Origin: Rhizobium sp. Q54 | GTDB lineage: Bacteria; Pseudomonadota; Alphaproteobacteria; Rhizobiales; Xanthobacteraceae | Length of the DNA: 64,000 bases | Direction: 5' to 3' | Assembly: GCA_945861265.1 (NCBI GenBank) | Contig: CAMAUC010000010.1 | Span: forward strand, 1 to 64,000 | Part shown: piece after piece, positions 1 to 64,000 of the stretch | Layout: each line of letters begins with the position of its first letter | How positions within the stretch are numbered: the stretch's first letter is position 1 | Made by a program: the position numbers and the translations under genes | The notes under the pieces: model-generated | The model's database searches: none | Told to the model about the DNA's origin: nothing | What the model saw: only the letters and a program-made list of their open reading frames with translations

Positions 1-425
1 TCATCGACAAGACGTCGCATATGGGTCACCTGAAGTGGATCCTCGAGGAATTCTGCAAGGCCTTCTTCGAGGTCGACAGCGTCAAGATGCGTTTCCGGCC
101 GTCGTTCTTTCCGTTCACCGAGCCGTCGATGGAAGTCGACATCCAGTGCCGCCGCGACAAAGGCGAAATTCGCTTCGGCGAAGGCAATGACTGGCTCGAG
201 ATTCTCGGCTGCGGCATGGTGCATCCGAACGTGCTGCGCAATTGCGGCCTCGATCCGGACGAGTACCAGGGCTTCGCCTGGGGCATGGGCATCGACCGCA
301 TCGCCATGCTGAAATACGGCATCAACGATCTGCGCGCCTTCTTCGAGGCCGACGTGCGCTGGCTGTCGCATTACGGCTTTCGCCCGCTCGACTTCCCGAC
401 TCTCGCCGGGGGGCTGAGCACGTGA
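1..425 (+). CDS. pheS: Phenylalanyl-tRNA synthetase alpha subunit, 3' end only
   Basis: This is the C-terminal part of the catalytic subunit of the (alpha-beta)2 cytoplasmic enzyme that charges tRNA-Phe with phenylalanine using ATP. The reading frame is open from the window edge (frame starting at base 3), so the N-terminus lies outside. The class II synthetase motif 3 is visible as [14 protein letters not shown], preceded by the [13 protein letters not shown] strand that helps form the phenylalanine pocket, and the protein ends a few residues after [14 protein letters not shown]. Its TGA stop overlaps the GTG start of pheT (GTGA), so the two subunits are translationally coupled, as is usual for this operon. 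Confidence 0.97.
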
Positions 426-2839
426 AATTCACCCTGTCCTGGCTGAAAGAACATTTCGACACGGTCGCCACGCTCGACGAAATCGTCGAGAAGCTGACCA
501 TGATCGGGCTCGAGGTCGAGCGCGTCGAGGACAAGGCCAAGGAATTCGAGGCCTTCAAGGTCGCGCAGATCATCACCGCCGAGCAGCATCCGAACGCGGA
601 CCGCCTGCGCGTCTGCACCGTCGACAACGGCAGCGGCACGCCATTGCAGATCGTCTGCGGCGCGCCGAATGCGCGCGCGGGGCTCAAGACCGTGCTCGGC
701 CTGCCCGGCACCTATATTCCGGCCAAGGACATCACGCTCGCGGTCGGCAAGATTCGCGGCGTCGAGAGCCAGGGCATGATGATCTCCGGCGCCGAGATTG
801 GTTTTTCGACCGACAGCGACGGCATCATCGAACTGCCGGCCGACGCGCCAATTGGAAAACCATTTGCCGAAGTGCTCGGCCTCAACGAGCCGGTCATTGA
901 AATCAACCTGACGCCGAACCGTTCCGATTGCACGAGCGTCAACGGCATCGCCCGCGATCTCGGCGCCACCATGCTCGGTGACTACAAGGAAAATGCGCCG
1001 AAGCGCATTGCCGGCACGTATCCCTGCCCGGTCAAGGTCACGCTTGATTTCGGCGCGACCCATCCGCTCTGTCCGGCCTTCGGTCTGCGGCTGGTGCGCG
1101 GCGTGAAAAACGGTCCGTCGCCGGAATGGCTGCAAAAGCGCCTCACGGCCATTGGTCTGCGTCCGATCAACGCGCTGGTCGACATCACCAATTACATCAC
1201 CTTCGACCGCGGCCGGCCGCTGCATGTGTTCGACGCCAAGAAGGTCAAGGGCAATCTCACTGTGCGCCGCGCCGTCAATGGCGAGACGCTGCTGGCGCTC
1301 GACGGCAAGACCTACACGCTGGACGCCGCGATGTGCGTCATCGCCGATGAGAAGGGCGTCGAGTCGCTCGCCGGCATCATGGGCGGCGAAGAATCCGGCT
1401 GCGACGAGACCACCACCGACGTGCTGATCGAATCGGCTTTGTGGGACGAGGTCAACATCGCCCAGACCGGCCGCAAGCTCGGCATCAACACCGACGCGCG
1501 CTATCGTTTCGAACGCGGCGTCGATCCGAATTTCATGGTCCCCGGTCTCGAACTGGCAACGCAGATGGTCATCGATTTCTGCGGCGGCGAGCCGTCGGAG
1601 ATCGTCGTCGCCGGCGATCCGGCGGCGAAGGAAGTCGTCATCGACTATCCGGTCAGCGAACTGCCGCGCCTGGCCGGCATCAAGCTGTCGCAGGCCGAAA
1701 TCCGCCGCACTTTGGAGCGCCTCGGTTTCTTTGCCGCCGGTCAGGGCGACCGCATCAAGGTCGCGGTGCCGTCATGGCGCCCGGACGTTCATGCCCGCGC
1801 CGACATCGTCGAAGAGCTGGTGCGCATCGTCGGCGTCGATTCTATCCCTTCGACGCCGTTCCCGAGCAGCGACACTGCGCGAAAAGCCGTGCTGACGCCG
1901 ATCCAAGTCCGCACCCGCAAGGCCAAGCGCGCACTCGCCGCGCGCGGCCTGACCGAGGCCGTCACCTGGTCGTTCATCTCAAAGCGCGAAGCCGAACTGT
2001 TCGGCGGCGGCAGACCTGAACTGGCGCTCGCCAATCCAATCGCCGCTGAATTGTCCGACATGCGGCCGAGCCTGCTTTCCGCTCTCATCACCTCGGCGCA
2101 GCGCAACGCCGATCGCGGCACCGCCGACGTGGCGCTATTCGAGGTCGGACAGATATTCAAGGGCGACAAGCCCGAGGATCAATTCACCGCCGCCAGCGGC
2201 GTGCGCCGCGCGCTCGCCAAGGCCGACGGCATCGGCCGTCATTGGTCGGGCAAGCCCGCGCCGGTCGATGTGTTCGACGCCAAGGCCGATGCGTTCGCCG
2301 TATTGGCCGCCGCGGGCGCACCGATGCAGGCGCTGCAAGTCGTCCCAGGCGGCCCGGCCTGGTTTCATCCCGGCCGCTCCGGTACGATCCAGATCGGACC
2401 GCAGAACATCATCGGCCATTTCGGTGAACTGCATCCGCGCATCCTGACGGCGCTGAAAGCCGACGGCCCGCTGGTCGGTTTTGAGGTCATCCTCGAAAAC
2501 ATACCGGCCGCCAAGGCCAGGCCGACCCGCGCCAAGCCGCTGCTTGAACTGTCGCCGTTCCAGCCGGTCGAGCGCGACTTCGCGTTCGTTGTCGAGAACA
2601 AGGTCAAGGCTGCCGACATCGTCCGCGCCGCGCAGAACGTCGACAAGAAGCTGATCGTCGGCGTCACTGTTTTCGACGTCTACGAAGGCACCGGCATTGA
2701 GCCCGGGAAGAAGTCGGTCGCCATCGCGGTCACCATGCAGCCGCGCGACAAGACCATGACCGACCAGGAAATCGACGCGCTCGGTCAGAAGATCGTCGCC
2801 GAAGTCAGCAAGCGGACCGGCGGCGTGCTGCGCGGTTAA
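422..2839 (+). CDS. pheT: Phenylalanyl-tRNA synthetase beta subunit
   Basis: This is the large subunit of phenylalanyl-tRNA synthetase (805 aa); it carries tRNA recognition and editing. In order it shows an EMAP/tRNA-binding OB fold near residues 40-150 ([19 protein letters not shown]), the B3/4 editing domain around 210-390 ([14 protein letters not shown]), the B5 domain, and a C-terminal ferredoxin-fold anticodon-binding domain ([16 protein letters not shown]). The frame is open further upstream inside pheS, but the GTG overlapping the pheS stop gives the family N-terminus [14 protein letters not shown], so that start is chosen. The gene ends tail to tail with the next gene, the two stop codons overlapping by a few bases. 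Confidence 0.97.
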
Positions 2840-3549
2840 GCCGGCAGCAAATCCGCATAGGCATACCCATCGCGCTCGACGGTCTCGCCGACCGTCACCG
2901 CTACACGTCCCTTCATCATCGGACCGGCCGCGACGAAAGTGTGAAATTCGCCGTTCTCGCCGCACGGATCGACGCCCGCCGGCAAATCGCGCAGTAACTG
3001 ACGATCGAAGCGGCGTCCGGCAAAGGAAGCCGGCAATTTTTTCAAATCGACCGTGGCGAGATAGGCTTCGACGCAACCGGATATCATGTCCTTTGCCAAG
3101 GCATCGGTCGGCAAATTCCAAACCGGAAACACCGGCGTCACACCGATCGGCTTGAGCTTTTCTTCGCGATAAGCGCGGATGTCCTGTAAAAACAGATCGC
3201 CAAAGATGACATGCGTCACGCCGGTGGCGATGGCCTCATGCATCGCCGATGCCATGCGCTCCTCGTAAATCTCGTTGGTGCAGGGATAGGGAATGCGCAC
3301 GACGGTCGCCGGCAGACCGGCGGCCGCGAGTTGCGCCAGCAGCAAATCCTCGCGCACGCCGTGAATACTGACGCGCCCGAATGTATCGGTGACTGTCGTC
3401 AGCGCGCCGACAATATCGTAGTCGCCGGCAAGCCGCGCCACATGCAGCGCCCAGGCCGAGTCCTTGCCGCTCGACCAAGCGATCAAGGCCTTGGGGCGCA
3501 AAGCCTTGGGGCGCAAAGCCTTGGGGCGCATGCCATTACCGATCGTCAT
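2836..3549 (-). CDS. Dph6-like ATP-pyrophosphatase family protein (COG2102)
   Basis: The protein (237 aa) belongs to the adenine nucleotide alpha-hydrolase-like family related to diphthine-ammonia ligase. The PP-loop [10 protein letters not shown] binds ATP, and the family signatures [20 protein letters not shown] and [10 protein letters not shown] are present. Bacteria lack diphthamide, so the substrate is unknown; an ATP-dependent amidation or ligation is only an inference from the fold. The start is the ATG preceded by GAGG; a longer frame exists upstream. The first 20 residues are odd: a 15-bp unit repeated three times encodes [15 protein letters not shown] directly before the PP-loop strand. 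Confidence 0.85.
3486..3530 (-). repeat. 15-bp tandem repeat, three copies, inside the COG2102 gene
   Basis: Three head-to-tail copies of a 15-bp unit (aagccttggggcgca on the plus strand; the first copy differs by one base) lie at the 5' end of the COG2102 gene. Because 15 is a multiple of three, each copy adds RPKAL in frame, so a change in copy number would lengthen or shorten the N-terminus without a frameshift. Confidence 0.95.
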
Positions 3550-3791
3550 CCGGACACCTCGTCGACACCGCAACATGGTATCCGAAAGCTTTCCATTCGC
3601 ACGCCTTCATTCGCACAAATCCACATGCCGCAGCGAAATTCGTGGCTAACGCAACGTGAATCGACACCGCGCGGAATGAACCAATTTGCAATGAGTCTTG
3701 CGTAGATTGAAGGCAACAAGGCGCGATAGAAAGTCCGCGCGGGGGAACGCGTCAGCGTTAAGCGCCAAGGACGGCGCGATAAGGGCGGGAC

Positions 3792-4610
3792 ATGAGTTTC
3801 GTGGCGGACGGAATCGGGCGCGTACTCGCCCGCTATCTGGAAAAGCCGGCGCAGGGCTACGAGCCTTTCACGCCGACCGATCCCGCCGTACTGCGCGACA
3901 CGCTCAAACCCGGCGATGTGATCCTCGTCGAAGGTAACAACCACATTTCCGGCGTCATCAAGTATCTCACCCAATCGACCTGGTCGCATGCCGCGCTTTA
4001 TGTCGGGCCGATCGGCGACCGCTGCACCGCGGACGGCGAACCGCTCGTTTTGGTCGAAGCCAATATCGGCGAAGGCGTTGTCGCCGCGCCGCTGTCGAAA
4101 TATGCCCGCTTTCACACCCGCATCTGCCGACCGATCGGACTTAACGACGACGACCGCGCGCGGGTCTGCACTTATGCCTCCGAGCGCATCGGCTTCGATT
4201 ACGACCTGAAGAACATCATCGACCTGATGCGCTATCTTTTGCCGCTGCCGATCCCGCAGCGCTGGCGCCGCCGCATGATGGCGCTCGGCTCCGGCCACCC
4301 GACCCGCATCATCTGTTCGGCGCTGATCGCGCAGGCGTTCGAGAATGTGCGCTATCCGATCCTGCCGAAAGTGACGCTGCTGGAAAGCGAAAAGGCGCGC
4401 GAGGAAATTCTCGAAATCCGCCATTCGTCGCTCTATGCGCCGCGCGATTTCGACATTTCGCCCTATTTCGAGGTGGTCAAGCCGACCATCGTGCGCGGCT
4501 TCGACTACAAGGCCATGGCCTGGGCCGACCTGCCGGCCACCGATCCCGACCTGATGGTGTCGCTGGTGCCGGCGCAGGAGCCGGTCGAGGACGTAGCGCA
4601 GTTGGCGTAG
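3792..4610 (+). CDS. YiiX/YebB-type permuted NlpC/P60 (papain-like) protein
   Basis: A 272-aa protein of the circularly permuted papain-like superfamily (DUF830/YiiX group). The permuted order is visible: the catalytic His comes first in STWSHAALYVG (about residue 66), an acidic residue follows in VEANIGEG (about 89), and the Cys comes late in TRIICSALIAQAF (about 175). Members are thought to be amidases or acyltransferases acting on peptides, cell wall or lipids; the substrate here is unknown. No signal peptide or membrane segment is seen. The ATG lies after a long 5' gap from the divergent COG2102 gene and is followed 81 bp later by an EI24-type gene on the same strand, perhaps co-transcribed. 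Confidence 0.8.
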   Translation: MSFVADGIGRVLARYLEKPAQGYEPFTPTDPAVLRDTLKPGDVILVEGNNHISGVIKYLTQSTWSHAALYVGPIGDRCTADGEPLVLVEANIGEGVVAAPLSKYARFHTRICRPIGLNDDDRARVCTYASERIGFDYDLKNIIDLMRYLLPLPIPQRWRRRMMALGSGHPTRIICSALIAQAFENVRYPILPKVTLLESEKAREEILEIRHSSLYAPRDFDISPYFEVVKPTIVRGFDYKAMAWADLPATDPDLMVSLVPAQEPVEDVAQLA

Positions 4611-4691
4611 GCCGCCTGTCATCCCCGCGAAATCCGGGATGGCCGCCTGGAGCCCTTGCCCTTACCTGCAATCGCCCCTACCTCTTTCTCC

Positions 4692-5423
4692 ATGCTCGAC
4701 GCCGCCGCCAAAGCCTTTTCCCAGATGCTGTCGCCGCCCTTGCGCCGCGTGCTGTTGAAAGCCGTGGGCCTGGCGATTTTGTTCATCATCATCATCGGCA
4801 TCGCCATGCAGCGCATGCTGGCCCATCTGGCCGACAGCGGCGCGACCTGGGCCGAGCAGACCTCCGGCTTTGCGCCGCATTCGGTCTGGGCCGCTTTGGC
4901 CTGGGTGCTGTCGATCATGGCCGGGCTTGGCATCGTCACCGGCGCGCTGTTTTTAATGCCGGCGGTGACCGCCTTTGTCGGCAGCTTTTTCGTCGATGAG
5001 GTCGCCGAACTGGTCGAGCGTGAATACTATCCGGCCGACGCGCCGGGCCGGCCGCTGCCGGTGTTTCGCGCGCTGATCGAAGGCATCAAGATCACGCTGC
5101 TGGCGCTCGTGGTCTATTTGTTCGCACTACCGTTCATTCTGTTTGCCGGCTTCGGCTTCCTGATTTTGTTTTTCGGCAACGCCTATCTTCTCGGACGCGA
5201 ATATTTCGAACTCGCCGCCATGCGCTTTCATCCGCCCGCGGAGGCCAAGGCGATGCGCAAGGCGCGCGCGGGTTACGTTTTCTCCGCCGGCATGGTGATC
5301 GCGGCCTTTGTGTCAATCCCGATCCTGAATTTCGCGACGCCGATCTTCGCCATGGCCTTCATGGTGCACATCCATAAAAAGATGAGCGGATCGCGCGCCG
5401 AATTGATCGAGCCTGTTCGCTAG
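4692..5423 (+). CDS. EI24/CysZ-like integral membrane protein
   Basis: A 243-aa membrane protein of the EI24/CysZ (DUF540) family. Four or more hydrophobic segments are visible: VGLAILFIIIIGIA, WVLSIMAGLGIVTGALFLM, ITLLALVVYLFALPFILF continuing into GFGFLILFFG, and a last segment near AGMVIAAFVSIPILNF. The motif GNAYLLGREYFELAAMR before the last segments is typical of the family. Escherichia coli CysZ imports sulfate, but no cys gene is nearby, so a sulfate role is not supported by context. The ATG giving MLDAAAKAF is chosen over an upstream in-frame TTG. The stop overlaps the stop of the convergent nth gene. Confidence 0.8.
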   Translation: MLDAAAKAFSQMLSPPLRRVLLKAVGLAILFIIIIGIAMQRMLAHLADSGATWAEQTSGFAPHSVWAALAWVLSIMAGLGIVTGALFLMPAVTAFVGSFFVDEVAELVEREYYPADAPGRPLPVFRALIEGIKITLLALVVYLFALPFILFAGFGFLILFFGNAYLLGREYFELAAMRFHPPAEAKAMRKARAGYVFSAGMVIAAFVSIPILNFATPIFAMAFMVHIHKKMSGSRAELIEPVR

Positions 5424-6235
5424 GGCGGCGTATTGGCCGTCTTGCCCGGCCACTGACACAGATCGGCGATGATGCATTTCTCGCATTGCGGCTTGCGCGC
5501 CAGGCAAATGTAACGCCCGTGCAGGATCAGCCAGTGATGCGCATGCAGCATGTATTTCGCCGGAATGACCTTCTCCAGCTCCAGCTCGACCGCCAGCGGA
5601 TCCTTGCCCGGCGCCAGCCCGGTACGGTTACCGATACGGAAAATGTGCGTATCGACCGCCATGGTCGGCTGACCGAAGGCCATGTTCAAGACGACATTGG
5701 CGGTCTTGCGGCCGGCGCCCGGCAGCGTCACCAGCTCGTCGCGCGTGCGCGGCACTTCGCCGCCGAATTCATCGACTAGCTTTTTCGCCAGCAGGAAGAC
5801 GTTTTTAGCCTTGGTGCGATAAAGTCCAATGGTCTTGACCAGATCGCGGATGCGATCCTCGCCGAGCGCGACCATTTTCTGCGGCGTATCGGCGAGCGCG
5901 AACAAAGCCGGCGTCGCCTTGTTGACGCCGGCGTCGGTCGCCTGCGCCGATAAAACGACGGCGACCAAGAGCGTGAACGGATTGGTGTGCTTGAGTTCGC
6001 CCTTCGGCTCGGGTTCGGCGGCCTGAAAGCGGCGGAACGCTTCGTCGATCTGCGCCGGCGTCCAGCGCTTGGCCGTGCCTTCAAAGGCCTTCGCGTCGGC
6101 CTTTTTCTGCGTTGCCTCAGGTTTCTTTGTCGCGGCCTTGCCTTTGGCTGCCTTGATCAAGGCTTTCTTGACCGACGGCTTCTTGACCTTGGCTGCCTTG
6201 CGAACAAGCGTCTTGCTGGGCGATTTTTTTGCCAT
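5420..6235 (-). CDS. nth: Endonuclease III with Lys/Ala-rich N-terminal tail
   Basis: A base-excision repair glycosylase/AP lyase that removes oxidised pyrimidines. The helix-hairpin-helix is LPGAGRKTANVV with the catalytic Lys, the catalytic Asp is in MAVDTHIFRIGNR, and the C-terminal 4Fe-4S cluster has the exact C-x6-C-x2-C-x5-C spacing (CLARKPQCEKCIIADLC). The core begins near WTPAQIDEAFRRF, so the roughly 55 residues before it are extra: a lysine- and alanine-rich, histone-H1-like tail. The ATG giving MAKKSPSK lies 22 bp from the start of the divergent DUF2244 gene; another in-frame ATG eight codons upstream would overlap that start. Confidence 0.95.
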   Translation of the reverse strand: MAKKSPSKTLVRKAAKVKKPSVKKALIKAAKGKAATKKPEATQKKADAKAFEGTAKRWTPAQIDEAFRRFQAAEPEPKGELKHTNPFTLLVAVVLSAQATDAGVNKATPALFALADTPQKMVALGEDRIRDLVKTIGLYRTKAKNVFLLAKKLVDEFGGEVPRTRDELVTLPGAGRKTANVVLNMAFGQPTMAVDTHIFRIGNRTGLAPGKDPLAVELELEKVIPAKYMLHAHHWLILHGRYICLARKPQCEKCIIADLCQWPGKTANTPP

Positions 6236-6257
6236 GATTTTTGGTATACTCAGCGCC

Positions 6258-6776
6258 ATGACCGCAGACAACACGATATCTGGCGAACTCGAACCGACGA
6301 TCTTTGCGGCGACGATTACGCCGCACCGCTCGCTCGGCAATGTCGGCTTTCTCGTGCTGATGATCGTGTTCGGGGCGGTGAGCTTTTTGACCGGCATCGC
6401 CTTTCTGCTGATGGGCGCCTGGCCGGTGTTCGGCTTTTTCGGCCTCGACGTGCTGCTGTTGTACTGGGCCTTCCGGCTCAACTATCGACAAGCCTCCGCC
6501 TATGAGGAAATCAAGGTCACCGCCGCGGCGTTGACCGTGCGCAAGGTCAATCATCGCGGGCAGTCGCGCGAATGGCGGCTTAATCCGCTCTGGGTGAAAC
6601 TCGATACGGAATCGACCGAAGAATTCGGCATCGCTCGGCTGTTTCTGGTGACGCGCGGCAAAGAGCTCACCGTGGCAGGCTTCCTCGGTCCGGATGAACG
6701 GGAAGGCTTCGCCAAAGAGCTTGGCGAAGCACTCGCGCAGGCCCGGCGCGGACCAGTCCAGACCGTTTTTGCGTAA
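6258..6776 (+). CDS. DUF2244 integral membrane protein
   Basis: A 172-aa protein of the DUF2244 family, common in alphaproteobacteria and of unknown function. It has two closely spaced transmembrane helices (GFLVLMIVFGAVSFLTGIAF and PVFGFFGLDVLLLYWAF), followed by a cytoplasmic part with the family motif EWRLNPLWVKLD. The frame is open upstream, but the ATG giving MTADNTISGE matches the family start and stands just after a TATACT-like box shared with the divergent nth gene, so the two genes probably have back-to-back promoters. An Ada-like gene follows 49 bp downstream. Confidence 0.85.
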   Translation: MTADNTISGELEPTIFAATITPHRSLGNVGFLVLMIVFGAVSFLTGIAFLLMGAWPVFGFFGLDVLLLYWAFRLNYRQASAYEEIKVTAAALTVRKVNHRGQSREWRLNPLWVKLDTESTEEFGIARLFLVTRGKELTVAGFLGPDEREGFAKELGEALAQARRGPVQTVFA

Positions 6777-6825
6777 AGTCAGAAACCGGGTGGTTCGCGG
6801 CTGCCGCGCGGCCTAAATCCGTGGC

Positions 6826-7743
6826 ATGACACAGACAGAAACCGCCATGCCGAAACCGACGCCGAAATTCATCGAGACGTTCCCCAAGCGTGCGGCGCTG
6901 TCCAACGCGGCGGCGGACTACGATGTTGTGCGCCGCGCCATCGCCCATATTCGCGGCAACTGGCGCGACCAGCCGGAAGTCGACGTAATCGCCGACGCCG
7001 CCGGTGTCTCGCCCACCGATCTGCATCATTTATTCCGCCGCTGGTGCGGCCTGACGCCGAAGGCATTCCTGCAGGCGCTCACCCTCGACAGCGCGCGCGA
7101 ATTGCTGCGCCAGTCGGCAAGTGTGCTGGATACGTCCTATGAAGTCGGCTTGTCCGGGCCGGGACGGTTGCACGATCTGTTCGTCACGCATGAAGCGATG
7201 TCGCCGGGCGAATGGAAAGCCGGCGGCGAAGGCCTCACCATCACCTATGGCTTCCACCCCTGCCCCTTCGGCATGGCGCTGGTGATGATGACGCCGCGCG
7301 GACTCGCCGGCCTGGCGCTCGCCGACGCGGGCAAGGAACGCGCGTCGTTGCGCGACATGCGCGCGCGCTGGCCGAAGGCGAAATATGTCGAGGATTATGC
7401 GGCCACCGCCGCGACCGCGCGGCGCATTTTCGACTCCGCGATGTGGAAGCCGGACCAGCCGCTGCGCGTCGTGCTGATCGGCACCGATTTTGAAATCCGC
7501 GTCTGGGAGAGACTGTTGAGTATTCCAATGGGCAAGCTCACCACTTACTCCGATCTCGCACGCAGCGCCGGCGCGCCGAAGGCCGCGCGCGCCGTCGGCG
7601 CCGCGGTCGGCAAGAATCCGATCAGCTTCGTGGTGCCGTGCCATCGCGTCGTTGGCAAGAACGGCGACATCACCGGCTATCACTGGGGCATCAGCCGCAA
7701 GCGCGCGATGCTCGGCTGGGAAGCCGGCATATCTGCTGCGTGA
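6826..7743 (+). CDS. Ada-like AraC-HTH / O6-methylguanine-DNA methyltransferase
   Basis: A 305-aa suicide DNA-repair protein that transfers methyl groups from O6-methylguanine to its own cysteine. The C-terminal Ogt domain has the acceptor motif VPCHRVVGKNGD and the arginine-finger helix (GKLTTYSDLARSAGAPKAARAVG). Residues about 30-125 form an AraC-type helix-turn-helix (DVIADAAGVSPTDLHHLFRRWCGLTPKAFLQA). Compared with Escherichia coli Ada, the N-terminal zinc domain with the methyl-phosphotriester acceptor cysteine is missing, so the usual switch to a transcription activator is not evident. Two ATGs (MTQTETAMPKP) could serve as start; the first is used. Confidence 0.9.
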   Translation: MTQTETAMPKPTPKFIETFPKRAALSNAAADYDVVRRAIAHIRGNWRDQPEVDVIADAAGVSPTDLHHLFRRWCGLTPKAFLQALTLDSARELLRQSASVLDTSYEVGLSGPGRLHDLFVTHEAMSPGEWKAGGEGLTITYGFHPCPFGMALVMMTPRGLAGLALADAGKERASLRDMRARWPKAKYVEDYAATAATARRIFDSAMWKPDQPLRVVLIGTDFEIRVWERLLSIPMGKLTTYSDLARSAGAPKAARAVGAAVGKNPISFVVPCHRVVGKNGDITGYHWGISRKRAMLGWEAGISAA

Positions 7744-7894
7744 ATGGCGGTTGCGTGAACGACTGTTCAGACCGGAACCCCGACTGACACAAGTTGATAG
7801 CCGACGTGAAGAAACCACCTCGGGCCTGTTGCGTTGAGGTTTGATTCCCCCGTGCGCGGGGCATCGATCAATGCAACGAAACGAGGAGGAATTT

Positions 7895-8281
7895 ATGAAG
7901 ATCCGTATGCTTGCGACCGTGGCCGTCCTGGCGCTCGCCCCGGCCACCGTATTTGCGCAGGGCTCGACAGTCGGCGGCGCCGTTGGCGGCGCGGCCGTTG
8001 GTGCCGTTGTCGGTGGCCCCGTGGGTGCCGTCGTCGGCGCCGGTGTCGGTGGTGCTGTCGGCAATGCGGCGGAGCCGCCGCGTGAAGTCGTGACCTATGT
8101 CGAACGCGACAATTCGCCATCGGTTACCGTGCAGGACGAGATCGTCGTCGGCCGGCCGGTTCCGACCACCGTGGAACTGCGCCCCGTGCCGCAGCACACC
8201 GAGTTCCGCTACGCCTATGTCAATAACAGCCGGGTCATCGTCGACTCGCGCAGCGGCAAGGTCGTCAAAATCATCCGCTAA
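7895..8281 (+). CDS. Exported DUF1236-type protein with glycine-zipper segment
   Basis: A 128-aa secreted or periplasmic protein. The signal peptide MKIRMLATVAVLALAP...VFAQ is followed by an alternating Gly/Val/Ala stretch (about residues 24-58), a glycine zipper that could insert into or pack at a membrane. The C-terminal half (ELRPVPQHTEFRYAYVNN with SRVIVDSRSGKVVKIIR) matches DUF1236, which is widespread in rhizobia. An AGGAGGA ribosome-binding site lies six bases before the chosen ATG. A strong terminator follows directly. Function unknown; an envelope role is inferred from the signal peptide. Confidence 0.85.
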   Translation: MKIRMLATVAVLALAPATVFAQGSTVGGAVGGAAVGAVVGGPVGAVVGAGVGGAVGNAAEPPREVVTYVERDNSPSVTVQDEIVVGRPVPTTVELRPVPQHTEFRYAYVNNSRVIVDSRSGKVVKIIR

Positions 8282-8300
8282 AGTCTGATGGCCGAACTGA

Positions 8301-8333
8301 AAAGGCTCCGCCGCAGGGCGGAGCCTTTTTTGT
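8301..8333. terminator. Bidirectional intrinsic terminator between DUF1236 gene and gpmA
   Basis: A perfect 12-bp stem (aaaggctccgcc / ggcggagccttt) with a GCAG loop is followed by a T run on the plus strand; read from the minus strand it is followed by a shorter T-rich tail. It sits between two convergent genes and can serve both. Confidence 0.95.
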
Positions 8334-8343
8334 TCGCGACGGC

Positions 8344-8967
8344 CTACGCCGCCAGATCGAGCTTCGACGTCACCACTGCGTCGGCGCCGAGTCTATAGAT
8401 GATCGGCACGCCGGTGCCGATCTCACGCTTGAGAATCTGCTCCGGCGATAATCTCTCCAGCACCATCACCAGCGCGCGCAGCGAATTGCCGTGCGCGGCA
8501 ACCAAAACACGCTCGCCGCGCAGCACGCGCGGCAGAATCTCGGTGACGTAATAAGGCAGCGTTCGCGCCAACGTATCCTTGAGGCTTTCGCCGCCGGGCG
8601 GCGCGATGTCGTAGGAGCGGCGCCAGATATGCACCTGCTCCTCGCCCCATTTCTTGCGGGCGTCGTCTTTATTCAAACCGGAAAGATCGCCGTAGTCGCG
8701 CTCGTTCAGCGCCAGGTCCTTGACGACCGGCAGCCCGGTCTGGCCCATTTCCTCGAGCATCAGATCGAGCGTGCGCTGCGCCCGCTTGAGCGCTGACGTA
8801 TAAGCGACGTCGAACGTCAGCCCCTGCGCCTTCAGCTTGCGCCCCGCTTCGCGCGCTTCCGCGACGCCTTTCTCGGTCAGGTCGACGTCGCGCCAGCCGG
8901 TAAACAGGTTCTTGAGATTCCATTCGCTCTGGCCGTGGCGCACGAGCACGAGAAGACGGTCGGACAT
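8344..8967 (-). CDS. gpmA: 2,3-bisphosphoglycerate-dependent phosphoglycerate mutase
   Basis: A glycolytic enzyme (207 aa) that interconverts 3- and 2-phosphoglycerate through a phosphohistidine. The catalytic motif [10 protein letters not shown] is at residues 9-18 (His11), with [20 protein letters not shown] and the second histidine in [10 protein letters not shown]. It is about 40 residues shorter than the Escherichia coli enzyme, which is usual for alphaproteobacterial forms. The ATG has a GAGGTGAA ribosome-binding site. It follows dapB by 23 bp on the same strand and is probably the last gene of that unit, ending at the bidirectional terminator. Confidence 0.95.
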
Positions 8968-8990
8968 TGCACTTCACCTCGATCGAAAAA

Positions 8991-9806
8991 CTAGAAATCC
9001 TTCAGGCCCAGCACATCCATCATCGAGTACAGGCCGGGCTTCTGCTTGCGCGCCCACAAGGCCGCGTGCAGCGCGCCATTGGCGAACAGCATGCGGTCCT
9101 GCGCCTTGTGCACGAGTTCGATGCGTTCGGCCGGACCGACAAACATCACCGTGTGTTCGCCGACCACGTTGCCGCCGCGCAAGGTGGCAAAACCGATGTC
9201 GCCGGAGCGGCGCGCGCCGGTATGACCATCGCGGCTGCGTACGGCGCTCTTGTCGAGGTCGATGCCCCGGCCCTCCGCCGCGGCGCGGCCGAGCATCAGC
9301 GCGGTGCCGGACGGCGCATCGATTTTCTGATTGTGATGCATTTCGAGGACTTCGATGTCGAACGAGGCGTCGAGCGTCTTGGCGACACGCTTGGTCAAAG
9401 CCGCCAGCAGATTGACGCCTAGGCTCATATTGCCGGACTTGACGACAACCGCCGTCTTGGCGGCCTCGACAATCCGGGCATCGTCCGCCGCGTTTGTCCC
9501 CGTCGTGCCAATGATGTGCACCTTGCCCGCCTTGGCCGCGACCGCGGCGAGTTCAAGCGTCGCCTGCGGGATTGTGAAATCGATGATGCCGTCGGCCGCG
9601 CCAATCACCTTGGCGGCGTCGCCAACCAGCTTGACGCCGTTCTCGCCAAGGCCTGCGAGGGTGCCCGCATCCCAGCCGATCAGCGGCGAGCGCGCGTCTT
9701 CCAGCGCACCGACGAGTGTAAAATTCTTGCTCTCGGCAATCGCCTTGATCAGCGTGCGGCCCATCCGCCCGCCGGCGCCGGCGACAATCAAACGCATTTC
9801 AGCCAT
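8991..9806 (-). CDS. dapB: 4-hydroxy-tetrahydrodipicolinate reductase
   Basis: The second committed enzyme of lysine and meso-diaminopimelate synthesis (271 aa); it reduces the DapA product with NAD(P)H. The Rossmann motif [12 protein letters not shown] is at the N-terminus, the catalytic His pair and Lys are in [16 protein letters not shown], and FTIPQATLE and GTTGTN form the active-site cleft. The first ATG has a GGGAG upstream; a second in-frame ATG three codons later is possible. gpmA follows closely on the same strand. Confidence 0.96.
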
Positions 9807-9866
9807 CGGAAACTCCCGGACTTATGGCTTGAGGGTATAGCGGGCCGACGCGGGCGCTGTCACCTG

Positions 9867-10169
9867 TCAGGGCTGCGGCCCGTCGTAACCTTCGATAATC
9901 ACGATATCAGCCACCGAATGCGGCTGCCGCACCTTGATATTGGCCTGGTATTCCGGCGCCCGGTAGCAGGTCAAAGCCGTGGCATAATCGGGAAATTCGA
10001 TCACCACATTGCGCGAACGGGCGCTGCCCTCCGGGCATTCGTAAGTGCCGCCGCGAACGACAAAGCGGCCGCCGAATTTTTTGAAAATCGCGGCATTGGC
10101 CGCGGCATAAGGCTTGTAACCCTCGTCGTTTTTCACGTCGACGCGGCCGATCCAGTAGCCCTTCGCCAT
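9867..10169 (-). CDS. DUF1330 protein (ferredoxin-like fold)
   Basis: A 100-aa protein with the DUF1330 pattern: GYWIGRVDVKNDEGYKPYAAA at the start, GRFVVRGG in the middle, and RSRNVVIEFPDYATALTCYRAPEYQ near the end. The family has a dimeric alpha/beta-barrel fold and unknown function. The ATG is preceded by a GAGG stretch and lies 12 bp after the pyrF stop, so it is very likely co-transcribed with pyrF. Confidence 0.9.
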   Translation of the reverse strand: MAKGYWIGRVDVKNDEGYKPYAAANAAIFKKFGGRFVVRGGTYECPEGSARSRNVVIEFPDYATALTCYRAPEYQANIKVRQPHSVADIVIIEGYDGPQP

Positions 10170-10181
10170 CCTCGTCTCCCT

Positions 10182-10883
10182 CTATTTTTTTGCTTCCGCG
10201 ATTTCGGCGACAATCGCGTCGGCCGCCGCCTTCGGATCGGCCGCCTCGACGATCGGCCGCCCGACCACCAGGTAATCGGCGCCGGCGGCAATCGCCTTGG
10301 CCGGCGTCATGATGCGCTTCTGATCGCCGGCCGCGCTGCCGGCGGGGCGAATGCCCGGCGTGACCAGCGCCATGTTGGCGCCGACGATGCCGCGCAGATT
10401 GGCGGCCTCCTCCGGCGAACAGACCAGACCGTCGATGCCAATGTCGCGTGCCTGCTCGGCGCGGCGCGCCACCAGTTCGCTGACGCCAAATTTGTAACCC
10501 GCGGCCGCGAGGTCATCGTTATCGTAGGAAGTCAGCACCGTCACCGCCAGAACCTTGAGCTTTGAGCCGCGCGCGCCTTCGACCGCCGCCTTCATCGTCT
10601 GCGGATAGGCATGTACGGTGAGAAACGTCGCGCCCATATTGGCAACGCTGGCGACGCCGTGCGTAATCGTATTGCCTATATCGTGCAGCTTGAAATCGAG
10701 GAACACGTGCTTTCCTGCCGCGATCAAGCCGGCGGCAAATGGCAGACCGCCGGCAAGGCCAAGCTGATAGCCGATCTTGTAGAAACTCACCGAGTTACCG
10801 AGGCGCGTGACCATCGATTCGGCGTCTTTCACCGACGGCACATCGAGAGCAACGATCAGGCGGTCACGCGCGTCCAAAGGCAA
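10182..10883 (-). CDS. pyrF: Orotidine 5'-phosphate decarboxylase
   Basis: The last step of de novo UMP synthesis: decarboxylation of OMP. The catalytic Lys/Asp cluster is visible in [13 protein letters not shown], with [14 protein letters not shown] at the N-terminus and the phosphate-binding loop [10 protein letters not shown] near the C-terminus (233 aa). There is no ATG start. The first TTG (position 10883) lies only two bases after GAGGAG; a second in-frame TTG two codons on (10877) has the better 8-base spacing and may be the real start. DUF1330 follows at 12 bp. Confidence 0.95.
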
Positions 10884-10917
10884 CTCTCCTCAATAGTGAA
10901 ACCGGATCGAATGATGT

Positions 10918-11499
10918 CTACGCCATCAACCGCGCCATCTCCACCAGTCGTGCAAGCTCCGCATGAAACAGATTGGCGGTGCGCGTATCGGTGAGCCGGT
11001 CCATGTCGTCGAAAGCCTGATCGGCGCGCGCCACCGCGACCTGCTCCGGAATGACCAGCGCGCCGCAACCGACTTCAAGAATCTGCCGCAGCGCCATTAA
11101 GCCGGGCAGGCCGCCATGCGGGTCAGGCGACGCCGATGCAATGGCAAAAGCCCGTCCCTTGAAGGCGGCATAGGTCGGATCGCCGCGCTCGCGCACGCGC
11201 GAAACCCAGTCGATGGCGTTCTTCAAGAGGGGCGTGACCGATGCCGAATAATCCGGGCTGGCGATGAAGACGCCGTGATGCGATGCGATCATTCGCTTGA
11301 GCTTGACGGCGTTATCGGGCTGGCCGGTGCGGGCGTCGCTGTCGGCGTCGTAAAGCGGCAGCGGATAATCGGCAAACGAAATGCGTGTGACGTCGACATC
11401 AAGCAGCGTCAGTTCTTTGGCCGCCAGCGCCGCCAGCCGCGCATTATGCGAGCCGATGCGGGTCGAGCCCGGCAGGACAAGGATTTTCGGTGTCGGCAT
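10918..11499 (-). CDS. NAD(P)H-dependent FMN reductase (NADPH:quinone/azoreductase type)
   Basis: A 193-aa flavodoxin-like reductase. The FMN phosphate loop is PGSTRIGSHNARLA, and the second FMN contact SPDYSASVTPLLKNAIDWVSR matches the conserved EYNxSxPGxLKNAIDW motif of the family (EYN is SPDYS here). The physiological substrate (quinone, chromate or azo dye in relatives) cannot be told from sequence. It lies 34 bp upstream of pyrF on the same strand and may be read into it. Confidence 0.88.
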   Translation of the reverse strand: MPTPKILVLPGSTRIGSHNARLAALAAKELTLLDVDVTRISFADYPLPLYDADSDARTGQPDNAVKLKRMIASHHGVFIASPDYSASVTPLLKNAIDWVSRVRERGDPTYAAFKGRAFAIASASPDPHGGLPGLMALRQILEVGCGALVIPEQVAVARADQAFDDMDRLTDTRTANLFHAELARLVEMARLMA

Positions 11500-11571
11500 C
11501 GGCGGCTCCGCAAGAGCGCGGCATTTCTATCATGCCGCGTTCGCTGCCGTCATTGTCGAGTAAGCAGCGGT

Positions 11572-12174
11572 CTAGACGCCGCGATAGACCCAAACCCGCG
11601 CCGGCGGCAGGTTCAGCCAGATCAGTTCGGAGGATTCACCCCGGATGCCCGACAACGTCTTCGGAATCGGCGGTCCCATCGCATAGGTGAACTGGACGAA
11701 AGGCGCACCAGGCTTGAGCAAGCCCATCGCGTCGGAGATGAGGCGCAGGCGCGTGCGCGGCGGCTTGGTGACCAGCGGCAGGCCGGAAACGATCGCGGCC
11801 GCCGGATCGCGCACGATGCTCTCCAGCAGGCGGCGCAGCCGGTAGGCGTCGCCCTGCACGACGGTCGCGGCCGGATAGCGCGTGCGCAGCAGGCGGCAGA
11901 AATCGGGATTGAACTCGACCAGGACGAGACGCGCCGGATCGACACCGCGCTGAACCAGCGCTTCGGTGACCGGGCCGGTGCCGGGTCCAAGTTCGATGAT
12001 CGGACCGGTGGATTGCGGATCGACATAGCGCGCCATGACCCGCGCCAAAGCCTTGCCTGAGGGCATCACCGCGCCGGTGCGCAGCGGCTTTTCCATCCAC
12101 GAGCGGATGAACTGCATCTCGTCGTCGAGGCGCAGCGGCTTTTTTTCAACGCGGACGAATGTGTGCAAAGGCAT
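11572..12174 (-). CDS. pmtA: Phospholipid N-methyltransferase, rhizobial type
   Basis: A 200-aa SAM-dependent methyltransferase that converts phosphatidylethanolamine stepwise to phosphatidylcholine. The SAM-binding motif I is IIELGPGTGPVTEALV, preceded by the family N-terminus FIRSWMEKPLRTGAVMPSG; motif II follows in LVLVEFNPDFC. Length and pattern fit the Sinorhizobium/Bradyrhizobium PmtA class rather than the Rhodobacter one. In Bradyrhizobium pmtA is known to lie downstream of dnaKJ, and the same order is seen here, which supports the assignment. Confidence 0.88.
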   Translation of the reverse strand: MPLHTFVRVEKKPLRLDDEMQFIRSWMEKPLRTGAVMPSGKALARVMARYVDPQSTGPIIELGPGTGPVTEALVQRGVDPARLVLVEFNPDFCRLLRTRYPAATVVQGDAYRLRRLLESIVRDPAAAIVSGLPLVTKPPRTRLRLISDAMGLLKPGAPFVQFTYAMGPPIPKTLSGIRGESSELIWLNLPPARVWVYRGV

Positions 12175-12259
12175 TGCTACTGGGTCACGCGCGCGGATGG
12201 CCGGAGAGCTGGCCCGCTGTCATCTTGGGTATAGCGCGCGGGGCACAGGGTCAAGATGG

Positions 12260-13423
12260 CTACTCGGTATTGCTGTTCTGATTTCCCAAGCCCCCGAGGA
12301 AAGCCTTGACCTGGCTTAGGAATCCAGTGGACTCCGGCTGGGTCTGCTCGGACGAAAGCTTTTCGAACTCGGCCAGCAATTCGCGCTGGCGTTTAGTCAG
12401 CTTTTGCGGCGTTTCGACCGCGACCTGCACATAAAGATCGCCGGTTTGCTTCGAGCGCAGCACCGGCATTCCTTTACCGGGCAGGCGGAAGCGGCCGCCG
12501 GTCTGGGTTCCGGCCGGTACCTTGACCTTGGCCTCGCTGCCGTCGATCGCCGGTACCGCGACCTCGCCACCGAGCGCCGCCGTCACCATCGAGATCGGAA
12601 CCCGGCAGTGCAGATCGGCGCCATCGCGCTGGTACAATTCGTGCGGCTGCAGCGACAGGAAAATATAGAGATCGCCGGCCGGGCCGCCGCGGACGCCGGC
12701 TTCGCCTTCGCCAGCCAGGCGAATGCGGGTGCCGTCCTCGACGCCGGGCGGAATATTCACCGAAAGCATACGTTCGCGCGTCACCCGGCCGGCGCCTTCG
12801 CACGCGGCGCACGGGTCGTCGATCACCTGACCGCGGCCGTGGCAGGACGGACAGGTGCGCTCCAGCGTGAAAAAGCCCTGCGCATGGCGCACCTTGCCGG
12901 CGCCGCCGCAAGTGGCGCAGGTCTTCGGCTTGCTGCCGGCCTTGGCGCCTGAACCAGAGCAGACTTCGCAGGTGACCGAGGTCGGAATGCGTAACTGCGC
13001 TTCCTTGCCCTCGAAAGCCTCCTCGAGGCTGATTTCCATATTGTAGCGCAGATCCGAACCGCGTTCGCGGCCGGTGCCACGGCCACCGCCACGGCGGCCA
13101 CCGCCGCCGCCCATGCCGAACAGATCCTCGAATATGTCGGAGAAGGTCGAGGCGAAATCGGCGCCGAAGCCGTGTTGACCGCCACCGCCGCCGCCCTGCT
13201 CGAAAGCGGCGTGGCCGAAACGGTCGTAGGCGGCGCGCTTGTCGCCGTCCTTGAGCACTTCATAGGCTTCGTTGAGTTCGCGGAATTTGTGTTCGCATTC
13301 GCTGTCGCCCGGATTGCGATCCGGATGATGCTGCATGGCGAGCTTGCGGAAGGCGCCCTTAAGCTCGACCTCGGTGCAGGTGCGCGTAACGCCCAGGACT
13401 TCGTAATAGTCGCGCTTAGACAC
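12260..13423 (-). CDS. dnaJ: Chaperone DnaJ (type I Hsp40)
   Basis: The co-chaperone that delivers unfolded clients to DnaK and stimulates its ATPase (387 aa). The J domain has the HPD motif (MQHHPDRNP), followed by a long Gly/Phe region (about residues 75-120) and a four-repeat zinc-finger domain: [24 protein letters not shown] and CAACEGAG. The start is a GTG giving [11 protein letters not shown]. It lies about 95 bp after dnaK on the same strand, separated by a terminator-like hairpin that may lower dnaJ expression relative to dnaK. Confidence 0.97.
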
Positions 13424-13443
13424 CGGTCATTCCCCGCCGAATA

Positions 13444-13498
13444 TTTAAAAAACCTCGCCCTGACGTTGCGCGTTATCGCGTTTCGCAGGACGAGGTTT
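13444..13498 (-). terminator. Hairpin with T tract between dnaK and dnaJ
   Basis: On the minus strand an 8-bp stem (aaacctcg / cgaggttt), extended by 4 bp after one mismatch, is followed by TTTTTT. It resembles an intrinsic terminator acting as a partial stop, or a stabilising 3' end for dnaK mRNA, within the dnaKJ operon. Its efficiency is not known from sequence. Confidence 0.7.
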
Positions 13499-13518
13499 GT
13501 TCTTGAAGCGTTAGCTCC

Positions 13519-15429
13519 CTAGGCCGACTTCTTGCCGCCTTTGTCGTCGTCCACTTCGGTGAACTCCGCATCGACAACGTCGTCTTTCTTCTCGCCGGAC
13601 GCGCCATCGCCGCCAGCCGCGCCTTGCTGCTGGTTATAGATGGCTTCGCCGAGCTTCATCGACGCCGTCGCCAGCGCGTTGGTCTTGGCCTGGATGACTT
13701 CCGAATCGTCGCCCTTGAGCGCTTCCTTCAGATCGGCAATCGCGTCCTCGATCGCGGTACGATCGCCGTCGCTGACCTTGGAGCCGTGCTCGGTGAGCGC
13801 CTTCTCGGTCGAGTGCACAAGCGCTTCGCCATGGTTCTTGGCTTCAACCTGGGCTTTGCGCTTCTTGTCCTCGTCGGCATGCGCTTCCGCGTCCTTGACC
13901 ATCTTCTCGATGTCGGCTTCGGACAGACCGCCCGAGGCCTGGATGCGGATTTGCTGCTCTTTATTGGTCGCCTTGTCCTTGGCGTTGACGTTGACGATGC
14001 CATTGGCGTCGATGTCGAAAGTGACCTCGACCTGCGGCATGCCACGCGGCGCCGGCGGAATGCCGACCAGATCGAAGTTGCCGAGCATCTTGTTGTCGGC
14101 CGCCATCTCGCGCTCGCCCTGGAACACGCGGATGGTGACCGCGTTCTGGTTATCCTCGGCGGTCGAGAAGACCTGGCTCTTCTTGGTCGGGATCGTGGTG
14201 TTGCGATCGATGATGCGGGTGAACACGCCGCCCAGCGTTTCAATGCCGAGCGAGAGCGGGGTCACGTCGAGCAGCAGCACGTCCTTGACGTCGCCTTGCA
14301 GAACGCCGGCCTGAATGGCGGCGCCGATGGCGACGACCTCATCCGGGTTGACGCCCTTGTGCGGCTCCTTGCCGAAGAACTGCTTCACGACTTCCTGGAC
14401 CTTCGGCATGCGGGTCATGCCGCCAACCAGAACGACTTCACCGATTTCAGCGGCGGTGAGGCCTGCATCCTTGAGCGCCTTGCGGCACGGCTCGATGGTG
14501 CGCTGAATGAGATCGTCGACCAGCGCTTCGAACTTGGCGCGCGTCAGCTTCATCGTCAGATGCTTCGGACCGGAGGCATCCGCCGTGATGAACGGCAGGT
14601 TGACTTCGGTCTGCGTCGTCGACGACAGCTCGATCTTGGCCTTTTCCGCCGATTCCTTCAGGCGCTGCAGCGCCAGCTTGTCCTTGCGCAGGTCGATGCC
14701 CTGCTCTTTCTGGAACTCGTCGGCGAGGTAGTTGACGAGACGCATGTCGAAGTCTTCGCCGCCGAGGAACGTGTCGCCGTTCGTCGACTTCACTTCGAAC
14801 ACGCCGTCGCCGATTTCCAGGCAGGAGATGTCGAAGGTGCCGCCGCCGAGATCGTACACGGCGATGATGCCCTGTTTGGCTTTATCGAGGCCGTAGGCCA
14901 GCGCCGCCGCGGTCGGCTCGTTGATGATGCGGAGAACCTCAAGACCGGCAATTTTACCCGCGTCCTTGGTCGCCTGACGTTGCGCGTCGTTGAAGTAGGC
15001 GGGAACGGTGATGACCGCCTGATCGACCTTCTGCCCGAGATAGGCTTCCGCGGTCTCCTTCATTTTCTGAAGGATGAAGGCGGAGATCTGCGAGGGCGAA
15101 TAGCCTTTGCCGTCCGCTTCGACCCATGCATCGCCGTTACCGGCTTTGCTGATCTTGTACGGAACGAGCTTCTTGTCTTTTTCGATGATCGGATCTTCGT
15201 AACGGCGGCCGATGAGGCGCTTGACCGCGAAGATGGTCTTCTCCGGATTGGTCACCGCCTGGCGCTTGGCCGGCTGGCCGACGAGACGTTCGTTGTCATC
15301 CGCAAAGGCGACAATCGAAGGCGTGGTGCGCGCGCCTTCGGCGTTCTCGATGACTTTCGGTGCCTTGCCTTCCATGACGGCAACGCACGAATTGGTGGTG
15401 CCGAGGTCGATACCGATGACCTTGCCCAT
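13519..15429 (-). CDS. dnaK: Chaperone DnaK (Hsp70)
   Basis: The main Hsp70 ATP-dependent folding chaperone (636 aa). It begins [20 protein letters not shown], with the phosphate loop [12 protein letters not shown], the hinge [13 protein letters not shown], the interdomain linker region [19 protein letters not shown], and a C-terminal tail ending [20 protein letters not shown] start after AGAGGGACAGCT. A sigma-32-type promoter and a 5' untranslated leader of about 125 nt lie upstream. It forms the stress operon dnaKJ, with grpE and hrcA close by on the same strand but as a separate unit. Confidence 0.98.
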
Positions 15430-15488
15430 AGCTGTCCCTCTTCAATTTGCGGCAGGCTAGCCGGGCCAAATTAGCGCCCGAAAAAGAC

Positions 15489-15509
15489 GTCCGCGGCCAA
15501 TCCGCGGAC
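15489..15509 (-). promoter_or_regulatory. 8-bp hairpin in the dnaK leader
   Basis: A perfect inverted repeat, gtccgcgg - ccaat - ccgcggac, lies within the predicted dnaK 5' leader, about 60 nt before the ATG. It is too far from the ribosome-binding site to be a simple RNA thermometer on its own; it may stabilise the transcript. Confidence 0.5.
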
Positions 15510-15561
15510 CCCCTATCCAGCCCCCTGGATATGCGATTCACCGCAGTTTCGCGGCTCAAGG

Positions 15562-15592
15562 CTCATATAGGAGGGCCACCCCGCCCTGCAAG
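15562..15592 (-). promoter_or_regulatory. Sigma-32 (RpoH) promoter for dnaK
   Basis: On the minus strand CTTG is followed after 17 bases by CCTATATGAG. This fits the alphaproteobacterial RpoH consensus CTTG-N17/18-CYTATNTNNG at every specified position. It lies about 130 bp before the dnaK ATG and gives heat-shock control independent of HrcA; no CIRCE element was seen here. Confidence 0.8.
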
Positions 15593-15728
15593 CCGGGCGG
15601 TCACGAAATCGCGATTAACAGCGCGCCTGAACCGCTAAAATTGCCTGAATGTCGGCGTCCCATTGCCGTCCGTCGCCGGGGCAGTTAGGCAGGCCGGCCC
15701 TGATTAAAAACCAAGAGTAGTCAACCGC

Positions 15729-16676
15729 ATGCTCGTACGATGGCTGCTCCCGCTGCTCGCCCTCTGGGCCGCATCGATTCTCCCGGTCCCGGCCGCCCTC
15801 GGCGCCGAACCGGTCTTTCCGCCCGGCTTGCGAATTGGCTTGGAGCCACCCGGCGATTTTACGCTCAGCAACAGGCTGGCCGGCTTCGAGGATACGGGCC
15901 GTAACGCCGTCATCACCATCCTCGACCTGCCGGCACGCGCCTATCAGGACCTTGCGCGGTCGGCCTTCGCCAATGACCAGAAAGCCATCGCCGACCTCAA
16001 GCGCGAAAGCTTCCCGTTCGAGAACGGCATCGGCATCCTGATCACCGGCACCGCCAACGAAGGGGGCGGTCCGGTTCACAAATGGTTTCTGCTGGCGACC
16101 GCGGTTGGCGGCGAGGTCCGCGATCTGACGATGCTGGTGCAGGTGCAAGTGCCGGACGCCGCCCTTTCGGTTTACTCCGACGCAGTCATCCGCAAGGCGC
16201 TCGCCAGCGTCACGTTCCGGCCGACGCCGGTGAAGGAACAGCTCGGCCTGTTGCCGTTTCAGCTCAACGAGCTGGCCGGTTTCCGGGTCATGCAGGTCTT
16301 GCCGACAGGTGGTGTCATCCTGACGGATGGGCCGACCGACGATATTACAACGCAGCCTTACATGGTGATTGCCGTCGGCCCCGGCGCACCGTCGGACCCC
16401 AGCGGACGCGGCCAATTTGCCAAAGATATGCTGGCCACTGCGCCGCTTGCCAATATCAAGGTAAAGCTGTCGGAGCCGATGCGGATCACCGGCGGACAGG
16501 GTTACGAAACCCGGGCGGACGCCGTCGGCCCGCGCGGCAACCCGGTCGCGCTGGTGCAATGGCTCCGCTTCGGCGGCAGCGGCTTTCTGCGCATCATCGG
16601 CGTTGGCGCCAGAGACGACTGGGACCGGCTGTTCACCCGTTTCCGCGCAGTACGCGACGGAATCGAAGCGCGCTAA
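15729..16676 (+). CDS. Conserved exported protein, function unknown
   Basis: A 315-aa protein with a signal peptide (MLVRWLLPLLALWAASILPV...LGAEP) and no further membrane segment, so probably periplasmic. I recognise no enzyme motif. The body has repeated features such as PPGLRIGLEPPGDF and RNAVITILDLPARAYQDL, and ends with RFGGSGFLRIIGVGARDDWDRLFTRFRAVRDGIEAR. It lies divergent to dnaK and convergent to grpE, in the middle of the chaperone genes; a role in envelope stress cannot be concluded from position alone. Confidence 0.75.
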   Translation: MLVRWLLPLLALWAASILPVPAALGAEPVFPPGLRIGLEPPGDFTLSNRLAGFEDTGRNAVITILDLPARAYQDLARSAFANDQKAIADLKRESFPFENGIGILITGTANEGGGPVHKWFLLATAVGGEVRDLTMLVQVQVPDAALSVYSDAVIRKALASVTFRPTPVKEQLGLLPFQLNELAGFRVMQVLPTGGVILTDGPTDDITTQPYMVIAVGPGAPSDPSGRGQFAKDMLATAPLANIKVKLSEPMRITGGQGYETRADAVGPRGNPVALVQWLRFGGSGFLRIIGVGARDDWDRLFTRFRAVRDGIEAR

Positions 16677-16686
16677 TTCTGGCGCG

Positions 16687-17277
16687 CTAGTTTGATGCCG
16701 CCTTCGCCGCCGGCTTGGATACGCCGACCAAGGCCGGGCGCAACATGCGCTCGCCGATCATGTAGCCCGACTGGATGACCTGCGCGACATGGCCGGCGGG
16801 CACGTCGGAATTCGGCACCTCGTACATCGCCTGATGCAAATTCGGATCGAACTTCTCGCCCTGCGGCGTGAATTTCTTGACGCCGTGCTTTTCCAGCGTC
16901 TTGTGCAATTCGCGCTCGGTCAGCTCGACGCCCTCGATCAGCGAGATCAGCTTGGCATCGGCACCAGCACGTACTTCCTCGTCCAGCGTCGCAAGTGCCC
17001 GATGCATGTTGTCGGCCACCGCCAGCACATCGCCGGCGAAACGGGAGATGCCATATAGCCGCGCATCGGCGACTTCTTTCTCAGTGCGGCGGCGAAGATT
17101 TTCCATCTCGGCCAGCAGGCGCAGATGCTTGTCCTTGAATTCGGCGGCGGCTTCCAGCGCGGCGGTAACCTGCGCGGCCGGCACCAATTCCGGCGCGGCG
17201 GCGTCCGCGGGCGCTTCGCCCTCGGGCAAGCCTTCAGGCTTGGCGGCGTCATCGTTCGCGGCGGGCTTATCCGTCAT
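16687..17277 (-). CDS. grpE: Nucleotide exchange factor GrpE
   Basis: The DnaK exchange factor (196 aa), working as a homodimer to release ADP. The long coiled coil runs through AQVTAALEAAAEFKDKHLRL...ENLRRRTEKEVADARLYG, and the C-terminal beta domain has the family signature PNSDVPAGHVAQVIQSGYMIGERMLRPALVGV in shortened form. The frame is open 33 codons further upstream, but the ATG giving MTDKPAANDDAAKPEG fits the acidic low-complexity N-terminus of the family. hrcA lies upstream on the same strand (about 120 bp). Confidence 0.96.
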   Translation of the reverse strand: MTDKPAANDDAAKPEGLPEGEAPADAAAPELVPAAQVTAALEAAAEFKDKHLRLLAEMENLRRRTEKEVADARLYGISRFAGDVLAVADNMHRALATLDEEVRAGADAKLISLIEGVELTERELHKTLEKHGVKKFTPQGEKFDPNLHQAMYEVPNSDVPAGHVAQVIQSGYMIGERMLRPALVGVSKPAAKAASN

Positions 17278-17397
17278 GCTTAGGTCCAATCCTCGGGAAT
17301 GTCTGAATGCCCCGGATATCAGGGCTGGCGGCCAAAAAATCAAGCTTGCAGGGCGCCAACCTGGAAAAACCTGCATTCCTCGGGCGCTTGAGAAACC

Positions 17398-18483
17398 TCA
17401 GCCGGACAAGAGCCGGCTGACCACCCGGGCGGTATAATCGACCATTGGAATGATGCGGGCATAATTCAGCCGGGTCGGGCCGATCACCCCGATGACGCCG
17501 ACGATGCGGCCCTCACTGTCTCGATAAGGCGCCACGATGGTCGAGGAGCCGGACAGAGAGAACAGCTTGTTCTCGGAGCCGATGAAAATGCGCACACCAT
17601 CGGCACGCTCGGCACGGCCGAGAAGGTCGATGACGCCGCGTTTGGTCTCCAGCGCGTCGAACAGCGAACGCACCCGTTCCAGGTCGTCGAGCGCATGCAG
17701 GTCGTCGAGCAGATTGGCGTGGCCGCGCACAATCAGCTGCCGCTCGTCGGTGTTACCACCCGACCAACTCGCCAGACCCGCGGAAATGACCTTCTGCGTC
17801 AGCGTGTCGAGTTCCGCCTTGCCTTGCGTGACCGCGGTCTCGATCTCGATGCGCAGCTCATCAAGAGTCTTGCCGCGAATGCGCGAATTGAGAAAATTGC
17901 CAGCCTCGACCAGCGCCGAACTTGGCAGGCCGGCCGGCACGTTGAGCACGCGGTTTTCGACCTGGCCGTCCTCAGCGACCAGCACCGCCAATGCGCGTTC
18001 CGGCTCGAGGCGAACGAATTCGATGTGCTTGAGGCGCGTGTTGATCTTGGCAGTCAACACCACGCCGGCCGAACGCGTCAGGCCGGACAGCATCTGCGAC
18101 GCTTCGGTCAGCACGGCTTCGACCGACTTGTTGGCGCCATGCACGGCAACCTGCGCCTCGATCGAGCGGCGGTTGTCTTCAGTAAGATCGCCGACCTGCA
18201 TCAGCGCATCAACAAAGAAACGCAGGCCCAGTTCGGTCGGCAGCCGGCCGGCCGAGGTATGCGGCGCAAAGATCAGCCCCAAATCCTCAAGGTCCGACAT
18301 CACATTGCGGACCGAGGCCGGCGACAACGAGATCGGCAGAATGCGCGACAAGTTGCGCGAGCCGACCGGCTCGCCGGTGGTCAGGTAGCTTTCGACGATC
18401 GAACGGAAAATCTCGCGCGAGCGCTCATTGAGCGCCGCGAGGCTCACCTGACTGGCGCCGATCGGAACGTCGTGGGAAGCCAA
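17398..18483 (-). CDS. hrcA: Heat-inducible transcription repressor HrcA
   Basis: A repressor (361 aa) that binds CIRCE operators, in this class mainly before groESL. The N-terminal winged helix is visible ([27 protein letters not shown] with [19 protein letters not shown]), followed by the GAF-like domain ([12 protein letters not shown]) and the C-terminal [24 protein letters not shown]. The start is a TTG eight bases after AAGGAG. It is divergent from rph, and grpE follows. No CIRCE-like TTAGCACTC-N9-GAGTGCTAA repeat is present before hrcA or dnaK in this window. Confidence 0.96.
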
Positions 18484-18607
18484 AACTCTTACTCCTTACA
18501 GCCGGTTACAATGACGCCCGGCCCGGCTCAGTTCAAGCGTGTTCAGCCTTGTTCCAGCTTTGCATATGGCTATGGTGTGCGGCGTTCGCAAAACAAGGAA
18601 TATGCAC

Positions 18608-19333
18608 ATGAGGCCCAGCGGCCGGGAAATCGATGAACTCCGCGCCGTCTCGCTTGAGCGCGGGGTTGTCAAATATGCCGAAGGTTCTTGTTTCGTGAAA
18701 TTCGGCGACACCCATGTGCTGGTGACCGCCAGCCTCGAGGAACGTCTGCCGCCATGGCTCAAGGGCCAGGGGCGCGGCTGGGTCACCGCCGAATATGGCA
18801 TGCTTCCGCGCGCCACCGGCACCCGCACCCGCCGCGAGGCTGCGTCGGGCAAGCAGGGCGGCCGCACCGTCGAAATTCAGCGTCTGATTGGACGTTCCTT
18901 GCGATCGGTCATCGACCTGCAGGCGCTCGGCGAACGCCAGATCACCATCGACTGCGACGTGATCCAGGCCGATGGCGGCACCCGCACCGCCTCCATCACC
19001 GGCGCCTGGGTGGCTTTGTCGGATTGCCTGTCGTGGATGAAATCGCGCGACATGTTCAAGGCGCAGGGTAATGCGCCCGTGCTGCGCGATCATCTCGCCG
19101 CCGTGTCGTGCGGCGTGTTCAAGGGAACCGCCGTACTCGATCTCGATTATGCAGAGGATTCGGAAGCCGCTACCGACGGCAATTTCGTCATGACCGGCAA
19201 TGGCAATATCGTCGAAATACAGGCGACTGCCGAAAAAGATCCATTTAGCGAAGACCAGTTGCTCGCTTTGCTGGGGCTGGCGCGCAAGGGCATCGGCAAG
19301 CTGGTCGAGTTGCAGAAAATCGCGGTGGCGTAA
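18608..19333 (+). CDS. rph: Ribonuclease PH
   Basis: A phosphorolytic 3'-5' exoribonuclease (241 aa) that trims tRNA 3' ends; it forms a hexamer. It begins [19 protein letters not shown], with the conserved [18 protein letters not shown], the RNA-binding loop [20 protein letters not shown] (shortened here) and the catalytic [19 protein letters not shown]. The frame is open upstream; this ATG is about 8 bases from AAGGA and gives the normal length. rdgB follows with only two bases between, forming the common rph-rdgB unit. Confidence 0.96.
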
Positions 19334-19335
19334 TC

Positions 19336-19974
19336 TTGTCGTCGCATCGACAACTCACCGGATCGGTGGTCATCGCCATGCATAATCCCGGCAAGCTGGC
19401 CGAGATGACCGAATTGCTGGCGCCCAATGGCATCGCCACGCAATCGGCGGCGGAGCTCAAGCTCGCCGAGCCAGAGGAAACCGGCACCAGCTTTCGTGCC
19501 AATGCGCGGATCAAGGCGCTCGCGGCCGCGACGGCGACCGAACGCGCGGCTTTCGCCGACGATTCAGGTCTGGTGATCGAAGCGCTTGGCGGCGAACCGG
19601 GCATCCATTCGGCGCGCTGGGCCGGACCGGACAAGGATTTCCGCGGCGCCATGAATCGTATTCAGACATTGCTGATCGAGCGCGGAGCGACCACGCCCGA
19701 GCAGCGCCGCGCGCATTTCATCGCCGCTTTGTGTCTGGCCTGGCCGGACGGCCACGTCGAGGAATTTGAAGGCCGCGTCGATGGCCACATCGTCTGGCCA
19801 CCGAGGGGAGAGGCCGGCTTCGGCTACGATCCGCTGTTCCTGCCGGACGATTACGACCGCACATTTGGCGAGATGACGGCGCTGGAAAAACACGGCCTGC
19901 CGCCTTTGGGGCTTGGCCTGTCGCACCGTGCCCGCGCTTTCGTGAAACTCGCCACCGCCTGTCTGAAGCCGTAA
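19336..19974 (+). CDS. rdgB: Non-canonical purine NTP pyrophosphatase (RdgB/HAM1)
   Basis: A house-cleaning enzyme that hydrolyses dITP, XTP and related nucleotides to monophosphates (212 aa). The substrate loop is MHNPGKLAEM, followed by ADDSGLVIEALGGEPGIHSARWAG, which carries the catalytic Asp, and by GEAGFGYDPLFLPD. The start is a TTG placed two bases after the rph stop; a GTG a few codons later (VVIAMHNPGK) is an alternative. Coupled translation with rph is likely. Confidence 0.94.
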   Translation: MSSHRQLTGSVVIAMHNPGKLAEMTELLAPNGIATQSAAELKLAEPEETGTSFRANARIKALAAATATERAAFADDSGLVIEALGGEPGIHSARWAGPDKDFRGAMNRIQTLLIERGATTPEQRRAHFIAALCLAWPDGHVEEFEGRVDGHIVWPPRGEAGFGYDPLFLPDDYDRTFGEMTALEKHGLPPLGLGLSHRARAFVKLATACLKP

Positions 19975-20056
19975 TTCATTACAATTGTAAGTACTTGTCC
20001 GCAGCAAAACGGCTGAAAAGCTGGCCGTTTCGAACGCGCGTGCCTATAGTCGTTAA

Positions 20057-21217
20057 ATGTCATTAACTACGATCTCTTCCGAATTCGCCGTTTATGTGCA
20101 TTGGCCGTTCTGCCTGTCGAAGTGCCCCTATTGCGACTTCAACAGCCATGTCCGCCACGGCGGCTATGACGAAGCGCATTATGTGCGCGCCATCCAATCC
20201 GAACTCGCCGCCGCGGCGGAGCGCGCACCCGGCCGCATTGTGTCGACGATATTTTTCGGCGGCGGCACGCCGTCACTGATGCAGCCGCAGACGGTCGGCG
20301 CCATTCTCGATTCCATTGGCAAGCACTGGACCGTCGCGGGCGATGTGGAAGTGTCGCTGGAGGCCAATCCGACCAGCGTCGAGGCGACGCGCTTTCGCGG
20401 CTATCGCGCGGCCGGCGTCAACCGAGTCTCTCTCGGTGTTCAAGCTCTCGACGATTCCTCGCTAAAGGAACTCGGCCGCTTGCACTCGGCGCAAGAAGCA
20501 CTCGATGCGATCGCCGTCGCGCGTTCGATTTTCGAGCGCTATTCGTTCGATCTGATTTATGCCCGGCCGCGCCAGACGCTTGAAGGCTGGAAGGCCGAAC
20601 TAAAACTTGCGATTTCGGAAGCGGCTGAACATCTCTCGCTTTATCAACTGACCATCGAGCCGGGCACGCCGTTCTTCGGCCTGCACAAGGCTGGCAAGCT
20701 GATCGTGCCGAACGACGATCTCGGCCGCGATCTCTACGACCTTACACAGCAAATTTGCGACGACGCCGGACTGCCGGCTTACGAAGTTTCCAATCACGCG
20801 CGGCCCGGCGCGGAGTGCCGGCACAATCTGGTTTACTGGCGCGGCCATGAATATGCCGGCGTCGGCCCGGGCGCCCATGGCCGGCTCAACATTGACGGCC
20901 GCCGCTACGCGACCGAAACCGAGAAGAAGCCGGAAGCCTGGCTCGATCTGGTCGCGCGCAACGGCCACGGCCTCACCGTCGACGAAAAGCTGCAGCCGGG
21001 CGAAGTCGCCGATGAATTTTTGCTGATGGGGCTCCGACTCGCCGAAGGAATCGACCCGAAGCGTTTCACGCAATTGTCCGGCCGTGCGCTCGATCCCAAG
21101 CGTCTTGCCTTCCTGATGGACGGCGGCGCGGTCGAGACCATGGACAATGGCCGTTTGCGCGTGACGCAGAGCGGATTTCCGCTGCTCGACGCAGTGGTCG
21201 CGGATCTCGCGGCGTAA
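20057..21217 (+). CDS. hemW: Radical SAM heme chaperone HemW (HemN-like)
   Basis: A 386-aa radical SAM protein of the HemW group, which binds haem and delivers it to respiratory proteins; older annotation calls it coproporphyrinogen III oxidase. The 4Fe-4S motif CLSKCPYC is at residues 19-26 (CxxxCxxC). Other family signatures are FGGGTPSLM, EANPTSVE, VNRVSLGVQALDD, and the C-terminal HemN domain (LLMGLRLAEGID). The usual YARPGQ motif reads YARPRQ here. The true HemN has an additional N-terminal extension and CxxxCxxCxC, which is absent. Confidence 0.93.
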   Translation: MSLTTISSEFAVYVHWPFCLSKCPYCDFNSHVRHGGYDEAHYVRAIQSELAAAAERAPGRIVSTIFFGGGTPSLMQPQTVGAILDSIGKHWTVAGDVEVSLEANPTSVEATRFRGYRAAGVNRVSLGVQALDDSSLKELGRLHSAQEALDAIAVARSIFERYSFDLIYARPRQTLEGWKAELKLAISEAAEHLSLYQLTIEPGTPFFGLHKAGKLIVPNDDLGRDLYDLTQQICDDAGLPAYEVSNHARPGAECRHNLVYWRGHEYAGVGPGAHGRLNIDGRRYATETEKKPEAWLDLVARNGHGLTVDEKLQPGEVADEFLLMGLRLAEGIDPKRFTQLSGRALDPKRLAFLMDGGAVETMDNGRLRVTQSGFPLLDAVVADLAA

Positions 21218-21222
21218 TTTCT

Positions 21223-22434
21223 TTAAGTGCCAGGCGTGAACGACTTTGGCGCCGGGCTGACCACCTGGCCGCCACCGGGCGCGGCCTTCAGCACGGCAAG
21301 CCCGCGCTCATTGGTGCCGTCGGCTTTAAAGCGGAAGATGCCGTCAATCCCGGCAAAGCCGGACGATCCGGTCAGCACTTGTTCGCTGAAGCGCTGCTGG
21401 CCTTGCGTCTTCACCAGCGCCGCCACCAGGGCGACCGCGTCATAGGCAAGCGTCGCCGTGCGTACCGGGTCCGCGCCATAACGGCCGCGGTAGCGCGTGG
21501 CAAAGCCGCGATAGCCTGCCGATTCCGGCGCCGCATAGAGACCGCCGGCGATCGACGGTAATTCGACGATGCGCGGATCGTCCCACAGTCCGGTGCCTAG
21601 CAATTGCAGGCGCTTGAGATTGACGCGGTTGGCTTCCAGCTGCTGGATCACCTGCGGCACCGCGTCGGCGCCGTCGGGAATAAACAGCGAATCGGCACTG
21701 GCCGCCGCTTGCGCGACTCGGCGAACCGATTCGCCCATTTTGGCCGGATCGAGCGGATATTTTTCTAACGCGACGACGCGGCCACCGCGCCTCGCCACCG
21801 CCTGCTGGAACGCGGCTTCGACAACCGCGCCGTAGGCATTGTCCGGCAGCAACGCCGCGAAGGAGCGTTTGCCGCGCGACGCGGCAAAATCGACGATGCG
21901 GCGCACATCGGATTCCGGCAGGAAGCTCAAAAGATAGACGCCGCGCGCGGCGACGCTGGCGTCGGTCGAGAAGGCAATCACCGGAATGCCGCGCGGGCGC
22001 GCGACGGCGCCGACCGCGCTGACCGATTGGGCGAACAGCGGCCCGATAATCATTTCGGCGCCTTCGTCGAGCGCTTGCTGGGCGGCGCCCTGTGCGCCTT
22101 GTGGCGTGCCGGCGTCGTCCTTCACCAGAAGCTGGACGTTGGGTTCCTTGAATTCGGCCAGCGCCATGTCGGCGGCGTTTTTCATCGACAGCGCGGCGAT
22201 GCCGGCATTGCCCGGCGCCGACAGCGGCAGGATCAAGGCGACACGAATTTGACCACCGCCAATCGGGCCCTGCTGTTGCGGCGCGCCTTCGGCCTGCGGC
22301 GGCGGCGCCTCGGCACCGAATCGCTCGAACGTACCGCTGGTGCAGGCGGCGAGCGCCAAGGCCGCCGCGGCGACTGCGAACGTCGCGCGCAGGCTCCGCC
22401 TGGCTATTCCCGAATTATCAGCCTGCGTTCCCAA
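21223..22434 (-). CDS. LpoA-like penicillin-binding-protein activator lipoprotein
   Basis: A lipoprotein of about 403 aa with a type I periplasmic-binding (Leu/Ile/Val) fold. The lipobox is visible in AVAAAALALAACTSG, and the fold begins at IRVALILPLSAPGNAGIAALSMKNAADMALAEF with ADSLFIPDGADAVPQVIQQL later. In alphaproteobacteria this gene regularly precedes rsmI-yraN, and its gamma-proteobacterial counterpart LpoA activates PBP1A from the outer membrane; the same role here is inferred. No ATG exists. The TTG chosen has GGGGGAG eight bases upstream; a TTG eight codons further up (22458) is the alternative. Divergent from rsmI. Confidence 0.85.
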   Translation of the reverse strand: MGTQADNSGIARRSLRATFAVAAAALALAACTSGTFERFGAEAPPPQAEGAPQQQGPIGGGQIRVALILPLSAPGNAGIAALSMKNAADMALAEFKEPNVQLLVKDDAGTPQGAQGAAQQALDEGAEMIIGPLFAQSVSAVGAVARPRGIPVIAFSTDASVAARGVYLLSFLPESDVRRIVDFAASRGKRSFAALLPDNAYGAVVEAAFQQAVARRGGRVVALEKYPLDPAKMGESVRRVAQAAASADSLFIPDGADAVPQVIQQLEANRVNLKRLQLLGTGLWDDPRIVELPSIAGGLYAAPESAGYRGFATRYRGRYGADPVRTATLAYDAVALVAALVKTQGQQRFSEQVLTGSSGFAGIDGIFRFKADGTNERGLAVLKAAPGGGQVVSPAPKSFTPGT

Positions 22435-22607
22435 AAGGGCCGCTCCCCCACGCAACAATACTACGTAAGTCCTAGACGTTATCGGCTATTTTGTCCTGCA
22501 AAAGTTAAGGTAATGAAAAGATTAGAGAATTTGTCGTTATCGGTTTGCTTGGCCAGCACTCAGGCGCTGCAATCGCGGACGACCGGACAACAGGCTAGAG
22601 TGCCACG

Positions 22608-23534
22608 ATGAGCGATCATCAGCCTATTGCCCCGGAAAACAGCCGAACCTCCTATGCGCCGCTCGGGCAGCCAATCGAGGCGCGGGCTTGCGAGCCGGGG
22701 CTCTATCTGGTGGCCACGCCGATCGGTAATTTGGGGGATATCAGCCTGCGGGCACTGGAAACCCTGGCGGCAGCCAATTGCATCGCCTGCGAGGACACGC
22801 GGGTCACTCGCAAACTCACCGAGCGTTACGGCATCGCCACGCCGCTGATGGCCTATCACGAGCATAACGCCGCCGAGGCGCTGCCGAAGATCATCGCCCG
22901 GCTCAGCGAGGGCCAGGCGGTGGCGCTGGTGTCGGACGCCGGCACGCCTTTGATTTCCGATCCGGGCTATCGGCTGGTGCGCGCGGCGGTCGAGGCCGGT
23001 CACGCGGTGACCGCGGTGCCGGGCGCCTCGGCGGTGCTGGCAGCGCTGTCGCTCGCCGCTTTGCCGACCGACCGATTTTTTTTCGAGGGCTTTCTGCCGC
23101 CAAAGCAAGGCGCGCGGCAGAAGCGTATCGCCGAACTTGCCTCGATCCCGGCGACCCTCGTGCTGTTCGAGAGCGGGCCGCGATTGGGCGCGAGCCTCGC
23201 CGATCTGGCCGCCGGTCTCGGCGCCCGCGCCGCGTCGGTTTGCCGCGAACTGACCAAGTTGCATGAAGAGATCCGGCGCGGCAGCCTTCAGAGTCTGGCA
23301 CATGACTACGCGGATGGTGGAGAGACGCGCGGCGAAATCGTCATCGTCATCGCACCGCCGGCCGATATCGAAACCGCCGACACCGACGTCGATGAGCTGC
23401 TGCGTAATGCGCTTTCCCGCGTCTCAGTGAAAGACGCCGTCGGCGAAGTCGCCTTGGCTACCGGCCGGGCGCGCCGCGACGTCTATCAGCGCGCGCTCGA
23501 TCTGGCGAAAGGCGGCGATCATGGCGAAAAATGA
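22608..23534 (+). CDS. rsmI: 16S rRNA (cytidine1402-2'-O)-methyltransferase
   Basis: A SAM-dependent tetrapyrrole-methylase-fold enzyme (308 aa) that modifies C1402 of 16S rRNA in the decoding centre. Motifs: [30 protein letters not shown], the SAM-binding [16 protein letters not shown], and [19 protein letters not shown]-type loop (as [13 protein letters not shown]). The 3' end overlaps yraN by 14 bp, so the two are coupled. Divergent to the LpoA-like lipoprotein gene, the conserved arrangement in the class. Confidence 0.96.
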
Positions 23535-23964
23535 CGGTTCGCTGCCGCCATTACCGCGCACGCCGCGCGTTCCCGGGTTGCGGCCGAAAGCTGTAAAGCC
23601 CGAACCGAGTCCGGGGCGGCTGGCGGCGTTTAACCGCGGCATCTTGGCGGAGAGTCAGGCGGCCGCCTGGCTGATCGGCAAGGGCTATCGCATTCTGGCG
23701 CGACGATTTCGCTGCGCGGCCGGGGAGATCGATATCGTCGCCGGCCGTCGCCATACGGTGATTTTCGTCGAGGTGAAGGCCCGCGCGACACTGGATGGCG
23801 CGGCGGAATCGGTCACCGAGCGTCAGCGCGCGCGTATTGCCACTGCCGCTGAAATCTGGCTGGCCAACAATCCGAAAATCAAATTTCAGGATTTGCGCTT
23901 CGATGCCATCCTGATCGCGCCGGGAAAATTACCACGGCACATTCCGGGAGCGTTCGAGACCTGA
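23521..23964 (+). CDS. yraN: YraN family (UPF0102) nuclease-fold protein
   Basis: A 147-aa protein of the YraN family, which has a restriction-endonuclease-like fold related to Holliday-junction resolvases. The core motif is [20 protein letters not shown] followed by VIFVEVKAR, giving the acidic/lysine ExK-type metal site; [16 protein letters not shown] precedes it. The biochemical role is not established. The start lies inside rsmI, overlapping by 14 bp. In relatives gshB follows directly, but here a chemoreceptor gene on the other strand intervenes. Confidence 0.93.
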
Positions 23965-23968
23965 GCTG

Positions 23969-25681
23969 TTACGCGCTCAGCCGGTCGAAGAACTGATCGA
24001 CCTGACCGCGGATGCGGCCGGCGACCTGACCGAGATCGTTGGCCACCATTTTTACGGCATTGGCACTGGCGCGGGTTTCCGCCGTCGCCGACCCGACCAG
24101 ATTGACCTCGTTGGCGGTCTCGACCGTGCGCAGCGCGGCGATGTCGACGCTACGGGCGATTTCGCTGGTCGCGGCGCCCTGCTCCGTAACCGCCGCTGCT
24201 ATCGCGCTACTGATATTGCCGATTTCCCGAATGGTATTTTCGATCGCGCTGATCGCCGCGATCGACGTCGTCGTGGCGCGCTGCATGCCGGCGATCTGGG
24301 CGCTGATTTCCTCGGTCGCGCGGCTGGTCTGCCCGGCCAGCGCCTTGACTTCGCCCGCCACCACCGCGAATCCGCGTCCCGCTTCGCCGGCCCGCGCGGC
24401 TTCGATGGTGGCGTTGAGCGCCAGGAGATTCGTCTGCTCGGCAATGTCAGTGATGAGCTTGACGACGTCACCGATGCGCGCGGCCGCCTCGCCCAATTCC
24501 TTGACCGCCAGATTGGTGTGGCCGGCTTCGTTCACCGCCTTCGTGGCGATGGTGTTCGACTGCGCGACCTGGCGATCGATTTCGTTGACCGATGCCGACA
24601 GCTCTTCGGCGGCGGAGGCGATGTCGCGCACATTGGAGGATGTCTCGGCCGACGCGGCTTCCGCACGCGCCGCCTTGGCCGATGCGTTGTCGGACGCACC
24701 GGCGAGATTGGCCGAGGCGCTCAGCATCTGGTCGGAAATCTGGCCGAGATCGGACAGAGTCGCCTCCACCTCGGCAGAGAAGCGGGCGATTTCCCGTGCC
24801 ATCGTCTCCTGGCTCGCGCTGCGCATCGCGGCATCTTCAAGGACAGTGCGATTGAGCGCGTCGTTTTTCTGAATGGCCAGCTGGAAAATGCCAATCGAGC
24901 GCGCCAGCGCGCCGATCTCGTCGCTTCGCTCGCGGAATGGGATCGAAATATTGTCGTCGCCTGTAGCGACAACTTCGGTAACGCGGGTGATCTCGGACAG
25001 CGGCTTGACGACGTCGCGCGAGATCATCAGCACGCCGATGCTCGCCAGGATGGCAAGCGCTGCGAACAGGCTGAGCCAGACCTTGGTATTGTTGAGCCCG
25101 CCGTCGATTTCCGCATAGGCATGCGCCGCGCGTTTGGCGTAAAGCGCGGTGAGCTGGCTCATGTCCGCGTTGAGTGCCTGGCGCATCTGCCGACTGGACT
25201 CGCCCCATTCCCGGGCAACCGCGGGGCCGACGTCGTTTGCGATACGCGCCAGTTCACGCCGATGATCGATGAACGCAGCAATGCGTTGAGCAAATGTGTT
25301 GAACAATTCGGCGTCGTCGGCACGAATGGATTTTCGCCAGTCGGCGACGATGTTTTCCATCTGCTTGTTAAAGTCGCCGATGCCGTCGATGAATTTTTTT
25401 CGGCCCGCGGCGTCGGTCGTCATGTAGACGCCGCGCGATTCCGCGACCACGGCGTAGATCAGACCGTTGATCCGCGCGGCATTCAAAGTGCCGGTATTGG
25501 CCGATTCAAACTCGCTGGCGGAATCGGCATGCTGGCGGGCGCCGATCAAAATGACGATCGCCAGCGCCAGCGTCGTGGTGGCCATCAGCGCGAAGATGGC
25601 ATAAAGCTTGGCGGCGATCGAAAGCTTCGGGAAGGTCACTTGCGGTCCCACTTTGTCCGGCATAAGTGCGTATGCGCGCAT
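23969..25681 (-). CDS. Methyl-accepting chemotaxis protein
   Basis: A membrane chemoreceptor (570 aa). TM1 is at about residues 25-47, a helical periplasmic sensor spans 48-200, and TM2 lies at 201-222, followed by HAMP ([19 protein letters not shown]) and the cytoplasmic signalling coiled coil with the conserved tip [20 protein letters not shown] near 417-436. The periplasmic part looks like a four-helix bundle; the ligand is unknown. No C-terminal CheR-binding pentapeptide is visible (ends DQFFDRLSA). The first ATG is used; MPDKVG six codons later is an alternative. It interrupts the usual yraN-gshB order. Confidence 0.92.
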
Positions 25682-25738
25682 AGTGCCGATAATATGTTAA
25701 CGATTTGTTTTCCTTAAGCTTTGACATCGAAGGTGAGC

Positions 25739-26680
25739 ATGGCCCTGACAGTCGCGGTGCAGATGGATCCGATCCAGCGGATCAACGTCAAAGGCGACTC
25801 GACTTTTGCCTTGCTGCTGGAAGCGCAGAAGCGCGGCCACGTTTTGAGTTATTATACGCCCGAACGCCTCGCCCAGCTCAATGGCCGGCTGTTCGCCGGC
25901 GTCGAAGCCTTGAGCGTGCGCGACCAGGCTGGCGACCATTTCACGCTCGGTGAGCCATCGCGGGTCGCGCTGGCCGATTTCGACGTCGTGCTGCTGCGCC
26001 AGGATCCGCCGTTTGATCTGGCCTATATCACCAGCACGCATCTGCTCGAGCGCATCCATCCGAAGACGCTGGTCGTCAACGACCCGGCGCATGTGCGCAA
26101 CGCGCCGGAAAAGATTTTCGTCACCGACTTTCCCGATCTGATGCCGCCGACCCTGATCACGCGCGATCTCAGCGAGATCAAGGCGTTCCGCGCCGAGCAC
26201 AATGACATCGTGATGAAGCCATTGTACGGGCACGGCGGCGGCGCGGTGTTTCGCATCACCCGCGACGATCTCAACTTCGGTTCGCTCTATGACATGTTCG
26301 CGGTGACCTTCCGCGAACAATGGGTGATTCAGAAATTCCTGCCGGCGGTCAAGCACGGCGACAAGCGCATTCTGCTGGTCGATGGCGAATTCGCCGGCGC
26401 GGTCAATCGCGTACCGGCCGCCGACGATCTGCGCTCCAACATGGTGCGGGGCGGCTCGCCGGCGAAAACCGATCTGACGCCGCGCGAACGGGAAATCTGC
26501 GACCGGCTCGGGCCGCATTTGCGCGAGCGCGGCATGATCTTCGTCGGTATCGACGTGATCGGCGACTGGCTGACCGAGATCAACGTCACCTCGCCGACCG
26601 GCATCCGCGCGGTGAAAAATCTGGGCGGGCCGGACGCGGCGGCTTTGGTCTGGGACGTGATCGAGAAGAAGCGCGCATGA
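25739..26680 (+). CDS. gshB: Glutathione synthetase
   Basis: The ATP-grasp enzyme (313 aa) that joins gamma-glutamylcysteine and glycine to make glutathione. Visible motifs are [22 protein letters not shown] at the start (shortened form MDPIQRI), the ATP-binding [14 protein letters not shown], and the metal/substrate motif [12 protein letters not shown]. The ATG with AAGGTGAG upstream is chosen over an earlier in-frame codon. Its last codons and stop overlap the start of an intergenic palindromic repeat. Confidence 0.96.
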
Positions 26681-26718
26681 TACCGAAAAGTGGGAACCGG
26701 TTTTCGGATTAGATCATG
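26676..26718. repeat. Palindromic intergenic repeat after gshB
   Basis: A nested inverted repeat: outer CATGAT / ATCATG and inner CCGAAAA / TTTTCGG around gtgggaaccgg. Its form resembles the dispersed palindromes common in Bradyrhizobium-type genomes. It begins inside the last codons of gshB and may act as a terminator or mRNA-stabilising end. Confidence 0.8.
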
Positions 26719-26741
26719 CGCAAAATAAAGGCTTAAGCGGC

Positions 26742-26915
26742 TTAAGCCGCTTCCTGCTCGAAACCGGCGATCGAGAACACGATGCGCTGGCGGCCGAGCC
26801 GCACATGCTGCAGCTCCCAAATCAACTCCTCGACGTCGGAATTGGCGGCTTCGGCTTCCAGCCGCGCCATGCGGGCCTGGTGAAGGTCTTTTTCCATCGC
26901 TTTGCGGTCGATCAT
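26742..26915 (-). CDS. Small helical protein, 57 aa, function unknown
   Basis: A short gene not previously noted in size-limited searches: ATG with AGGAGC eight bases upstream, 57 codons to TAA. The peptide starts MIDRKAMEKDLHQARMARLE and continues with an acidic/leucine-rich stretch to VFSIAGFEQEAA. Most of it (residues 4-45) has the heptad-like spacing of an amphipathic helix with alternating Lys/Arg and Glu, so a coiled-coil or binding peptide is plausible. No family recognised. It lies between the gshB repeat and the IS1595 gene, on the opposite strand to both. Confidence 0.7.
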   Translation of the reverse strand: MIDRKAMEKDLHQARMARLEAEAANSDVEELIWELQHVRLGRQRIVFSIAGFEQEAA

Positions 26916-27017
26916 GGTGCGGGCTCCTGGTGGGTGCGGTGCCTAAATTCGTGATTCGACTATAGCCGACTTAATTTGTTCTGCAAATGTTCTTGTCGCT
27001 TTCCGGCGATTATGTAC

Positions 27018-27046
27018 TTGACGTACCGCGACGGATGGAATAAGCT
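27018..27046 (+). promoter_or_regulatory. Sigma-70-like promoter of the transposase
   Basis: TTGACG, 17 bases, TAAGCT: a good -35 and a moderate -10 at ideal spacing, ending about 20 bases before the transposase ATG. Its short distance means the transcript starts near or inside the following hairpin. Confidence 0.55.
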
Positions 27047-27067
27047 GTTTTTATTGGAGAAACAGCT
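27043..27067 (+). promoter_or_regulatory. Hairpin abutting the transposase start codon
   Basis: AGCTGTTT - 9 bases - AAACAGCT, a perfect 8-bp inverted repeat whose loop contains GGAG, the ribosome-binding site, and whose 3' arm ends at the base before the ATG. Folding would limit translation from read-through transcripts; the same dyad could also be an operator. Confidence 0.65.
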
Positions 27068-27982
27068 ATGGCTTTGCCCCGTATCTATACCGACGAAAAC
27101 GCCGCCCGCGAGCATCTGGAGGCCCTTTTGTGGCCCGAAGGCCCGGTTTGCCCCCATTGCGGCGTTATCGATCAGGCGACCCGTTTGCAGGGCAAATCGA
27201 CCCGTCCGGGCCTGTTCAAGTGCCGCCCGTGCCAGAAGCCCTTCTCTGTGACCGTAGGGACCGTTTTTGAGCGTTCCAAGGTGCCGCTGAACCAGTGGGT
27301 TTACGCCACCCACCTGCTCACCAGCAGCAAGAAGGGCATTTCGAGCCACCAGTTGAGCCGCATGCTCGGCGTGACCTACAAAACCGCTTGGTTCATGGCG
27401 CACCGCATACGCGAGTCCATGCGCCCGAAAGAGTTCACCCCAGTTGGCGGTTCGGGTCAGGTTGTCGAATTAGACGAAACGATCTTCGGCTTTCAGGAAG
27501 GCGTGACCAAAGCGGCCAAGCGCGACCGTCATGCTGGCCAGTATCGCAACGTGGTTCTGACCGCTGTTACCCGCGAGGGCGGCGCGCGTAGCTGGCACGT
27601 TGATGGCACCACCCTTGGCACCTTGCTTCCGATCATTCGCATGAATATCAGCCGCGAAAGCCACCTGATGACCGATGAGGCGAGCTGGTACAAAAATGTT
27701 GGCAAAGAATTCGCTAGCCACGGCAAGGTGAACCACAAGGAAATGGAATATGCCCGTGGTGAGATCACCACGAACACGGTTGAAGGTTATTTCTCAATCT
27801 TCAAACGCGGCATGAAGGGCATTTATCAGCACTGTTCGGAGAAGCACTTGCACCGTTACCTGAGCGAATTTGACTTCCGCTATTCACACCGCATTGCCCT
27901 TGGCGTTGATGACGCCGCACGCGCCGACAAGGCGTTGCAAGGCATTACCGGAAAGCGGTTGATGTATCGGCAACCTCACTGA
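27068..27982 (+). mobile_element. IS1595-family (ISXO2-like) transposase
   Basis: An apparently intact 304-aa transposase. An N-terminal zinc ribbon is visible (CPHC...CRPC), then the helix-turn-helix SSHQLSRMLGVTYKTAWFMAHRIRESM, and an ISXO2-like DDE domain with VVELDETIFG, SHLMTDEASWYKNVG and the family motif TNTVEGYFSIFKRGMKGIYQH, followed by the conserved HLHRYLSEFDFRYSHR in parts. The promoter and a start-codon hairpin are just upstream. Clear terminal inverted repeats and target duplication were not found by eye, so the element boundaries are not defined. Confidence 0.92.
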
Positions 27983-28039
27983 GCCGAAAACGAATTTCCA
28001 AAAAGCAAAACGCTTTATGCGTTGGCAGCGAAATCGCCG

Positions 28040-28768
28040 CTAACTGCGCGGCACAGGTGAAAGGTAAGCGTCAGGGATACTCTGGCGCACTTTTTCCAAC
28101 TGTTTTTTGGCCTCATCCAACGGAAGACTATCACCCACAACTATCGGATAAAACTCACTCTCGCAACGCCGAGGGGCCGTGTAAGCCTTCAAAGAAGGAT
28201 CGCTAGAATTGAGGGTTTTGGCTCTAACCTCGGCCTCGCCAAAATCCCTCTTTGACCCCACGATAATTCGATAACGATCATATTTTTCTTGTATTCCAAA
28301 AAATAATTTAAAGCCCTTTAAGATCGGATTGTCCCCGATACAGCTTTCGTCGGAAGCTTGAGCATAGGCCGGGGATACCGGGGAAAGTTGTTCAATCATC
28401 CAACTGCCCCGCTGCACCTTAGGTGCGGCGTTTCCGACGTCTAAGCCGGGGATCATGGCCGAAATTATCGAGGGAGCCGAAATGCCAACAAAGAAAAGCT
28501 TCCGCGGATCGACCTGAGCAGAGTACCAGGCGGCCGCCGCGCCTAAAACGCCCAGCGCTAATCCGCCAAGGCAGTACCCGACAATTAGTGCTTTCGCGCG
28601 TCCAACTTGTTCCAAGCGCATCAGCTCCAAAATATCCGCATGATCGCGCATGTAGTATTTTGCTACTGCGGCGATTGCGCCGCCGGCAAATCCAATAAGG
28701 ATTTGCATTGCGACTAACTTCCATCCCGAAAGGGGTTGGAGCCCACCCGGACCGGCCAATACAGTCAT
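28040..28768 (-). CDS. Orphan membrane protein with SPOR-like C-terminal part
   Basis: A 242-aa protein without a family I can name. Three hydrophobic segments are seen: VAMQILIGFAGGAIAAVAKYY, ALIVGYCLGGLALGVLGAAAA and LFFVGISAPSIISAMI. After a linker (VSPAYAQASDESC), the last 90 residues contain two half-repeats, YRIIVGSKRDFGEAEVRAKTL and FYPIVVGDSLPLDEAKKQLEKV, reminiscent of a SPOR peptidoglycan-binding fold. The coding region is AT-richer than its neighbours, especially around the middle, suggesting acquisition. ATG with AGAGGG upstream. It lies back to back with a small basic-protein gene and next to the IS1595 gene. Confidence 0.7.
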   Translation of the reverse strand: MTVLAGPGGLQPLSGWKLVAMQILIGFAGGAIAAVAKYYMRDHADILELMRLEQVGRAKALIVGYCLGGLALGVLGAAAAWYSAQVDPRKLFFVGISAPSIISAMIPGLDVGNAAPKVQRGSWMIEQLSPVSPAYAQASDESCIGDNPILKGFKLFFGIQEKYDRYRIIVGSKRDFGEAEVRAKTLNSSDPSLKAYTAPRRCESEFYPIVVGDSLPLDEAKKQLEKVRQSIPDAYLSPVPRS

Positions 28769-28831
28769 TTTAATGACCCTCTACTTTTGCGGGAACTTAC
28801 CACAAACGAGGGTTAATCTACTTGGAACGAA

Positions 28832-29005
28832 TTATTTGCCTTGGATATTCCGCTTGGCCCAATCCACTAGGCCCTCTGGATCGTCATTATCGGGCAATGG
28901 CGCGTCGGCGCTCTTCTTGCCCTTGCCGGTCGGCTTATGGGGCGAAGGCGGCGTTTTCAGCATCCGCTTAAGCACTTCGTCCCGTTTTTCGGTGTCACTA
29001 TTCAC
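28832..29005 (-). CDS. Small basic protein, 57 aa, with KRMLKTPP motif
   Basis: A 57-codon gene with GTG start and AGGGG about eight bases upstream, ending in TAA. The peptide has an N-terminal charged helix (NSDTEKRDEVLKRMLKTPPS), a Lys/Gly-rich middle (HKPTGKGKKSADAP) and an acidic tail ending DWAKRNIQGK. The L-K-R-M-L-x-T-P-P-x-P-H-K pattern is of a kind I associate with small proteins of mobile regions in rhizobia, but I cannot assign a function. It is the likely first gene of a two-gene unit with the membrane protein that follows on the same strand, 63 bp away. Confidence 0.6.
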   Translation of the reverse strand: MNSDTEKRDEVLKRMLKTPPSPHKPTGKGKKSADAPLPDNDDPEGLVDWAKRNIQGK

Positions 29006-29104
29006 CGGCTAACCCCTGTGGACGCCTGGGGAAAGTTTGCCCCACCCCACCACCGCCCTTGCTTAAATGCAGCGGATCAGTTGCCATCGTCAGCACGAGA
29101 ATCA

Positions 29105-29460
29105 CCCGCTTACGCGGGCTATTTCAATCCCGCCCTTAGGCGGGGGAGCCGGGAGACCGCATGAACCTTGGTCGGGGATAGCGGTCCCTCCGGTCGTCAA
29201 CCTCCCGGTTCGGAGACGGGGGGCAATACCGGCGGCCCATTGGCTACTTAAAAAGCCCTTGGGCCGTCGCCTTCTCTGCCCGTCCCCTTCCACCGGGATT
29301 AGGGCAAAACGCGTCACCTGCGTGCCATCCCCGGTCCATACGGGGCCTCCATTTTTAGCTCCCATTGCCCTGTTTCCGCAGGTCAATGGTCGAAAGGTCA
29401 CTTCACAGTGGCCGTTTGGGGCGGTTCTCGGTCAACGGGGCCGCCCCCTTCTTTTGTTGC
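29105..29460 (+). ncRNA. Candidate structured RNA (strand uncertain)
   Basis: About 350 bp without a convincing reading frame but with successive stable stems: cccgc-ttac-gcggg (29105-29118), cccgcc-ctta-ggcggg (29129-29144), a long pairing agaccgc/gcggtc, and a hairpin with 6+4 bp around a symmetrical internal loop (29234-29265: ggccca-tt-ggct / agcc-ct-tgggcc). A terminator-like stem ends it on the plus strand. I recognise no known RNA class (not tmRNA, SRP or RNase P). Only an inference from structure. Confidence 0.3.
29418..29456 (+). terminator. Terminator-like hairpin after the structured region
   Basis: ggggcgg / ccgcccc, a perfect 7-bp stem with a 16-base loop, followed by CTTCTTTTG. 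It would end a plus-strand transcript coming from the structured region. Confidence 0.5.
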
Positions 29461-29463
29461 GCC

Positions 29464-29551
29464 TTATGCAACACGCATAATTCACAGTATGTGACTCCTG
29501 ATTCCTAGCCCCTTTGTGCGTCCGGCGCACAAAAACTTCAGTCTGACTGAA
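29464..29551. repeat. Cluster of four consecutive perfect dyads before comM
   Basis: Within 88 bp: TTATGC-aacac-GCATAA (29464-29480), TCACA-gta-TGTGA (29482-29494), TTTGTGCG-tccgg-CGCACAAA (29513-29533) and TTCAGTC-t-GACTGAA (29537-29551). Each is perfect. The first two overlap a stretch that can be read as two dif-like arms around a 6-bp centre (CGCATAA-ttcaca-GTATGT). Possible recombination, replication or operator site; no gene lies between here and comM. Confidence 0.6.
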
Positions 29552-29671
29552 CTTTCGGATTCACAGACTTTTCCGGGCCTTTACCTCCAAAACTCGGTAC
29601 GTCATCTACATTATCCCCCGCTTTCCACAACTTGGTCTACACTCACAGGTAGCAGGTTGGGGATTTGCCAC

Positions 29672-31210
29672 ATGGTCCAGCGGGTCGCGACCGTCGCCTT
29701 CGAGGGCATCGATGCCCGCGCGGTCGACGTGCAGGTGCAGGTCGCGCCGGGCCTGCCCGCGTTCAACATTGTCGGCCTGCCCGACAAAGCCGTGTCGGAA
29801 GCAAAGGAGCGCGTCCGCGCAGCTTTGGTCGCCTCAGGCCTGGCTTTGCCGGCGCGCCGCATCACCGTCAATCTGGCGCCCGCCGACGTGCCAAAGGAAG
29901 GCAGTCATTACGACCTGCCGATCGCGCTCGGGCTGATGGCCGCCATCGGCGCCATTCCACGGGACGCGATTTCCGGTTTCACCGTTTTGGGCGAACTCGG
30001 CCTTGATGGGTCGATCGCGCCGGTCGCCGGCGTTCTGCCGGCCGCGATCGGCGCCAATGCGCGCGGACAGGGCCTGATCTGCCCAGAAGTTTGCGGACCG
30101 GAAGCGGCCTGGGCCAGCCCCGAGATCGAAATCGTCGCGGCGCGCTCGCTCATCCAGCTTGCCAATCATTTTCGCGGCACGCAGGTGCTGTCGCGGCCGC
30201 GCCCGAAGATCCGCGAGATCGATGGCGTGCCGCTCGATCTTGCCGACATCAAGGGTCAGGAGAGCGCCAAGCGCGCGCTCGAGGTCGCCGCCGCCGGCGG
30301 CCATAACCTGCTGATGGTCGGCCCGCCCGGCTCCGGCAAATCGATGCTGGCGGCGCGCCTGCCGTCGATCCTGCCGCCTTTGTCGCCCGCCGAACTGCTC
30401 GAAGTATCGATGATCGCCTCGGTCGCCGGCGAGATCGAAGGCGGCGCGCTGACCAACAAGCGGCCGTTCCGTAGCCCCCATCATTCGGCGTCGATGCCGG
30501 CTTTGGTCGGCGGGGGCTTGCGGGCGCGGCCGGGTGAAATTTCACTCGCGCATAACGGCGTTTTGTTTCTCGACGAAATGCCAGAATTCACCGGGCAGGT
30601 GCTCGACTCGCTGCGTCAGCCGCTCGAGACCGGCGAGGTGGCGATCGCGCGGGTCAACCACCGCATCACCTATCCGGCGCGTTTCATGCTGGTGGCGGCG
30701 ATGAATCCGTGCCGCTGCGGCCGCGCCAGCGATCCAGGCTTTGCCTGCAAGCGCGGCGCCAATGTGCGCTGCGCCGCCGACTATCAGGGACGGCTGTCCG
30801 GCCCGCTGCTCGACCGCATCGATTTGCACATCGAGGTGCCGGCGGTCACCGCAGCCGATCTCATTCTGCCGCCGCCATCGGAAGGCAGCCGCGAAGTCGC
30901 CGCCCGCGTCGCCCGCGCCCGCGACATCCAGGCCGAACGTTATGCCGCGCTCGGCCTCGCGCAGGTTCGTTGTAACGCGCAAGCGAGCGGCCCGATGCTG
31001 GAAGACATTGCCCGCGCGGACAGCGCTGGCATGAACTTGCTGCGCGACGCTGCCGACCAGATGCGGCTATCGGCGCGCGGCTATCACCGCGTGCTGCGGG
31101 TCGCTCGCACGCTGGCCGATCTCGACGGCGCCGCCGCGGTGGCGCGCGTCCATCTGGCCGAAGCCCTGTCGTACCGCGCTCTCGCCGACGAAGTGCGGCG
31201 CGCGGCCTAG
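29672..31210 (+). CDS. comM: ComM/YifB family Mg-chelatase-like AAA+ ATPase
   Basis: A 512-aa hexameric helicase-like AAA+ protein; ComM promotes branch migration during natural transformation in gamma-proteobacteria. It begins MVQRVATVAFEGIDARAVDV, with an N-terminal S5-like domain (PADVPKEGSHYDLPIALGLM), Walker A GPPGSGKSML, Walker B LFLDEMPEF, sensor AAMNPCRCG, and a C-terminal helical domain (SARGYHRVLRVARTLADLDG). The frame is open upstream into the dyad-rich region, but the chosen ATG gives the normal length. It normally follows gshB in this class; here about 3 kb of accessory DNA separates them. Confidence 0.94.
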   Translation: MVQRVATVAFEGIDARAVDVQVQVAPGLPAFNIVGLPDKAVSEAKERVRAALVASGLALPARRITVNLAPADVPKEGSHYDLPIALGLMAAIGAIPRDAISGFTVLGELGLDGSIAPVAGVLPAAIGANARGQGLICPEVCGPEAAWASPEIEIVAARSLIQLANHFRGTQVLSRPRPKIREIDGVPLDLADIKGQESAKRALEVAAAGGHNLLMVGPPGSGKSMLAARLPSILPPLSPAELLEVSMIASVAGEIEGGALTNKRPFRSPHHSASMPALVGGGLRARPGEISLAHNGVLFLDEMPEFTGQVLDSLRQPLETGEVAIARVNHRITYPARFMLVAAMNPCRCGRASDPGFACKRGANVRCAADYQGRLSGPLLDRIDLHIEVPAVTAADLILPPPSEGSREVAARVARARDIQAERYAALGLAQVRCNAQASGPMLEDIARADSAGMNLLRDAADQMRLSARGYHRVLRVARTLADLDGAAAVARVHLAEALSYRALADEVRRAA

Positions 31211-31264
31211 ACTTGCCCCGGGTACCCGCGCGCCGCGAGCGCTTAAATCAAGCGCCTGCGCCGG

Positions 31265-32971
31265 TTAGGCCGCCCTTGACTGGCGCGACGAGCGTGCGAC
31301 CGGCCGGCGCTGCTCGTTCGCCCGCTCCGGCTGCTGCTGATGTTTCTGCGCCGGCTGCCGGCCATCGCCGCCATTATCGACGCGGAAGAAGTCAACCTGC
31401 TGACCCATGGATTTGGCCTGGTCCTCAAGCGCCTTGGCAGTCGCGGCATTTTCCTCGACCAGCGCCGAGTTCTGCTGCGTCACTTCGTCCATCTGCGTCA
31501 GCGCCTTGTTGATCTGTTCGATGCCAGTCGACTGTTCGTTGCTGGCGCTGGCAATGTCGGAAATGATGTATGCGACGCTCTTGATTGACTCTACGATCTC
31601 ACCGAGCGACGCGCCGGCGCGGTTGACCAGTTCGACGCCGTCGATCACCTGGCTGTTGCTGTTGGTGATCAGGTCCTTGATGTCCTTGGCGGCCTGCGAG
31701 GAGCGTTGCGCGAGACTGCGCACTTCCGACGCGACCACGGCGAAGCCACGGCCGGCCTCGCCGGCGCGGGCGGCTTCCACCGCGGCATTGAGCGCCAGCA
31801 AATTGGTCTGGCGGGCGATCTCGTCGATCACGCCGATAATGTCGGAAATCTTGCGCGACGATTCCTCGATCTTCGCCATGGCCTGCACCGCCTGAGCGAC
31901 GACTTCACCGCCGCGGTCGGCGACCTTCTGGGTGTTGGCGGCGGAGTCGCTGGCCTTGCGGGCGTTTTCGGCATTGGTTTTCACCGTCGATGAAATTTCT
32001 TCCATCGAGGCCGAGGTTTCTTCCAGGCTGGCGGCTTGTTCCTCAGTACGCTGTGACAAATCTGTAGTGCTGGTCGAGATTTCGGCCGAGGCATTAGTGA
32101 CCTCATGCGCCGACCTTTTGATATTGCTGATCGTTTCGCGGATTTTCTCGGCCATGGACGCCACCGAATTTGCGATCCTGCCAATTTCATCGCCACGGCC
32201 CAGGAACGGCACGGCGATGGTGAAATTGCCGTCGGCAAGCTCATTGAGCGGCGCGGTCAACTTGCGCAGCGGCGCGGCGATTGCGACAGCGGCGTAGATC
32301 GCGGTGCCGATCAGGATCAGGATCGTGATCGCGCTCAAAATATAATTGATATGTTCGCCATTCAAGGTGATCTGGGTGGCAACCGCCTTTTGCTTGACCG
32401 CTTGCATTTCGGAGAATTTGACGATGGCGTCGGCAAATTTGCCTAAGGAATCGCCGATGGAAACACCGCGCTCAAAGGCAATCTTTTCAACCTCGGCGTT
32501 GATCGCGGCGATGGCGGAATCGGCTTCATTACCGGGCTTGGATTGGAGCCCGGGTATTTGGTTCTTGAGCTGAACCATCTCAAGACCGATCGCGGCGTAT
32601 TGTCCGGCGCCCGCTCTCAGTTTCTCCATGTTGCCGCGATTTTCGACATCAACCGCCTTTGCCAACATGTCGTCGACATAGTGACCGAGCGAGCCGAAGC
32701 GAGCCGCGACGTATTCCTGCGCGCTCTTGAGGGCCGCGGGAGTTTTGGCGAGACGAATATCGCGGACGCCCACCATCATGCCGCGCGTCGACGCTTTGGC
32801 TTCGGCCGCTTGGTAAGCGATCGACTGCTCTCGCGCTGCGATTTCCTCGGCTGCGTCGCTTTTCATGTTGCCGATCACCGGGCCGACGGTCATGGCGACC
32901 ACCATGGCGATGGCGACGATGGGAATGATCGCGAGTTTCGTCCCGATGCTCATGTTGTTCAGCGTCGACAT
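31265..32971 (-). CDS. Methyl-accepting chemotaxis protein
   Basis: A second chemoreceptor (568 aa). TM1 is at about 12-34, a helical sensor spans 35-208, TM2 is at 209-233, followed by HAMP (PLRKLTAPLNELADGNFTIAVP) in part, and a signalling domain with the tip [20 protein letters not shown] near 388-407. After the methylation helices (EEQAASLEETSASMEEISST) the C-terminus is a Gln/Arg-rich tail (HQQQPERANEQRRP) without a CheR pentapeptide. The sensor is unlike that of the receptor next to gshB, so a different ligand is likely. Monocistronic, convergent with comM and divergent from the hybrid kinase. Confidence 0.92.
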   Translation of the reverse strand: MSTLNNMSIGTKLAIIPIVAIAMVVAMTVGPVIGNMKSDAAEEIAAREQSIAYQAAEAKASTRGMMVGVRDIRLAKTPAALKSAQEYVAARFGSLGHYVDDMLAKAVDVENRGNMEKLRAGAGQYAAIGLEMVQLKNQIPGLQSKPGNEADSAIAAINAEVEKIAFERGVSIGDSLGKFADAIVKFSEMQAVKQKAVATQITLNGEHINYILSAITILILIGTAIYAAVAIAAPLRKLTAPLNELADGNFTIAVPFLGRGDEIGRIANSVASMAEKIRETISNIKRSAHEVTNASAEISTSTTDLSQRTEEQAASLEETSASMEEISSTVKTNAENARKASDSAANTQKVADRGGEVVAQAVQAMAKIEESSRKISDIIGVIDEIARQTNLLALNAAVEAARAGEAGRGFAVVASEVRSLAQRSSQAAKDIKDLITNSNSQVIDGVELVNRAGASLGEIVESIKSVAYIISDIASASNEQSTGIEQINKALTQMDEVTQQNSALVEENAATAKALEDQAKSMGQQVDFFRVDNGGDGRQPAQKHQQQPERANEQRRPVARSSRQSRAA

Positions 32972-33237
32972 GTTGCTTCCTCTTCGGCGTTGTGTGTGGC
33001 GATCGTGCCTGCGCGCATTTGTCGCTTCACCGCGTTTTTGCTCCGCTGCTCCTGAATTAAATCACTGCGATTAAGAGCGAAATAAATACGATGCACACCT
33101 AGATTGCATACAATATTTTTGCCCGCTTATCGTGTTACCGACGGCGTTAAGAGTTCTTTCACTATTTTCGCAACGCCAGTGCCGCTTCGCACCGAAAAGA
33201 ACAAAATCGCAATAATCGCGCGGCCTAATGGCCAAGC

Positions 33238-35466
33238 ATGAACAGGCCGCGCCCAATCAACACAGCCCGCAAGACGTCGCGCAATACCGCGGCGCTGGTG
33301 CTGTTCGGCCGTTCGGTCGTCATCACATTATCGATCGTCTCCGCCTGTCTCGGCTTCCTCGCCGGCATCCGCCTGTCGAGCGCGAGTTATAATCCGCACG
33401 ATTACGCCACCGGCGCCGGCGCGCTGTTCGCCGCCGCCTGCGCCGTCATCGCTTTCATGCTGACGCGGCGTCGCGCCACGAAAGAGAAAATGCGCGCACT
33501 GGAAATGCGCATCGAGGAATTGTCCGACCGCAACTGGGAACTGCGCGAGGCCGAAGTCCGCGCCCGCAGTCTGCTGGAAGCGCAAGGCGACCTGATCGTC
33601 CGCCGCGACGCGCACGGTTTGCTCACATATGTCAACGACGCCTATTGCACGCTCGCCGGCAAAAGCCGCGAGCAATTGCTCGGTCAGCAGCCCGCGCTCG
33701 CGCTACGCGAACAGGGCGCGATCGCGATGCTGGCCGACGGCACGCGCGCGCACGATCAGAAAATCGCCTGTGGCGACAACGCCCGCTGGATCGCCTGGCG
33801 CGAAGTCGCCGTGCGCTCCGAGTCCGGCACTGAAGTGCAGGGCGTCGGCCGCGACGTGACCGACCGGGTCGAGGCCGAGCGCGCTTTCACCGCCGCGCGC
33901 GATCTGGCGGAAGCGGCCAACCGCGCCAAGTCGCGCTTCCTCGCCATGGTCAGCCATGAAATCCGCACGCCGCTCAACGGCCTGCTCGGGATGGCCGATT
34001 TGCTGCTCGACACCAGCCTGACGCCCGAACAGTTGACCTATGCCAAGGCGGCCAAAACCTCCGGCGAGACCTTGCTGTCGCTGATCGAGGAAGTTCTCGA
34101 TTTTTCCAAGATCGAAGCCGGAAAGCTCGATCTGGAGCCGCGGCCGTTCGCGCTGGTGCCGTTGGTCGAGGAAGCCGTCGAACTGCTGGCGCCGCGCGCC
34201 CAGGCCAAAGGCATCGAGATTGCATCCTACGTCGACGATCGCCTGCCGGCGACGATCGTCGGCGACGCCGCGCGCCTGCGTCAGGTGCTGCTCAATCTTG
34301 CCGGCAACGCGGTCAAATTCACCGAACAGGGCGGGGTCGCGGTTATCGTCGAGCCAGGCAAGCGCGACGGCGACATTCGTTTTCTGGTGCGCGACACCGG
34401 CATCGGCCTGGCGCCGCGCGATCAGGCGCGGGTGTTTCTGGATTTCGAGCAGGCCGACGATTCATCGACGCGCAAATTCGGCGGCACCGGCCTCGGCCTT
34501 GCCATTTCCAAACGCATTGTCGAGCGCATGCACGGATCGATCGCGGTCGAGAGCGCGCCCGGCCACGGCTCGACCTTCAGCTTCACGATCGCCTTGCCGG
34601 CGGCGCCCGCCGACGAAAGCCGCATCGACGCCGCCAGTCCCGATCTGGAAGACAGCGCGGTCATGATCGTCGCAGCGGCCGACATCGAGGCTTCGCTGCT
34701 GGCGCACCGGCTCGGCCGCTGGGGCGCGAAAACCTGCGCGGCTGCCGATGAAAAAATTGCGCATGCACTGCTGCCGGAGCGTCTTTGGGACGCGGTTCTG
34801 GTCGATTTTCCGCTCGCCCAGGCGATGATTGCTAACGGCATCGGCGCAATGAAAGATATCGCCCGCCGCATCGTCCTGATCCGCCCCGGCGATCGTCACG
34901 AATTGCCGGCGCTCAAGGCGGCCGGTTTCACCGGCTATCTGGTCAAGCCGGTGCGCGCGGCGTCGCTGGCGGCGCGGCTGCAGGCGCGCAATTCATTCGA
35001 GAACGCGCTCGCGGACAGCGTCGAAGAGATCAACGACGCCATTACCGTCAGCGGCAAAGGACTTTCCATTTTGGTGGCCGAGGACAACGACATCAATGCA
35101 TTGCTCGCGCGCGCGTTGCTGGCGCGGCTCGGTCATCGCCCGACCATCGCCGGCAACGGCGTGGCCGCGGTCGACTGCTGGAGCAAGGCGCGCGCCGCCG
35201 GCACGCCATACGATCTCGTGCTGATGGACGTGCAGATGCCCGACATGGACGGCATGGAAGCCACCCGCCGCATCCGTGCCGCCGAGGCGCTCGATCCATC
35301 CGGACCGGCGACCCGCATCGTGGCGCTGACCGCCAATGCCTATGCCGAGGACCGCGATGCCTGTTTCGCCGCCGGCATGGACGGGCTGCTGGTCAAACCG
35401 CTCGACCGCGAAAGACTGCGCGATGCGCTGGAGACAGCGGGGCGCCGCGCGCCGCTCGCGGCCTGA
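33238..35466 (+). CDS. Hybrid sensor histidine kinase with two receiver domains
   Basis: A 742-aa membrane-bound kinase. Two N-terminal TM helices (about 25-46 and 57-75) flank a short loop, so sensing may be through the PAS domain (about 107-212, RRDAHGLLTYVNDAYCTLAGK). HisKA has H240 in MVSHEIRTPLNG; the ATPase shows LNLAGNAVKFTE, DTGIGL and GTGLGLAI. Receiver 1 (about 470-580) has AAAD where the acidic pair should be (VMIVAAADIEA), so it is probably degenerate although LVDFPL and YLVKPV remain. Receiver 2 is complete (VAEDNDIN, LMDVQMPDMDG, ALTANAY, VKPLD). No response regulator lies next to it. An OlsB-like gene follows at 140 bp. Confidence 0.9.
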   Translation: MNRPRPINTARKTSRNTAALVLFGRSVVITLSIVSACLGFLAGIRLSSASYNPHDYATGAGALFAAACAVIAFMLTRRRATKEKMRALEMRIEELSDRNWELREAEVRARSLLEAQGDLIVRRDAHGLLTYVNDAYCTLAGKSREQLLGQQPALALREQGAIAMLADGTRAHDQKIACGDNARWIAWREVAVRSESGTEVQGVGRDVTDRVEAERAFTAARDLAEAANRAKSRFLAMVSHEIRTPLNGLLGMADLLLDTSLTPEQLTYAKAAKTSGETLLSLIEEVLDFSKIEAGKLDLEPRPFALVPLVEEAVELLAPRAQAKGIEIASYVDDRLPATIVGDAARLRQVLLNLAGNAVKFTEQGGVAVIVEPGKRDGDIRFLVRDTGIGLAPRDQARVFLDFEQADDSSTRKFGGTGLGLAISKRIVERMHGSIAVESAPGHGSTFSFTIALPAAPADESRIDAASPDLEDSAVMIVAAADIEASLLAHRLGRWGAKTCAAADEKIAHALLPERLWDAVLVDFPLAQAMIANGIGAMKDIARRIVLIRPGDRHELPALKAAGFTGYLVKPVRAASLAARLQARNSFENALADSVEEINDAITVSGKGLSILVAEDNDINALLARALLARLGHRPTIAGNGVAAVDCWSKARAAGTPYDLVLMDVQMPDMDGMEATRRIRAAEALDPSGPATRIVALTANAYAEDRDACFAAGMDGLLVKPLDRERLRDALETAGRRAPLAA

Positions 35467-35606
35467 TAAGCCTTCCCAAAACTGTCATAAATTCGTATCG
35501 CTGCCGTGTTGTAGGGATGTGAAGAGCTTGAATTGCGGTTCGACCGTTTCGATATTTCGCTCACAGGCACGTTGTGCATATACGGCTGCGTGCCGAAAAG
35601 GACCGA

Positions 35607-36545
35607 ATGCCAATGGCTAGCGACAGCCCTTCGCGAAATCTGCTTGGCCGCTTCCGCCCGGCGCCCGCCGCCCCCGGCCTGATTTCCTCGTTGCAGGCCT
35701 ATGGCGGATTGCAGGCCTGGGCCGCGCGCACACACCGGCCGTCGCAAAGTCTCGGCCGTATCGGCTCGCTCGAGGTCCGGCTGGCGCAGACCGCCGCCGA
35801 AGTGCGCCAGGCGCAGAAATTGCGCTACCGGGTTTTCTATCAGGAAGGCTCGGCGATCCCCAATCCGGGCCGGTTATTCGCGCGCCGCGATGTCGACGGC
35901 TATGATGCGATCTGCGATCACCTTCTGGTGCTCGATCACGCCGCCCGCGAGGGCCAGACCGGCAATCGGCCGACCGTTGTCGGCACCTATCGCCTGCTGC
36001 GCCAGCAACTCGCCGAAGACCATGGCGGCTTTTACACGTCGGGCGAATTCGATATTGGCGGCTTGATCGCGCGCCACAGCAAGCTGCAATTCGTCGAGCT
36101 CGGCCGCTCCTGCGTGCTGGCGCCTTATCGCAACAAGCGCACGGTCGAGCTGCTCTGGCACGGCATTCACGCCTACATCATGCAGAATCGCTGCGACGTG
36201 ATGATCGGCTGCGCCAGCCTCGACGGCACCGAGCCCAAGCGCCTGGCGCTGCCGCTGTCGTTCCTGCATCACTATGCGCGCGCGCCGGAAGAGTGGCGCG
36301 CTCAGGCGCTGCCCGAGCGCTATGTCGAGATGAACCGGCTGTCGAAGGAATCGATCGATCCCAAGGAAGCGCTGCGGGCGCTGCCGCCGCTGGTGAAGGG
36401 CTATCTGCGGTTAGGTGCGTATATCGGCGATGGCGCGGTGGTCGACCATGAATTCGGCACCACCGACGTACTGATCGTGTTGCCGGTGTCGGCCATCAAG
36501 CAGCGTTATCTCGAGCATTTCGACGGAAGCCGCCGCGCCGCTTGA
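35607..36545 (+). CDS. OlsB-like N-acyltransferase (ornithine-lipid type GNAT)
   Basis: A 312-aa acyltransferase of the OlsB/hemolysin-like group; OlsB transfers a 3-hydroxyacyl chain from ACP to ornithine, making lyso-ornithine lipid. The GNAT-like N-terminal part shows QKLRYRVFYQEG, DVDGYDAICDHLLVLD and VVGTYRLLRQ; ELGRSCVLAPYRNKRTVELLW and IGCASLDGTEPK follow, and YVEMNRLSKESI and PPLVKGYLRLGAYIGDGAVVD are late motifs. The companion olsA is not in the window, so the ornithine-lipid role is inferred from family. The ATG after AAAGGA is chosen over an upstream GTG. Convergent with coaA, 3 bp apart. Confidence 0.85.
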   Translation: MPMASDSPSRNLLGRFRPAPAAPGLISSLQAYGGLQAWAARTHRPSQSLGRIGSLEVRLAQTAAEVRQAQKLRYRVFYQEGSAIPNPGRLFARRDVDGYDAICDHLLVLDHAAREGQTGNRPTVVGTYRLLRQQLAEDHGGFYTSGEFDIGGLIARHSKLQFVELGRSCVLAPYRNKRTVELLWHGIHAYIMQNRCDVMIGCASLDGTEPKRLALPLSFLHHYARAPEEWRAQALPERYVEMNRLSKESIDPKEALRALPPLVKGYLRLGAYIGDGAVVDHEFGTTDVLIVLPVSAIKQRYLEHFDGSRRAA

Positions 36546-36548
36546 AAT

Positions 36549-37514
36549 TTACAATCGCCGCAACGACACGTCTTCGACCAGATGGCTGGCGCCTTTTTTC
36601 AGGATCAGGTCGGCGCGCTGACGTGTCGGCACGATATTTTCGTGCAGATTGACCAGGTTGATGCGCTCCCAGATCGACGAAGCGGTATCGACCGCTTCCT
36701 GGTCCGACAAATTCGAATAGCGATGAAAATATGATTTCGGATCGCGGAACGCGGTCGAGCGCAAAGTCAGAAACCGATCGACATACCACTCCTTGAGCAC
36801 GTCATCGTCGGCGTCGAGATAAACGGAAAAGTCGAAGAAATCGGACACGAACGGAATCGCCTTGCCGTCCTTCGGCAGGCGGCCGGTCTGCAACACGTTG
36901 AGGCCCTCGACGATGAGAATGTCCGGCCGGTCGACTTCGATCCACTGGTTCGGCGTCACGTCGTAAGTCAGATGCGAATAGATCGGCGCCCGCACCGGCC
37001 GCCGCCCGGCCTTAACGTCCGACAGAAACAGCAGCAGCGCCGGCAGATCGTAGCTTTCCGGAAAGCCCTTTTTTTCCATCAGCCCTTCGCGCTCGAGCAC
37101 GGCGTTGGGATATAGAAAGCCGTCGGTGGTGATGAGTTCGACCTTCGGCACGTTCGGCCAGCGCGCCAGCAATGCCTGAAGCACACGCGCGGTGGTCGAC
37201 TTGCCGACCGCGACCGAACCGGCGACGCCGATGATATACGGCATCTTGACGTCTTCGGTGCCGAGGAAGCGCTGCTGCGCGCGAAACAGCCGCTGCGTCG
37301 CCGCGACGTAAAGATACAAGAGCCGCGACAAGGTCAGATAAATATCCTCGACCTCGGTCATGTCGAGCCGATCGTGCAGCGAGCGCAGCCGCGTGACTTC
37401 TTCGACGGTCAGCGTCATCGGCGCGTCTTCGCGCAAGGCCGCCCAGGCCGCGCGCGAGAAGGTGCGGTACGGCGACAGGTTTTCGTCGGTGCGCTGTTCC
37501 ATCAGGTGTTTCAC
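36549..37514 (-). CDS. coaA: Pantothenate kinase (type I)
   Basis: The first and regulated step of coenzyme A synthesis (321 aa). The P-loop is [17 protein letters not shown]; other markers are [26 protein letters not shown] (as VRAPIYSHL) and [18 protein letters not shown], and the C-terminal [14 protein letters not shown]. Start is a GTG directly at the hisE stop with AAAGG four bases upstream; an ATG four codons later lacks such a site. Last gene of the minus-strand his-coaA run. Confidence 0.96.
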
Positions 37515-37838
37515 TTAACCTTTGGGACGCGAAGCCTTTTCGTCGTGTCCGGATTGCACGGTGCGCTTGTCGAGTTCAGCTTCGACCTCGGCAAAGGTGA
37601 CGTCACGGGCCTTCAACACGACCAGCAAATGATAGACGAGATCGGCGGCTTCCGAAATCAGCCGGTCTTTGTCTTCCTGCACAGCCGCCATCGCGGTTTC
37701 GAAGGCTTCCTCGCCCAGTTTCTTGGCGCAATGGGCAACGCCCTTGTCGAGCAACGCGCGCGTATAGGATTGCGCGGCGTTGGCCTGCGCCCGTTCGACA
37801 ATGCGGCGTTCAAGATCGGCGAGTGTGAATTTGCTCAT
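37515..37838 (-). CDS. hisE: Phosphoribosyl-ATP pyrophosphohydrolase
   Basis: The second step of histidine synthesis: PR-ATP to PR-AMP and pyrophosphate (107 aa). The MazG-like helical fold is shown by GEEAFETAMAAVQEDKDRLISEAADLVYHLLVVL in parts, with the metal-binding EE and ExxD residues. It is a separate gene rather than fused to hisI, typical of alphaproteobacteria. Its stop is immediately followed by the coaA GTG. A small palindromic repeat separates it from hisF. Confidence 0.96.
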   Translation of the reverse strand: MSKFTLADLERRIVERAQANAAQSYTRALLDKGVAHCAKKLGEEAFETAMAAVQEDKDRLISEAADLVYHLLVVLKARDVTFAEVEAELDKRTVQSGHDEKASRPKG

Positions 37839-37853
37839 GGGGCTTCCTTATCA

Positions 37854-37877
37854 CCTCTCTCCGCTTGCGGGGAGAGG
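37854..37877. repeat. Small palindromic repeat between hisF and hisE
   Basis: CCTCTC-t-CCGC-tt-GCGG-g-GAGAGG: a 10-bp stem with one T-G mismatch and a 2-base turn. Similar G-rich 'ggagaggg' palindromes are scattered in rhizobial genomes; a diverged copy occurs near 63.39 kb in this window. It may protect or terminate hisF mRNA. Confidence 0.7.
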
Positions 37878-37884
37878 GAGAAAC

Positions 37885-38661
37885 TCACGGATCCAGCCGC
37901 ATCGGCAGACCGGCTTTGGCCATATAGGTCTTTGCCTCGCGCACTGAATATTCGCCGAAATGGAATATCGAGGCCGCCAGCACCGCGGTGGCGTGGCCGC
38001 CGCGAATGCCCTCGACCAGATGATCGAGTGCGCCGACGCCGCCGGAGGCAATCACCGGCACGGGAACCGCGTCCGCCACGGCCCGCGTCAACGCGATATC
38101 GAAGCCGACGCGGGTGCCGTCTCGGTCCATCGAGGTCAACAGGATTTCGCCGGCCCCTAACGACACGACTTCGCGGGCATATTCGACGGCATCGATGCCG
38201 GTCGATTTGCGGCCGCCAATGGTGAAGATCTCCCAACGGTCTTTCGCGCCGGCTTGCGACACTTTCTTGGCGTCGATGGCGACGACAATACATTGCTCGC
38301 CGAATTTCTCCGCCGCTTCCTTGACGAAAGCGCGCCGGTTCACCGCGGCGGTATTGATTGACACCTTGTCGGCGCCGCAGTTCAGCAATTTGCGGATATC
38401 CTCGACCGTGCGCACGCCGCCCCCGACGGTCAGCGGCATGAAACAGGCCTCGGCCGTGCGCGTGACAACGTCGTAGATCGTATCGCGATTCTCGTGGCTC
38501 GCCGTGATGTCGAGAAAGCACAGTTCGTCCGCGCCGGCAGCGTCATAGGCAATCGCCGCTTCGACCGGATCGCCGGCATCGCGCAGATTGACGAAATTGA
38601 CGCCTTTGACAACGCGGCCGTCCTTGACGTCGAGACAGGGAATGACGCGGACTTTGAACAT
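37885..38661 (-). CDS. hisF: Imidazole glycerol phosphate synthase, cyclase subunit
   Basis: The (beta-alpha)8 cyclase (258 aa) that, with ammonia from HisH, converts PRFAR to IGP and AICAR. The catalytic aspartates are in [14 protein letters not shown] and VVAIDAKK, and phosphate loops are visible in [13 protein letters not shown] and [12 protein letters not shown]. hisA lies 3 bp upstream on the same strand. Confidence 0.97.
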
Positions 38662-38664
38662 ACG

Positions 38665-39405
38665 TCAGGCCGCCGGCCGCGTGTCGCGGATCAGCTTGAG
38701 CGCTTCCGCTGGATCGAGCCGCCCATCGTACAAAGCGCGGCCGGCGATGGCGCCTTCGAGTTTCTTCGCGCGCGGCTCCAGCAGCGCCTTGATGTCGGCG
38801 ATCGAGCCAAGGCCGCCCGATGCAATCACCGGAATCGAAATCGCTTCGGCGAGCGCAATCGTCGCATCGAGATTGAGACCTTGCAGCAGCCCGTCGCGGG
38901 CGATGTCGGTATAGATAATCGCCGAAACGCCGGCATCCTCGAAGCGTCGAGCAATGTCGAGCGCGCTCAGTTCGGACGTTTCCGCCCAGCCCTGCACCGC
39001 CACCTTGCCATCGCGCGCGTCGAGACCGACAGCGACGCGGCCGTGATATTTCTTCGCGGCTTGCTTGACGAATTGCGGATCGCGCACTGCCGCGGTGCCG
39101 ATGATGACGCGGTCGACGCCCTTGCCGAGCCAGGCTTCCACTGTCGCCATGTCGCGCACGCCGCCGCCGAGCTGCACCGGAATGCCGATCGTTTCCAGAA
39201 TGCGGTCGACCGCGTCGGCGTTCACCGGCTTGCCGGCGAAAGCGCCGTCGAGGTCGACGATGTGCAAATAGGCGAAGCCCTGCATCTCGAAGGCGCGCGC
39301 CTGCGCCGCCGGGTCGCGATGAAAGACAGTGGCGCGCGCCATATCGCCCTGCTCCAGGCGCACGGCCAGGCCTTCTTTCAGATCGATGGCGGGAAACAGG
39401 ATCAT
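38665..39405 (-). CDS. hisA: ProFAR isomerase (HisA)
   Basis: The (beta-alpha)8 isomerase of histidine synthesis (246 aa), homologous to His[17 protein letters not shown] carries the catalytic Asp, IYTDIARDG the second one, and [10 protein letters not shown] and [10 protein letters not shown] bind phosphates. The ATG overlaps the hisH stop (ATGA); a GTG three codons earlier is also possible. hisF follows. Confidence 0.97.
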
Positions 39406-40052
39406 GGCTTCCACTTCAAAAAATTCGCGATCAGCCGCAGGCCAAGACGCTGGCTCTTCTCGGGATGAAACTGCGTGCCGACCATGTTGTCGCGACCGAC
39501 GATGGCCGTCAGCGGGCCGCCGTAATCGGCCTGCGCCACCAGATCGTTAACGTTCGCGGCTTTCAGTTCGTACGAATGCACGAAATAGGCGTGCAGACCG
39601 TCGCTGCCAAGCGGTATCTCGTCCAGCAACGGATGCACTTTACGCATATCGAGCGTATTCCAGCCCATATGCGGGATTTTCAAATCCGGATCGGACGGCG
39701 CAATGCGGTCGACCGCGCCGGCGATCCAGCCAAGGCCGGGCGTCACCTGATGCTCGCGTCCGACATCGGCCATCAATTGCATGCCGACGCAGATGCCGAA
39801 AAACGGCCGGCCATCCTTGCGCACGCGCTGTTCGAGCGCCGCGACCATGCCGGGGATTTCATCGAGCCCGCGCCGGCAATCGGCGAAAGCGCCGACGCCC
39901 GGCAAGACGATACGGTCGGCGCGCGCGATGTCGTCCGGCTTGCTGGTGACGAGGATCGGCTGGTCGTGGCCGCTGTCGCGCGCGGCGCGCTCAAAAGCTT
40001 TCGCCGCCGAGTGCAGATTGCCCGAGCCGTAATCGACGATGGCGACGCTCAT
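39402..40052 (-). CDS. hisH: Imidazole glycerol phosphate synthase, glutaminase subunit
   Basis: The class I glutamine amidotransferase (216 aa) that supplies ammonia to HisF. The nucleophilic Cys is in [10 protein letters not shown] and the His-Glu pair in [29 protein letters not shown] is the family N-terminus. ATGA overlaps couple it to hisA downstream and to the DUF2628 gene upstream. Confidence 0.97.
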
Positions 40053-40561
40053 CGGGGCATTCCGTTTGAAGAATTGCCCGGTTCGGGAAATAACCCGATG
40101 ACGTCGGACGCGGTCGGCGCACCACGCCGTACCGGCTTGGCGTAAGCAGACTCCGGTGACGCGGCACCGGCCGCCGTGCCTTCGGCCCAGGCCGCATAGA
40201 ATCGCCGTTCGGCGATTTCAGCGTCCTCGGCGACGACGAAGCCGAGCGTCTTCCAGCGGCGGCGCGTCAGGGTCCAGCGCCGGATGGTCGATGCCTCGAA
40301 GCCGATGATCAGCGCGATCACGAACGCCGCGGCGCTCTGCACCCATGACGGCAGGCCGGCGAACTTGAGCCCGACCGCGACAGCGATCGTGACGACGACA
40401 TAGATAAAGAACGCCAGCCACAGTCTGCGCACCAGCAACCACACCGGCGCCAGTACGAAAGCCCAGAAATAGAATCCGTCGCGCACAAAGACGAAGCGTT
40501 CCGGAGCGGTGACACTCTCGGTTTTGCGCGGCGGCGGTTCGTGCACGGTGAAAGTGGGCAT
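40049..40561 (-). CDS. DUF2628 membrane protein within the his cluster
   Basis: A 170-aa protein with the DUF2628 pattern: N-terminal [13 protein letters not shown], then [27 protein letters not shown] and a hydrophobic pair ([30 protein letters not shown]) followed by the motif [20 protein letters not shown]. Function unknown. The C-terminal 50 residues are Ala/Glu-rich and probably cytoplasmic. The start is placed at the ATG giving the family N-terminus; an in-frame codon nine residues upstream exists. The stop overlaps the hisH ATG, so it is translated as part of the his operon between hisB and hisH. Confidence 0.88.
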
Positions 40562-40612
40562 CGCAATACTCGTTACGGTTTTCGCCAAGTCCCGCCCAGA
40601 CCGACGACGCCG

Positions 40613-41206
40613 TTAGGCTGTCAGCGTTCCCTTGGTCGAAGGCACTTCGTCCTTGGCCCGCGGATCGATCGCCACCGCGGCGCGCAGCGCCCGCGCCAAG
40701 CCCTTGAAACATGACTCGGCAATGTGGTGATCGTTGGTCCCATAGAGACATTCGGCGTGCAGCGTGATGCCGGCATTCATCGCGAAGGCCTGGAACCACT
40801 CCTGCACCAGTTCGGTGTCGAAGGTGCCAACCTTGTCGCGCACGAATTCCGCCTTGAACACCAGGAACGGCCGGCCGGAAATATCGATGCAGACGCGCGT
40901 CAGCGCCTCGTCCATCGGCACGTGAACGTCGGCATAGCGGGTGATGCCCTTCATGTCGCCGAGCGCCTGCTTCACCGCCTGGCCGAGCGCGATGCCGGTG
41001 TCCTCGGCGGTGTGGTGGAAATCGATATGCAGGTCGCCGACTGCCTTGACGGTGAGGTCGATGCGCGAGTGCCGGGCCAAGAGGTCCAGCATGTGGTCGA
41101 GGAAGCCGATGCCCGTCGAAATCGTCGACGTGCCCTTGCCATCGAGGTCGACCGATACCTCGATATCGGTTTCCTTGGTTTTGCGCTTGACGGTGGCGGT
41201 TCGCAT
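40613..41206 (-). CDS. hisB: Imidazoleglycerol-phosphate dehydratase
   Basis: Dehydrates IGP to imidazole acetol phosphate (197 aa). The manganese-binding histidine motifs are [12 protein letters not shown] and [15 protein letters not shown], with GFLDHMLD at the front. Monofunctional, without the HisN phosphatase domain. The ATG seven bases after AAGGA is chosen over an earlier in-frame ATG. First gene of the minus-strand his run and divergent from hslV. Confidence 0.97.
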
Positions 41207-41275
41207 GCCGGGATCCTTCATTCGCGGGCCTTTTATCAGGGGTCGCAGGGATTCGCCACAGGCCCCGGTCGGGCG

Positions 41276-41307
41276 TTTGCAAACGCTTGCCGCCGTGCCT
41301 AGATGAT
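41276..41307 (+). promoter_or_regulatory. Possible sigma-32 promoter before hslVU
   Basis: TTTG, 18 bases, CCTAGATGAT resembles CTTG-N17/18-CYTATNTNNG with one mismatch in the -35 and two in the -10. It lies 24 bases before the hslV ATG. Heat-shock control of hslVU is usual, but the match is imperfect. Confidence 0.35.
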
Positions 41308-41330
41308 CCGGGTCGCAAGGGGTAAGGCGT

Positions 41331-41882
41331 ATGGCTCAAAACGAAGTCCCGGTCTGGCACGGCACCACCATTCTCACCGTCCGCAAGGGCGGAACGGTCG
41401 TCGTCGGCGGCGACGGCCAGGTGTCGATCGGGCAAACGATCGTCAAATCCAACGCCAAAAAAGTGCGCAAACTGGGCAAGGGCGACGTGATCGGCGGCTT
41501 TGCCGGCGCCACGGCCGACGCCTTCACTTTGTTCGAGCGGCTGGAAAGCAAGCTCGAGCAATATCCCGGCCAGCTGCTGCGCGCCTCGGTCGAACTGGCC
41601 AAGGACTGGCGCACCGACCGCTATCTGCGTCGCCTGGAAGCAATGATGATCGTCGCCGACGCCAATGTTTCGCTGGTGCTGACCGGCACCGGCGACGTGC
41701 TGGAACCGGAAATGGGCGTGTCCGGCATCGGCTCCGGCGGCAATTATGCGCTGTCGGCGGCGCGTGCGCTCATCGACGGCCCTTTGAGCGCCGAGGAGAT
41801 CGTGCGCAAATCGCTCGATATCGCCGCCGACATCTGCGTCTACACCAACCGCAATGTGACGATTGAGAGTTTGAAATCATGA
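41331..41882 (+). CDS. hslV: ATP-dependent protease peptidase subunit HslV (ClpQ)
   Basis: The proteasome-like peptidase (183 aa) of the HslVU complex. A propeptide is cleaved before the catalytic Thr in [13 protein letters not shown] (Thr12). The core [33 protein letters not shown] is typical, and Lys in VRKGG is part of the site. A 135-bp gap, filled by a repeat element, separates it from hslU. Confidence 0.97.
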
Positions 41883-41892
41883 ACAACGCCCC

Positions 41893-42002
41893 CCATGGTT
41901 CGAGACGGCGCTTCGCGCCTCCTCACCATGAGGGCTTAACTCTCGCCTCATCCTGAGGAGCCCGAGCGAAGCGAGGGCGTCTCGAAGGACGAGGCGAGCC
42001 AC
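41893..42002. repeat. Dispersed rhizobial intergenic palindrome between hslV and hslU
   Basis: About 110 bp with the form catggttcgagacg...ctcaccatgagg...cctcatcctgagga...gcgaagcgagggc...gtctcgaaggacgaggc: paired arms (GTTCGAGACG / CGTCTCGAA and CTCACCATGAGG-type palindromes) that would fold into a branched cruciform. This sequence type is very common between genes of Bradyrhizobium-like bacteria. It lies inside the hslVU operon. Confidence 0.85.
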
Positions 42003-42017
42003 GGAATGTAAAATTTA

Positions 42018-43328
42018 ATGACCGACTTCTCCCCGCGCGAAATTGTATCCGAACTCGACCGCTATATCGTCGGCCAGAACGACGCCAAGCGCGCTGTCGC
42101 CATCGCGCTGCGCAACCGCTGGCGCCGCCTGCAGCTTGACGACAAGTTGCGCGAGGAAGTGCTGCCAAAAAATATCCTGATGATCGGCCCGACCGGCGTC
42201 GGCAAGACGGAAATTTCACGCCGCCTGGCAAAGCTTGCCGGCGCGCCATTCCTGAAAGTCGAAGCCACCAAGTTCACCGAGGTCGGCTATGTCGGCCGCG
42301 ATGTCGAACAGATCATCCGCGATCTCGTCGAGATTTCCATCACGCTGACCCGTGACCGCAAGCGAAAAGACGTGCAAACGCGGGCCGAATCGGCAGCGGA
42401 AGAGCGGGTGATCGACGCGCTGGTCGGTCCCGGCTCCGGCCCGTCGACGCGCGAAAGCTTCCGCAAAAGACTGCGCGCCGGCGAGTTGAACGACAAGGAA
42501 ATCGAGATCGAGGTGCAGGCCGGCGGTGGCGGCGGCATGCCGATGTTTGAAATTCCCGGCATGCCCGGCGCGCAAATGGGCGCCATCAATATCGGCGACA
42601 TCTTCGGCAAGATGGGCGGCGGCCGCACCAAGACGCGCCGCGTCACCGTGCTCGAGTCTCACGACATTCTGATCAATGAGGAATCCGACAAACTGCTCGA
42701 CAGCGAGCAGCTCATTCTCGAATCGATCAAGGTCGTCGAGCAGAACGGCATCGTCTTCCTCGACGAGATCGACAAGATCGCCGGCCGCGAGGGCCGCTCG
42801 GGCGCCGACGTATCGCGCGAAGGCGTGCAGCGCGACCTGCTGCCATTGATCGAAGGAACAACCGTCAATACCAAGCACGGCCCGGTGAAGACCGATCATA
42901 TCCTGTTCATCGCGTCTGGCGCGTTTCACATCTCGAAGCCGTCCGATCTGCTGCCCGAACTGCAAGGCCGCTTGCCGATCCGTGTCGAATTGCAGGCACT
43001 GACCCGCGACGATTTCCGCCGCATCCTCACGGAGCCGGAAGCGTCGCTGATCAAGCAATATGTCGCGTTGCTCGCCACCGAGGGCGTCACCCTCGATTTC
43101 ACCGAGGACGCCATCGACGCCATCGCCAACATCGCGGTCTCGGTTAATTCAGCGATCGAGAATATCGGCGCGCGCCGGTTACAGACGGTGATGGAGCGTG
43201 TCCTCGACGAAATTTCGTTCGCCGCCACCGACCGCGCCGGCGAAACCGTGCGTATCGACGCCGCTTATGTCGATAAGCACATTGGCGATCTGGCCAAAAA
43301 CGCCGATCTGAGCCGGTTTATCCTTTAA
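42018..43328 (+). CDS. hslU: HslU (ClpY) AAA+ unfoldase
   Basis: The hexameric ATPase (436 aa) that unfolds substrates for HslV. The N-terminus is [21 protein letters not shown]; Walker [10 protein letters not shown], pore motif [11 protein letters not shown], Walker [13 protein letters not shown], and the C-terminal [21 protein letters not shown] and the extreme DLSRFIL tail that inserts into HslV. Follows hslV with only a repeat between. Confidence 0.98.
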
Positions 43329-43445
43329 CCGGGCGGCTGCCAGGGCAGTTGCTTTTCGTATAAATTTACAATTAACGGTTGAAGTTGGGCCGAGACATTT
43401 ACATTCGCTCGTGTAGGAATAAATATTTGCCCGAGGAGCAAGAGG

Positions 43446-44195
43446 ATGTCCGCGGGCAGCCGAGACAAGGCCAAAGCCGTTAGGGAGACAAGGCGCGCGA
43501 CACCGGGCGCGCACTTGAGGGCGGAGCTTCGCCGCCTTGGGCTCGATCAGGTTGCCGTCAGCAAGGCGACTGGCGTGTCGCGCCAATCGGTCAACAATAT
43601 CATCAACGGCCGGCAGCCGATCTCGCGCGCAATGGCCGGGAAGCTCGGCCGCCTGACCGGACACAGCTCGGACTATTGGCTGAGCGAATCGTTTGGCGAG
43701 GCTCATCCGCTTTCGCATGCTGGCGGCGCGGCGCAGCGCTTCGTCGTCGCCGGTCTGCTGGTCGATCACCAGATCGCGCGCGCCGTCAAAGACGGCATCA
43801 TCGGCATAACTCCATTCGCCGCCAAAAATCTGCGAACCGCGTCGTTCGATCTGACGCTCCATGCCAGTGTGCGGACCTCCGACGGCGGATTGGTCGACAT
43901 TGCGCGCTCCGCTGCGCGCGGCAAGGCATTTGAACTTGCCGGCGGCGCCAGCGTGCAAGCGAGCACGGTGGAAAGCGTCGAACTGCCGCGCGACTATCTG
44001 GGCCGCATCGGCGCGGTCGCCGGATTGTGCGAGTACGGCATTCTGGCGACGACACCGCTCCAGATCGAACCAGGATTCAAAGGCCGATTGCAATTCCACC
44101 TGTTCAATGCCGGCGTCGCCGGATTTCGGCTGCGCGCCGGCATGGCGGTTGTCGCGCTGGAATTTCACCGGCTTGCCGCTGTGCCGGGCGAATGA
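43446..44195 (+). CDS. HigA-like XRE HTH fused to dCTP-deaminase-like domain
   Basis: A 249-aa two-domain protein. Residues about 20-80 are a HigA-type helix-turn-helix (PGAHLRAELRRLGLDQVAVS...VSRQSVNNIINGRQPISRAMAGKLGRLTG). Residues about 100-245 resemble dCTP deaminase/dUTPase: IGITPFAAKNLRTASFDLTL, ELPRDYLGRIGAVAGL, and PLQIEPGFKGRLQFHLFN with GMAVVALEF. Where active enzymes have RSSLAR, this one has VAGLCE, and the Glu of the LEFYN-like strand reads HLF, so it is probably not catalytic. I infer a nucleotide-sensing or otherwise repurposed transcription regulator. ATG with GAGGAG upstream; a separate unit after hslU. Confidence 0.78.
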   Translation: MSAGSRDKAKAVRETRRATPGAHLRAELRRLGLDQVAVSKATGVSRQSVNNIINGRQPISRAMAGKLGRLTGHSSDYWLSESFGEAHPLSHAGGAAQRFVVAGLLVDHQIARAVKDGIIGITPFAAKNLRTASFDLTLHASVRTSDGGLVDIARSAARGKAFELAGGASVQASTVESVELPRDYLGRIGAVAGLCEYGILATTPLQIEPGFKGRLQFHLFNAGVAGFRLRAGMAVVALEFHRLAAVPGE

Positions 44196-44246
44196 CCGGG
44201 CTGCGGGGCGTCGCCCCGGTTGTGTCTATTAAAGTATAATATTTTC

Positions 44247-44275
44247 TTGACACATGTAATGCCCCGGGGTGTATC
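44247..44275 (+). promoter_or_regulatory. Sigma-70-like promoter before the 64-aa gene
   Basis: TTGACA, 17 bases, TGTATC. The -35 is perfect; the -10 is weak. A TATAAT also occurs just upstream (44235-44240). The predicted transcript has a leader of about 70 nt carrying two hairpins. Confidence 0.5.
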
Positions 44276-44286
44276 CTTGGGGTTGT

Positions 44287-44324
44287 GCAATCGTTCGGAT
44301 TGCGCTGCCGTTCGGGGGAACGGC
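44287..44324 (+). promoter_or_regulatory. Two tandem leader hairpins
   Basis: gcaatc-gttcg-gattgc (44287-44303) and gccgttc-gggg-gaacggc (44307-44324), both perfect, lie between the promoter and the ribosome-binding region of the 64-aa gene. They may belong to a small RNA or regulate the leader. Confidence 0.5.
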
Positions 44325-44352
44325 GACGGAATTGGAGTAAGGGGTCAGGAAA

Positions 44353-44547
44353 ATGCGCAAAGCGAAGCGGCGGAGCGGCGAATCTGTCGCGGATCATGGC
44401 GGCCACGGCCTGCGGCCCGAAGAGATAGAGGCAGACGTCTTTGAACTCTGGATCGGCATTTCGCGACTGATGGAGCGGGTCAGAGGCTCCGATCGCCGGT
44501 CGGACGCCGCCATCCGCGCCAAAAAGCGGCCAGGCAGGCATCGCTAG
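44353..44547 (+). CDS. Small basic protein of 64 aa, function unknown
   Basis: Sixty-four codons from an ATG with an AGGAAA/GGGG-rich region upstream. The peptide is basic at both ends (MRKAKRRSGES at the front; IRAKKRPGRHR at the back) with an amphipathic middle, LRPEEIEADVFELWIGISRLM. No family recognised. It is preceded by a promoter-like sequence and two hairpins and is not closely coupled to either neighbour. Confidence 0.55.
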   Translation: MRKAKRRSGESVADHGGHGLRPEEIEADVFELWIGISRLMERVRGSDRRSDAAIRAKKRPGRHR

Positions 44548-44708
44548 ACATTCCGGCGCGGGATGCCCGGCCGCGACAGCGACATCGTCCTCATTTCTAC
44601 AGACGATGGTTGGACTTCAAACCATCGTTTTCAGTGACGCCTCAAAGCGCTAGCATCGCCCTCGCGAACACATCGCGCATCGATCAATTGCGGTGCGAAG
44701 GGGGCGGA

Positions 44709-45809
44709 ATGCGTCTTGGGATGTTCATGATGCCGTTGCATCCGCCGGCTCGTCCGATGTCCGCCATGCTCGCGGAAGATATCGAAAAAGCCCTGCTCGC
44801 CGATCGGCTCGGTTTCGACGAATTCTGGCTGGGTGAGCATTTCTCGGCGTCGAGCGAACCCTACGCCTCGGCCATGATGTTCATGGCGAGCCTCGTGCCG
44901 CGCACCACGAATCTGAAATTCGGCACGGGCGTTATCAACCTGCCCAACCATCATCCGGCGGTCGTGGCCGCGGAGGTGGCTCAATTCGACCATATGAGCG
45001 GCGGGCGTTTTTTATTCGGCATCGGGCCCGGCGGGCTTGCCTCGGACTTTGAGTTGTTCGGCGCCACCGATTTTCTGGCGCGCGGCCGCAAGATGATCGA
45101 ATCGATCGACATGATCGAGAAGATCTGGTCGAGCGATCCACCCTACGAGCTTCAGGGCGAATTCTGGAATTTCGGCATCAAGAACGCGATCGTGCCCAGC
45201 CTCGGTATCGGAACCATGCCGAAGCCGTTGCAGAAACCGATGCCGCCGGTCTCGATCACGCTTGCCAGTCCCTTCTCCGGTCTCGCCAAGCTTGCCGAGC
45301 AGCGCGGCTGGGATTGCATCTCCGCCAATATCAGTCCGGTCTATTCGGTTGCCTCGCACTGGAAAACATATGCGGACGCCTGCGCAGCCTCGGGCAAGAC
45401 CGCGGACGGCAAACGCTGGCGCGTCGTGCGCAACATTCTGGTCGCGCCAACCGACCGGGACGCGCATGACCGCGTCTTCGGCGCGGCGGCATCGAACCGT
45501 TACTTCTTCACCTATATGCACGAGATTTTTGGTGGTCAGGGCTTGCTGAAGCTGATCAAGCCGCGCCCGGAAATGACCGACGCCGAAACCACGCCGGAGG
45601 CGCTGCTGGAGGAAGGCGTCATTTACGGCTCGCCCAAGACCATGCTCGACAAACTTGTCGCCTTTCGCGAGCGGGTCGGTCCCTTCGGCACGCTGATCAT
45701 GGGGGCGCTCGACTGGAGCGGTCCTAATGAGGCCTGGGAGCGCGAATCGATGCGATTGCTGGCGGAAGATGTGATGCCGAAATTCCGGCAACATATCGCG
45801 CAGCATTGA
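44709..45809 (+). CDS. LLM-class (luciferase-like) flavin-dependent monooxygenase
   Basis: A 366-aa bacterial-luciferase-like oxidoreductase that uses reduced FMN supplied by a partner reductase. Fold markers: MRLGMFMMPLHP, LLADRLGFDEFWLGEHFSAS, RFLFGIGPGGLASDFELFG and the later ASPFSGLAKLAEQRGWDCISANIS (as separate strands). It is closest in pattern to limonene 1,2-monooxygenase-type proteins, but the substrate cannot be told. The ATG with GGGGGCGGA upstream is chosen over a farther in-frame ATG 33 codons earlier. No reductase is adjacent. Confidence 0.88.
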   Translation: MRLGMFMMPLHPPARPMSAMLAEDIEKALLADRLGFDEFWLGEHFSASSEPYASAMMFMASLVPRTTNLKFGTGVINLPNHHPAVVAAEVAQFDHMSGGRFLFGIGPGGLASDFELFGATDFLARGRKMIESIDMIEKIWSSDPPYELQGEFWNFGIKNAIVPSLGIGTMPKPLQKPMPPVSITLASPFSGLAKLAEQRGWDCISANISPVYSVASHWKTYADACAASGKTADGKRWRVVRNILVAPTDRDAHDRVFGAAASNRYFFTYMHEIFGGQGLLKLIKPRPEMTDAETTPEALLEEGVIYGSPKTMLDKLVAFRERVGPFGTLIMGALDWSGPNEAWERESMRLLAEDVMPKFRQHIAQH

Positions 45810-45825
45810 CCGGCGCGCCAGAGTT

Positions 45826-46431
45826 TCAGGATTCGCCGCGCCCTCGCCGCACACGGATGTAAAGAGCGCCCTCGCCGCCATGGGCGATGTGGGCGTCCTC
45901 GAAACCGATAACGACGTCGCGAAATTCCGGCAGCCCGAGCCAATGCGGCACCTGCCGGCGCAATACGCCGATTTCGCCGCCGCGGCCTTTCCCGGTGATC
46001 ACCAGCACCAGCCGCGCATCGCGGGCGCTGGCGGTGCGCAAGAAACGGAGCAGCACGGCATGCGCTTCGTGTTGCGTGAAGCCGTGCAGATCGAGCCGGG
46101 CGTCGATCGCATGCCTGCCCTTGGCGACGCGCGACTTCATGCGTCGCGTCAGCGGCTCCATTTTGGGCTCCGACGCCGGCGCGACAGGTTTGGCGGCCGC
46201 CGGCACGAAAGCTTTTTGCACTTTGGCCGGCTTGGTGAATTTGGGTGGTTGTTTGCCGGTCGGCCTGGCTGGTTCCGGCGCGATGTCCATCAATTCGTCA
46301 GCGACGTTCTTCGCTTCGGCACGCAGCGGCTTGATCGACTTGGCGACCGTCGTCCATAGCACGCGATCTTCGTAAGTGAGGCCGCGCCGCTTTTTGCCTT
46401 CACGGCTCATGGTTGGCGGCTCATGCTTCAC
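45826..46431 (-). CDS. Smr domain protein
   Basis: A 201-aa protein with a C-terminal Smr (MutS2-like) domain: the DLHG motif in RLDLHGFTQHEAH, then VLVITGKGRGGEIGVLRR and LPEFRDVVIGFEDA-to-ALYIRVRR. Such domains nick or bind branched DNA or act on mRNA in ribosome rescue. The N-terminal half (about 1-100) is Pro/Lys/Ala-rich and probably disordered. Start is a GTG adjacent to the mltA stop (TGAGTG); an ATG seven codons later is equally possible. It follows mltA, a common pairing in this class. Confidence 0.9.
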   Translation of the reverse strand: MKHEPPTMSREGKKRRGLTYEDRVLWTTVAKSIKPLRAEAKNVADELMDIAPEPARPTGKQPPKFTKPAKVQKAFVPAAAKPVAPASEPKMEPLTRRMKSRVAKGRHAIDARLDLHGFTQHEAHAVLLRFLRTASARDARLVLVITGKGRGGEIGVLRRQVPHWLGLPEFRDVVIGFEDAHIAHGGEGALYIRVRRGRGES

Positions 46432-47664
46432 TCAGTGCGCGGCTGCGACAATGTCCTTCGGCCGCGGCTTCGGCAACGGCACGCCGTTGCCGCCGGCCTC
46501 GCCGCCGGCCGCCAGCGCGCGCGGCATCAGCATAACGAACTGGCCGAATTGTTTGATGCGCCCGGCAATGGATGGAATATCGGGACCGTGGCCGAAATAG
46601 ATGTCGGCGCGCGCCGGTCCGCGAATGGCGGAGCCGGTATCCTGCGCCACCACCAGACGCTGGAACGCATCCTCCGGCGCAGCGCTCTTGAGCGGCAATT
46701 TGGCGTCGATCCAGATTGGCGTGCCGTAGACGTGAACGCTCGGGTCGACCGCGATAGAGCGGCCGGGCGTCAGTGCGATGCCTTGCGCGCCGAGGCATTC
46801 GTCATGCGACTGAAGCCTGGTCTTGGAGAAGAAGACGAACGACCTGTTCTTCTCGCGCAGCGCCTTGCCCTCTTCCGGGTTGGCTTCCATGAATTCCCGG
46901 ATCTTGTCCATCGACATTTCTTCCGGCGTGAACACGCCACGATCGATCAGCAGACGGCCGACCGGCGTATAGGGCTTGCCGTTGCTGGCGATGTAGTTCA
47001 GCCGCAGCAACTCGCCATCGGCAAGCTTGACGCGTGTCGAGCCCTGGATTTGCGCGAAAAACAAATCGACCGGATTCTTGATCCAGCAGATTTCCAGGCC
47101 CTTGCCGGCCAGCGCACCTTTTTCGATGTCGACGCGATCGTACTGGACGAAATGCCGGCTTTTCTTGCCGGCGACACTGGCCGGCACGCCGTAAATCGGC
47201 ACCGAATATTCGTCGGTCTTGACGCGCGAACCCTGCACTTCGGGCTCGTAGTAGCCGGTATAGAAACCGTCGGCGCCGCTGTAATAGCCGTAAGTACGTT
47301 CCGGCGGCTTGATGCGCACCGGCTTGAAATTGTCCTCGAAGAACTTGCGCGCCGTCAGCGTATTGACCGGTCCACCGGCGGCGAGCGCGGTCGCCTTTTC
47401 GCAGACGCCATACAGTCCGTCGTAAACCGGCCGCGCCTTGCGCATTGCCTTGGTGCCATTGAGAATCGCGCGGCAGCTTTTCAGATAGGCCTCTAAAGCC
47501 ATGGCCTGATCGTCATCGCGCCAGCCGCTGAGCGTCTCGAAGGTCAAGGGAATGATTTCGGCGTCGCGCATCTTCAACGGCTGCGCCATCGCCGATGCCG
47601 CCGCCGCGGTCAGGCAGAGCGAAAACCCAAACGCGACCAGACGGCGAAATCGGCTTGGCGACAT
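46432..47664 (-). CDS. mltA: Membrane-bound lytic transglycosylase A
   Basis: A 410-aa murein hydrolase cleaving the MurNAc-GlcNAc bond with 1,6-anhydro product. A signal peptide (FRRLVAFGFSLCLTAAAASAMAQ) is present; no lipobox Cys is seen, so it may be periplasmic rather than lipid-anchored. The double-psi barrel and the catalytic Asp are in RLVVAQDTGSAIRGPARADIYFG; GFYTGYYEPEVQGSR and VGRLLIDRGVFTPEEMSMDKI (in parts) are family motifs. The C-terminal tail is Pro/Lys-rich. It lies 4 bp after the Tim44-like gene and directly before the Smr gene. Confidence 0.93.
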   Translation of the reverse strand: MSPSRFRRLVAFGFSLCLTAAAASAMAQPLKMRDAEIIPLTFETLSGWRDDDQAMALEAYLKSCRAILNGTKAMRKARPVYDGLYGVCEKATALAAGGPVNTLTARKFFEDNFKPVRIKPPERTYGYYSGADGFYTGYYEPEVQGSRVKTDEYSVPIYGVPASVAGKKSRHFVQYDRVDIEKGALAGKGLEICWIKNPVDLFFAQIQGSTRVKLADGELLRLNYIASNGKPYTPVGRLLIDRGVFTPEEMSMDKIREFMEANPEEGKALREKNRSFVFFSKTRLQSHDECLGAQGIALTPGRSIAVDPSVHVYGTPIWIDAKLPLKSAAPEDAFQRLVVAQDTGSAIRGPARADIYFGHGPDIPSIAGRIKQFGQFVMLMPRALAAGGEAGGNGVPLPKPRPKDIVAAAH

Positions 47665-47668
47665 CGGC

Positions 47669-48391
47669 TCATTGCCCAGCTTCGGTGGCGATCAGTTTCC
47701 AGTTCGGGTCGCGCGACGACAGATCGCGCGCGAAGGTCCAGACATCGGTGACGTCGGTGACCTTGTCGGCGCTGCCGTCGATGACTTCGCCGGCCTTGTC
47801 GCGCGTCACCGAAACCAGCTTCGACTGGAACCGCACGGTGAGCTGGGCGCTGCGGCCGCGCAGTTCGGCGGCGGTGATGGTCGCGTTGTCGATCGAGACG
47901 AAACGGCTTTCGACCACGTCGCCACGCTTCTCGCGCTCGACGATGGCCGCTTCGAAGCCGTCATAGACTTCGCGCGACAGAAGATTTTTCAGCGTGCGGC
48001 GGTCGCCTTCGGCATAGGCGTTGACGATCATTTCATAGGCCGCGCGCGACCCAGTGATAAAATGCTTGGCGTCGAACTCGCGGTCGGCGCCGGCCACCGC
48101 GTCGAGCCCCAAGGCGAGCGGTGAGCCGGCATCGGCCACGCCCTTCCAGCGCTCCACCGGGGCGGCGGCCTCGGCCGGTTCGTCGGCTTTCTTCGCCGTG
48201 GCTTCGGTCACGCGGTTCGGCAGAGAAACGACATTTTCGCCCGGCGGCCGCGCTGGCTCCCGTGCCGCGTAGGGGTCATAGGGCGGACGCTCGCGTCCGG
48301 TGCGCTGGCCGAGGACGCTGCGCAATCGCAGGAAAATGAACACTGCGAGGGCCAGGAAAATGATGGTGTAGATGTCGAACACGTCTTGCAT
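47669..48391 (-). CDS. Tim44/TimA domain protein
   Basis: A 240-aa inner-membrane protein. One N-terminal TM helix (IYTIIFLALAVFIFLRLRSVLG) is followed by a Pro/Glu-rich linker and the Tim44 fold (about 105-235): FDAKHFITGSRAAYEMIVNAYAEGD, LLSREVYDGFEAAI and the VTDVWTFARDLSSRDPNWKLIATE ending. In Caulobacter TimA is associated with the inner membrane and Tim44-like folds; the role is not established. The frame is open upstream but this ATG gives the family N-terminus MQDVFDIYT. Co-transcribed with mltA; divergent from fxsA. Confidence 0.9.
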   Translation of the reverse strand: MQDVFDIYTIIFLALAVFIFLRLRSVLGQRTGRERPPYDPYAAREPARPPGENVVSLPNRVTEATAKKADEPAEAAAPVERWKGVADAGSPLALGLDAVAGADREFDAKHFITGSRAAYEMIVNAYAEGDRRTLKNLLSREVYDGFEAAIVEREKRGDVVESRFVSIDNATITAAELRGRSAQLTVRFQSKLVSVTRDKAGEVIDGSADKVTDVTDVWTFARDLSSRDPNWKLIATEAGQ

Positions 48392-48488
48392 TCTTTCAGC
48401 TACCGTTCCGGCAGATCGGCGTCCGGAGCGCGGTCGGATCGTTTGATATGGACTTGTCCGCTCGACGGCGTAGCGGCCGCGCCCACCT

Positions 48489-48516
48489 CTATTATCTAAT
48501 AGCTTGTATCTAAGCT
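48489..48516. promoter_or_regulatory. Two adjacent dyads between the Tim44-like gene and fxsA
   Basis: CTATTA-tc-TAATAG (48489-48502) overlaps AGCTT-gtatct-AAGCT (48501-48516). They lie in the divergent promoter region, the only AT-rich part of it, and could be operator or promoter elements. Confidence 0.3.
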
Positions 48517-48635
48517 GACGAAAGCGTCGATCCAGTGGCTTCGCGGCGTTTTCTCCGCGCAATTTGCCACATCGGCGAATCTTAAACGATTGGGGCGGCG
48601 ACGCCAACAAGACCAGCCCTAGCAGAGAAATAACG

Positions 48636-49109
48636 ATGAATGTGGCAAAATGGCTGTTGCTCGGGGTGCTGGCGGTGCCGCTGGCGGAAGTCGTGGTGTT
48701 TATCGCGGTCGCCGCCGCCTATGGCTTTTTCCAGGCCGTCGGTATGCAGGCTTTGGCCACGCTAGGCGGCATCATGCTCCTGCGCCATGCCGGCGGTAAC
48801 CACATCGCCCGCGTCCGCATGGCCATGAACGAGGGCGTCAATCGGGCCAGCTTCGCCGCCTTGCAGGCGGACGGCACCGGCGGGCTGATCCTGCTGGCGG
48901 GATTTCTTCTGGTTATTCCGGGGTTTATTACCGATATGATCGGTCTATTGCTGCTGCTGACGCCGCTGTGGCGGGCGCTCAGCCGCAAGCTAGGCTGGGC
49001 TGCCCCGCTGGTCCGGGCCGACGGGGTCGTCGATCTCGAGCCCGAACAATGGCACAGGGTCGACGACCCGGCCCTGCCCGGCCGGCGGCCGGAAGAACCT
49101 GAGCGCTGA
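48636..49109 (+). CDS. fxsA: FxsA family membrane protein
   Basis: A 157-aa cytoplasmic-membrane protein of the FxsA family; in Escherichia coli FxsA prevents exclusion of phage T7 by the F plasmid. N-terminal helices are VAKWLLLGVLAVPLAEVVVFIAV and AYGFFQAVGMQALATLGGIML, and the later pair is GGLILLAGFLLVIPGFITDMIGLLLLLTPLW in segments, with the typical GFLLxxPGFxTD motif. The C-terminal tail is hydrophilic. Divergent from tim44, upstream of secB. Confidence 0.9.
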   Translation: MNVAKWLLLGVLAVPLAEVVVFIAVAAAYGFFQAVGMQALATLGGIMLLRHAGGNHIARVRMAMNEGVNRASFAALQADGTGGLILLAGFLLVIPGFITDMIGLLLLLTPLWRALSRKLGWAAPLVRADGVVDLEPEQWHRVDDPALPGRRPEEPER

Positions 49110-49251
49110 TGGCTGGCGCGGTGCACTTTATTAAGGACACAGAGAGAAGGCTTCCGACTGCCCCGGTTTGGCTCCGCGTCCTTGTCGCCTTCCGGACCCT
49201 ATGTTAGCCAACCGCCGCATAAGCGCGCGTTGCGGTGCCTAAGGAGAAGTC

Positions 49252-49740
49252 ATGACGACCACGAATGGCGGCCAGGGTCAGGAACCGAGCCCGGATCAGT
49301 TGCCGCAGCTCAGTGTGGTGGGCCAGTACATCAAGGACTTCTCGTTCGAAAATCCGAACGCGCCGAAGTCGCTGGCCGGCGGTCAGGAAGCGCCGCAGAT
49401 CAACATCCAGATCAACGTCAATGCGACGCCGCTGTCGGATACCGACATCGAAGTGGTTTTGATGGTCGCCGGCAAGGCGGAAGTCGCCGGCAGCCTGATG
49501 TTCAATTTCGAGCTCGCCTTCGGCGGCGTGTTCCGCATCCGTAACGTCCCGCAGGAAAGTCTGAACGCGGTCGTGCTGATCGAATGCCCGCGCCTGCTGT
49601 TCCCGTTCGCACGCGAGATCATCGCCACCACCGTGCGCAATGGCGGTTTCCCGCCACTGCTGCTCGATCCGGTCGATTTCGTCGCGTTATATCGGCAGAA
49701 GATGGCGCAGATGGCGCCGGTCGACGCGCCGGCGCAGTAG
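49252..49740 (+). CDS. secB: Protein-export chaperone SecB
   Basis: A tetrameric cytoplasmic chaperone (162 aa) that keeps preproteins unfolded for Sec[37 protein letters not shown] and [34 protein letters not shown] in pieces are diagnostic. A strong AAGGAG precedes the ATG. Its TAG is directly next to the dnaQ stop on the other strand, so the two convergent genes have no spacer. Confidence 0.97.
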
Positions 49741-50433
49741 CTACAAATAATTCCGCCAGATGGCGTTGTCGCCGAGCGTCGCAATGAACTGCGCATGCGC
49801 GGCGCGGTCCGCATCGGAAAGCGGCGACGTCAATGGCGCCGGCCGCGCCCGCACCGCCGCCACGCCATCGATGCTGATGGTGCGTGTTCCGGTGCTTTCG
49901 GCAAGACCGAGTTGCGCCTGGCGGCCGCCGATCAGCTCCAGATAGACCTCGGCCAGAATCTCGGCATCGAGCAAGGCGCCATGCTTGGTGCGCCGCGAGT
50001 TGTCGATGCCGTATTTGCCGCATAGCGCGTCGAGATTATACGGGCCGGCCGAATGCTTGCGGCGCGCCAGCGCCAACGTATCGACCAGCCGGTCCCGCGA
50101 AATCAACGCACGATCGAGCCGCTTGAGTTCGGCGCAGAGGAAGCCGTGATCAAAGCTCGCATTGTGGATGACGAGCGGCGCATCAGTGCCGATGAAGGCG
50201 AGGAAATCGTCGACCACATCGGCAAAGCGCTTGTGCGTTTTCAGGAACTCGATCGATAGCCCGTGAATGGCGAAGGCTTCCGCCGGCATGTCGCGATCGG
50301 GATTGAGATAGGCGTGAAACGTCGCCCCGGTCGGAATCCGGTTCAAAAGTTCGATGCAGCCGATTTCGACCAGACGATCGCCTTTGTTGGGATCGAGGCC
50401 GGTGGTTTCGGTGTCGAGGACGATTTCGCGCAT
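49741..50433 (-). CDS. dnaQ: DNA polymerase III epsilon subunit (3'-5' proofreading)
   Basis: The proofreading exonuclease subunit (230 aa). Exo I DTETTGLDP (Asp7, Glu9) is at the N-terminus, Exo II in VIHNASFDHGFL, and Exo III in HGALLDAEILAEVYLEL. The last residues, about 170-230, form the alpha-subunit-binding tail. coaE lies upstream on the same strand, 26 bp apart. Confidence 0.97.
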   Translation of the reverse strand: MREIVLDTETTGLDPNKGDRLVEIGCIELLNRIPTGATFHAYLNPDRDMPAEAFAIHGLSIEFLKTHKRFADVVDDFLAFIGTDAPLVIHNASFDHGFLCAELKRLDRALISRDRLVDTLALARRKHSAGPYNLDALCGKYGIDNSRRTKHGALLDAEILAEVYLELIGGRQAQLGLAESTGTRTISIDGVAAVRARPAPLTSPLSDADRAAHAQFIATLGDNAIWRNYL

Positions 50434-50459
50434 ATCAGTTGAGCTTTTTGAATGACGAC

Positions 50460-51059
50460 TCAGTGCCGCCGTTTCGGCATTGTAGCAACAGCCTTGAGTA
50501 TTTCACGCACCTGGGCGCGGGCAAAATCGAATCCCTTAGACGTATCCACCACGAAATCGGCGCGGGAGCGCTTTTCCGCATCCGGCATCTGTTTGGCCAG
50601 AATGGCCGACAGCTTGTCTTCGCTCATACCGGGCCGTTCAAAGGCGCGGGTCCGCTGCACGTCCGCGGGCGCCGAGACCACGACCACCGCGTCGCAGCGT
50701 TTGTCGCCGCCGGTCTCGAACAGCAATGGAACATCGAGAACCGCGACTTTCGCGCCGCTGCGTTCGGCCTCGGCAACAAACCGCTCGCGCGCCTTGGTCA
50801 CCAAAGGATGCACGATCTGCTCCAGCCGTGCGATCGCGTCCTTGTCGCCGAGGACGCGCTCGCCGAGTTTGGCGCGATCGACCTTGCCGCCGCTGGTGGT
50901 GCCGGGAAACGCCGCCTCGATCAGCGGCGTCGCCTCGCCTTCGTAAAGCCGATGCACCACCGCGTCGGCGTCGTGCACCGGCACGCCCTCGTCGGCGAAC
51001 ATTGCCGCCGTGGCGGTTTTACCCATGCCGATCGAGCCGGTCAGACCGAGGATGAACAT
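50460..51059 (-). CDS. coaE: Dephospho-CoA kinase
   Basis: The last step of coenzyme A synthesis (199 aa): phosphorylation of dephospho-CoA at the 3' hydroxyl. P-loop [33 protein letters not shown] and EIVHPL-like [13 protein letters not shown] follow, and DVPLLFETG carries the acidic site. maf lies 18 bp upstream with the same orientation; aroE, usually between them in the class, is missing. Confidence 0.96.
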
Positions 51060-51077
51060 TTTTCTTTCGCGTTCGGT

Positions 51078-51686
51078 TTAGCCATCGACAAGACCGCTCT
51101 TTCGCAGGAACGCCAAGAGCGGCAGCAGCGGCAGGCCGAGAATGGTGAAGTAGTCGCCCTCGACACGCTCGAAAAGATGGATGCCGATGCCCTCGAGTTG
51201 ATAGCCGCCGACGCTGCCGAGCGCGGCGTCGCCGGCCATGTCGAGATAATCGTCGAGAAAGCGGTCGGAAAAATCGCGCATGGTCAGCCGCGCGGTATCG
51301 ACCAGTTCAAACAAAACCTTGCCGTCCTGGACCAGCGCCAAGGCGGAATGCAGCGCATGGGTCTGGCCGCGCAACGCCCGCAATTGCTGTACTGCCTCAG
51401 TGCGGTTGGCCGGCTTGCTAAACCGCTTGTCGCCCAGCGCGAGAGTCTGATCGGCGCCGAGAACGAGATGGCCGGTCTGCGTCGCCGCCACCGCGTCGGC
51501 CTTGGCGCGCGCCAGCAGCGCCGCCGCCTGCGCCGCATCAAGGCCGCCAGCTCTGGCCTCGGTGGCGCGCTCGTCGATCTGCGCTGGCCTGATGCCGAAG
51601 CGCAGGCCCGCGGCGGCGAGAATTTTGCCGCGGATATCGCTTCTCGACGCGAGCAGCAAAGGTTGCGAGGCAATCCACAACGGCAT
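51078..51686 (-). CDS. maf: Maf-family nucleoside triphosphate pyrophosphatase
   Basis: A 202-aa house-cleaning pyrophosphatase. The substrate-binding SRS motif is LLLASRSDIRGKIL, with VLGADQTLALGDKRFSKP and the catalytic Glu/Asp region GSVGGYQLEGIGIHLFERVEGDYFTILGLPL in parts. The family hydrolyses modified or mismatched nucleotides (m7GTP or dTTP/UTP depending on subgroup), which cannot be told here. Between ppsR and coaE. Confidence 0.93.
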   Translation of the reverse strand: MPLWIASQPLLLASRSDIRGKILAAAGLRFGIRPAQIDERATEARAGGLDAAQAAALLARAKADAVAATQTGHLVLGADQTLALGDKRFSKPANRTEAVQQLRALRGQTHALHSALALVQDGKVLFELVDTARLTMRDFSDRFLDDYLDMAGDAALGSVGGYQLEGIGIHLFERVEGDYFTILGLPLLPLLAFLRKSGLVDG

Positions 51687-51712
51687 GACGATCCTTTGAA
51701 CCGGACGATAAT

Positions 51713-52549
51713 CTAGCTTGTGACCGGCCGGCGACGGCGTTCGCCCAACAGCTTCATTACCGCCGCGGCGGTTTCCTCGATCGAACGCCGAGTGACATCG
51801 ATCAGTGGCCAGTTATGCTTATTGCAAAGCCGGCGCGAATAGGCGACTTCCTCGGCAACCGCGGTCCTGTCGATATATTGATCGTCGTCGCGATGCGCAT
51901 TGAGTCCGAGCAGCCGGTTCTCGCGGATCTGCACGATGCGTTCGGGGCTGGCGTAAAGCCCGATCACGAGCGGCCGCGTCAGTTTTTCCACTTCCGGCGC
52001 CAGCGCGACGCCCGGCACCAGCGGCACATTGCCGGTCTTGATGCCACGATTGGCAAGATAGATCGAGGTCGGCGTCTTCGACGTGCGCGACACACCGATC
52101 AAAACAACATCTGCATCCTCAAGCCCGGCGACGTGCTGGCCATCATCATGCATCATGCTGAAATTGAGCGCGTCAATGCGGTGAAAATATTCGGCGTTGA
52201 GCACGTGCTGGGCGCCGGCGCGCAAGGTGGTCTCGGCGCCGAGATAGGACTGGAACAGGCGCAGGATCGGTCCCAGCACCGACATGCAGGGCAGGCCGAG
52301 TTCCCGGCATTTATCTTCCAGCGACTGGATCAGGTCTTCTTCCAGCAGCGTATAAAGCACCAGGCCTGGCGCGTCGGTAATTTCGGCCAGCGCATGGTCG
52401 AGCTGTTTTTTCGAGCGCACCATCGGATACAGATGCTCGACCGGCGAAACATTGGCATATTGTGCGGCGGCGGCACGCGCCACGGTAATCAGTGTTTCAC
52501 CAGTGGCATCGGAGACCAGATGCAGATGGAAATAGCCGGTGCCGGACAT
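51713..52549 (-). CDS. ppsR: Pyruvate,phosphate (or water) dikinase regulatory protein (DUF299)
   Basis: A 278-aa bifunctional kinase/phosphorylase that inactivates or reactivates PEP-forming dikinases by ADP-dependent threonine phosphorylation. The family P-loop is [13 protein letters not shown], with [13 protein letters not shown] at the N-terminus and [12 protein letters not shown] in the middle. The choice between dikinase partners (PPDK or PEP synthase) is not seen. Start ATG borders the probable replication origin; in alphaproteobacteria this gene family often flanks oriC opposite hemE. Confidence 0.93.
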
Positions 52550-52901
52550 CTGTATAGTGGCCGTGTGGTGTGTGGATAGCTGGGGACTAACCCGGCCGGT
52601 GAGCGGGCATGTAAGCGGGCTCGGCCGGGCAGGTCAATTTTTGTCCACATGGCTGGGGCTGGGGTGACATTGTCGACCCCGGTGCGGTGACTGGATCGGA
52701 TTGTGGAAGCCGTGTTGGGGACAATGCGGGAAAAGCCACTAAAGCCCAGCAAAAAGCCGGGTTGCGCTGTGGACGGCGGGATAGAGGAAATAGCTGGATT
52801 CTGGACAGGGTAATGACAAGCGGTGGACAGACTGGTGACGCTAAGTCATGAGTCCAATCGACAGCCTAATAAACACTACAAAAAGAACTTAAAGAGTCTT
52901 T
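52550..52901. other. Probable chromosomal replication origin (oriC)
   Basis: A 352-bp gap between the divergent ppsR and hemE with no gene. It holds four near-consensus DnaA boxes: 52571-52579 (tgtggatag, one mismatch), 52641-52649 (ttgtccaca, one mismatch), 52702-52710 (tgtggaagc) and 52768-52776 (tgtggacgg). Two TGGGGA sequences (52581, 52716) match the Caulobacter W-box in reverse. The hemE-side end is AT-rich with three GANTC sites (52797, 52850, 52894) and a CtrA-like TTAA-N7-TTAT (52889-52903). The gene neighbourhood is that of alphaproteobacterial origins. Function is inferred. Confidence 0.7.
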
Positions 52902-53954
52902 ATGGAAGAAGCCCTTCAAAGCACTGGCATGGGGATAAAGCCGATTATTCGTGTGCTGCAGGGCCAGCGCGAAGAGATTCCGCCGGTCTGGATGATGCGA
53001 CAGGCGGGCCGATATCTGCCGGAATACCGGCAGGTGCGTAAGAAGGCAGGTGGTTTTCTGGACCTCTGTTTCAATCCGGAACTTGCTGCCGAGGTAACGC
53101 TGCAACCCGTCCGCAGGTTCGGCTTCGATGCGGCGATTTTATTTTCCGATATTCTGATCCTGCCGCTGGCGCTTGGCCGCAAGGTTGAGTTTTTGACCGG
53201 CGAAGGTCCCAAGCTCGAGCCAATGGGGGACGCCGAAGCGCTCAAGGGCATGCGTGACAGCGCCGATACCAATATTCTGGCGCCGATTTACGAGACGGTT
53301 AGCCGGGTTAAATCGGCGCTCGATAACAAGACGACGCTGATAGGCTTTTGTGGCGCGCCTTGGACGGTCGCGACTTATATGGTTGCCGGCGAAGCGACGC
53401 CCGATCAGGCGCCGGCGCGGTTGTTTGCCTATCGCGATCCGGAGAATTTTTCACGGCTGATCGAGCGGCTGGTGCGCGGATCGATCGACTATCTGGTTGG
53501 CCAGTTGAAAGCTGGCGCGGAAGTCGTGCAGATTTTTGATACCTGGGCGGGCGTCCTGCCGCCGGAGGAATTCGATCGCTGGTGCATTCAGCCAACGCAG
53601 AAAATTGTCGAAGGCGTGCGGGCGCAGATGCCGGGGACTAAAATTATAGGTTTTCCGCGCGGCGCCGGTGCCATGGCGCTGCCTTACGCGGAACTCACCG
53701 GGGTCGACGGGCTGGGCCTCGATTGGATGTTCCCGCGCAGCCTGGCGCGCGATATTTTGCAGCCGCATGTCGCGGTGCAGGGCAATGTCGATCCACTGGC
53801 TTTGCTGGCCGGCGGCGCGGCTCTCGACCGGGAAGTCGATGACGTCATGACGCTTGCCGACGGGCCGCTGATCTTCAATCTCGGTCACGGCATTCTGCCG
53901 GCAACGCCGATCGAACATGTCGAGCGCATGCTCAAGCGCGTGCGCGGCTCGTAA
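52902..53954 (+). CDS. hemE: Uroporphyrinogen decarboxylase
   Basis: A haem-pathway enzyme (350 aa) that converts uroporphyrinogen III to coproporphyrinogen III. The substrate motif [17 protein letters not shown] with the catalytic Arg is near residue 27, [13 protein letters not shown] and [13 protein letters not shown] follow, with [14 protein letters not shown] near the end. The first ATG overlaps a CtrA-like box and has no clear ribosome-binding site; an ATG nine codons later is possible. hemJ lies 13 bp downstream. Confidence 0.97.
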
Positions 53955-53967
53955 GGTAGACTGTCCG

Positions 53968-54390
53968 ATGTACCTCTGGATCAAAGCCCTGCACGTCATC
54001 GCGGTCATCTCATGGATGGCCGGCATGCTCTATTTGCCGCGGCTGTTCGTCTATCACACAGCCGCCGAGCCGGGTTCGCAGCAGGCGAAGACCTTCGAGG
54101 TGATGGAGCGTCGTTTGCTCACATACATCATGGGTCCGGCGATGGGCGTGAGCTTGATTCTGGGTTTCGTCCTGATGTTGCAGGGACAGTTGCTGAATGC
54201 CGGCTGGCTGCACGCCAAGCTGGCGCTGGTCGCCGTTATGATAGGCATGCATGCCTTTATGGGCCGATGGGCGGCCGATTTTCGTACGAACCGGAACACG
54301 CACAGCCAGAAATTCTATCGCATAATCAACGAAGTACCGACCATATTGATGATCGTGATCGTCATTCTGGTGGTGGTGAAGCCGTTTTAG
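53968..54390 (+). CDS. hemJ: Protoporphyrinogen IX oxidase, membrane form
   Basis: A 140-aa four-helix membrane protein that oxidises protoporphyrinogen IX, an oxygen-independent alternative to HemG/HemY. The conserved His is in WIKALHVIAVISWMAGMLYLPRLFVYH, and Arg/Lys features are in KLALVAVMIGMHAFMGRW; the last helix is VPTILMIVIVILVVVKPF. The frame is open upstream; the ATG giving MYLWIKALHV is the family start. It follows hemE and precedes rho by a 336-bp leader. Confidence 0.93.
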   Translation: MYLWIKALHVIAVISWMAGMLYLPRLFVYHTAAEPGSQQAKTFEVMERRLLTYIMGPAMGVSLILGFVLMLQGQLLNAGWLHAKLALVAVMIGMHAFMGRWAADFRTNRNTHSQKFYRIINEVPTILMIVIVILVVVKPF

Positions 54391-54726
54391 GTTGTTATCG
54401 TCAGCTGGACGCAAAGCGCCGCGACGGGGATGCCACGAAAGCACCGCCTTGGGCGCACTTCCGCGCCCTTTTGTGGCCACCCCTTGCGCGCAAGCGCCGT
54501 GTCTCTTATGTTGCAGCCATCCCACCGAACGCAGGCGGATGCAGTCGCGTACCGGAGCCGAATCGTTCGGATCGGTAGAAAGCATCGGGTCAAATTCCCA
54601 AAGCGATTTGGGACCTCTTCCCAAAGCGCCCTCCTTAAATCCAGACCTGCGATCCCTACCTCTCTTTAGCCGGCCCCGGTCTTGTAATTTTTTGACCCCG
54701 CCGGACTCCCATAGGACCTAACCCGC
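54391..54726 (+). promoter_or_regulatory. Rho leader region with alternative hairpin elements
   Basis: No gene seen. At 54595-54605 and 54618-54628 there are identical copies of ttcccaaagcg; between them TTTGGGA (54607-54613) can pair with either copy (tcccaaa), giving mutually exclusive 7-bp hairpins. A further pyrimidine-rich stretch follows before the rho ATG. In Escherichia coli rho is autoregulated through its leader, so an analogous switch is plausible here. Confidence 0.45.
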
Positions 54727-55992
54727 ATGCGGGAAATGAAGCTCCAGGACCTCAAGTCCAAGACGCCTGCCGAACTTTTATCCTTCGCCGAAGAGCACCA
54801 GGTCGAGAACGCCTCAACACTGCGCAAGCAGGAACTGATGTTCGCGATCCTGAAGCAGCTCGCGACGCAGGAGATCGACATCATCGGCGAAGGCGTCGTC
54901 GAAGTTCTCTCCGACGGTTTCGGCTTCTTGCGATCGCCGGAATCGAATTACCTGTCCGGCCCCGATGATATTTACGTCTCACCCTCGCAGATCCGCCGCT
55001 TCGGCCTGCGCACCGGTGACACCGTCGAAGGCCAGATTCGTTCGCCGAAAGACGGCGAGCGCTACTTCGCGCTGCTCAAGGTCAACACGATCAACTTCGA
55101 AGATCCCGAGAAGGCGCGCCACAAGATCAATTTCGACAATCTGACACCGCTCTATCCCGATACGCGGCTGAAGATGGAGCACGACGATCCGACCAAGAAG
55201 GATCTGTCGGCCCGCGTCATCGACATCGTCGCACCGATCGGCAAAGGCCAGCGCGCGCTGATCGTGTCGCCCCCGCGCACCGGCAAAACGGTGCTGTTGC
55301 AGAATATCGCGCACGCCATCACCGCCAATCACCCGGAATGCTATCTAATCGTGCTTCTGATCGACGAACGTCCGGAAGAAGTCACCGACATGCAGCGTTC
55401 GGTGAAGGGCGAGGTCGTATCCTCGACCTTCGACGAACCGGCGACACGCCACGTCGCTGTCGCGGAAATGGTGATCGAAAAGGCCAAGCGCCTGGTCGAA
55501 CACGGCCGCGACGTCGTCATCCTGCTCGATTCGATCACGCGTCTTGGCCGCGCCTACAACACCGTGGTCCCGTCATCCGGCAAGGTGCTGACCGGCGGCG
55601 TCGACGCCAATGCATTGCAGCGGCCGAAGCGCTTCTTCGGCGCCGCGCGCAACATCGAAGAAGGCGGTTCGCTCACTATCATCGCCACCGCACTGATCGA
55701 TACCGGCTCGCGCATGGACGAAGTGATTTTCGAAGAGTTCAAGGGCACCGGCAACTCGGAGCTGATCCTCGACCGCAAGGTGGCCGACAAGCGCACCTTC
55801 CCGGCCATGGACATCACCCGCTCCGGCACCCGCAAGGAAGAACTGCTCACCGAGCCGGCCGTGCTCAAGAAGATGTACGTCCTGCGCCGCATCCTCAATC
55901 CGATGGGCACGATGGACGCGATCGACTTCCTGCTCGACAAGCTGCGCAACACCAAGAGCAATGCTGAGTTCTTCGAGTCGATGAACACCTAA
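54727..55992 (+). CDS. rho: Transcription termination factor Rho
   Basis: A hexameric RNA-dependent ATPase (421 aa) that releases transcripts. It starts [20 protein letters not shown], with the RNA-binding CSD at about 50-120 ([15 protein letters not shown]), Walker [13 protein letters not shown], Walker [17 protein letters not shown], and the Q/R loops. An internal ATG three codons later is an alternative start. In this class rho is normally followed by mnmE; here several genes lie in between. Confidence 0.98.
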
Positions 55993-56021
55993 AACGCGCC
56001 GTATCTTCAGATCGATAATAG

Positions 56022-56052
56022 AAATCGCCCGCTTTATGCGGGCGATTTTTTT
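56022..56052 (+). terminator. Intrinsic terminator of rho
   Basis: aaatcgcccgc-tttat-gcgggcgattt, a perfect 11-bp stem followed by a T run. On the minus strand it also ends the small gene downstream with an A/T-rich tail. Confidence 0.93.
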
Positions 56053-56068
56053 ATGGCGCGCGATTTTG

Positions 56069-56308
56069 TTAGCGGCGGAAATTCGAATCGCCCGCGTAAA
56101 ACCGTTCGGCGATTTCGCGCTCCAGGGCGTCGGTGAAGGCGCCGCCGCGCCGGCCGACCAGGCGGTCGACCTCGTGCTTGGTTTGCCGCTCGCGCGACAG
56201 CATCACGGCGTCATAGAGCCAGCGCCACGGCGTCCGGCGGGTCTTGCTCGCAGCCGGTGCGGCGATGGCGGGCGCGCGAAAATCGGACCGATAGGGAACA
56301 GAGGACAT
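56069..56308 (-). CDS. Conserved small protein, 79 aa, function unknown
   Basis: A 79-aa basic protein from an ATG with AAGGAGAA upstream (a longer in-frame start is ten codons earlier). N-terminal part MSSVPYRSDFRAPAIAAPA is low-complexity; the second half LYDAVMLSRERQTKHEVDRLVGRRGGAFTDALEREIAERFYAGDSNFRR looks helical and charged. I recognise no family with a known role. Convergent with rho and divergent from the LysR gene. Confidence 0.75.
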   Translation of the reverse strand: MSSVPYRSDFRAPAIAAPAASKTRRTPWRWLYDAVMLSRERQTKHEVDRLVGRRGGAFTDALEREIAERFYAGDSNFRR

Positions 56309-56426
56309 GGCCGTTCTCCTTTGCTGGTGGCTCCGCATGAGCCAACCTCAATCATGTGTGAGAAAGTCGGCCTATTCGGCCCCGTTGACAAAGGATAAGC
56401 TCTCACCCGATAGTTGAGCGTACCTC

Positions 56427-57380
56427 ATGCATACACCGGCACCCCCTTTGTCCGCCTTGCGCGCCTTCGAGGCCGCCGCGCGCCATCTTAGTCTGACGCG
56501 GGCGGCCGAAGAGCTGCACGTCACGCCGGGTGCGCTCAGCCACCAGATCCGCGGGCTTGAGGACCTGCTCGGCGTCAAACTGTTCGAACGCAAGGTGCGG
56601 GCGATCGCGCTGACAGCGGCCGGGCGGCAGCTTTACCCTGGCTTGCAGACCGGCTTCGGCCACATCCGCGATGCGGTCGCGAGCCTCGATGCCGCGCATG
56701 CGTCGAACATTCTGGTGGTCAGTACGTCGCCCGGCCTGACGTCGAAATGGCTGGCGCCGAGGCTCTATCGATTCAGCAACGACTTTGCGGATGTCGATGT
56801 GCGGATTTCCTCGTCGTTCACCAATGCCAATTTCGAGACCGATGGCGTCGATATCGCCGTGCGTCACATGCGCGCCGATCCGCCGCCGGACCCCGCGGTT
56901 GAAATCGAGAAGCTCGCCGATATTTCGCTCATCGCCGTTTGCAGTCCGCGCCTGATCGAAAAATACGGCGCGGTGAAGAATGCAAACGATCTGGCGCGGT
57001 TTCCGTTGATCCATGACGAGTCGATCAGTCCGCGCGTGGGGGCACCGAATTGGCGCGAATGGTTCGACTCCGCCGGAGTTGCCGGCGTCGATCTGCGGCG
57101 CGGGCTTCATTTCAACAGCGCCGATCATGCGCTCGATGCTGCCGGCGAAGGCGCCGGGGTTTTGCTCGCGCACGATCTCATGGCTTACGACGACTTGCGC
57201 ACAGGGCGTTTGATCATTCCCATCAAAGTCGCGTTGCCTGCCGGGCGCGCCTTTCATCTGGTGTGGCCGAAGGGCCGCCGTCCGAGCCGTGCCGCGGAAG
57301 GCTTTCGCCGCTGGATCAAGGCGGAGGTCGAAGCGATGGACTGGAAGAAGATCAAGGGCCGCAGCCCCGCTAAAAAATAA
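56427..57380 (+). CDS. LysR-family transcription regulator (GcvA-like)
   Basis: A 317-aa regulator with an N-terminal winged HTH (LSALRAFEAAARHLSLTRAAEELHVTPGALSHQIRGLEDLLGVKLFER) followed by a periplasmic-binding-fold co-inducer domain (VSTSPGLTSKWLAPRLYRF, VAVCSPRLIEKYG-like IAVCSPRLIEKYG). The pattern is that of the GcvA subgroup, which controls glycine cleavage or beta-lactamase in relatives. Target unknown; the divergent small gene and the downstream receptor are candidates. The C-terminus is Lys-rich. Confidence 0.9.
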   Translation: MHTPAPPLSALRAFEAAARHLSLTRAAEELHVTPGALSHQIRGLEDLLGVKLFERKVRAIALTAAGRQLYPGLQTGFGHIRDAVASLDAAHASNILVVSTSPGLTSKWLAPRLYRFSNDFADVDVRISSSFTNANFETDGVDIAVRHMRADPPPDPAVEIEKLADISLIAVCSPRLIEKYGAVKNANDLARFPLIHDESISPRVGAPNWREWFDSAGVAGVDLRRGLHFNSADHALDAAGEGAGVLLAHDLMAYDDLRTGRLIIPIKVALPAGRAFHLVWPKGRRPSRAAEGFRRWIKAEVEAMDWKKIKGRSPAKK

Positions 57381-57391
57381 TGCCAATGATG

Positions 57392-57410
57392 GCGCACAAA
57401 CTTTGTGCGC
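57392..57410. terminator. Perfect dyad after the LysR gene
   Basis: GCGCACAAA-c-TTTGTGCGC, a near-continuous 19-bp palindrome, followed by GTTTGCCCTTT. It can be a terminator of the LysR gene or an operator of the downstream receptor gene. The same CGCACAAA arm occurs in a dyad at 29513-29533, where the arms are in the opposite order. Confidence 0.5.
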
Positions 57411-57511
57411 GTTTGCCCTTTATTAATGCGGTGCTTTCGCAACTGCGAAAGGTTTTGGAAACCTAAATCAGGCGAATTTGACGCAAGATATTTTCCTTCA
57501 CCGAGTCCGAA

Positions 57512-59848
57512 ATGCCCGCCGCAAACAGCCATCGTATTCCGCGTCCAGCGTTGTGGATTGCGGTGCCGGTTTTCCTTGTCTGCGCGGTTGCCATTGTGGC
57601 GTTTGAATTCTGGCAGTCGATGCCGCTTGCTGTGGCGCTTGCCGTCGCCGGGGCACTGGCGGTCGGTTATTTCGCCGAGAGCCGGCTTGCCGGCATTATC
57701 GCGTCGATCAGCAAAATTGCCGGCGGCGACCGATACACCGATCTGCCCATCTTCGTCGGCGACGGCGCCATCCGGCATTTCAGCGACACCGCCGGCAAGA
57801 TCCGCGACGCGCTGATCGAGGCCGATACTGTTGCGGTCGATCAGGGCCGACGCGAAACCGAAGCCCGGCTGCATCATGCCGGGCGCCATTTCTTCACAGG
57901 CAATTTCCGCAGCGCCGTCGACGACGTGGTCAACGCCTTTACCAATGCCGGCGAGCGCATCCGTGGCACCGCCGCCGAACTGGCGCAAACCAACCGGCAG
58001 ATGGCGCAGCAGGTTATGACCTCCGCCGACAGGGCGGCGCAGGCCGCCGAGGATGTTGCCGATGTCGCCGCCGCGGCGCGCGACGTCCAGGCGCTGGCGG
58101 TCGATTCCGGACGCCAGGTCGACGAATCCCGTGCTGCGACCGGCCGCACGGTTACCGAATTGGCGCGTGCCGACGAGACCATGCGCAATCTCGGTGAAGC
58201 CGCGGGCCGCATCGAACAGGTTATCAAGCTGATCCACGCGATCGCCGGACAGACCTCGCTGCTGGCGCTCAACGCCACGATTGAGGCCGCGCGGGCCGGC
58301 GAGTCGGGCCGCGGTTTCGCGGTGGTGGCGGCGGAAGTGAAGGAACTGTCGCGGCGCACCGAGGCCGCGACCAAGGAAGTCTCAGCGCAGATCCACGGCA
58401 TCCAGGACGCGGTCAAGGAAGCCGCGGAGGCGATTCTCGCGGTCGACAAGAGCGTCGCGGCGATGAGCCACGTCAATGAAAACGTGACGCGGCTGATGGA
58501 GCAGCAGATCGTCAAGCTGGAGCGCATCGGCAACGAGGCGAACAAGGTGGCGTTCACCGTCAGCGAAGCATTGCCAGGGATTCGCGGGGTCGTGACCGAT
58601 GTCGCGCAGGCCGGCGACGCCGTGCTGGAGACGGCGGACGACCTCATCGCGCGTGCGCAGTCCCTGACCTCGTCGGTCAGCCGCTATTTCGCCGATCTCG
58701 ATCACGGCTCGATCAAGGTCGGCATACTGCATTCGTTGTCGGGCACGCTGACCGGCAGTGAACGGCCTTTGCAGCAGATTCTCGTCATGCTGATCGAGAA
58801 GCTGAACAAGGCCGGCGGCCTGCTCGGCCGTCCGGTCGAGGCGGCGATCATGGATCCGCGTTCCGATACCGGCGCCTACGCGGCGCAGGCCGAAGGCTTG
58901 TTGCGCGATCACAAGGTCGCTGCGATTTTCGGTTGCTGGACATCGGCTTCGCGCAAGCAGGTGCTGCCTTTGCTGGAGAAGTACGACGGCTTGCTGTTCT
59001 ATCCGAGCCAGTACGAGGGCGAGGAGCAATCGCCGCATGTGATCTATACCGGCGCGACGCCGCAGCAACAGGCGCTGCCGGCAGTCGATCATCTGCTCGC
59101 TCTCGGCCGGCGGCGGTTTTTCCTGCTCGGCACCGATTACGTCTATCCGCGGACCACCAATGCCATCATTCGCAACTATCTGATCAGCCGCGGCGTCGGC
59201 GCCGATGCGGTGGACGAGCTATACGTACCGTTCGGCGAAACGGCCTTTGCCGACACCGTGCAGCGCATCCGCAAATTTGCCGGCCGCGATGGCGCCATCA
59301 TCGCAACGCTCAGCGGCGACTCGAACGTGCATTTCTTCCGCGAACGCGCCCGCCAGGGTCTCGACGCCGATATCCTGCCGGTGATGAGTCTGTCGCTCGG
59401 CGAAGCCGAATTGCCGGCCTTGGCGGAGCGCAAGCTCATCGGCCATATGGTGGCGTGGAATTACCTGCAAAGTCTCGACACGCCGGAGAACCAGGCTTTC
59501 ATCGCCGAGTGGCGCGACTTCACTGGCGATGCCAATGCGATCACCAACGATCCGATGGAAGCGAGCTGGATAGGTTTCCAGCTTTGGGCGCAGAGCGTCG
59601 CGGCCGCCGGCACCACCGATCCGCAGGCCGTGCGCCGCGCGCTTGCCGGCCGCAGTATTCGCGCGCCGTCCGGCTTCGATGTCCGGCTCGACCCCGAAAA
59701 CCAGCATCTGCACAAACCGTCGGTCATCGGCCGCATGGACGCGCACAATGCGATTTGGCCGGTGCAGATCAGCAAGGGCCTTATCGCGCCGGCGCCATGG
59801 AGCCGTTGGCTGGCGAAAGACGGCGTGCCGCTGAAGCGGGCCAGCTAA
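57512..59848 (+). CDS. Chemoreceptor signalling domain fused to UrtA-like binding domain
   Basis: A 778-aa protein. Two hydrophobic helices (about 13-34 and 36-57) with almost no loop between them are followed by a HAMP-like helix region, an MCP signalling coiled coil (tip [20 protein letters not shown] at about 249-268), and from about 400 a type I periplasmic-binding domain of the urea/amide (UrtA/AmiC/FmdD) class: IKVGILHSLSGTLTGSE, IFGCWTSASRKQVLPLLEKYDGLLFY, QYEGEEQSP, YVYPRTTNAI and NDPMEASWIGFQLW. Since no signal peptide or membrane helix precedes it, the binding domain should be cytoplasmic. Role inferred: sensing a small amide such as urea inside the cell and signalling to CheA/CheW. 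Confidence 0.85.
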   Translation: MPAANSHRIPRPALWIAVPVFLVCAVAIVAFEFWQSMPLAVALAVAGALAVGYFAESRLAGIIASISKIAGGDRYTDLPIFVGDGAIRHFSDTAGKIRDALIEADTVAVDQGRRETEARLHHAGRHFFTGNFRSAVDDVVNAFTNAGERIRGTAAELAQTNRQMAQQVMTSADRAAQAAEDVADVAAAARDVQALAVDSGRQVDESRAATGRTVTELARADETMRNLGEAAGRIEQVIKLIHAIAGQTSLLALNATIEAARAGESGRGFAVVAAEVKELSRRTEAATKEVSAQIHGIQDAVKEAAEAILAVDKSVAAMSHVNENVTRLMEQQIVKLERIGNEANKVAFTVSEALPGIRGVVTDVAQAGDAVLETADDLIARAQSLTSSVSRYFADLDHGSIKVGILHSLSGTLTGSERPLQQILVMLIEKLNKAGGLLGRPVEAAIMDPRSDTGAYAAQAEGLLRDHKVAAIFGCWTSASRKQVLPLLEKYDGLLFYPSQYEGEEQSPHVIYTGATPQQQALPAVDHLLALGRRRFFLLGTDYVYPRTTNAIIRNYLISRGVGADAVDELYVPFGETAFADTVQRIRKFAGRDGAIIATLSGDSNVHFFRERARQGLDADILPVMSLSLGEAELPALAERKLIGHMVAWNYLQSLDTPENQAFIAEWRDFTGDANAITNDPMEASWIGFQLWAQSVAAAGTTDPQAVRRALAGRSIRAPSGFDVRLDPENQHLHKPSVIGRMDAHNAIWPVQISKGLIAPAPWSRWLAKDGVPLKRAS

Positions 59849-59849
59849 A

Positions 59850-59893
59850 GCGTTTTCGAGCGAAGTGGGTACCGGTTCGCGTGAAGAAAACGC
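59850..59893. repeat. Palindromic intergenic repeat, gcgttttc type
   Basis: GCGTTTTC...GAAAACGC (59850-59857 and 59886-59893) flanks gagcgaagtgggtaccggttcgcgtga. It resembles the other dispersed palindromes of this branch, and the core 'agtggg.accggtt' also occurs in the repeat after gshB (26690-26704). Confidence 0.8.
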
Positions 59894-59907
59894 GACAAAA
59901 CAAAAGA

Positions 59908-59948
59908 CTAGAGCCCCGGCTTTGATTCCATCAAAGCCGGGGCTCTAG
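59908..59948. terminator. 19-bp perfect hairpin between convergent genes
   Basis: ctagagccccggctttgat-tcc-atcaaagccggggctctag: a perfect 19-bp stem with a 3-base loop. The TAG stop of the yyaL gene lies in its right arm. There is no T run, so it is likely a dispersed repeat that also blocks read-through in both directions. Confidence 0.8.
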
Positions 59949-61978
59949 TGCCGCATCGCCGCTACCGCCAGCGCAATATCCCCGGGCTCCGCGACCGGCA
60001 GCGAACAGCGCTCGCCGGCGCAAACGAAAGCGGCGTTGCCGGAAACGGCTTTGAGCTTTTCCTGCGCCGGATGCGTAGCCGGCAAATCCGCCGATGAAGC
60101 CGCCCGCAGTACGATGCGGTCGACAAATGGCAGCTTCAACGCCGCCTGAACCAGGCGTTCGGCATCAGGCCCGGTACAGACGATCTCGGCGCCGCGCAGC
60201 CGCAGATCGAGCGCATTGAGCAGCGCGACGTGGCCGAACATGTTGCGTGCGGCGACCGCGAGAATTCCCTCGAGCAGGCGGTCGGCTTGCTCTCGCCATT
60301 TGTCGTCGCCGCTGAGCACGGCGAGCCGCAGCAGATTTTGCGCCGCCACCGCGTTCGGATTTGGCGTGGCGTCGTCGGCGGTTGAATGCGGCCGCAAAAT
60401 GAGATCGCCGGCGTCATCGGCCGACCAGTAATAGCCGCCGGTCTCGGCGTCGGCGTAATGCATGTCGAATGCGCCCTGCCACCTCAACGCTTGATCGAGA
60501 TAGCGTCTTTCGCCGGTCGCCTCGAACAGGGCCAAAGCGGCGCGGATCATCGCCGCGAAATCGGATGCCAGACCGGGAAACAGCAACTGCCCTTCGCGCC
60601 ACGAATGCCCGAGGCGATTTCCCTTGCTCATCGACCCGGCGATGAAATCGAAAGCCCGCTGTGCCATCACCAGCCATGACGGCTCGTCGAGAATGATCCC
60701 GGCATTGACCAAAGCGGCAATCATCAGGCCGTTCCAGTCGGCCAGCACCTTGTCGTCGAGGCCGGGCCGCACCCGCGCCGCGCGCGCGTCGAGCAGGATG
60801 TCGCGCAGCGCTTTCAGCCGTTCCTCGTCAGCCGCTGAGCGCGGCGGCGCATTCGATCGATTGAGGATGTTATGGCCTTCGAAATTGCCTTCGTCGCTGA
60901 CATCGTAATGCCGCATGAAGAAGCCGCCGGCTTCCGGGCCGATCAGTTCGATGATCTCGTTCTTCGACCAGACATAGAACTTGCCCTCTTCGCCTTCCGA
61001 GTCGGCGTCGAGCGACGCGGAGAAGCCGCCCTGCGGCGTCGTCATTTCGCGCCGGAGCCATTCCACCGTTTCCCGCGCGCGCGTGGCAAACAGCGCATTG
61101 CCCGACCTCTGATACGCCAGCGCCAGCAGCTCCAGTAACTGCGCATTGTCGTACAGCATCTTCTCGAAATGCGGCACCAGCCATTTGTCATCGACCGAAT
61201 AGCGCGAGTAGCCGCCGCCGAGGTGATCGTAAATGCCGCCTTCGCTCATTCTCTCAAGCGTATGCTCGACGGTCTCGAAAAAGCGGACGTCGCCGGTGCG
61301 CAGCCCCGCGCGCCACAGCATTTCGAGAATTGCCGGTTGCGGAAATTTCGGCGCCCCGCGCAGGCCGCCATGCACTGTGTCGAAGGCATTGCCCAGTTGC
61401 TTGGCCGCTGCGTCAAGCTCGGCAAGCCCGAAGGTCACCTTGCCTTCCGGCCGCGCGCGGTCGGCGAGCCGCGCCAGCAGTGCGGCGCGGTTCTGCTCGA
61501 TCTTGCCGGGCTCGTCGCGGAACATGCGCGACACTTCGCGTAAAATATCAGTGAAGGCCGGCCGGCCGTATTTCGATACGTTCGGAAAATATGTGCCGCC
61601 CCACACCGGCTCGGCCGCCGGCGTCAGAAACATGGTCAAAGGCCAGCCGCCCTGCTCGCCGAGGAGATGCAGCGCGTTCATGTAGATCTGGTCGATGTCC
61701 GGCCGTTCCTCGCGGTCGACTTTGATGTTGACGAACAGCTCGTTCATCACTTTGGCCGTCGCTTCGTCCTCGAAGCTTTCGTGCGCCATCACATGGCACC
61801 AGTGGCAGGCGGCGTAGCCAATCGACAGCATGATCGGCCGGTTCGAGCCCTTGGCCTCAGCCAGCGCCTCGGGCCCCCATTGCCACCAGTCGACCGGATT
61901 GTGCTTGTGCTGCAGCAGATAGGGCGACGTCGCCTGCGCGAGGCGATTGAGGTGGGTCGTGTTGGGGGAGCTGGACAT
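59945..61978 (-). CDS. YyaL / DUF255 thioredoxin-domain protein (Spermatogenesis-associated-20 type)
   Basis: A 677-aa protein. The N-terminal DUF255 domain is thioredoxin-like with the dithiol CHWCHVM in [21 protein letters not shown] (shortened), preceded by [22 protein letters not shown]. The rest is an alpha/alpha-barrel (six-hairpin glycosidase-like) region with [23 protein letters not shown] in parts and [25 protein letters not shown]. Family function is not established. Its TAG stop lies inside the 19-bp hairpin. Single gene. Confidence 0.9.
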
Positions 61979-62016
61979 CAGTATTTCTATCGCGCAAACG
62001 CGCGTCCGTCATCAAA

Positions 62017-62082
62017 TGTCGTCCTCGCCATAGGCGACGCGAAGCGACGCCGTTCTTAAGGACGGCTATGGCGGGGACGACA
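62017..62082. repeat. Palindromic intergenic repeat between yyaL and DUF2147 genes
   Basis: TGTCGTCCTCGCCATAG (62017-62033) pairs with CTATGGCGGGGACGACA (62066-62082) with a single T-G mismatch; the inside forms a smaller hairpin (gacgccgttc / gacggc). The pattern is a typical long stem of rhizobial dispersed repeats. Confidence 0.85.
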
Positions 62083-62111
62083 CCTGTATCCTATCTCACC
62101 TTGTTCCAGGT

Positions 62112-62486
62112 CTAGCCGCGGCACAGCACCATGGCGACGCAGCCTTTGAGATTGAGCGCGCTGGCGCTTTCCAGCGTGACGACGCCCGAATACATCTTGC
62201 CCGACTCGACATCGAGCAGGTCGCCCTTCCAGACATTGTCGCCGGATTTCTCAGCGCCTTTCATGATCACCGTGCCGATGGTGTTCTTGCGCGCCTGATC
62301 CTTGACGGCGATGATCTTGCCGCACAATTTGCCGCCGCAATTGTAGAAGTGGACCTGCGTGCCGGTCGAAGGCCGCGTCCAGTTGCCGTAAGGGTCGGCG
62401 GCGTGAGCGGCGCCTGTCGTCAACGCAGATGCGGCGAGCGCGGCGATAACTATCGGACTGTTCCTGAATGGCGAGGGTACGGTCAT
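62112..62486 (-). CDS. DUF2147 exported protein, truncated by an in-frame TAG
   Basis: A 124-aa secreted protein with a signal peptide (IVIAALAASALTTGAAHAAD) and the DUF2147 pattern: YGNWTRPSTGTQVHFYNCGGKLCGKIIAV, KNTIGTVIM and VWKGDLLDVESGKMYSGVVTLES, ending GCVAMVLCRG. The family normally continues with Q-T-W-x-(K/R)-V. Here TAG replaces the expected CAG, and the next six codons (T W N K V R) before a second stop match the missing tail. A recent nonsense change, a sequencing error or read-through are all possible. A repeat follows on the stop side. Confidence 0.85.
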   Translation of the reverse strand: MTVPSPFRNSPIVIAALAASALTTGAAHAADPYGNWTRPSTGTQVHFYNCGGKLCGKIIAVKDQARKNTIGTVIMKGAEKSGDNVWKGDLLDVESGKMYSGVVTLESASALNLKGCVAMVLCRG

Positions 62487-62627
62487 AATGTACTCCCCGT
62501 GACAGGCGCGGTCGTTGACGTGCCGCTGCCTGTCACAATGCTAGCGCAGAATGTCGCTCAGCGGCGAGCGGAATTGCGTGGTCCGGCGGGCGGTGCTTAG
62601 GATGAGAGTTCCATACGGGAGAGGATC

Positions 62628-63356
62628 ATGCGGGTGGCTCTGCGACGCTGCGTTTGCCGGTTGATGTGCGCTGCGGCTTTGGTCCTGCCGGTCGGCTCAG
62701 GACTGTTGGCCGGTGGAACCGCGCGCGCCGACGAGACCGTCAGCGTTGGCGGCTCGCAAGCCGTCCTGCTTAAACCCGACGCGCCGAAGGCCAGCGTCAT
62801 CCTGATGCCGGGCGGCGATGGCTATATTGCCGCTGGCCCCGGCGGGCAGATCGGCCAACTCAAGGGCAATCAACTGGTGCGCACCCGTGCCGCCTATAAG
62901 GAGCACGGGCTTGCGGTGCTGGTGGTCGATGCCGACGTGAGCCTTTCCGCTGCGGTTGAATTCATGGCCGCGATCAAGAGGCCGGTCATCGTGGTCGGCA
63001 CCAGCCGTGGCACGCAGCGCGCGGCGCAAGGCATCGCGCGCGGTGCGCGGCCGGATGCGCTGGTTCTGACAGCGGGTTTTCTGACCGACGAATCCGGCGC
63101 CGGAAGGAACGTTGCCAATATTCTCGGCTCACCCGACAAATTGCCGCGTACCTTGGTTATCCATCACCGCAAGGACGGCTGCAAGTTCACGCGGCCGGAA
63201 GGCGTCGCACCATTTATCAAATGGGCCGGCGGCAAGGCGCGCGTCGCCTGGCTCGATGGCGGCGAAAATGCCGGCGATCCCTGTCAGGCCAAGGGCCATC
63301 ACGGTTTCGCCGGACTTGATGGGCGCGTGGTCGCGCTGGCGGCGGGATTTCGGTAG
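62628..63356 (+). CDS. Exported alpha/beta-hydrolase-like protein
   Basis: A 242-aa secreted protein. Signal peptide MRVALRRCVCRLMCAAALVL...GTARAD. An alpha/beta-hydrolase fold is indicated by SVILMPGGDGYIAAGPGG, the nucleophile elbow VVGTSRGTQRAA (G-x-S-x-G), an acidic loop LVIHHRKDGC, and the catalytic His in KGHHGFAGLD. Substrate unknown. It is divergent from the DUF2147 gene and stands alone before the repeat-rich gap upstream of mnmE. Confidence 0.82.
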   Translation: MRVALRRCVCRLMCAAALVLPVGSGLLAGGTARADETVSVGGSQAVLLKPDAPKASVILMPGGDGYIAAGPGGQIGQLKGNQLVRTRAAYKEHGLAVLVVDADVSLSAAVEFMAAIKRPVIVVGTSRGTQRAAQGIARGARPDALVLTAGFLTDESGAGRNVANILGSPDKLPRTLVIHHRKDGCKFTRPEGVAPFIKWAGGKARVAWLDGGENAGDPCQAKGHHGFAGLDGRVVALAAGFR

Positions 63357-63713
63357 CGCACTGGTGGAGGGCGGCGCTGCATTCTTACTTCCCCTCTTCC
63401 CTTGAGGGAGAGGGTGGATCGCGCAGAACGAAGTGAAGCGCGAGCCGGGTGAGGGGTCAGTCTAACGTCGAGCTCGTAGCCCGGATGAGCGAGTGCTTCG
63501 CGAGCGAAACCCGGTGTCATCGTCGCTTCGGCGTTCTCGGGTTACGACTTGAATCGATTGGTGGAGCTTTGGATTGAATTTTATAACTGGCTCGACAATC
63601 TTGCCCGGGAGCGGTTTCCACTAACACCCATCTACTTTCTGACGCCCAAAGAATAGCTCAGTAGGTCAATTTCTCCCCCTTGACCCGCCCTCCACTCGGC
63701 GCTCCCCTGCGCC
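63357..63713. repeat. Repeat-containing intergenic gap before mnmE
   Basis: No gene seen. Near 63387-63460 is a block of the form cccctcttcccttgagggagaggg...gcgcgagccgggtgaggggt, a palindromic REP-like element related to the one between hisF and hisE. Near 63475-63545 a second block, tagcccggatgagcgagtgcttcgcgagcgaaacccggtgtcatcg...cgggtta, is another dispersed repeat. The rest before mnmE shows no further structure. Confidence 0.7.
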
Positions 63714-64000
63714 ATGATGACCGAGTCCGATCGCCCCACCATATTCGCGCTCTCCTCTGGCCGGCCGCCGGTGGCGATTGCCGTCATTCGCATTTCCGGC
63801 TCGCGCGCGGGCCCGGCGCTGACCGCGCTTGGCGTCAAGATCCCCGAGCCGCGCAAGGCCGGGCTCGCCCGCATTCGCGATCCGCACTCCGGTGAAATCA
63901 TCGACGAAGCTTTGGTGCTGTGGTTTCCCGGCCCGCATAGCGAGACCGGCGAGGATGTCGCCGAATTGCAGGCGCATGGCGGCCGCGCGGTGATCGCGGC
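63714..64000 (+). CDS. mnmE: tRNA uridine-5-carboxymethylaminomethyl synthesis GTPase MnmE, 5' end
   Basis: The N-terminal part of MnmE (TrmE), which with MnmG modifies uridine 34 of several tRNAs. The frame starts [33 protein letters not shown], the typical formyl-THF-binding N-terminal domain, and continues [16 protein letters not shown] into the window edge. Two adjacent ATGs; the first is used. In relatives it follows rho directly, here it is about 7.7 kb away. The GTPase domain lies outside. Confidence 0.93.

Follow-up and report, generated by a model that had tools for sequence, protein, structure and literature searches.

The window, a 64,000-nucleotide stretch of DNA from Rhizobium sp. 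Q54, carries a gene whose 778-residue product joins the signalling domain of a methyl-accepting chemotaxis protein (MCP) to a C-terminal, UrtA-like substrate-binding protein (SBP) domain. On balance, the domains and pocket residues of this protein suggest a membrane-anchored chemoreceptor of cytosolic urea or a close urea-like diamide. If so, it would provide a clean and testable case of chemotaxis steered by a cytosolic metabolite that binds the receptor directly, and the ligand chemistry of this type of sensor domain is already known from work on UrtA. The cell may then take its direction from a small nitrogen compound already imported, and not from one in its surroundings.

Architecture of the fusion protein

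The gene is a single frame, with an ATG start and no internal stop. Its features are as follows.

57402..57424, forward strand: conserved upstream box, about 90-110 nt 5' of the start codon (alignment of 12 genomes)
57512..59848, forward strand: fusion gene (transmembrane hairpin, MCP signalling domain and C-terminal UrtA-like binding domain), 778 aa
57548..57604, forward strand: predicted membrane helix 1, aa 13-31 (Kyte-Doolittle peak 2.75)
57620..57676, forward strand: predicted membrane helix 2, aa 37-55 (Kyte-Doolittle peak 1.98)
57683..57841, forward strand: HAMP-like segment, degenerate, aa 58-110 (placed by eye and position)
58136..58612, forward strand: MCPsignal domain, aa 209-367 (Pfam PF00015, E 1.7e-29)
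58256..58318, forward strand: MCP hairpin tip, about aa 249-269 (many tip residues invariant across 19 fusions)
58706..58711, forward strand: fusion point, end of the MCP bundle and start of the binding domain, about aa 399-400
58709..59809, forward strand: UrtA-like type I binding domain, aa 400-766 (Pfam PF13433, PDB matches)
59312..59314, forward strand: Ser601, at the place of UrtA Asn246 (alignment to 8hic, position by hand)

The initial annotation, made from the DNA alone, had proposed MCP signalling helices with a tip at about residues 249-268, followed by a C-terminal binding domain. Pfam confirms this order, with MCPsignal at residues 209-367, Peripla_BP_5 at 401-766 (E 3.2e-132) and Peripla_BP_6 at 400-743, and the hairpin tip lies where it was expected. 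The appended SBP domain is the sole sensor-type domain that Pfam finds in the protein. When compared by sequence with solved structures, the signalling part matches MCP structures and the C-terminal part matches 8tg1 best (E 4e-99), followed by the UrtA structures 7s6f, 7s6e and 8hic (about 1e-69) and, over residues 398-766 or so, the AmiC structures 1pea/1qnl (6e-51). The domain had been described as complete and UrtA/AmiC-like; it is complete and of UrtA type, and scores far higher against UrtAs than against AmiC. The NCBIfam UrtA model covers residues 401-764 with 424.2 bits, under its cut-off of 492.75 bits, a threshold that is not specific for urea since the binding proteins of formamidase operons exceed it.

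A HAMP domain after the last membrane helix is usual in MCP chemoreceptors, though not universal. The HAMP-like helices of the earlier description are at best degenerate: a relaxed Pfam threshold of E 5 still reveals no HAMP in the window protein, and among 19 fusions three give faint matches, the best at E 0.007.

Membrane topology and fusion point

Two adjacent N-terminal helices, almost free of any loop, had likewise been proposed, and the two predicted helices are indeed about 5 residues apart (Kyte-Doolittle). The periplasmic ligand-binding domain that canonical MCPs carry between TM1 and TM2 is thus absent. At the junction, where a signal peptide or an extra membrane helix at residues 390-405 would have contradicted the proposed topology, neither was found by Kyte-Doolittle hydropathy, which reaches a maximum of 0.9 in the 19-residue windows starting at residues 371-420. 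The signalling domain of MCPs lies in the cytoplasm. Because the number of helices is even, and no signal peptide precedes the binding domain, this domain should be cytoplasmic too, in line with the earlier proposal.

The window's genome has 19 MCP matches, and the tip motif was found in 17 of them, the fusion included. The binding domain of the fusion begins about 138 residues past this motif, and four other MCPs (L173, L174, L176 and L178) have their C-terminus 140-141 residues past it. Tails of 153-211 residues are found in nine MCPs; L172 and L177, both of which carry PilZ, have tails of 237 and 409 residues, and L170 stops 96 residues past the motif. In relatives, MCP-only matches mostly end near query residue 395-400. 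Taken together, the tail lengths and these match ends indicate that the binding domain was joined on where MCPs of one kind naturally end.

Distribution and conservation

Of 36 genomes of the genus, counting the window's own, 18 have a full-length, stop-free fusion, the 17 other copies being 74-90% identical to the window protein. Defective copies occur in G009 (two stops) and G002 (split between two frames), partial matches in G018, G020 and G030, and no fusion was found in 13 of the 36 or in the 24 genomes of other families compared alongside them. In the family search, full-length, stop-free copies were found in 29 of 296 genomes, 14 of these outside the genus with 52-62% identity, and partial copies in G090, G206, G002 and G018. 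The scores of this search are bimodal: full-length fusions reach at least 807 bits, and SBP-only matches to stand-alone proteins at most 377. Besides the window's own genome, the fusion was found in 3 of 397 genomes in the order search (all three in another family), 3 of 385 in the class search and 1 of 398 in the phylum search, this last already known from the class search, which gives six further alphaproteobacterial genomes beyond the family; these counts come from overlapping genome samples (genus to phylum), with thresholds of E 1e-125 to 1e-130 and two or three candidates scored per genome, so that diverged fusions may be missed. The one stop counted in G726, one of these genomes beyond the family, arises because the match extends past the end of its frame. 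In a contig scan for SBPs, which listed at least 80 loci, no chemoreceptor tip motif was present in the SBP frame of any of 80.

Between the window and 11 of the 17 other full-length same-genus copies, dN/dS ranges from 0.05 to 0.26 in the HAMP-like and MCP part, from 0.08 to 0.24 in the binding part and from 0.17 to 0.42 in the helices. Both halves of the fusion are under purifying selection. It is extremely improbable, then, that the gene is an artefact of frameshift or misassembly or that it yields two separate products. The split copy in G002 and the stops in G009 could be taken in that sense, but this selection and the recurrence of full-length copies in the genus (18/36), the family (29/296) and six genomes further out argue against it. 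The frameshifted junction of two genes envisaged at the outset is excluded by the single open frame together with the 18 same-genus copies.

Sixteen carrier stretches were read at length. In eight of them, two of which (L129 and L130) belong to a different family within the order, homologues of the Rho, DUF255 or HemE genes neighbouring the window's fusion are retained; in the other eight they are not. The kept neighbours fit a long vertical descent of the fusion.

Residues of the urea site

The UrtA of Prochlorococcus binds urea with a Kd of 141 nM. Its urea contacts that matter are Trp120, Ser122, Tyr141, Gln144, Glu146, Tyr190, Asn246 and Ser274, with Phe192 hardly contributing; Gln144 forms hydrogen bonds with both urea nitrogens, and Asn246 is one of four residues whose mutation markedly decreased or abolished urea binding (PMC10392092). 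Transferred by hand via the alignment to 8hic, these sites correspond, in the same order, to W476, S478, Y497, Q500, E502, Y543, S601 and S628 of the window protein (Y545 at the Phe192 site). Seven of the eight residues are therefore kept, and Asn246 is replaced by Ser.

The same pattern holds across 36 fusion rows. The sites of Trp120, Ser122, Tyr141, Gln144, Glu146 and Ser274 are identical in all 36, that of Tyr190 is Y in 30 and T, S or F in the remaining six, and that of Asn246 is Ser in 32, Asn in three and Gly in one. In 62 rows without a chemoreceptor domain, Asn is found at this last site in every case. The fusions and these 62 rows agree at all sites save Tyr190 and Asn246, an agreement partly built in between Tyr141 and Glu146, since 50 of the 62, drawn from the 80 or more listed SBP loci, were selected by a motif spanning these residues; position 246 lies outside it. 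One protein is represented twice among the 62, and another two rows, L111 and L112, are domains of histidine kinases. Among 12 more distant SBP rows, one of which (L134) adjoins formamidase, the Gln144 site is F, L, M or C in 11 and the Asn246 site is V in ten, G in one and L in one. The formamidase-operon type has F and V at these two sites. Gln at the Gln144 site alone is no marker for urea, because the twelfth distant row, L153, also has it.

With Gln144 retained and a polar residue at position 246, the pocket seems suited to a ligand that carries two NH2 groups, urea or a near analogue, which would be bound with altered affinity. The change from Asn to Ser might be read as a lower affinity suited to a higher internal pool.

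It is quite improbable that the binding domain has lost the ability to bind a small ligand and acts instead as a scaffold or docking site, for instance one that receives a partner protein. Such a role would have parallels in the partner-dependent, SBP-like sensors of the AmiC-AmiR and NasS-NasT systems, though both of these bind ligands (PMC3795266), and it would be in keeping with the position of the fusion, beside which the window contains neither urtBCDE nor other urea genes. Against it, most pocket residues fall in invariant columns of 19 diverse fusions and the binding domain is as constrained as the MCP part.

Descent of the binding domain and a second origin

In a 39-row tree, the more careful of two versions, 13 window-type domains form one clade (support 100/99), whose neighbours are 17 UrtAs of mostly proteobacterial origin (support of this grouping 87/97), with the formamidase-operon clade standing apart; the tree is midpoint-rooted, and the status of UrtA as sister depends on that root. 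Six loci (L180, L181, L182, L184, L186 and L187) were left out of it, as the motif used missed them. A quick version with 97 rows, from which nine own-genus fusions had been dropped beforehand, likewise places 27 fusions in one clade. The window's binding domain is 43% identical to the UrtA of its own genome, to which the Methylobacterium and Bosea proteins are closest among the named UrtA rows of the tree.

A protein-level search of plasmid records revealed four Azospirillum records with MCP and binding domains in one place, one of them matching in two pieces. The two records that were read contain single frames of 883 and 882 codons (start codon uncertain), in which MCPsignal is followed by Peripla_BP_5 as in the window protein; the first also has two close N-terminal helices by hydropathy. 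In A. brasilense MTCC4039 (L159), the fusion gene is preceded on the same strand by genes for a binding protein, two permeases and UrtD- and UrtE-type ATPases, and is followed by the gene for the formamidase FmdA. The binding domain of this fusion is 70% identical to the binding protein of its operon and has the same pocket, and it falls in the formamidase-operon clade of the 39-row tree (100/100). The whole protein is 36% identical to the window protein. Its clade and its operon-type pocket imply that the layout arose here independently of the window type. As judged from these sequences, this is a second, independent origin of the MCP-SBP layout, beside import and hydrolysis genes for the presumed ligand. 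The Azospirillum type was found only in the four Azospirillum plasmid records: at E 1e-120, a search of 308 genomes of the class gave 14 matches in 13 genomes, all to the SBP part only.

NCBIfam assigns the Azospirillum fusion (505 bits) and the binding proteins of formamidase operons to UrtA, over the cut-off, and gives the transporter parts of the operon urea-type names too, which speaks against a simple formamide reading. Because proteins of a formamidase operon exceed the cut-off, the UrtA name cannot tell urea from formamide. Moreover, naming by best domain could label such receptors as parts of a urea transporter.

The ligand of the window protein may differ from urea, because Asn246 gives way to Ser, as it does in 32 of the 36 fusions, and six of the 36 deviate at the Tyr190 site. 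We consider it rather unlikely that a receptor of this same layout and location responds instead to, for example, formamide, acetamide, hydroxyurea or guanidine. In favour of such a ligand are these two sites and the NCBIfam score of 424 below 492.75, and the proximity of the Azospirillum fusion to a formamidase gene hints at the existence of amide versions. However, the fusions never depart from UrtA at the Gln144, Trp120 and Ser122 sites, in the formamidase-operon type F and V stand where the window type keeps Gln and a polar residue, and the domain groups with UrtA and not with the formamidase-operon clade. Urea, the ligand suggested originally, is thus plausible though unproven: seven sites of eight and the grouping with UrtA speak for it, and the replacement of Asn246 against it.

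More tentatively, it is possible that in Alphaproteobacteria the binding domain of a transporter has become attached to the cytosolic end of a chemoreceptor on two or more occasions, with different SBP lineages as donors. Such receptors would steer by imported urea or formamide inside the cell, the change from Asn to Ser retuning a nanomolar transporter site to a higher internal pool. If the layout did arise twice independently, with transporter and formamidase genes adjoining one of the fusions, this would also allow a test of how a flytrap domain at the far end of the bundle drives the kinase.

Proposed mechanism and relation to known systems

We infer a mechanism, from location and ligand to coupling and taxis output, in which the two N-terminal helices would merely anchor the receptor in the membrane and the UrtA-derived domain at the end of the signalling bundle would close on cytosolic urea or a close analogue. 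The C-terminal helix of MCPs runs back towards the membrane, and closure would for this reason be felt in the four-helix bundle at its adaptation end, close to the membrane. MCPs couple to CheA/CheW and are methylated, and the closure could shift CheA activity. The receptor would then report the internal urea pool, as set by Urt import versus urease, and not an outside gradient.

The binding domain resembles UrtA (8hic, 7s6e, 7s6f) in its family by sequence and in seven of the eight urea-site residues. It differs in having no signal peptide, in its fusion to an MCP, in Ser for Asn246, in its NCBIfam score below the cut-off and in its location away from urtBCDE. AmiC is cytosolic, as its RNA-binding partner also implies. 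AmiC-AmiR and NasS-NasT show that ligand-binding, SBP-like sensors can function outside transport via a partner (PMC3795266, PMC5259723), and the likeness lies in the sensing of a small nitrogen compound by a transporter-type binding domain that is not exported. However, AmiC and NasS are separate proteins that hold an antiterminator, whereas the window domain is fused to an MCP. Four of nine compared pocket sites differ between AmiC (Y, P, V, T) and the window protein (W, Q, S, S), with P at the Gln144 site of AmiC.

The inverted order of signalling and sensor domains noted in the initial annotation is present, but its singularity was overstated, since chemoreceptors with a C-terminal PilZ domain, Azospirillum Tlp1 and Aer, are published (PMC6406031) and two (L172 and L177) are encoded in this genome. 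They share with the window protein an added sensor domain after the MCP bundle, which would be cytosolic in the window protein as well. PilZ binds c-di-GMP and, in Tlp1 and Aer, accompanies another sensor domain, whereas the window protein shows the appended SBP domain alone. An UrtA-type domain is also joined to a signalling protein in the cyanobacterial L111 and L112; here, unlike in the window fusion, the domain lies at the N-terminus, HAMP-HisKA-HATPase forms the output and the pocket retains Asn.

Signal-transduction databases probably contain sequences of the window type. A survey of binding proteins reports that such domains also act as sensor domains (PMC9602780). In a survey of chemoreceptor profiles, one sequence in one cluster has a table entry with Peripla_BP_5 as ligand-binding domain; 'Peripla_BP' appears once in the text of this paper, and the position, topology and function of that sequence are not discussed (PMC8547431). 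Among the matches listed from the open literature, a scope mostly outside subscription journals, no title or abstract opening describes this architecture. The precedents, C-terminal PilZ on MCPs and cytosolic SBP-like sensors, are separate, and the window protein combines the two.

Genomic context

The window's genome has urtABCDE on another contig (C86) than the fusion, as well as matches for urease alpha, two CheA proteins and flagellin. Urease scores over its cut-off in 24/24 fusion carriers versus 9/16 non-carriers in the genus (one-sided Fisher 6e-4, uncorrected for shared descent), where carriers include broken and partial copies, fusion presence was tallied by hand and three further genomes with urease data were left out. 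CheA and flagellin are not associated with the fusion in the genus (Fisher 0.55 and 0.67).

These last genes bear on the output of the receptor. It is unlikely, if somewhat less so than the artefacts and the docking role considered above, that the receptor feeds a non-flagellar chemosensory pathway (pili, a second messenger or gene regulation), a reading compatible with either ligand. The two CheA genes of the window's genome would leave room for such a pathway, as would the lack of association between fusion and flagellin and the three carriers (G018, G024 and G026) without a flagellin match. On the other side, flagellin is matched in the window's genome and in 21 of 24 carriers, and CheA in 23 of 24 (all except G008); most of the genomes are drafts, and the misses may be gaps.

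Next to the fusion lie genes for a LysR regulator, for Rho and for a DUF255 protein. The conserved upstream box overlaps an inverted repeat spotted by eye and is a possible promoter or regulator site. No regulon can be inferred from it, because the genome contains a single copy even when up to 3 mismatches are allowed. Nothing clearly urea-related was recognised by Pfam in 19 flanking frames of other carriers, several of which have no family and some of which may be antisense. Two of the flanking products are of note: L127 has a Peripla_BP_6 protein, and L138 a member of the M24 peptidase/creatinase family.

Window-type fusion and its upstream box

The upstream box of the fusion gene, conserved in 12 genomes and present in one copy genome-wide, overlaps an inverted repeat and may mark a promoter or the binding site of a regulator.

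Window 57402-57424, conserved upstream box

In G009 (L015) and G002 (L020), both of the window's genus, the fusion gene is interrupted by stops or divided between two frames. Such copies point to gene loss, or to errors in sequencing, in individual genomes. The most remote window-type fusion carries Gly at the position of the urea-contacting Asn246 of Prochlorococcus UrtA. This protein may be soluble, because the part of its sequence read contains no membrane helix that attains the threshold.

L041 1480-3639 (+), farthest window-type fusion

In genus g42, a Peripla_BP_6 gene without an MCP domain lies slightly downstream of the fusion gene.

L127 12274-13473 (+), Peripla_BP_6 protein

Other sensor architectures

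An MCP with a C-terminal SBP, of origin independent of the window-type fusion, occurs on Azospirillum megaplasmids; the L159 gene is flanked by urea-type ABC transporter genes on one side and formamidase on the other.

L159 5200-7848, first locus
L160 3203-5848, second locus

The UrtA-type domain appears in another sensor role in cyanobacterial histidine kinases, occupying the N-terminus ahead of HAMP-HisKA-HATPase, with no signal peptide obvious by eye.

L111 5947-8412 (+), histidine kinase
L112 5953-8511 (+), histidine kinase

Among the other chemoreceptors of the window's genome, two carry PilZ and one carries FIST domains.

L172 1105-2628 (-), C-terminal PilZ
L177 577-2343 (-), C-terminal PilZ
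L179 1384-3357 (-), N-terminal FIST and FIST_C
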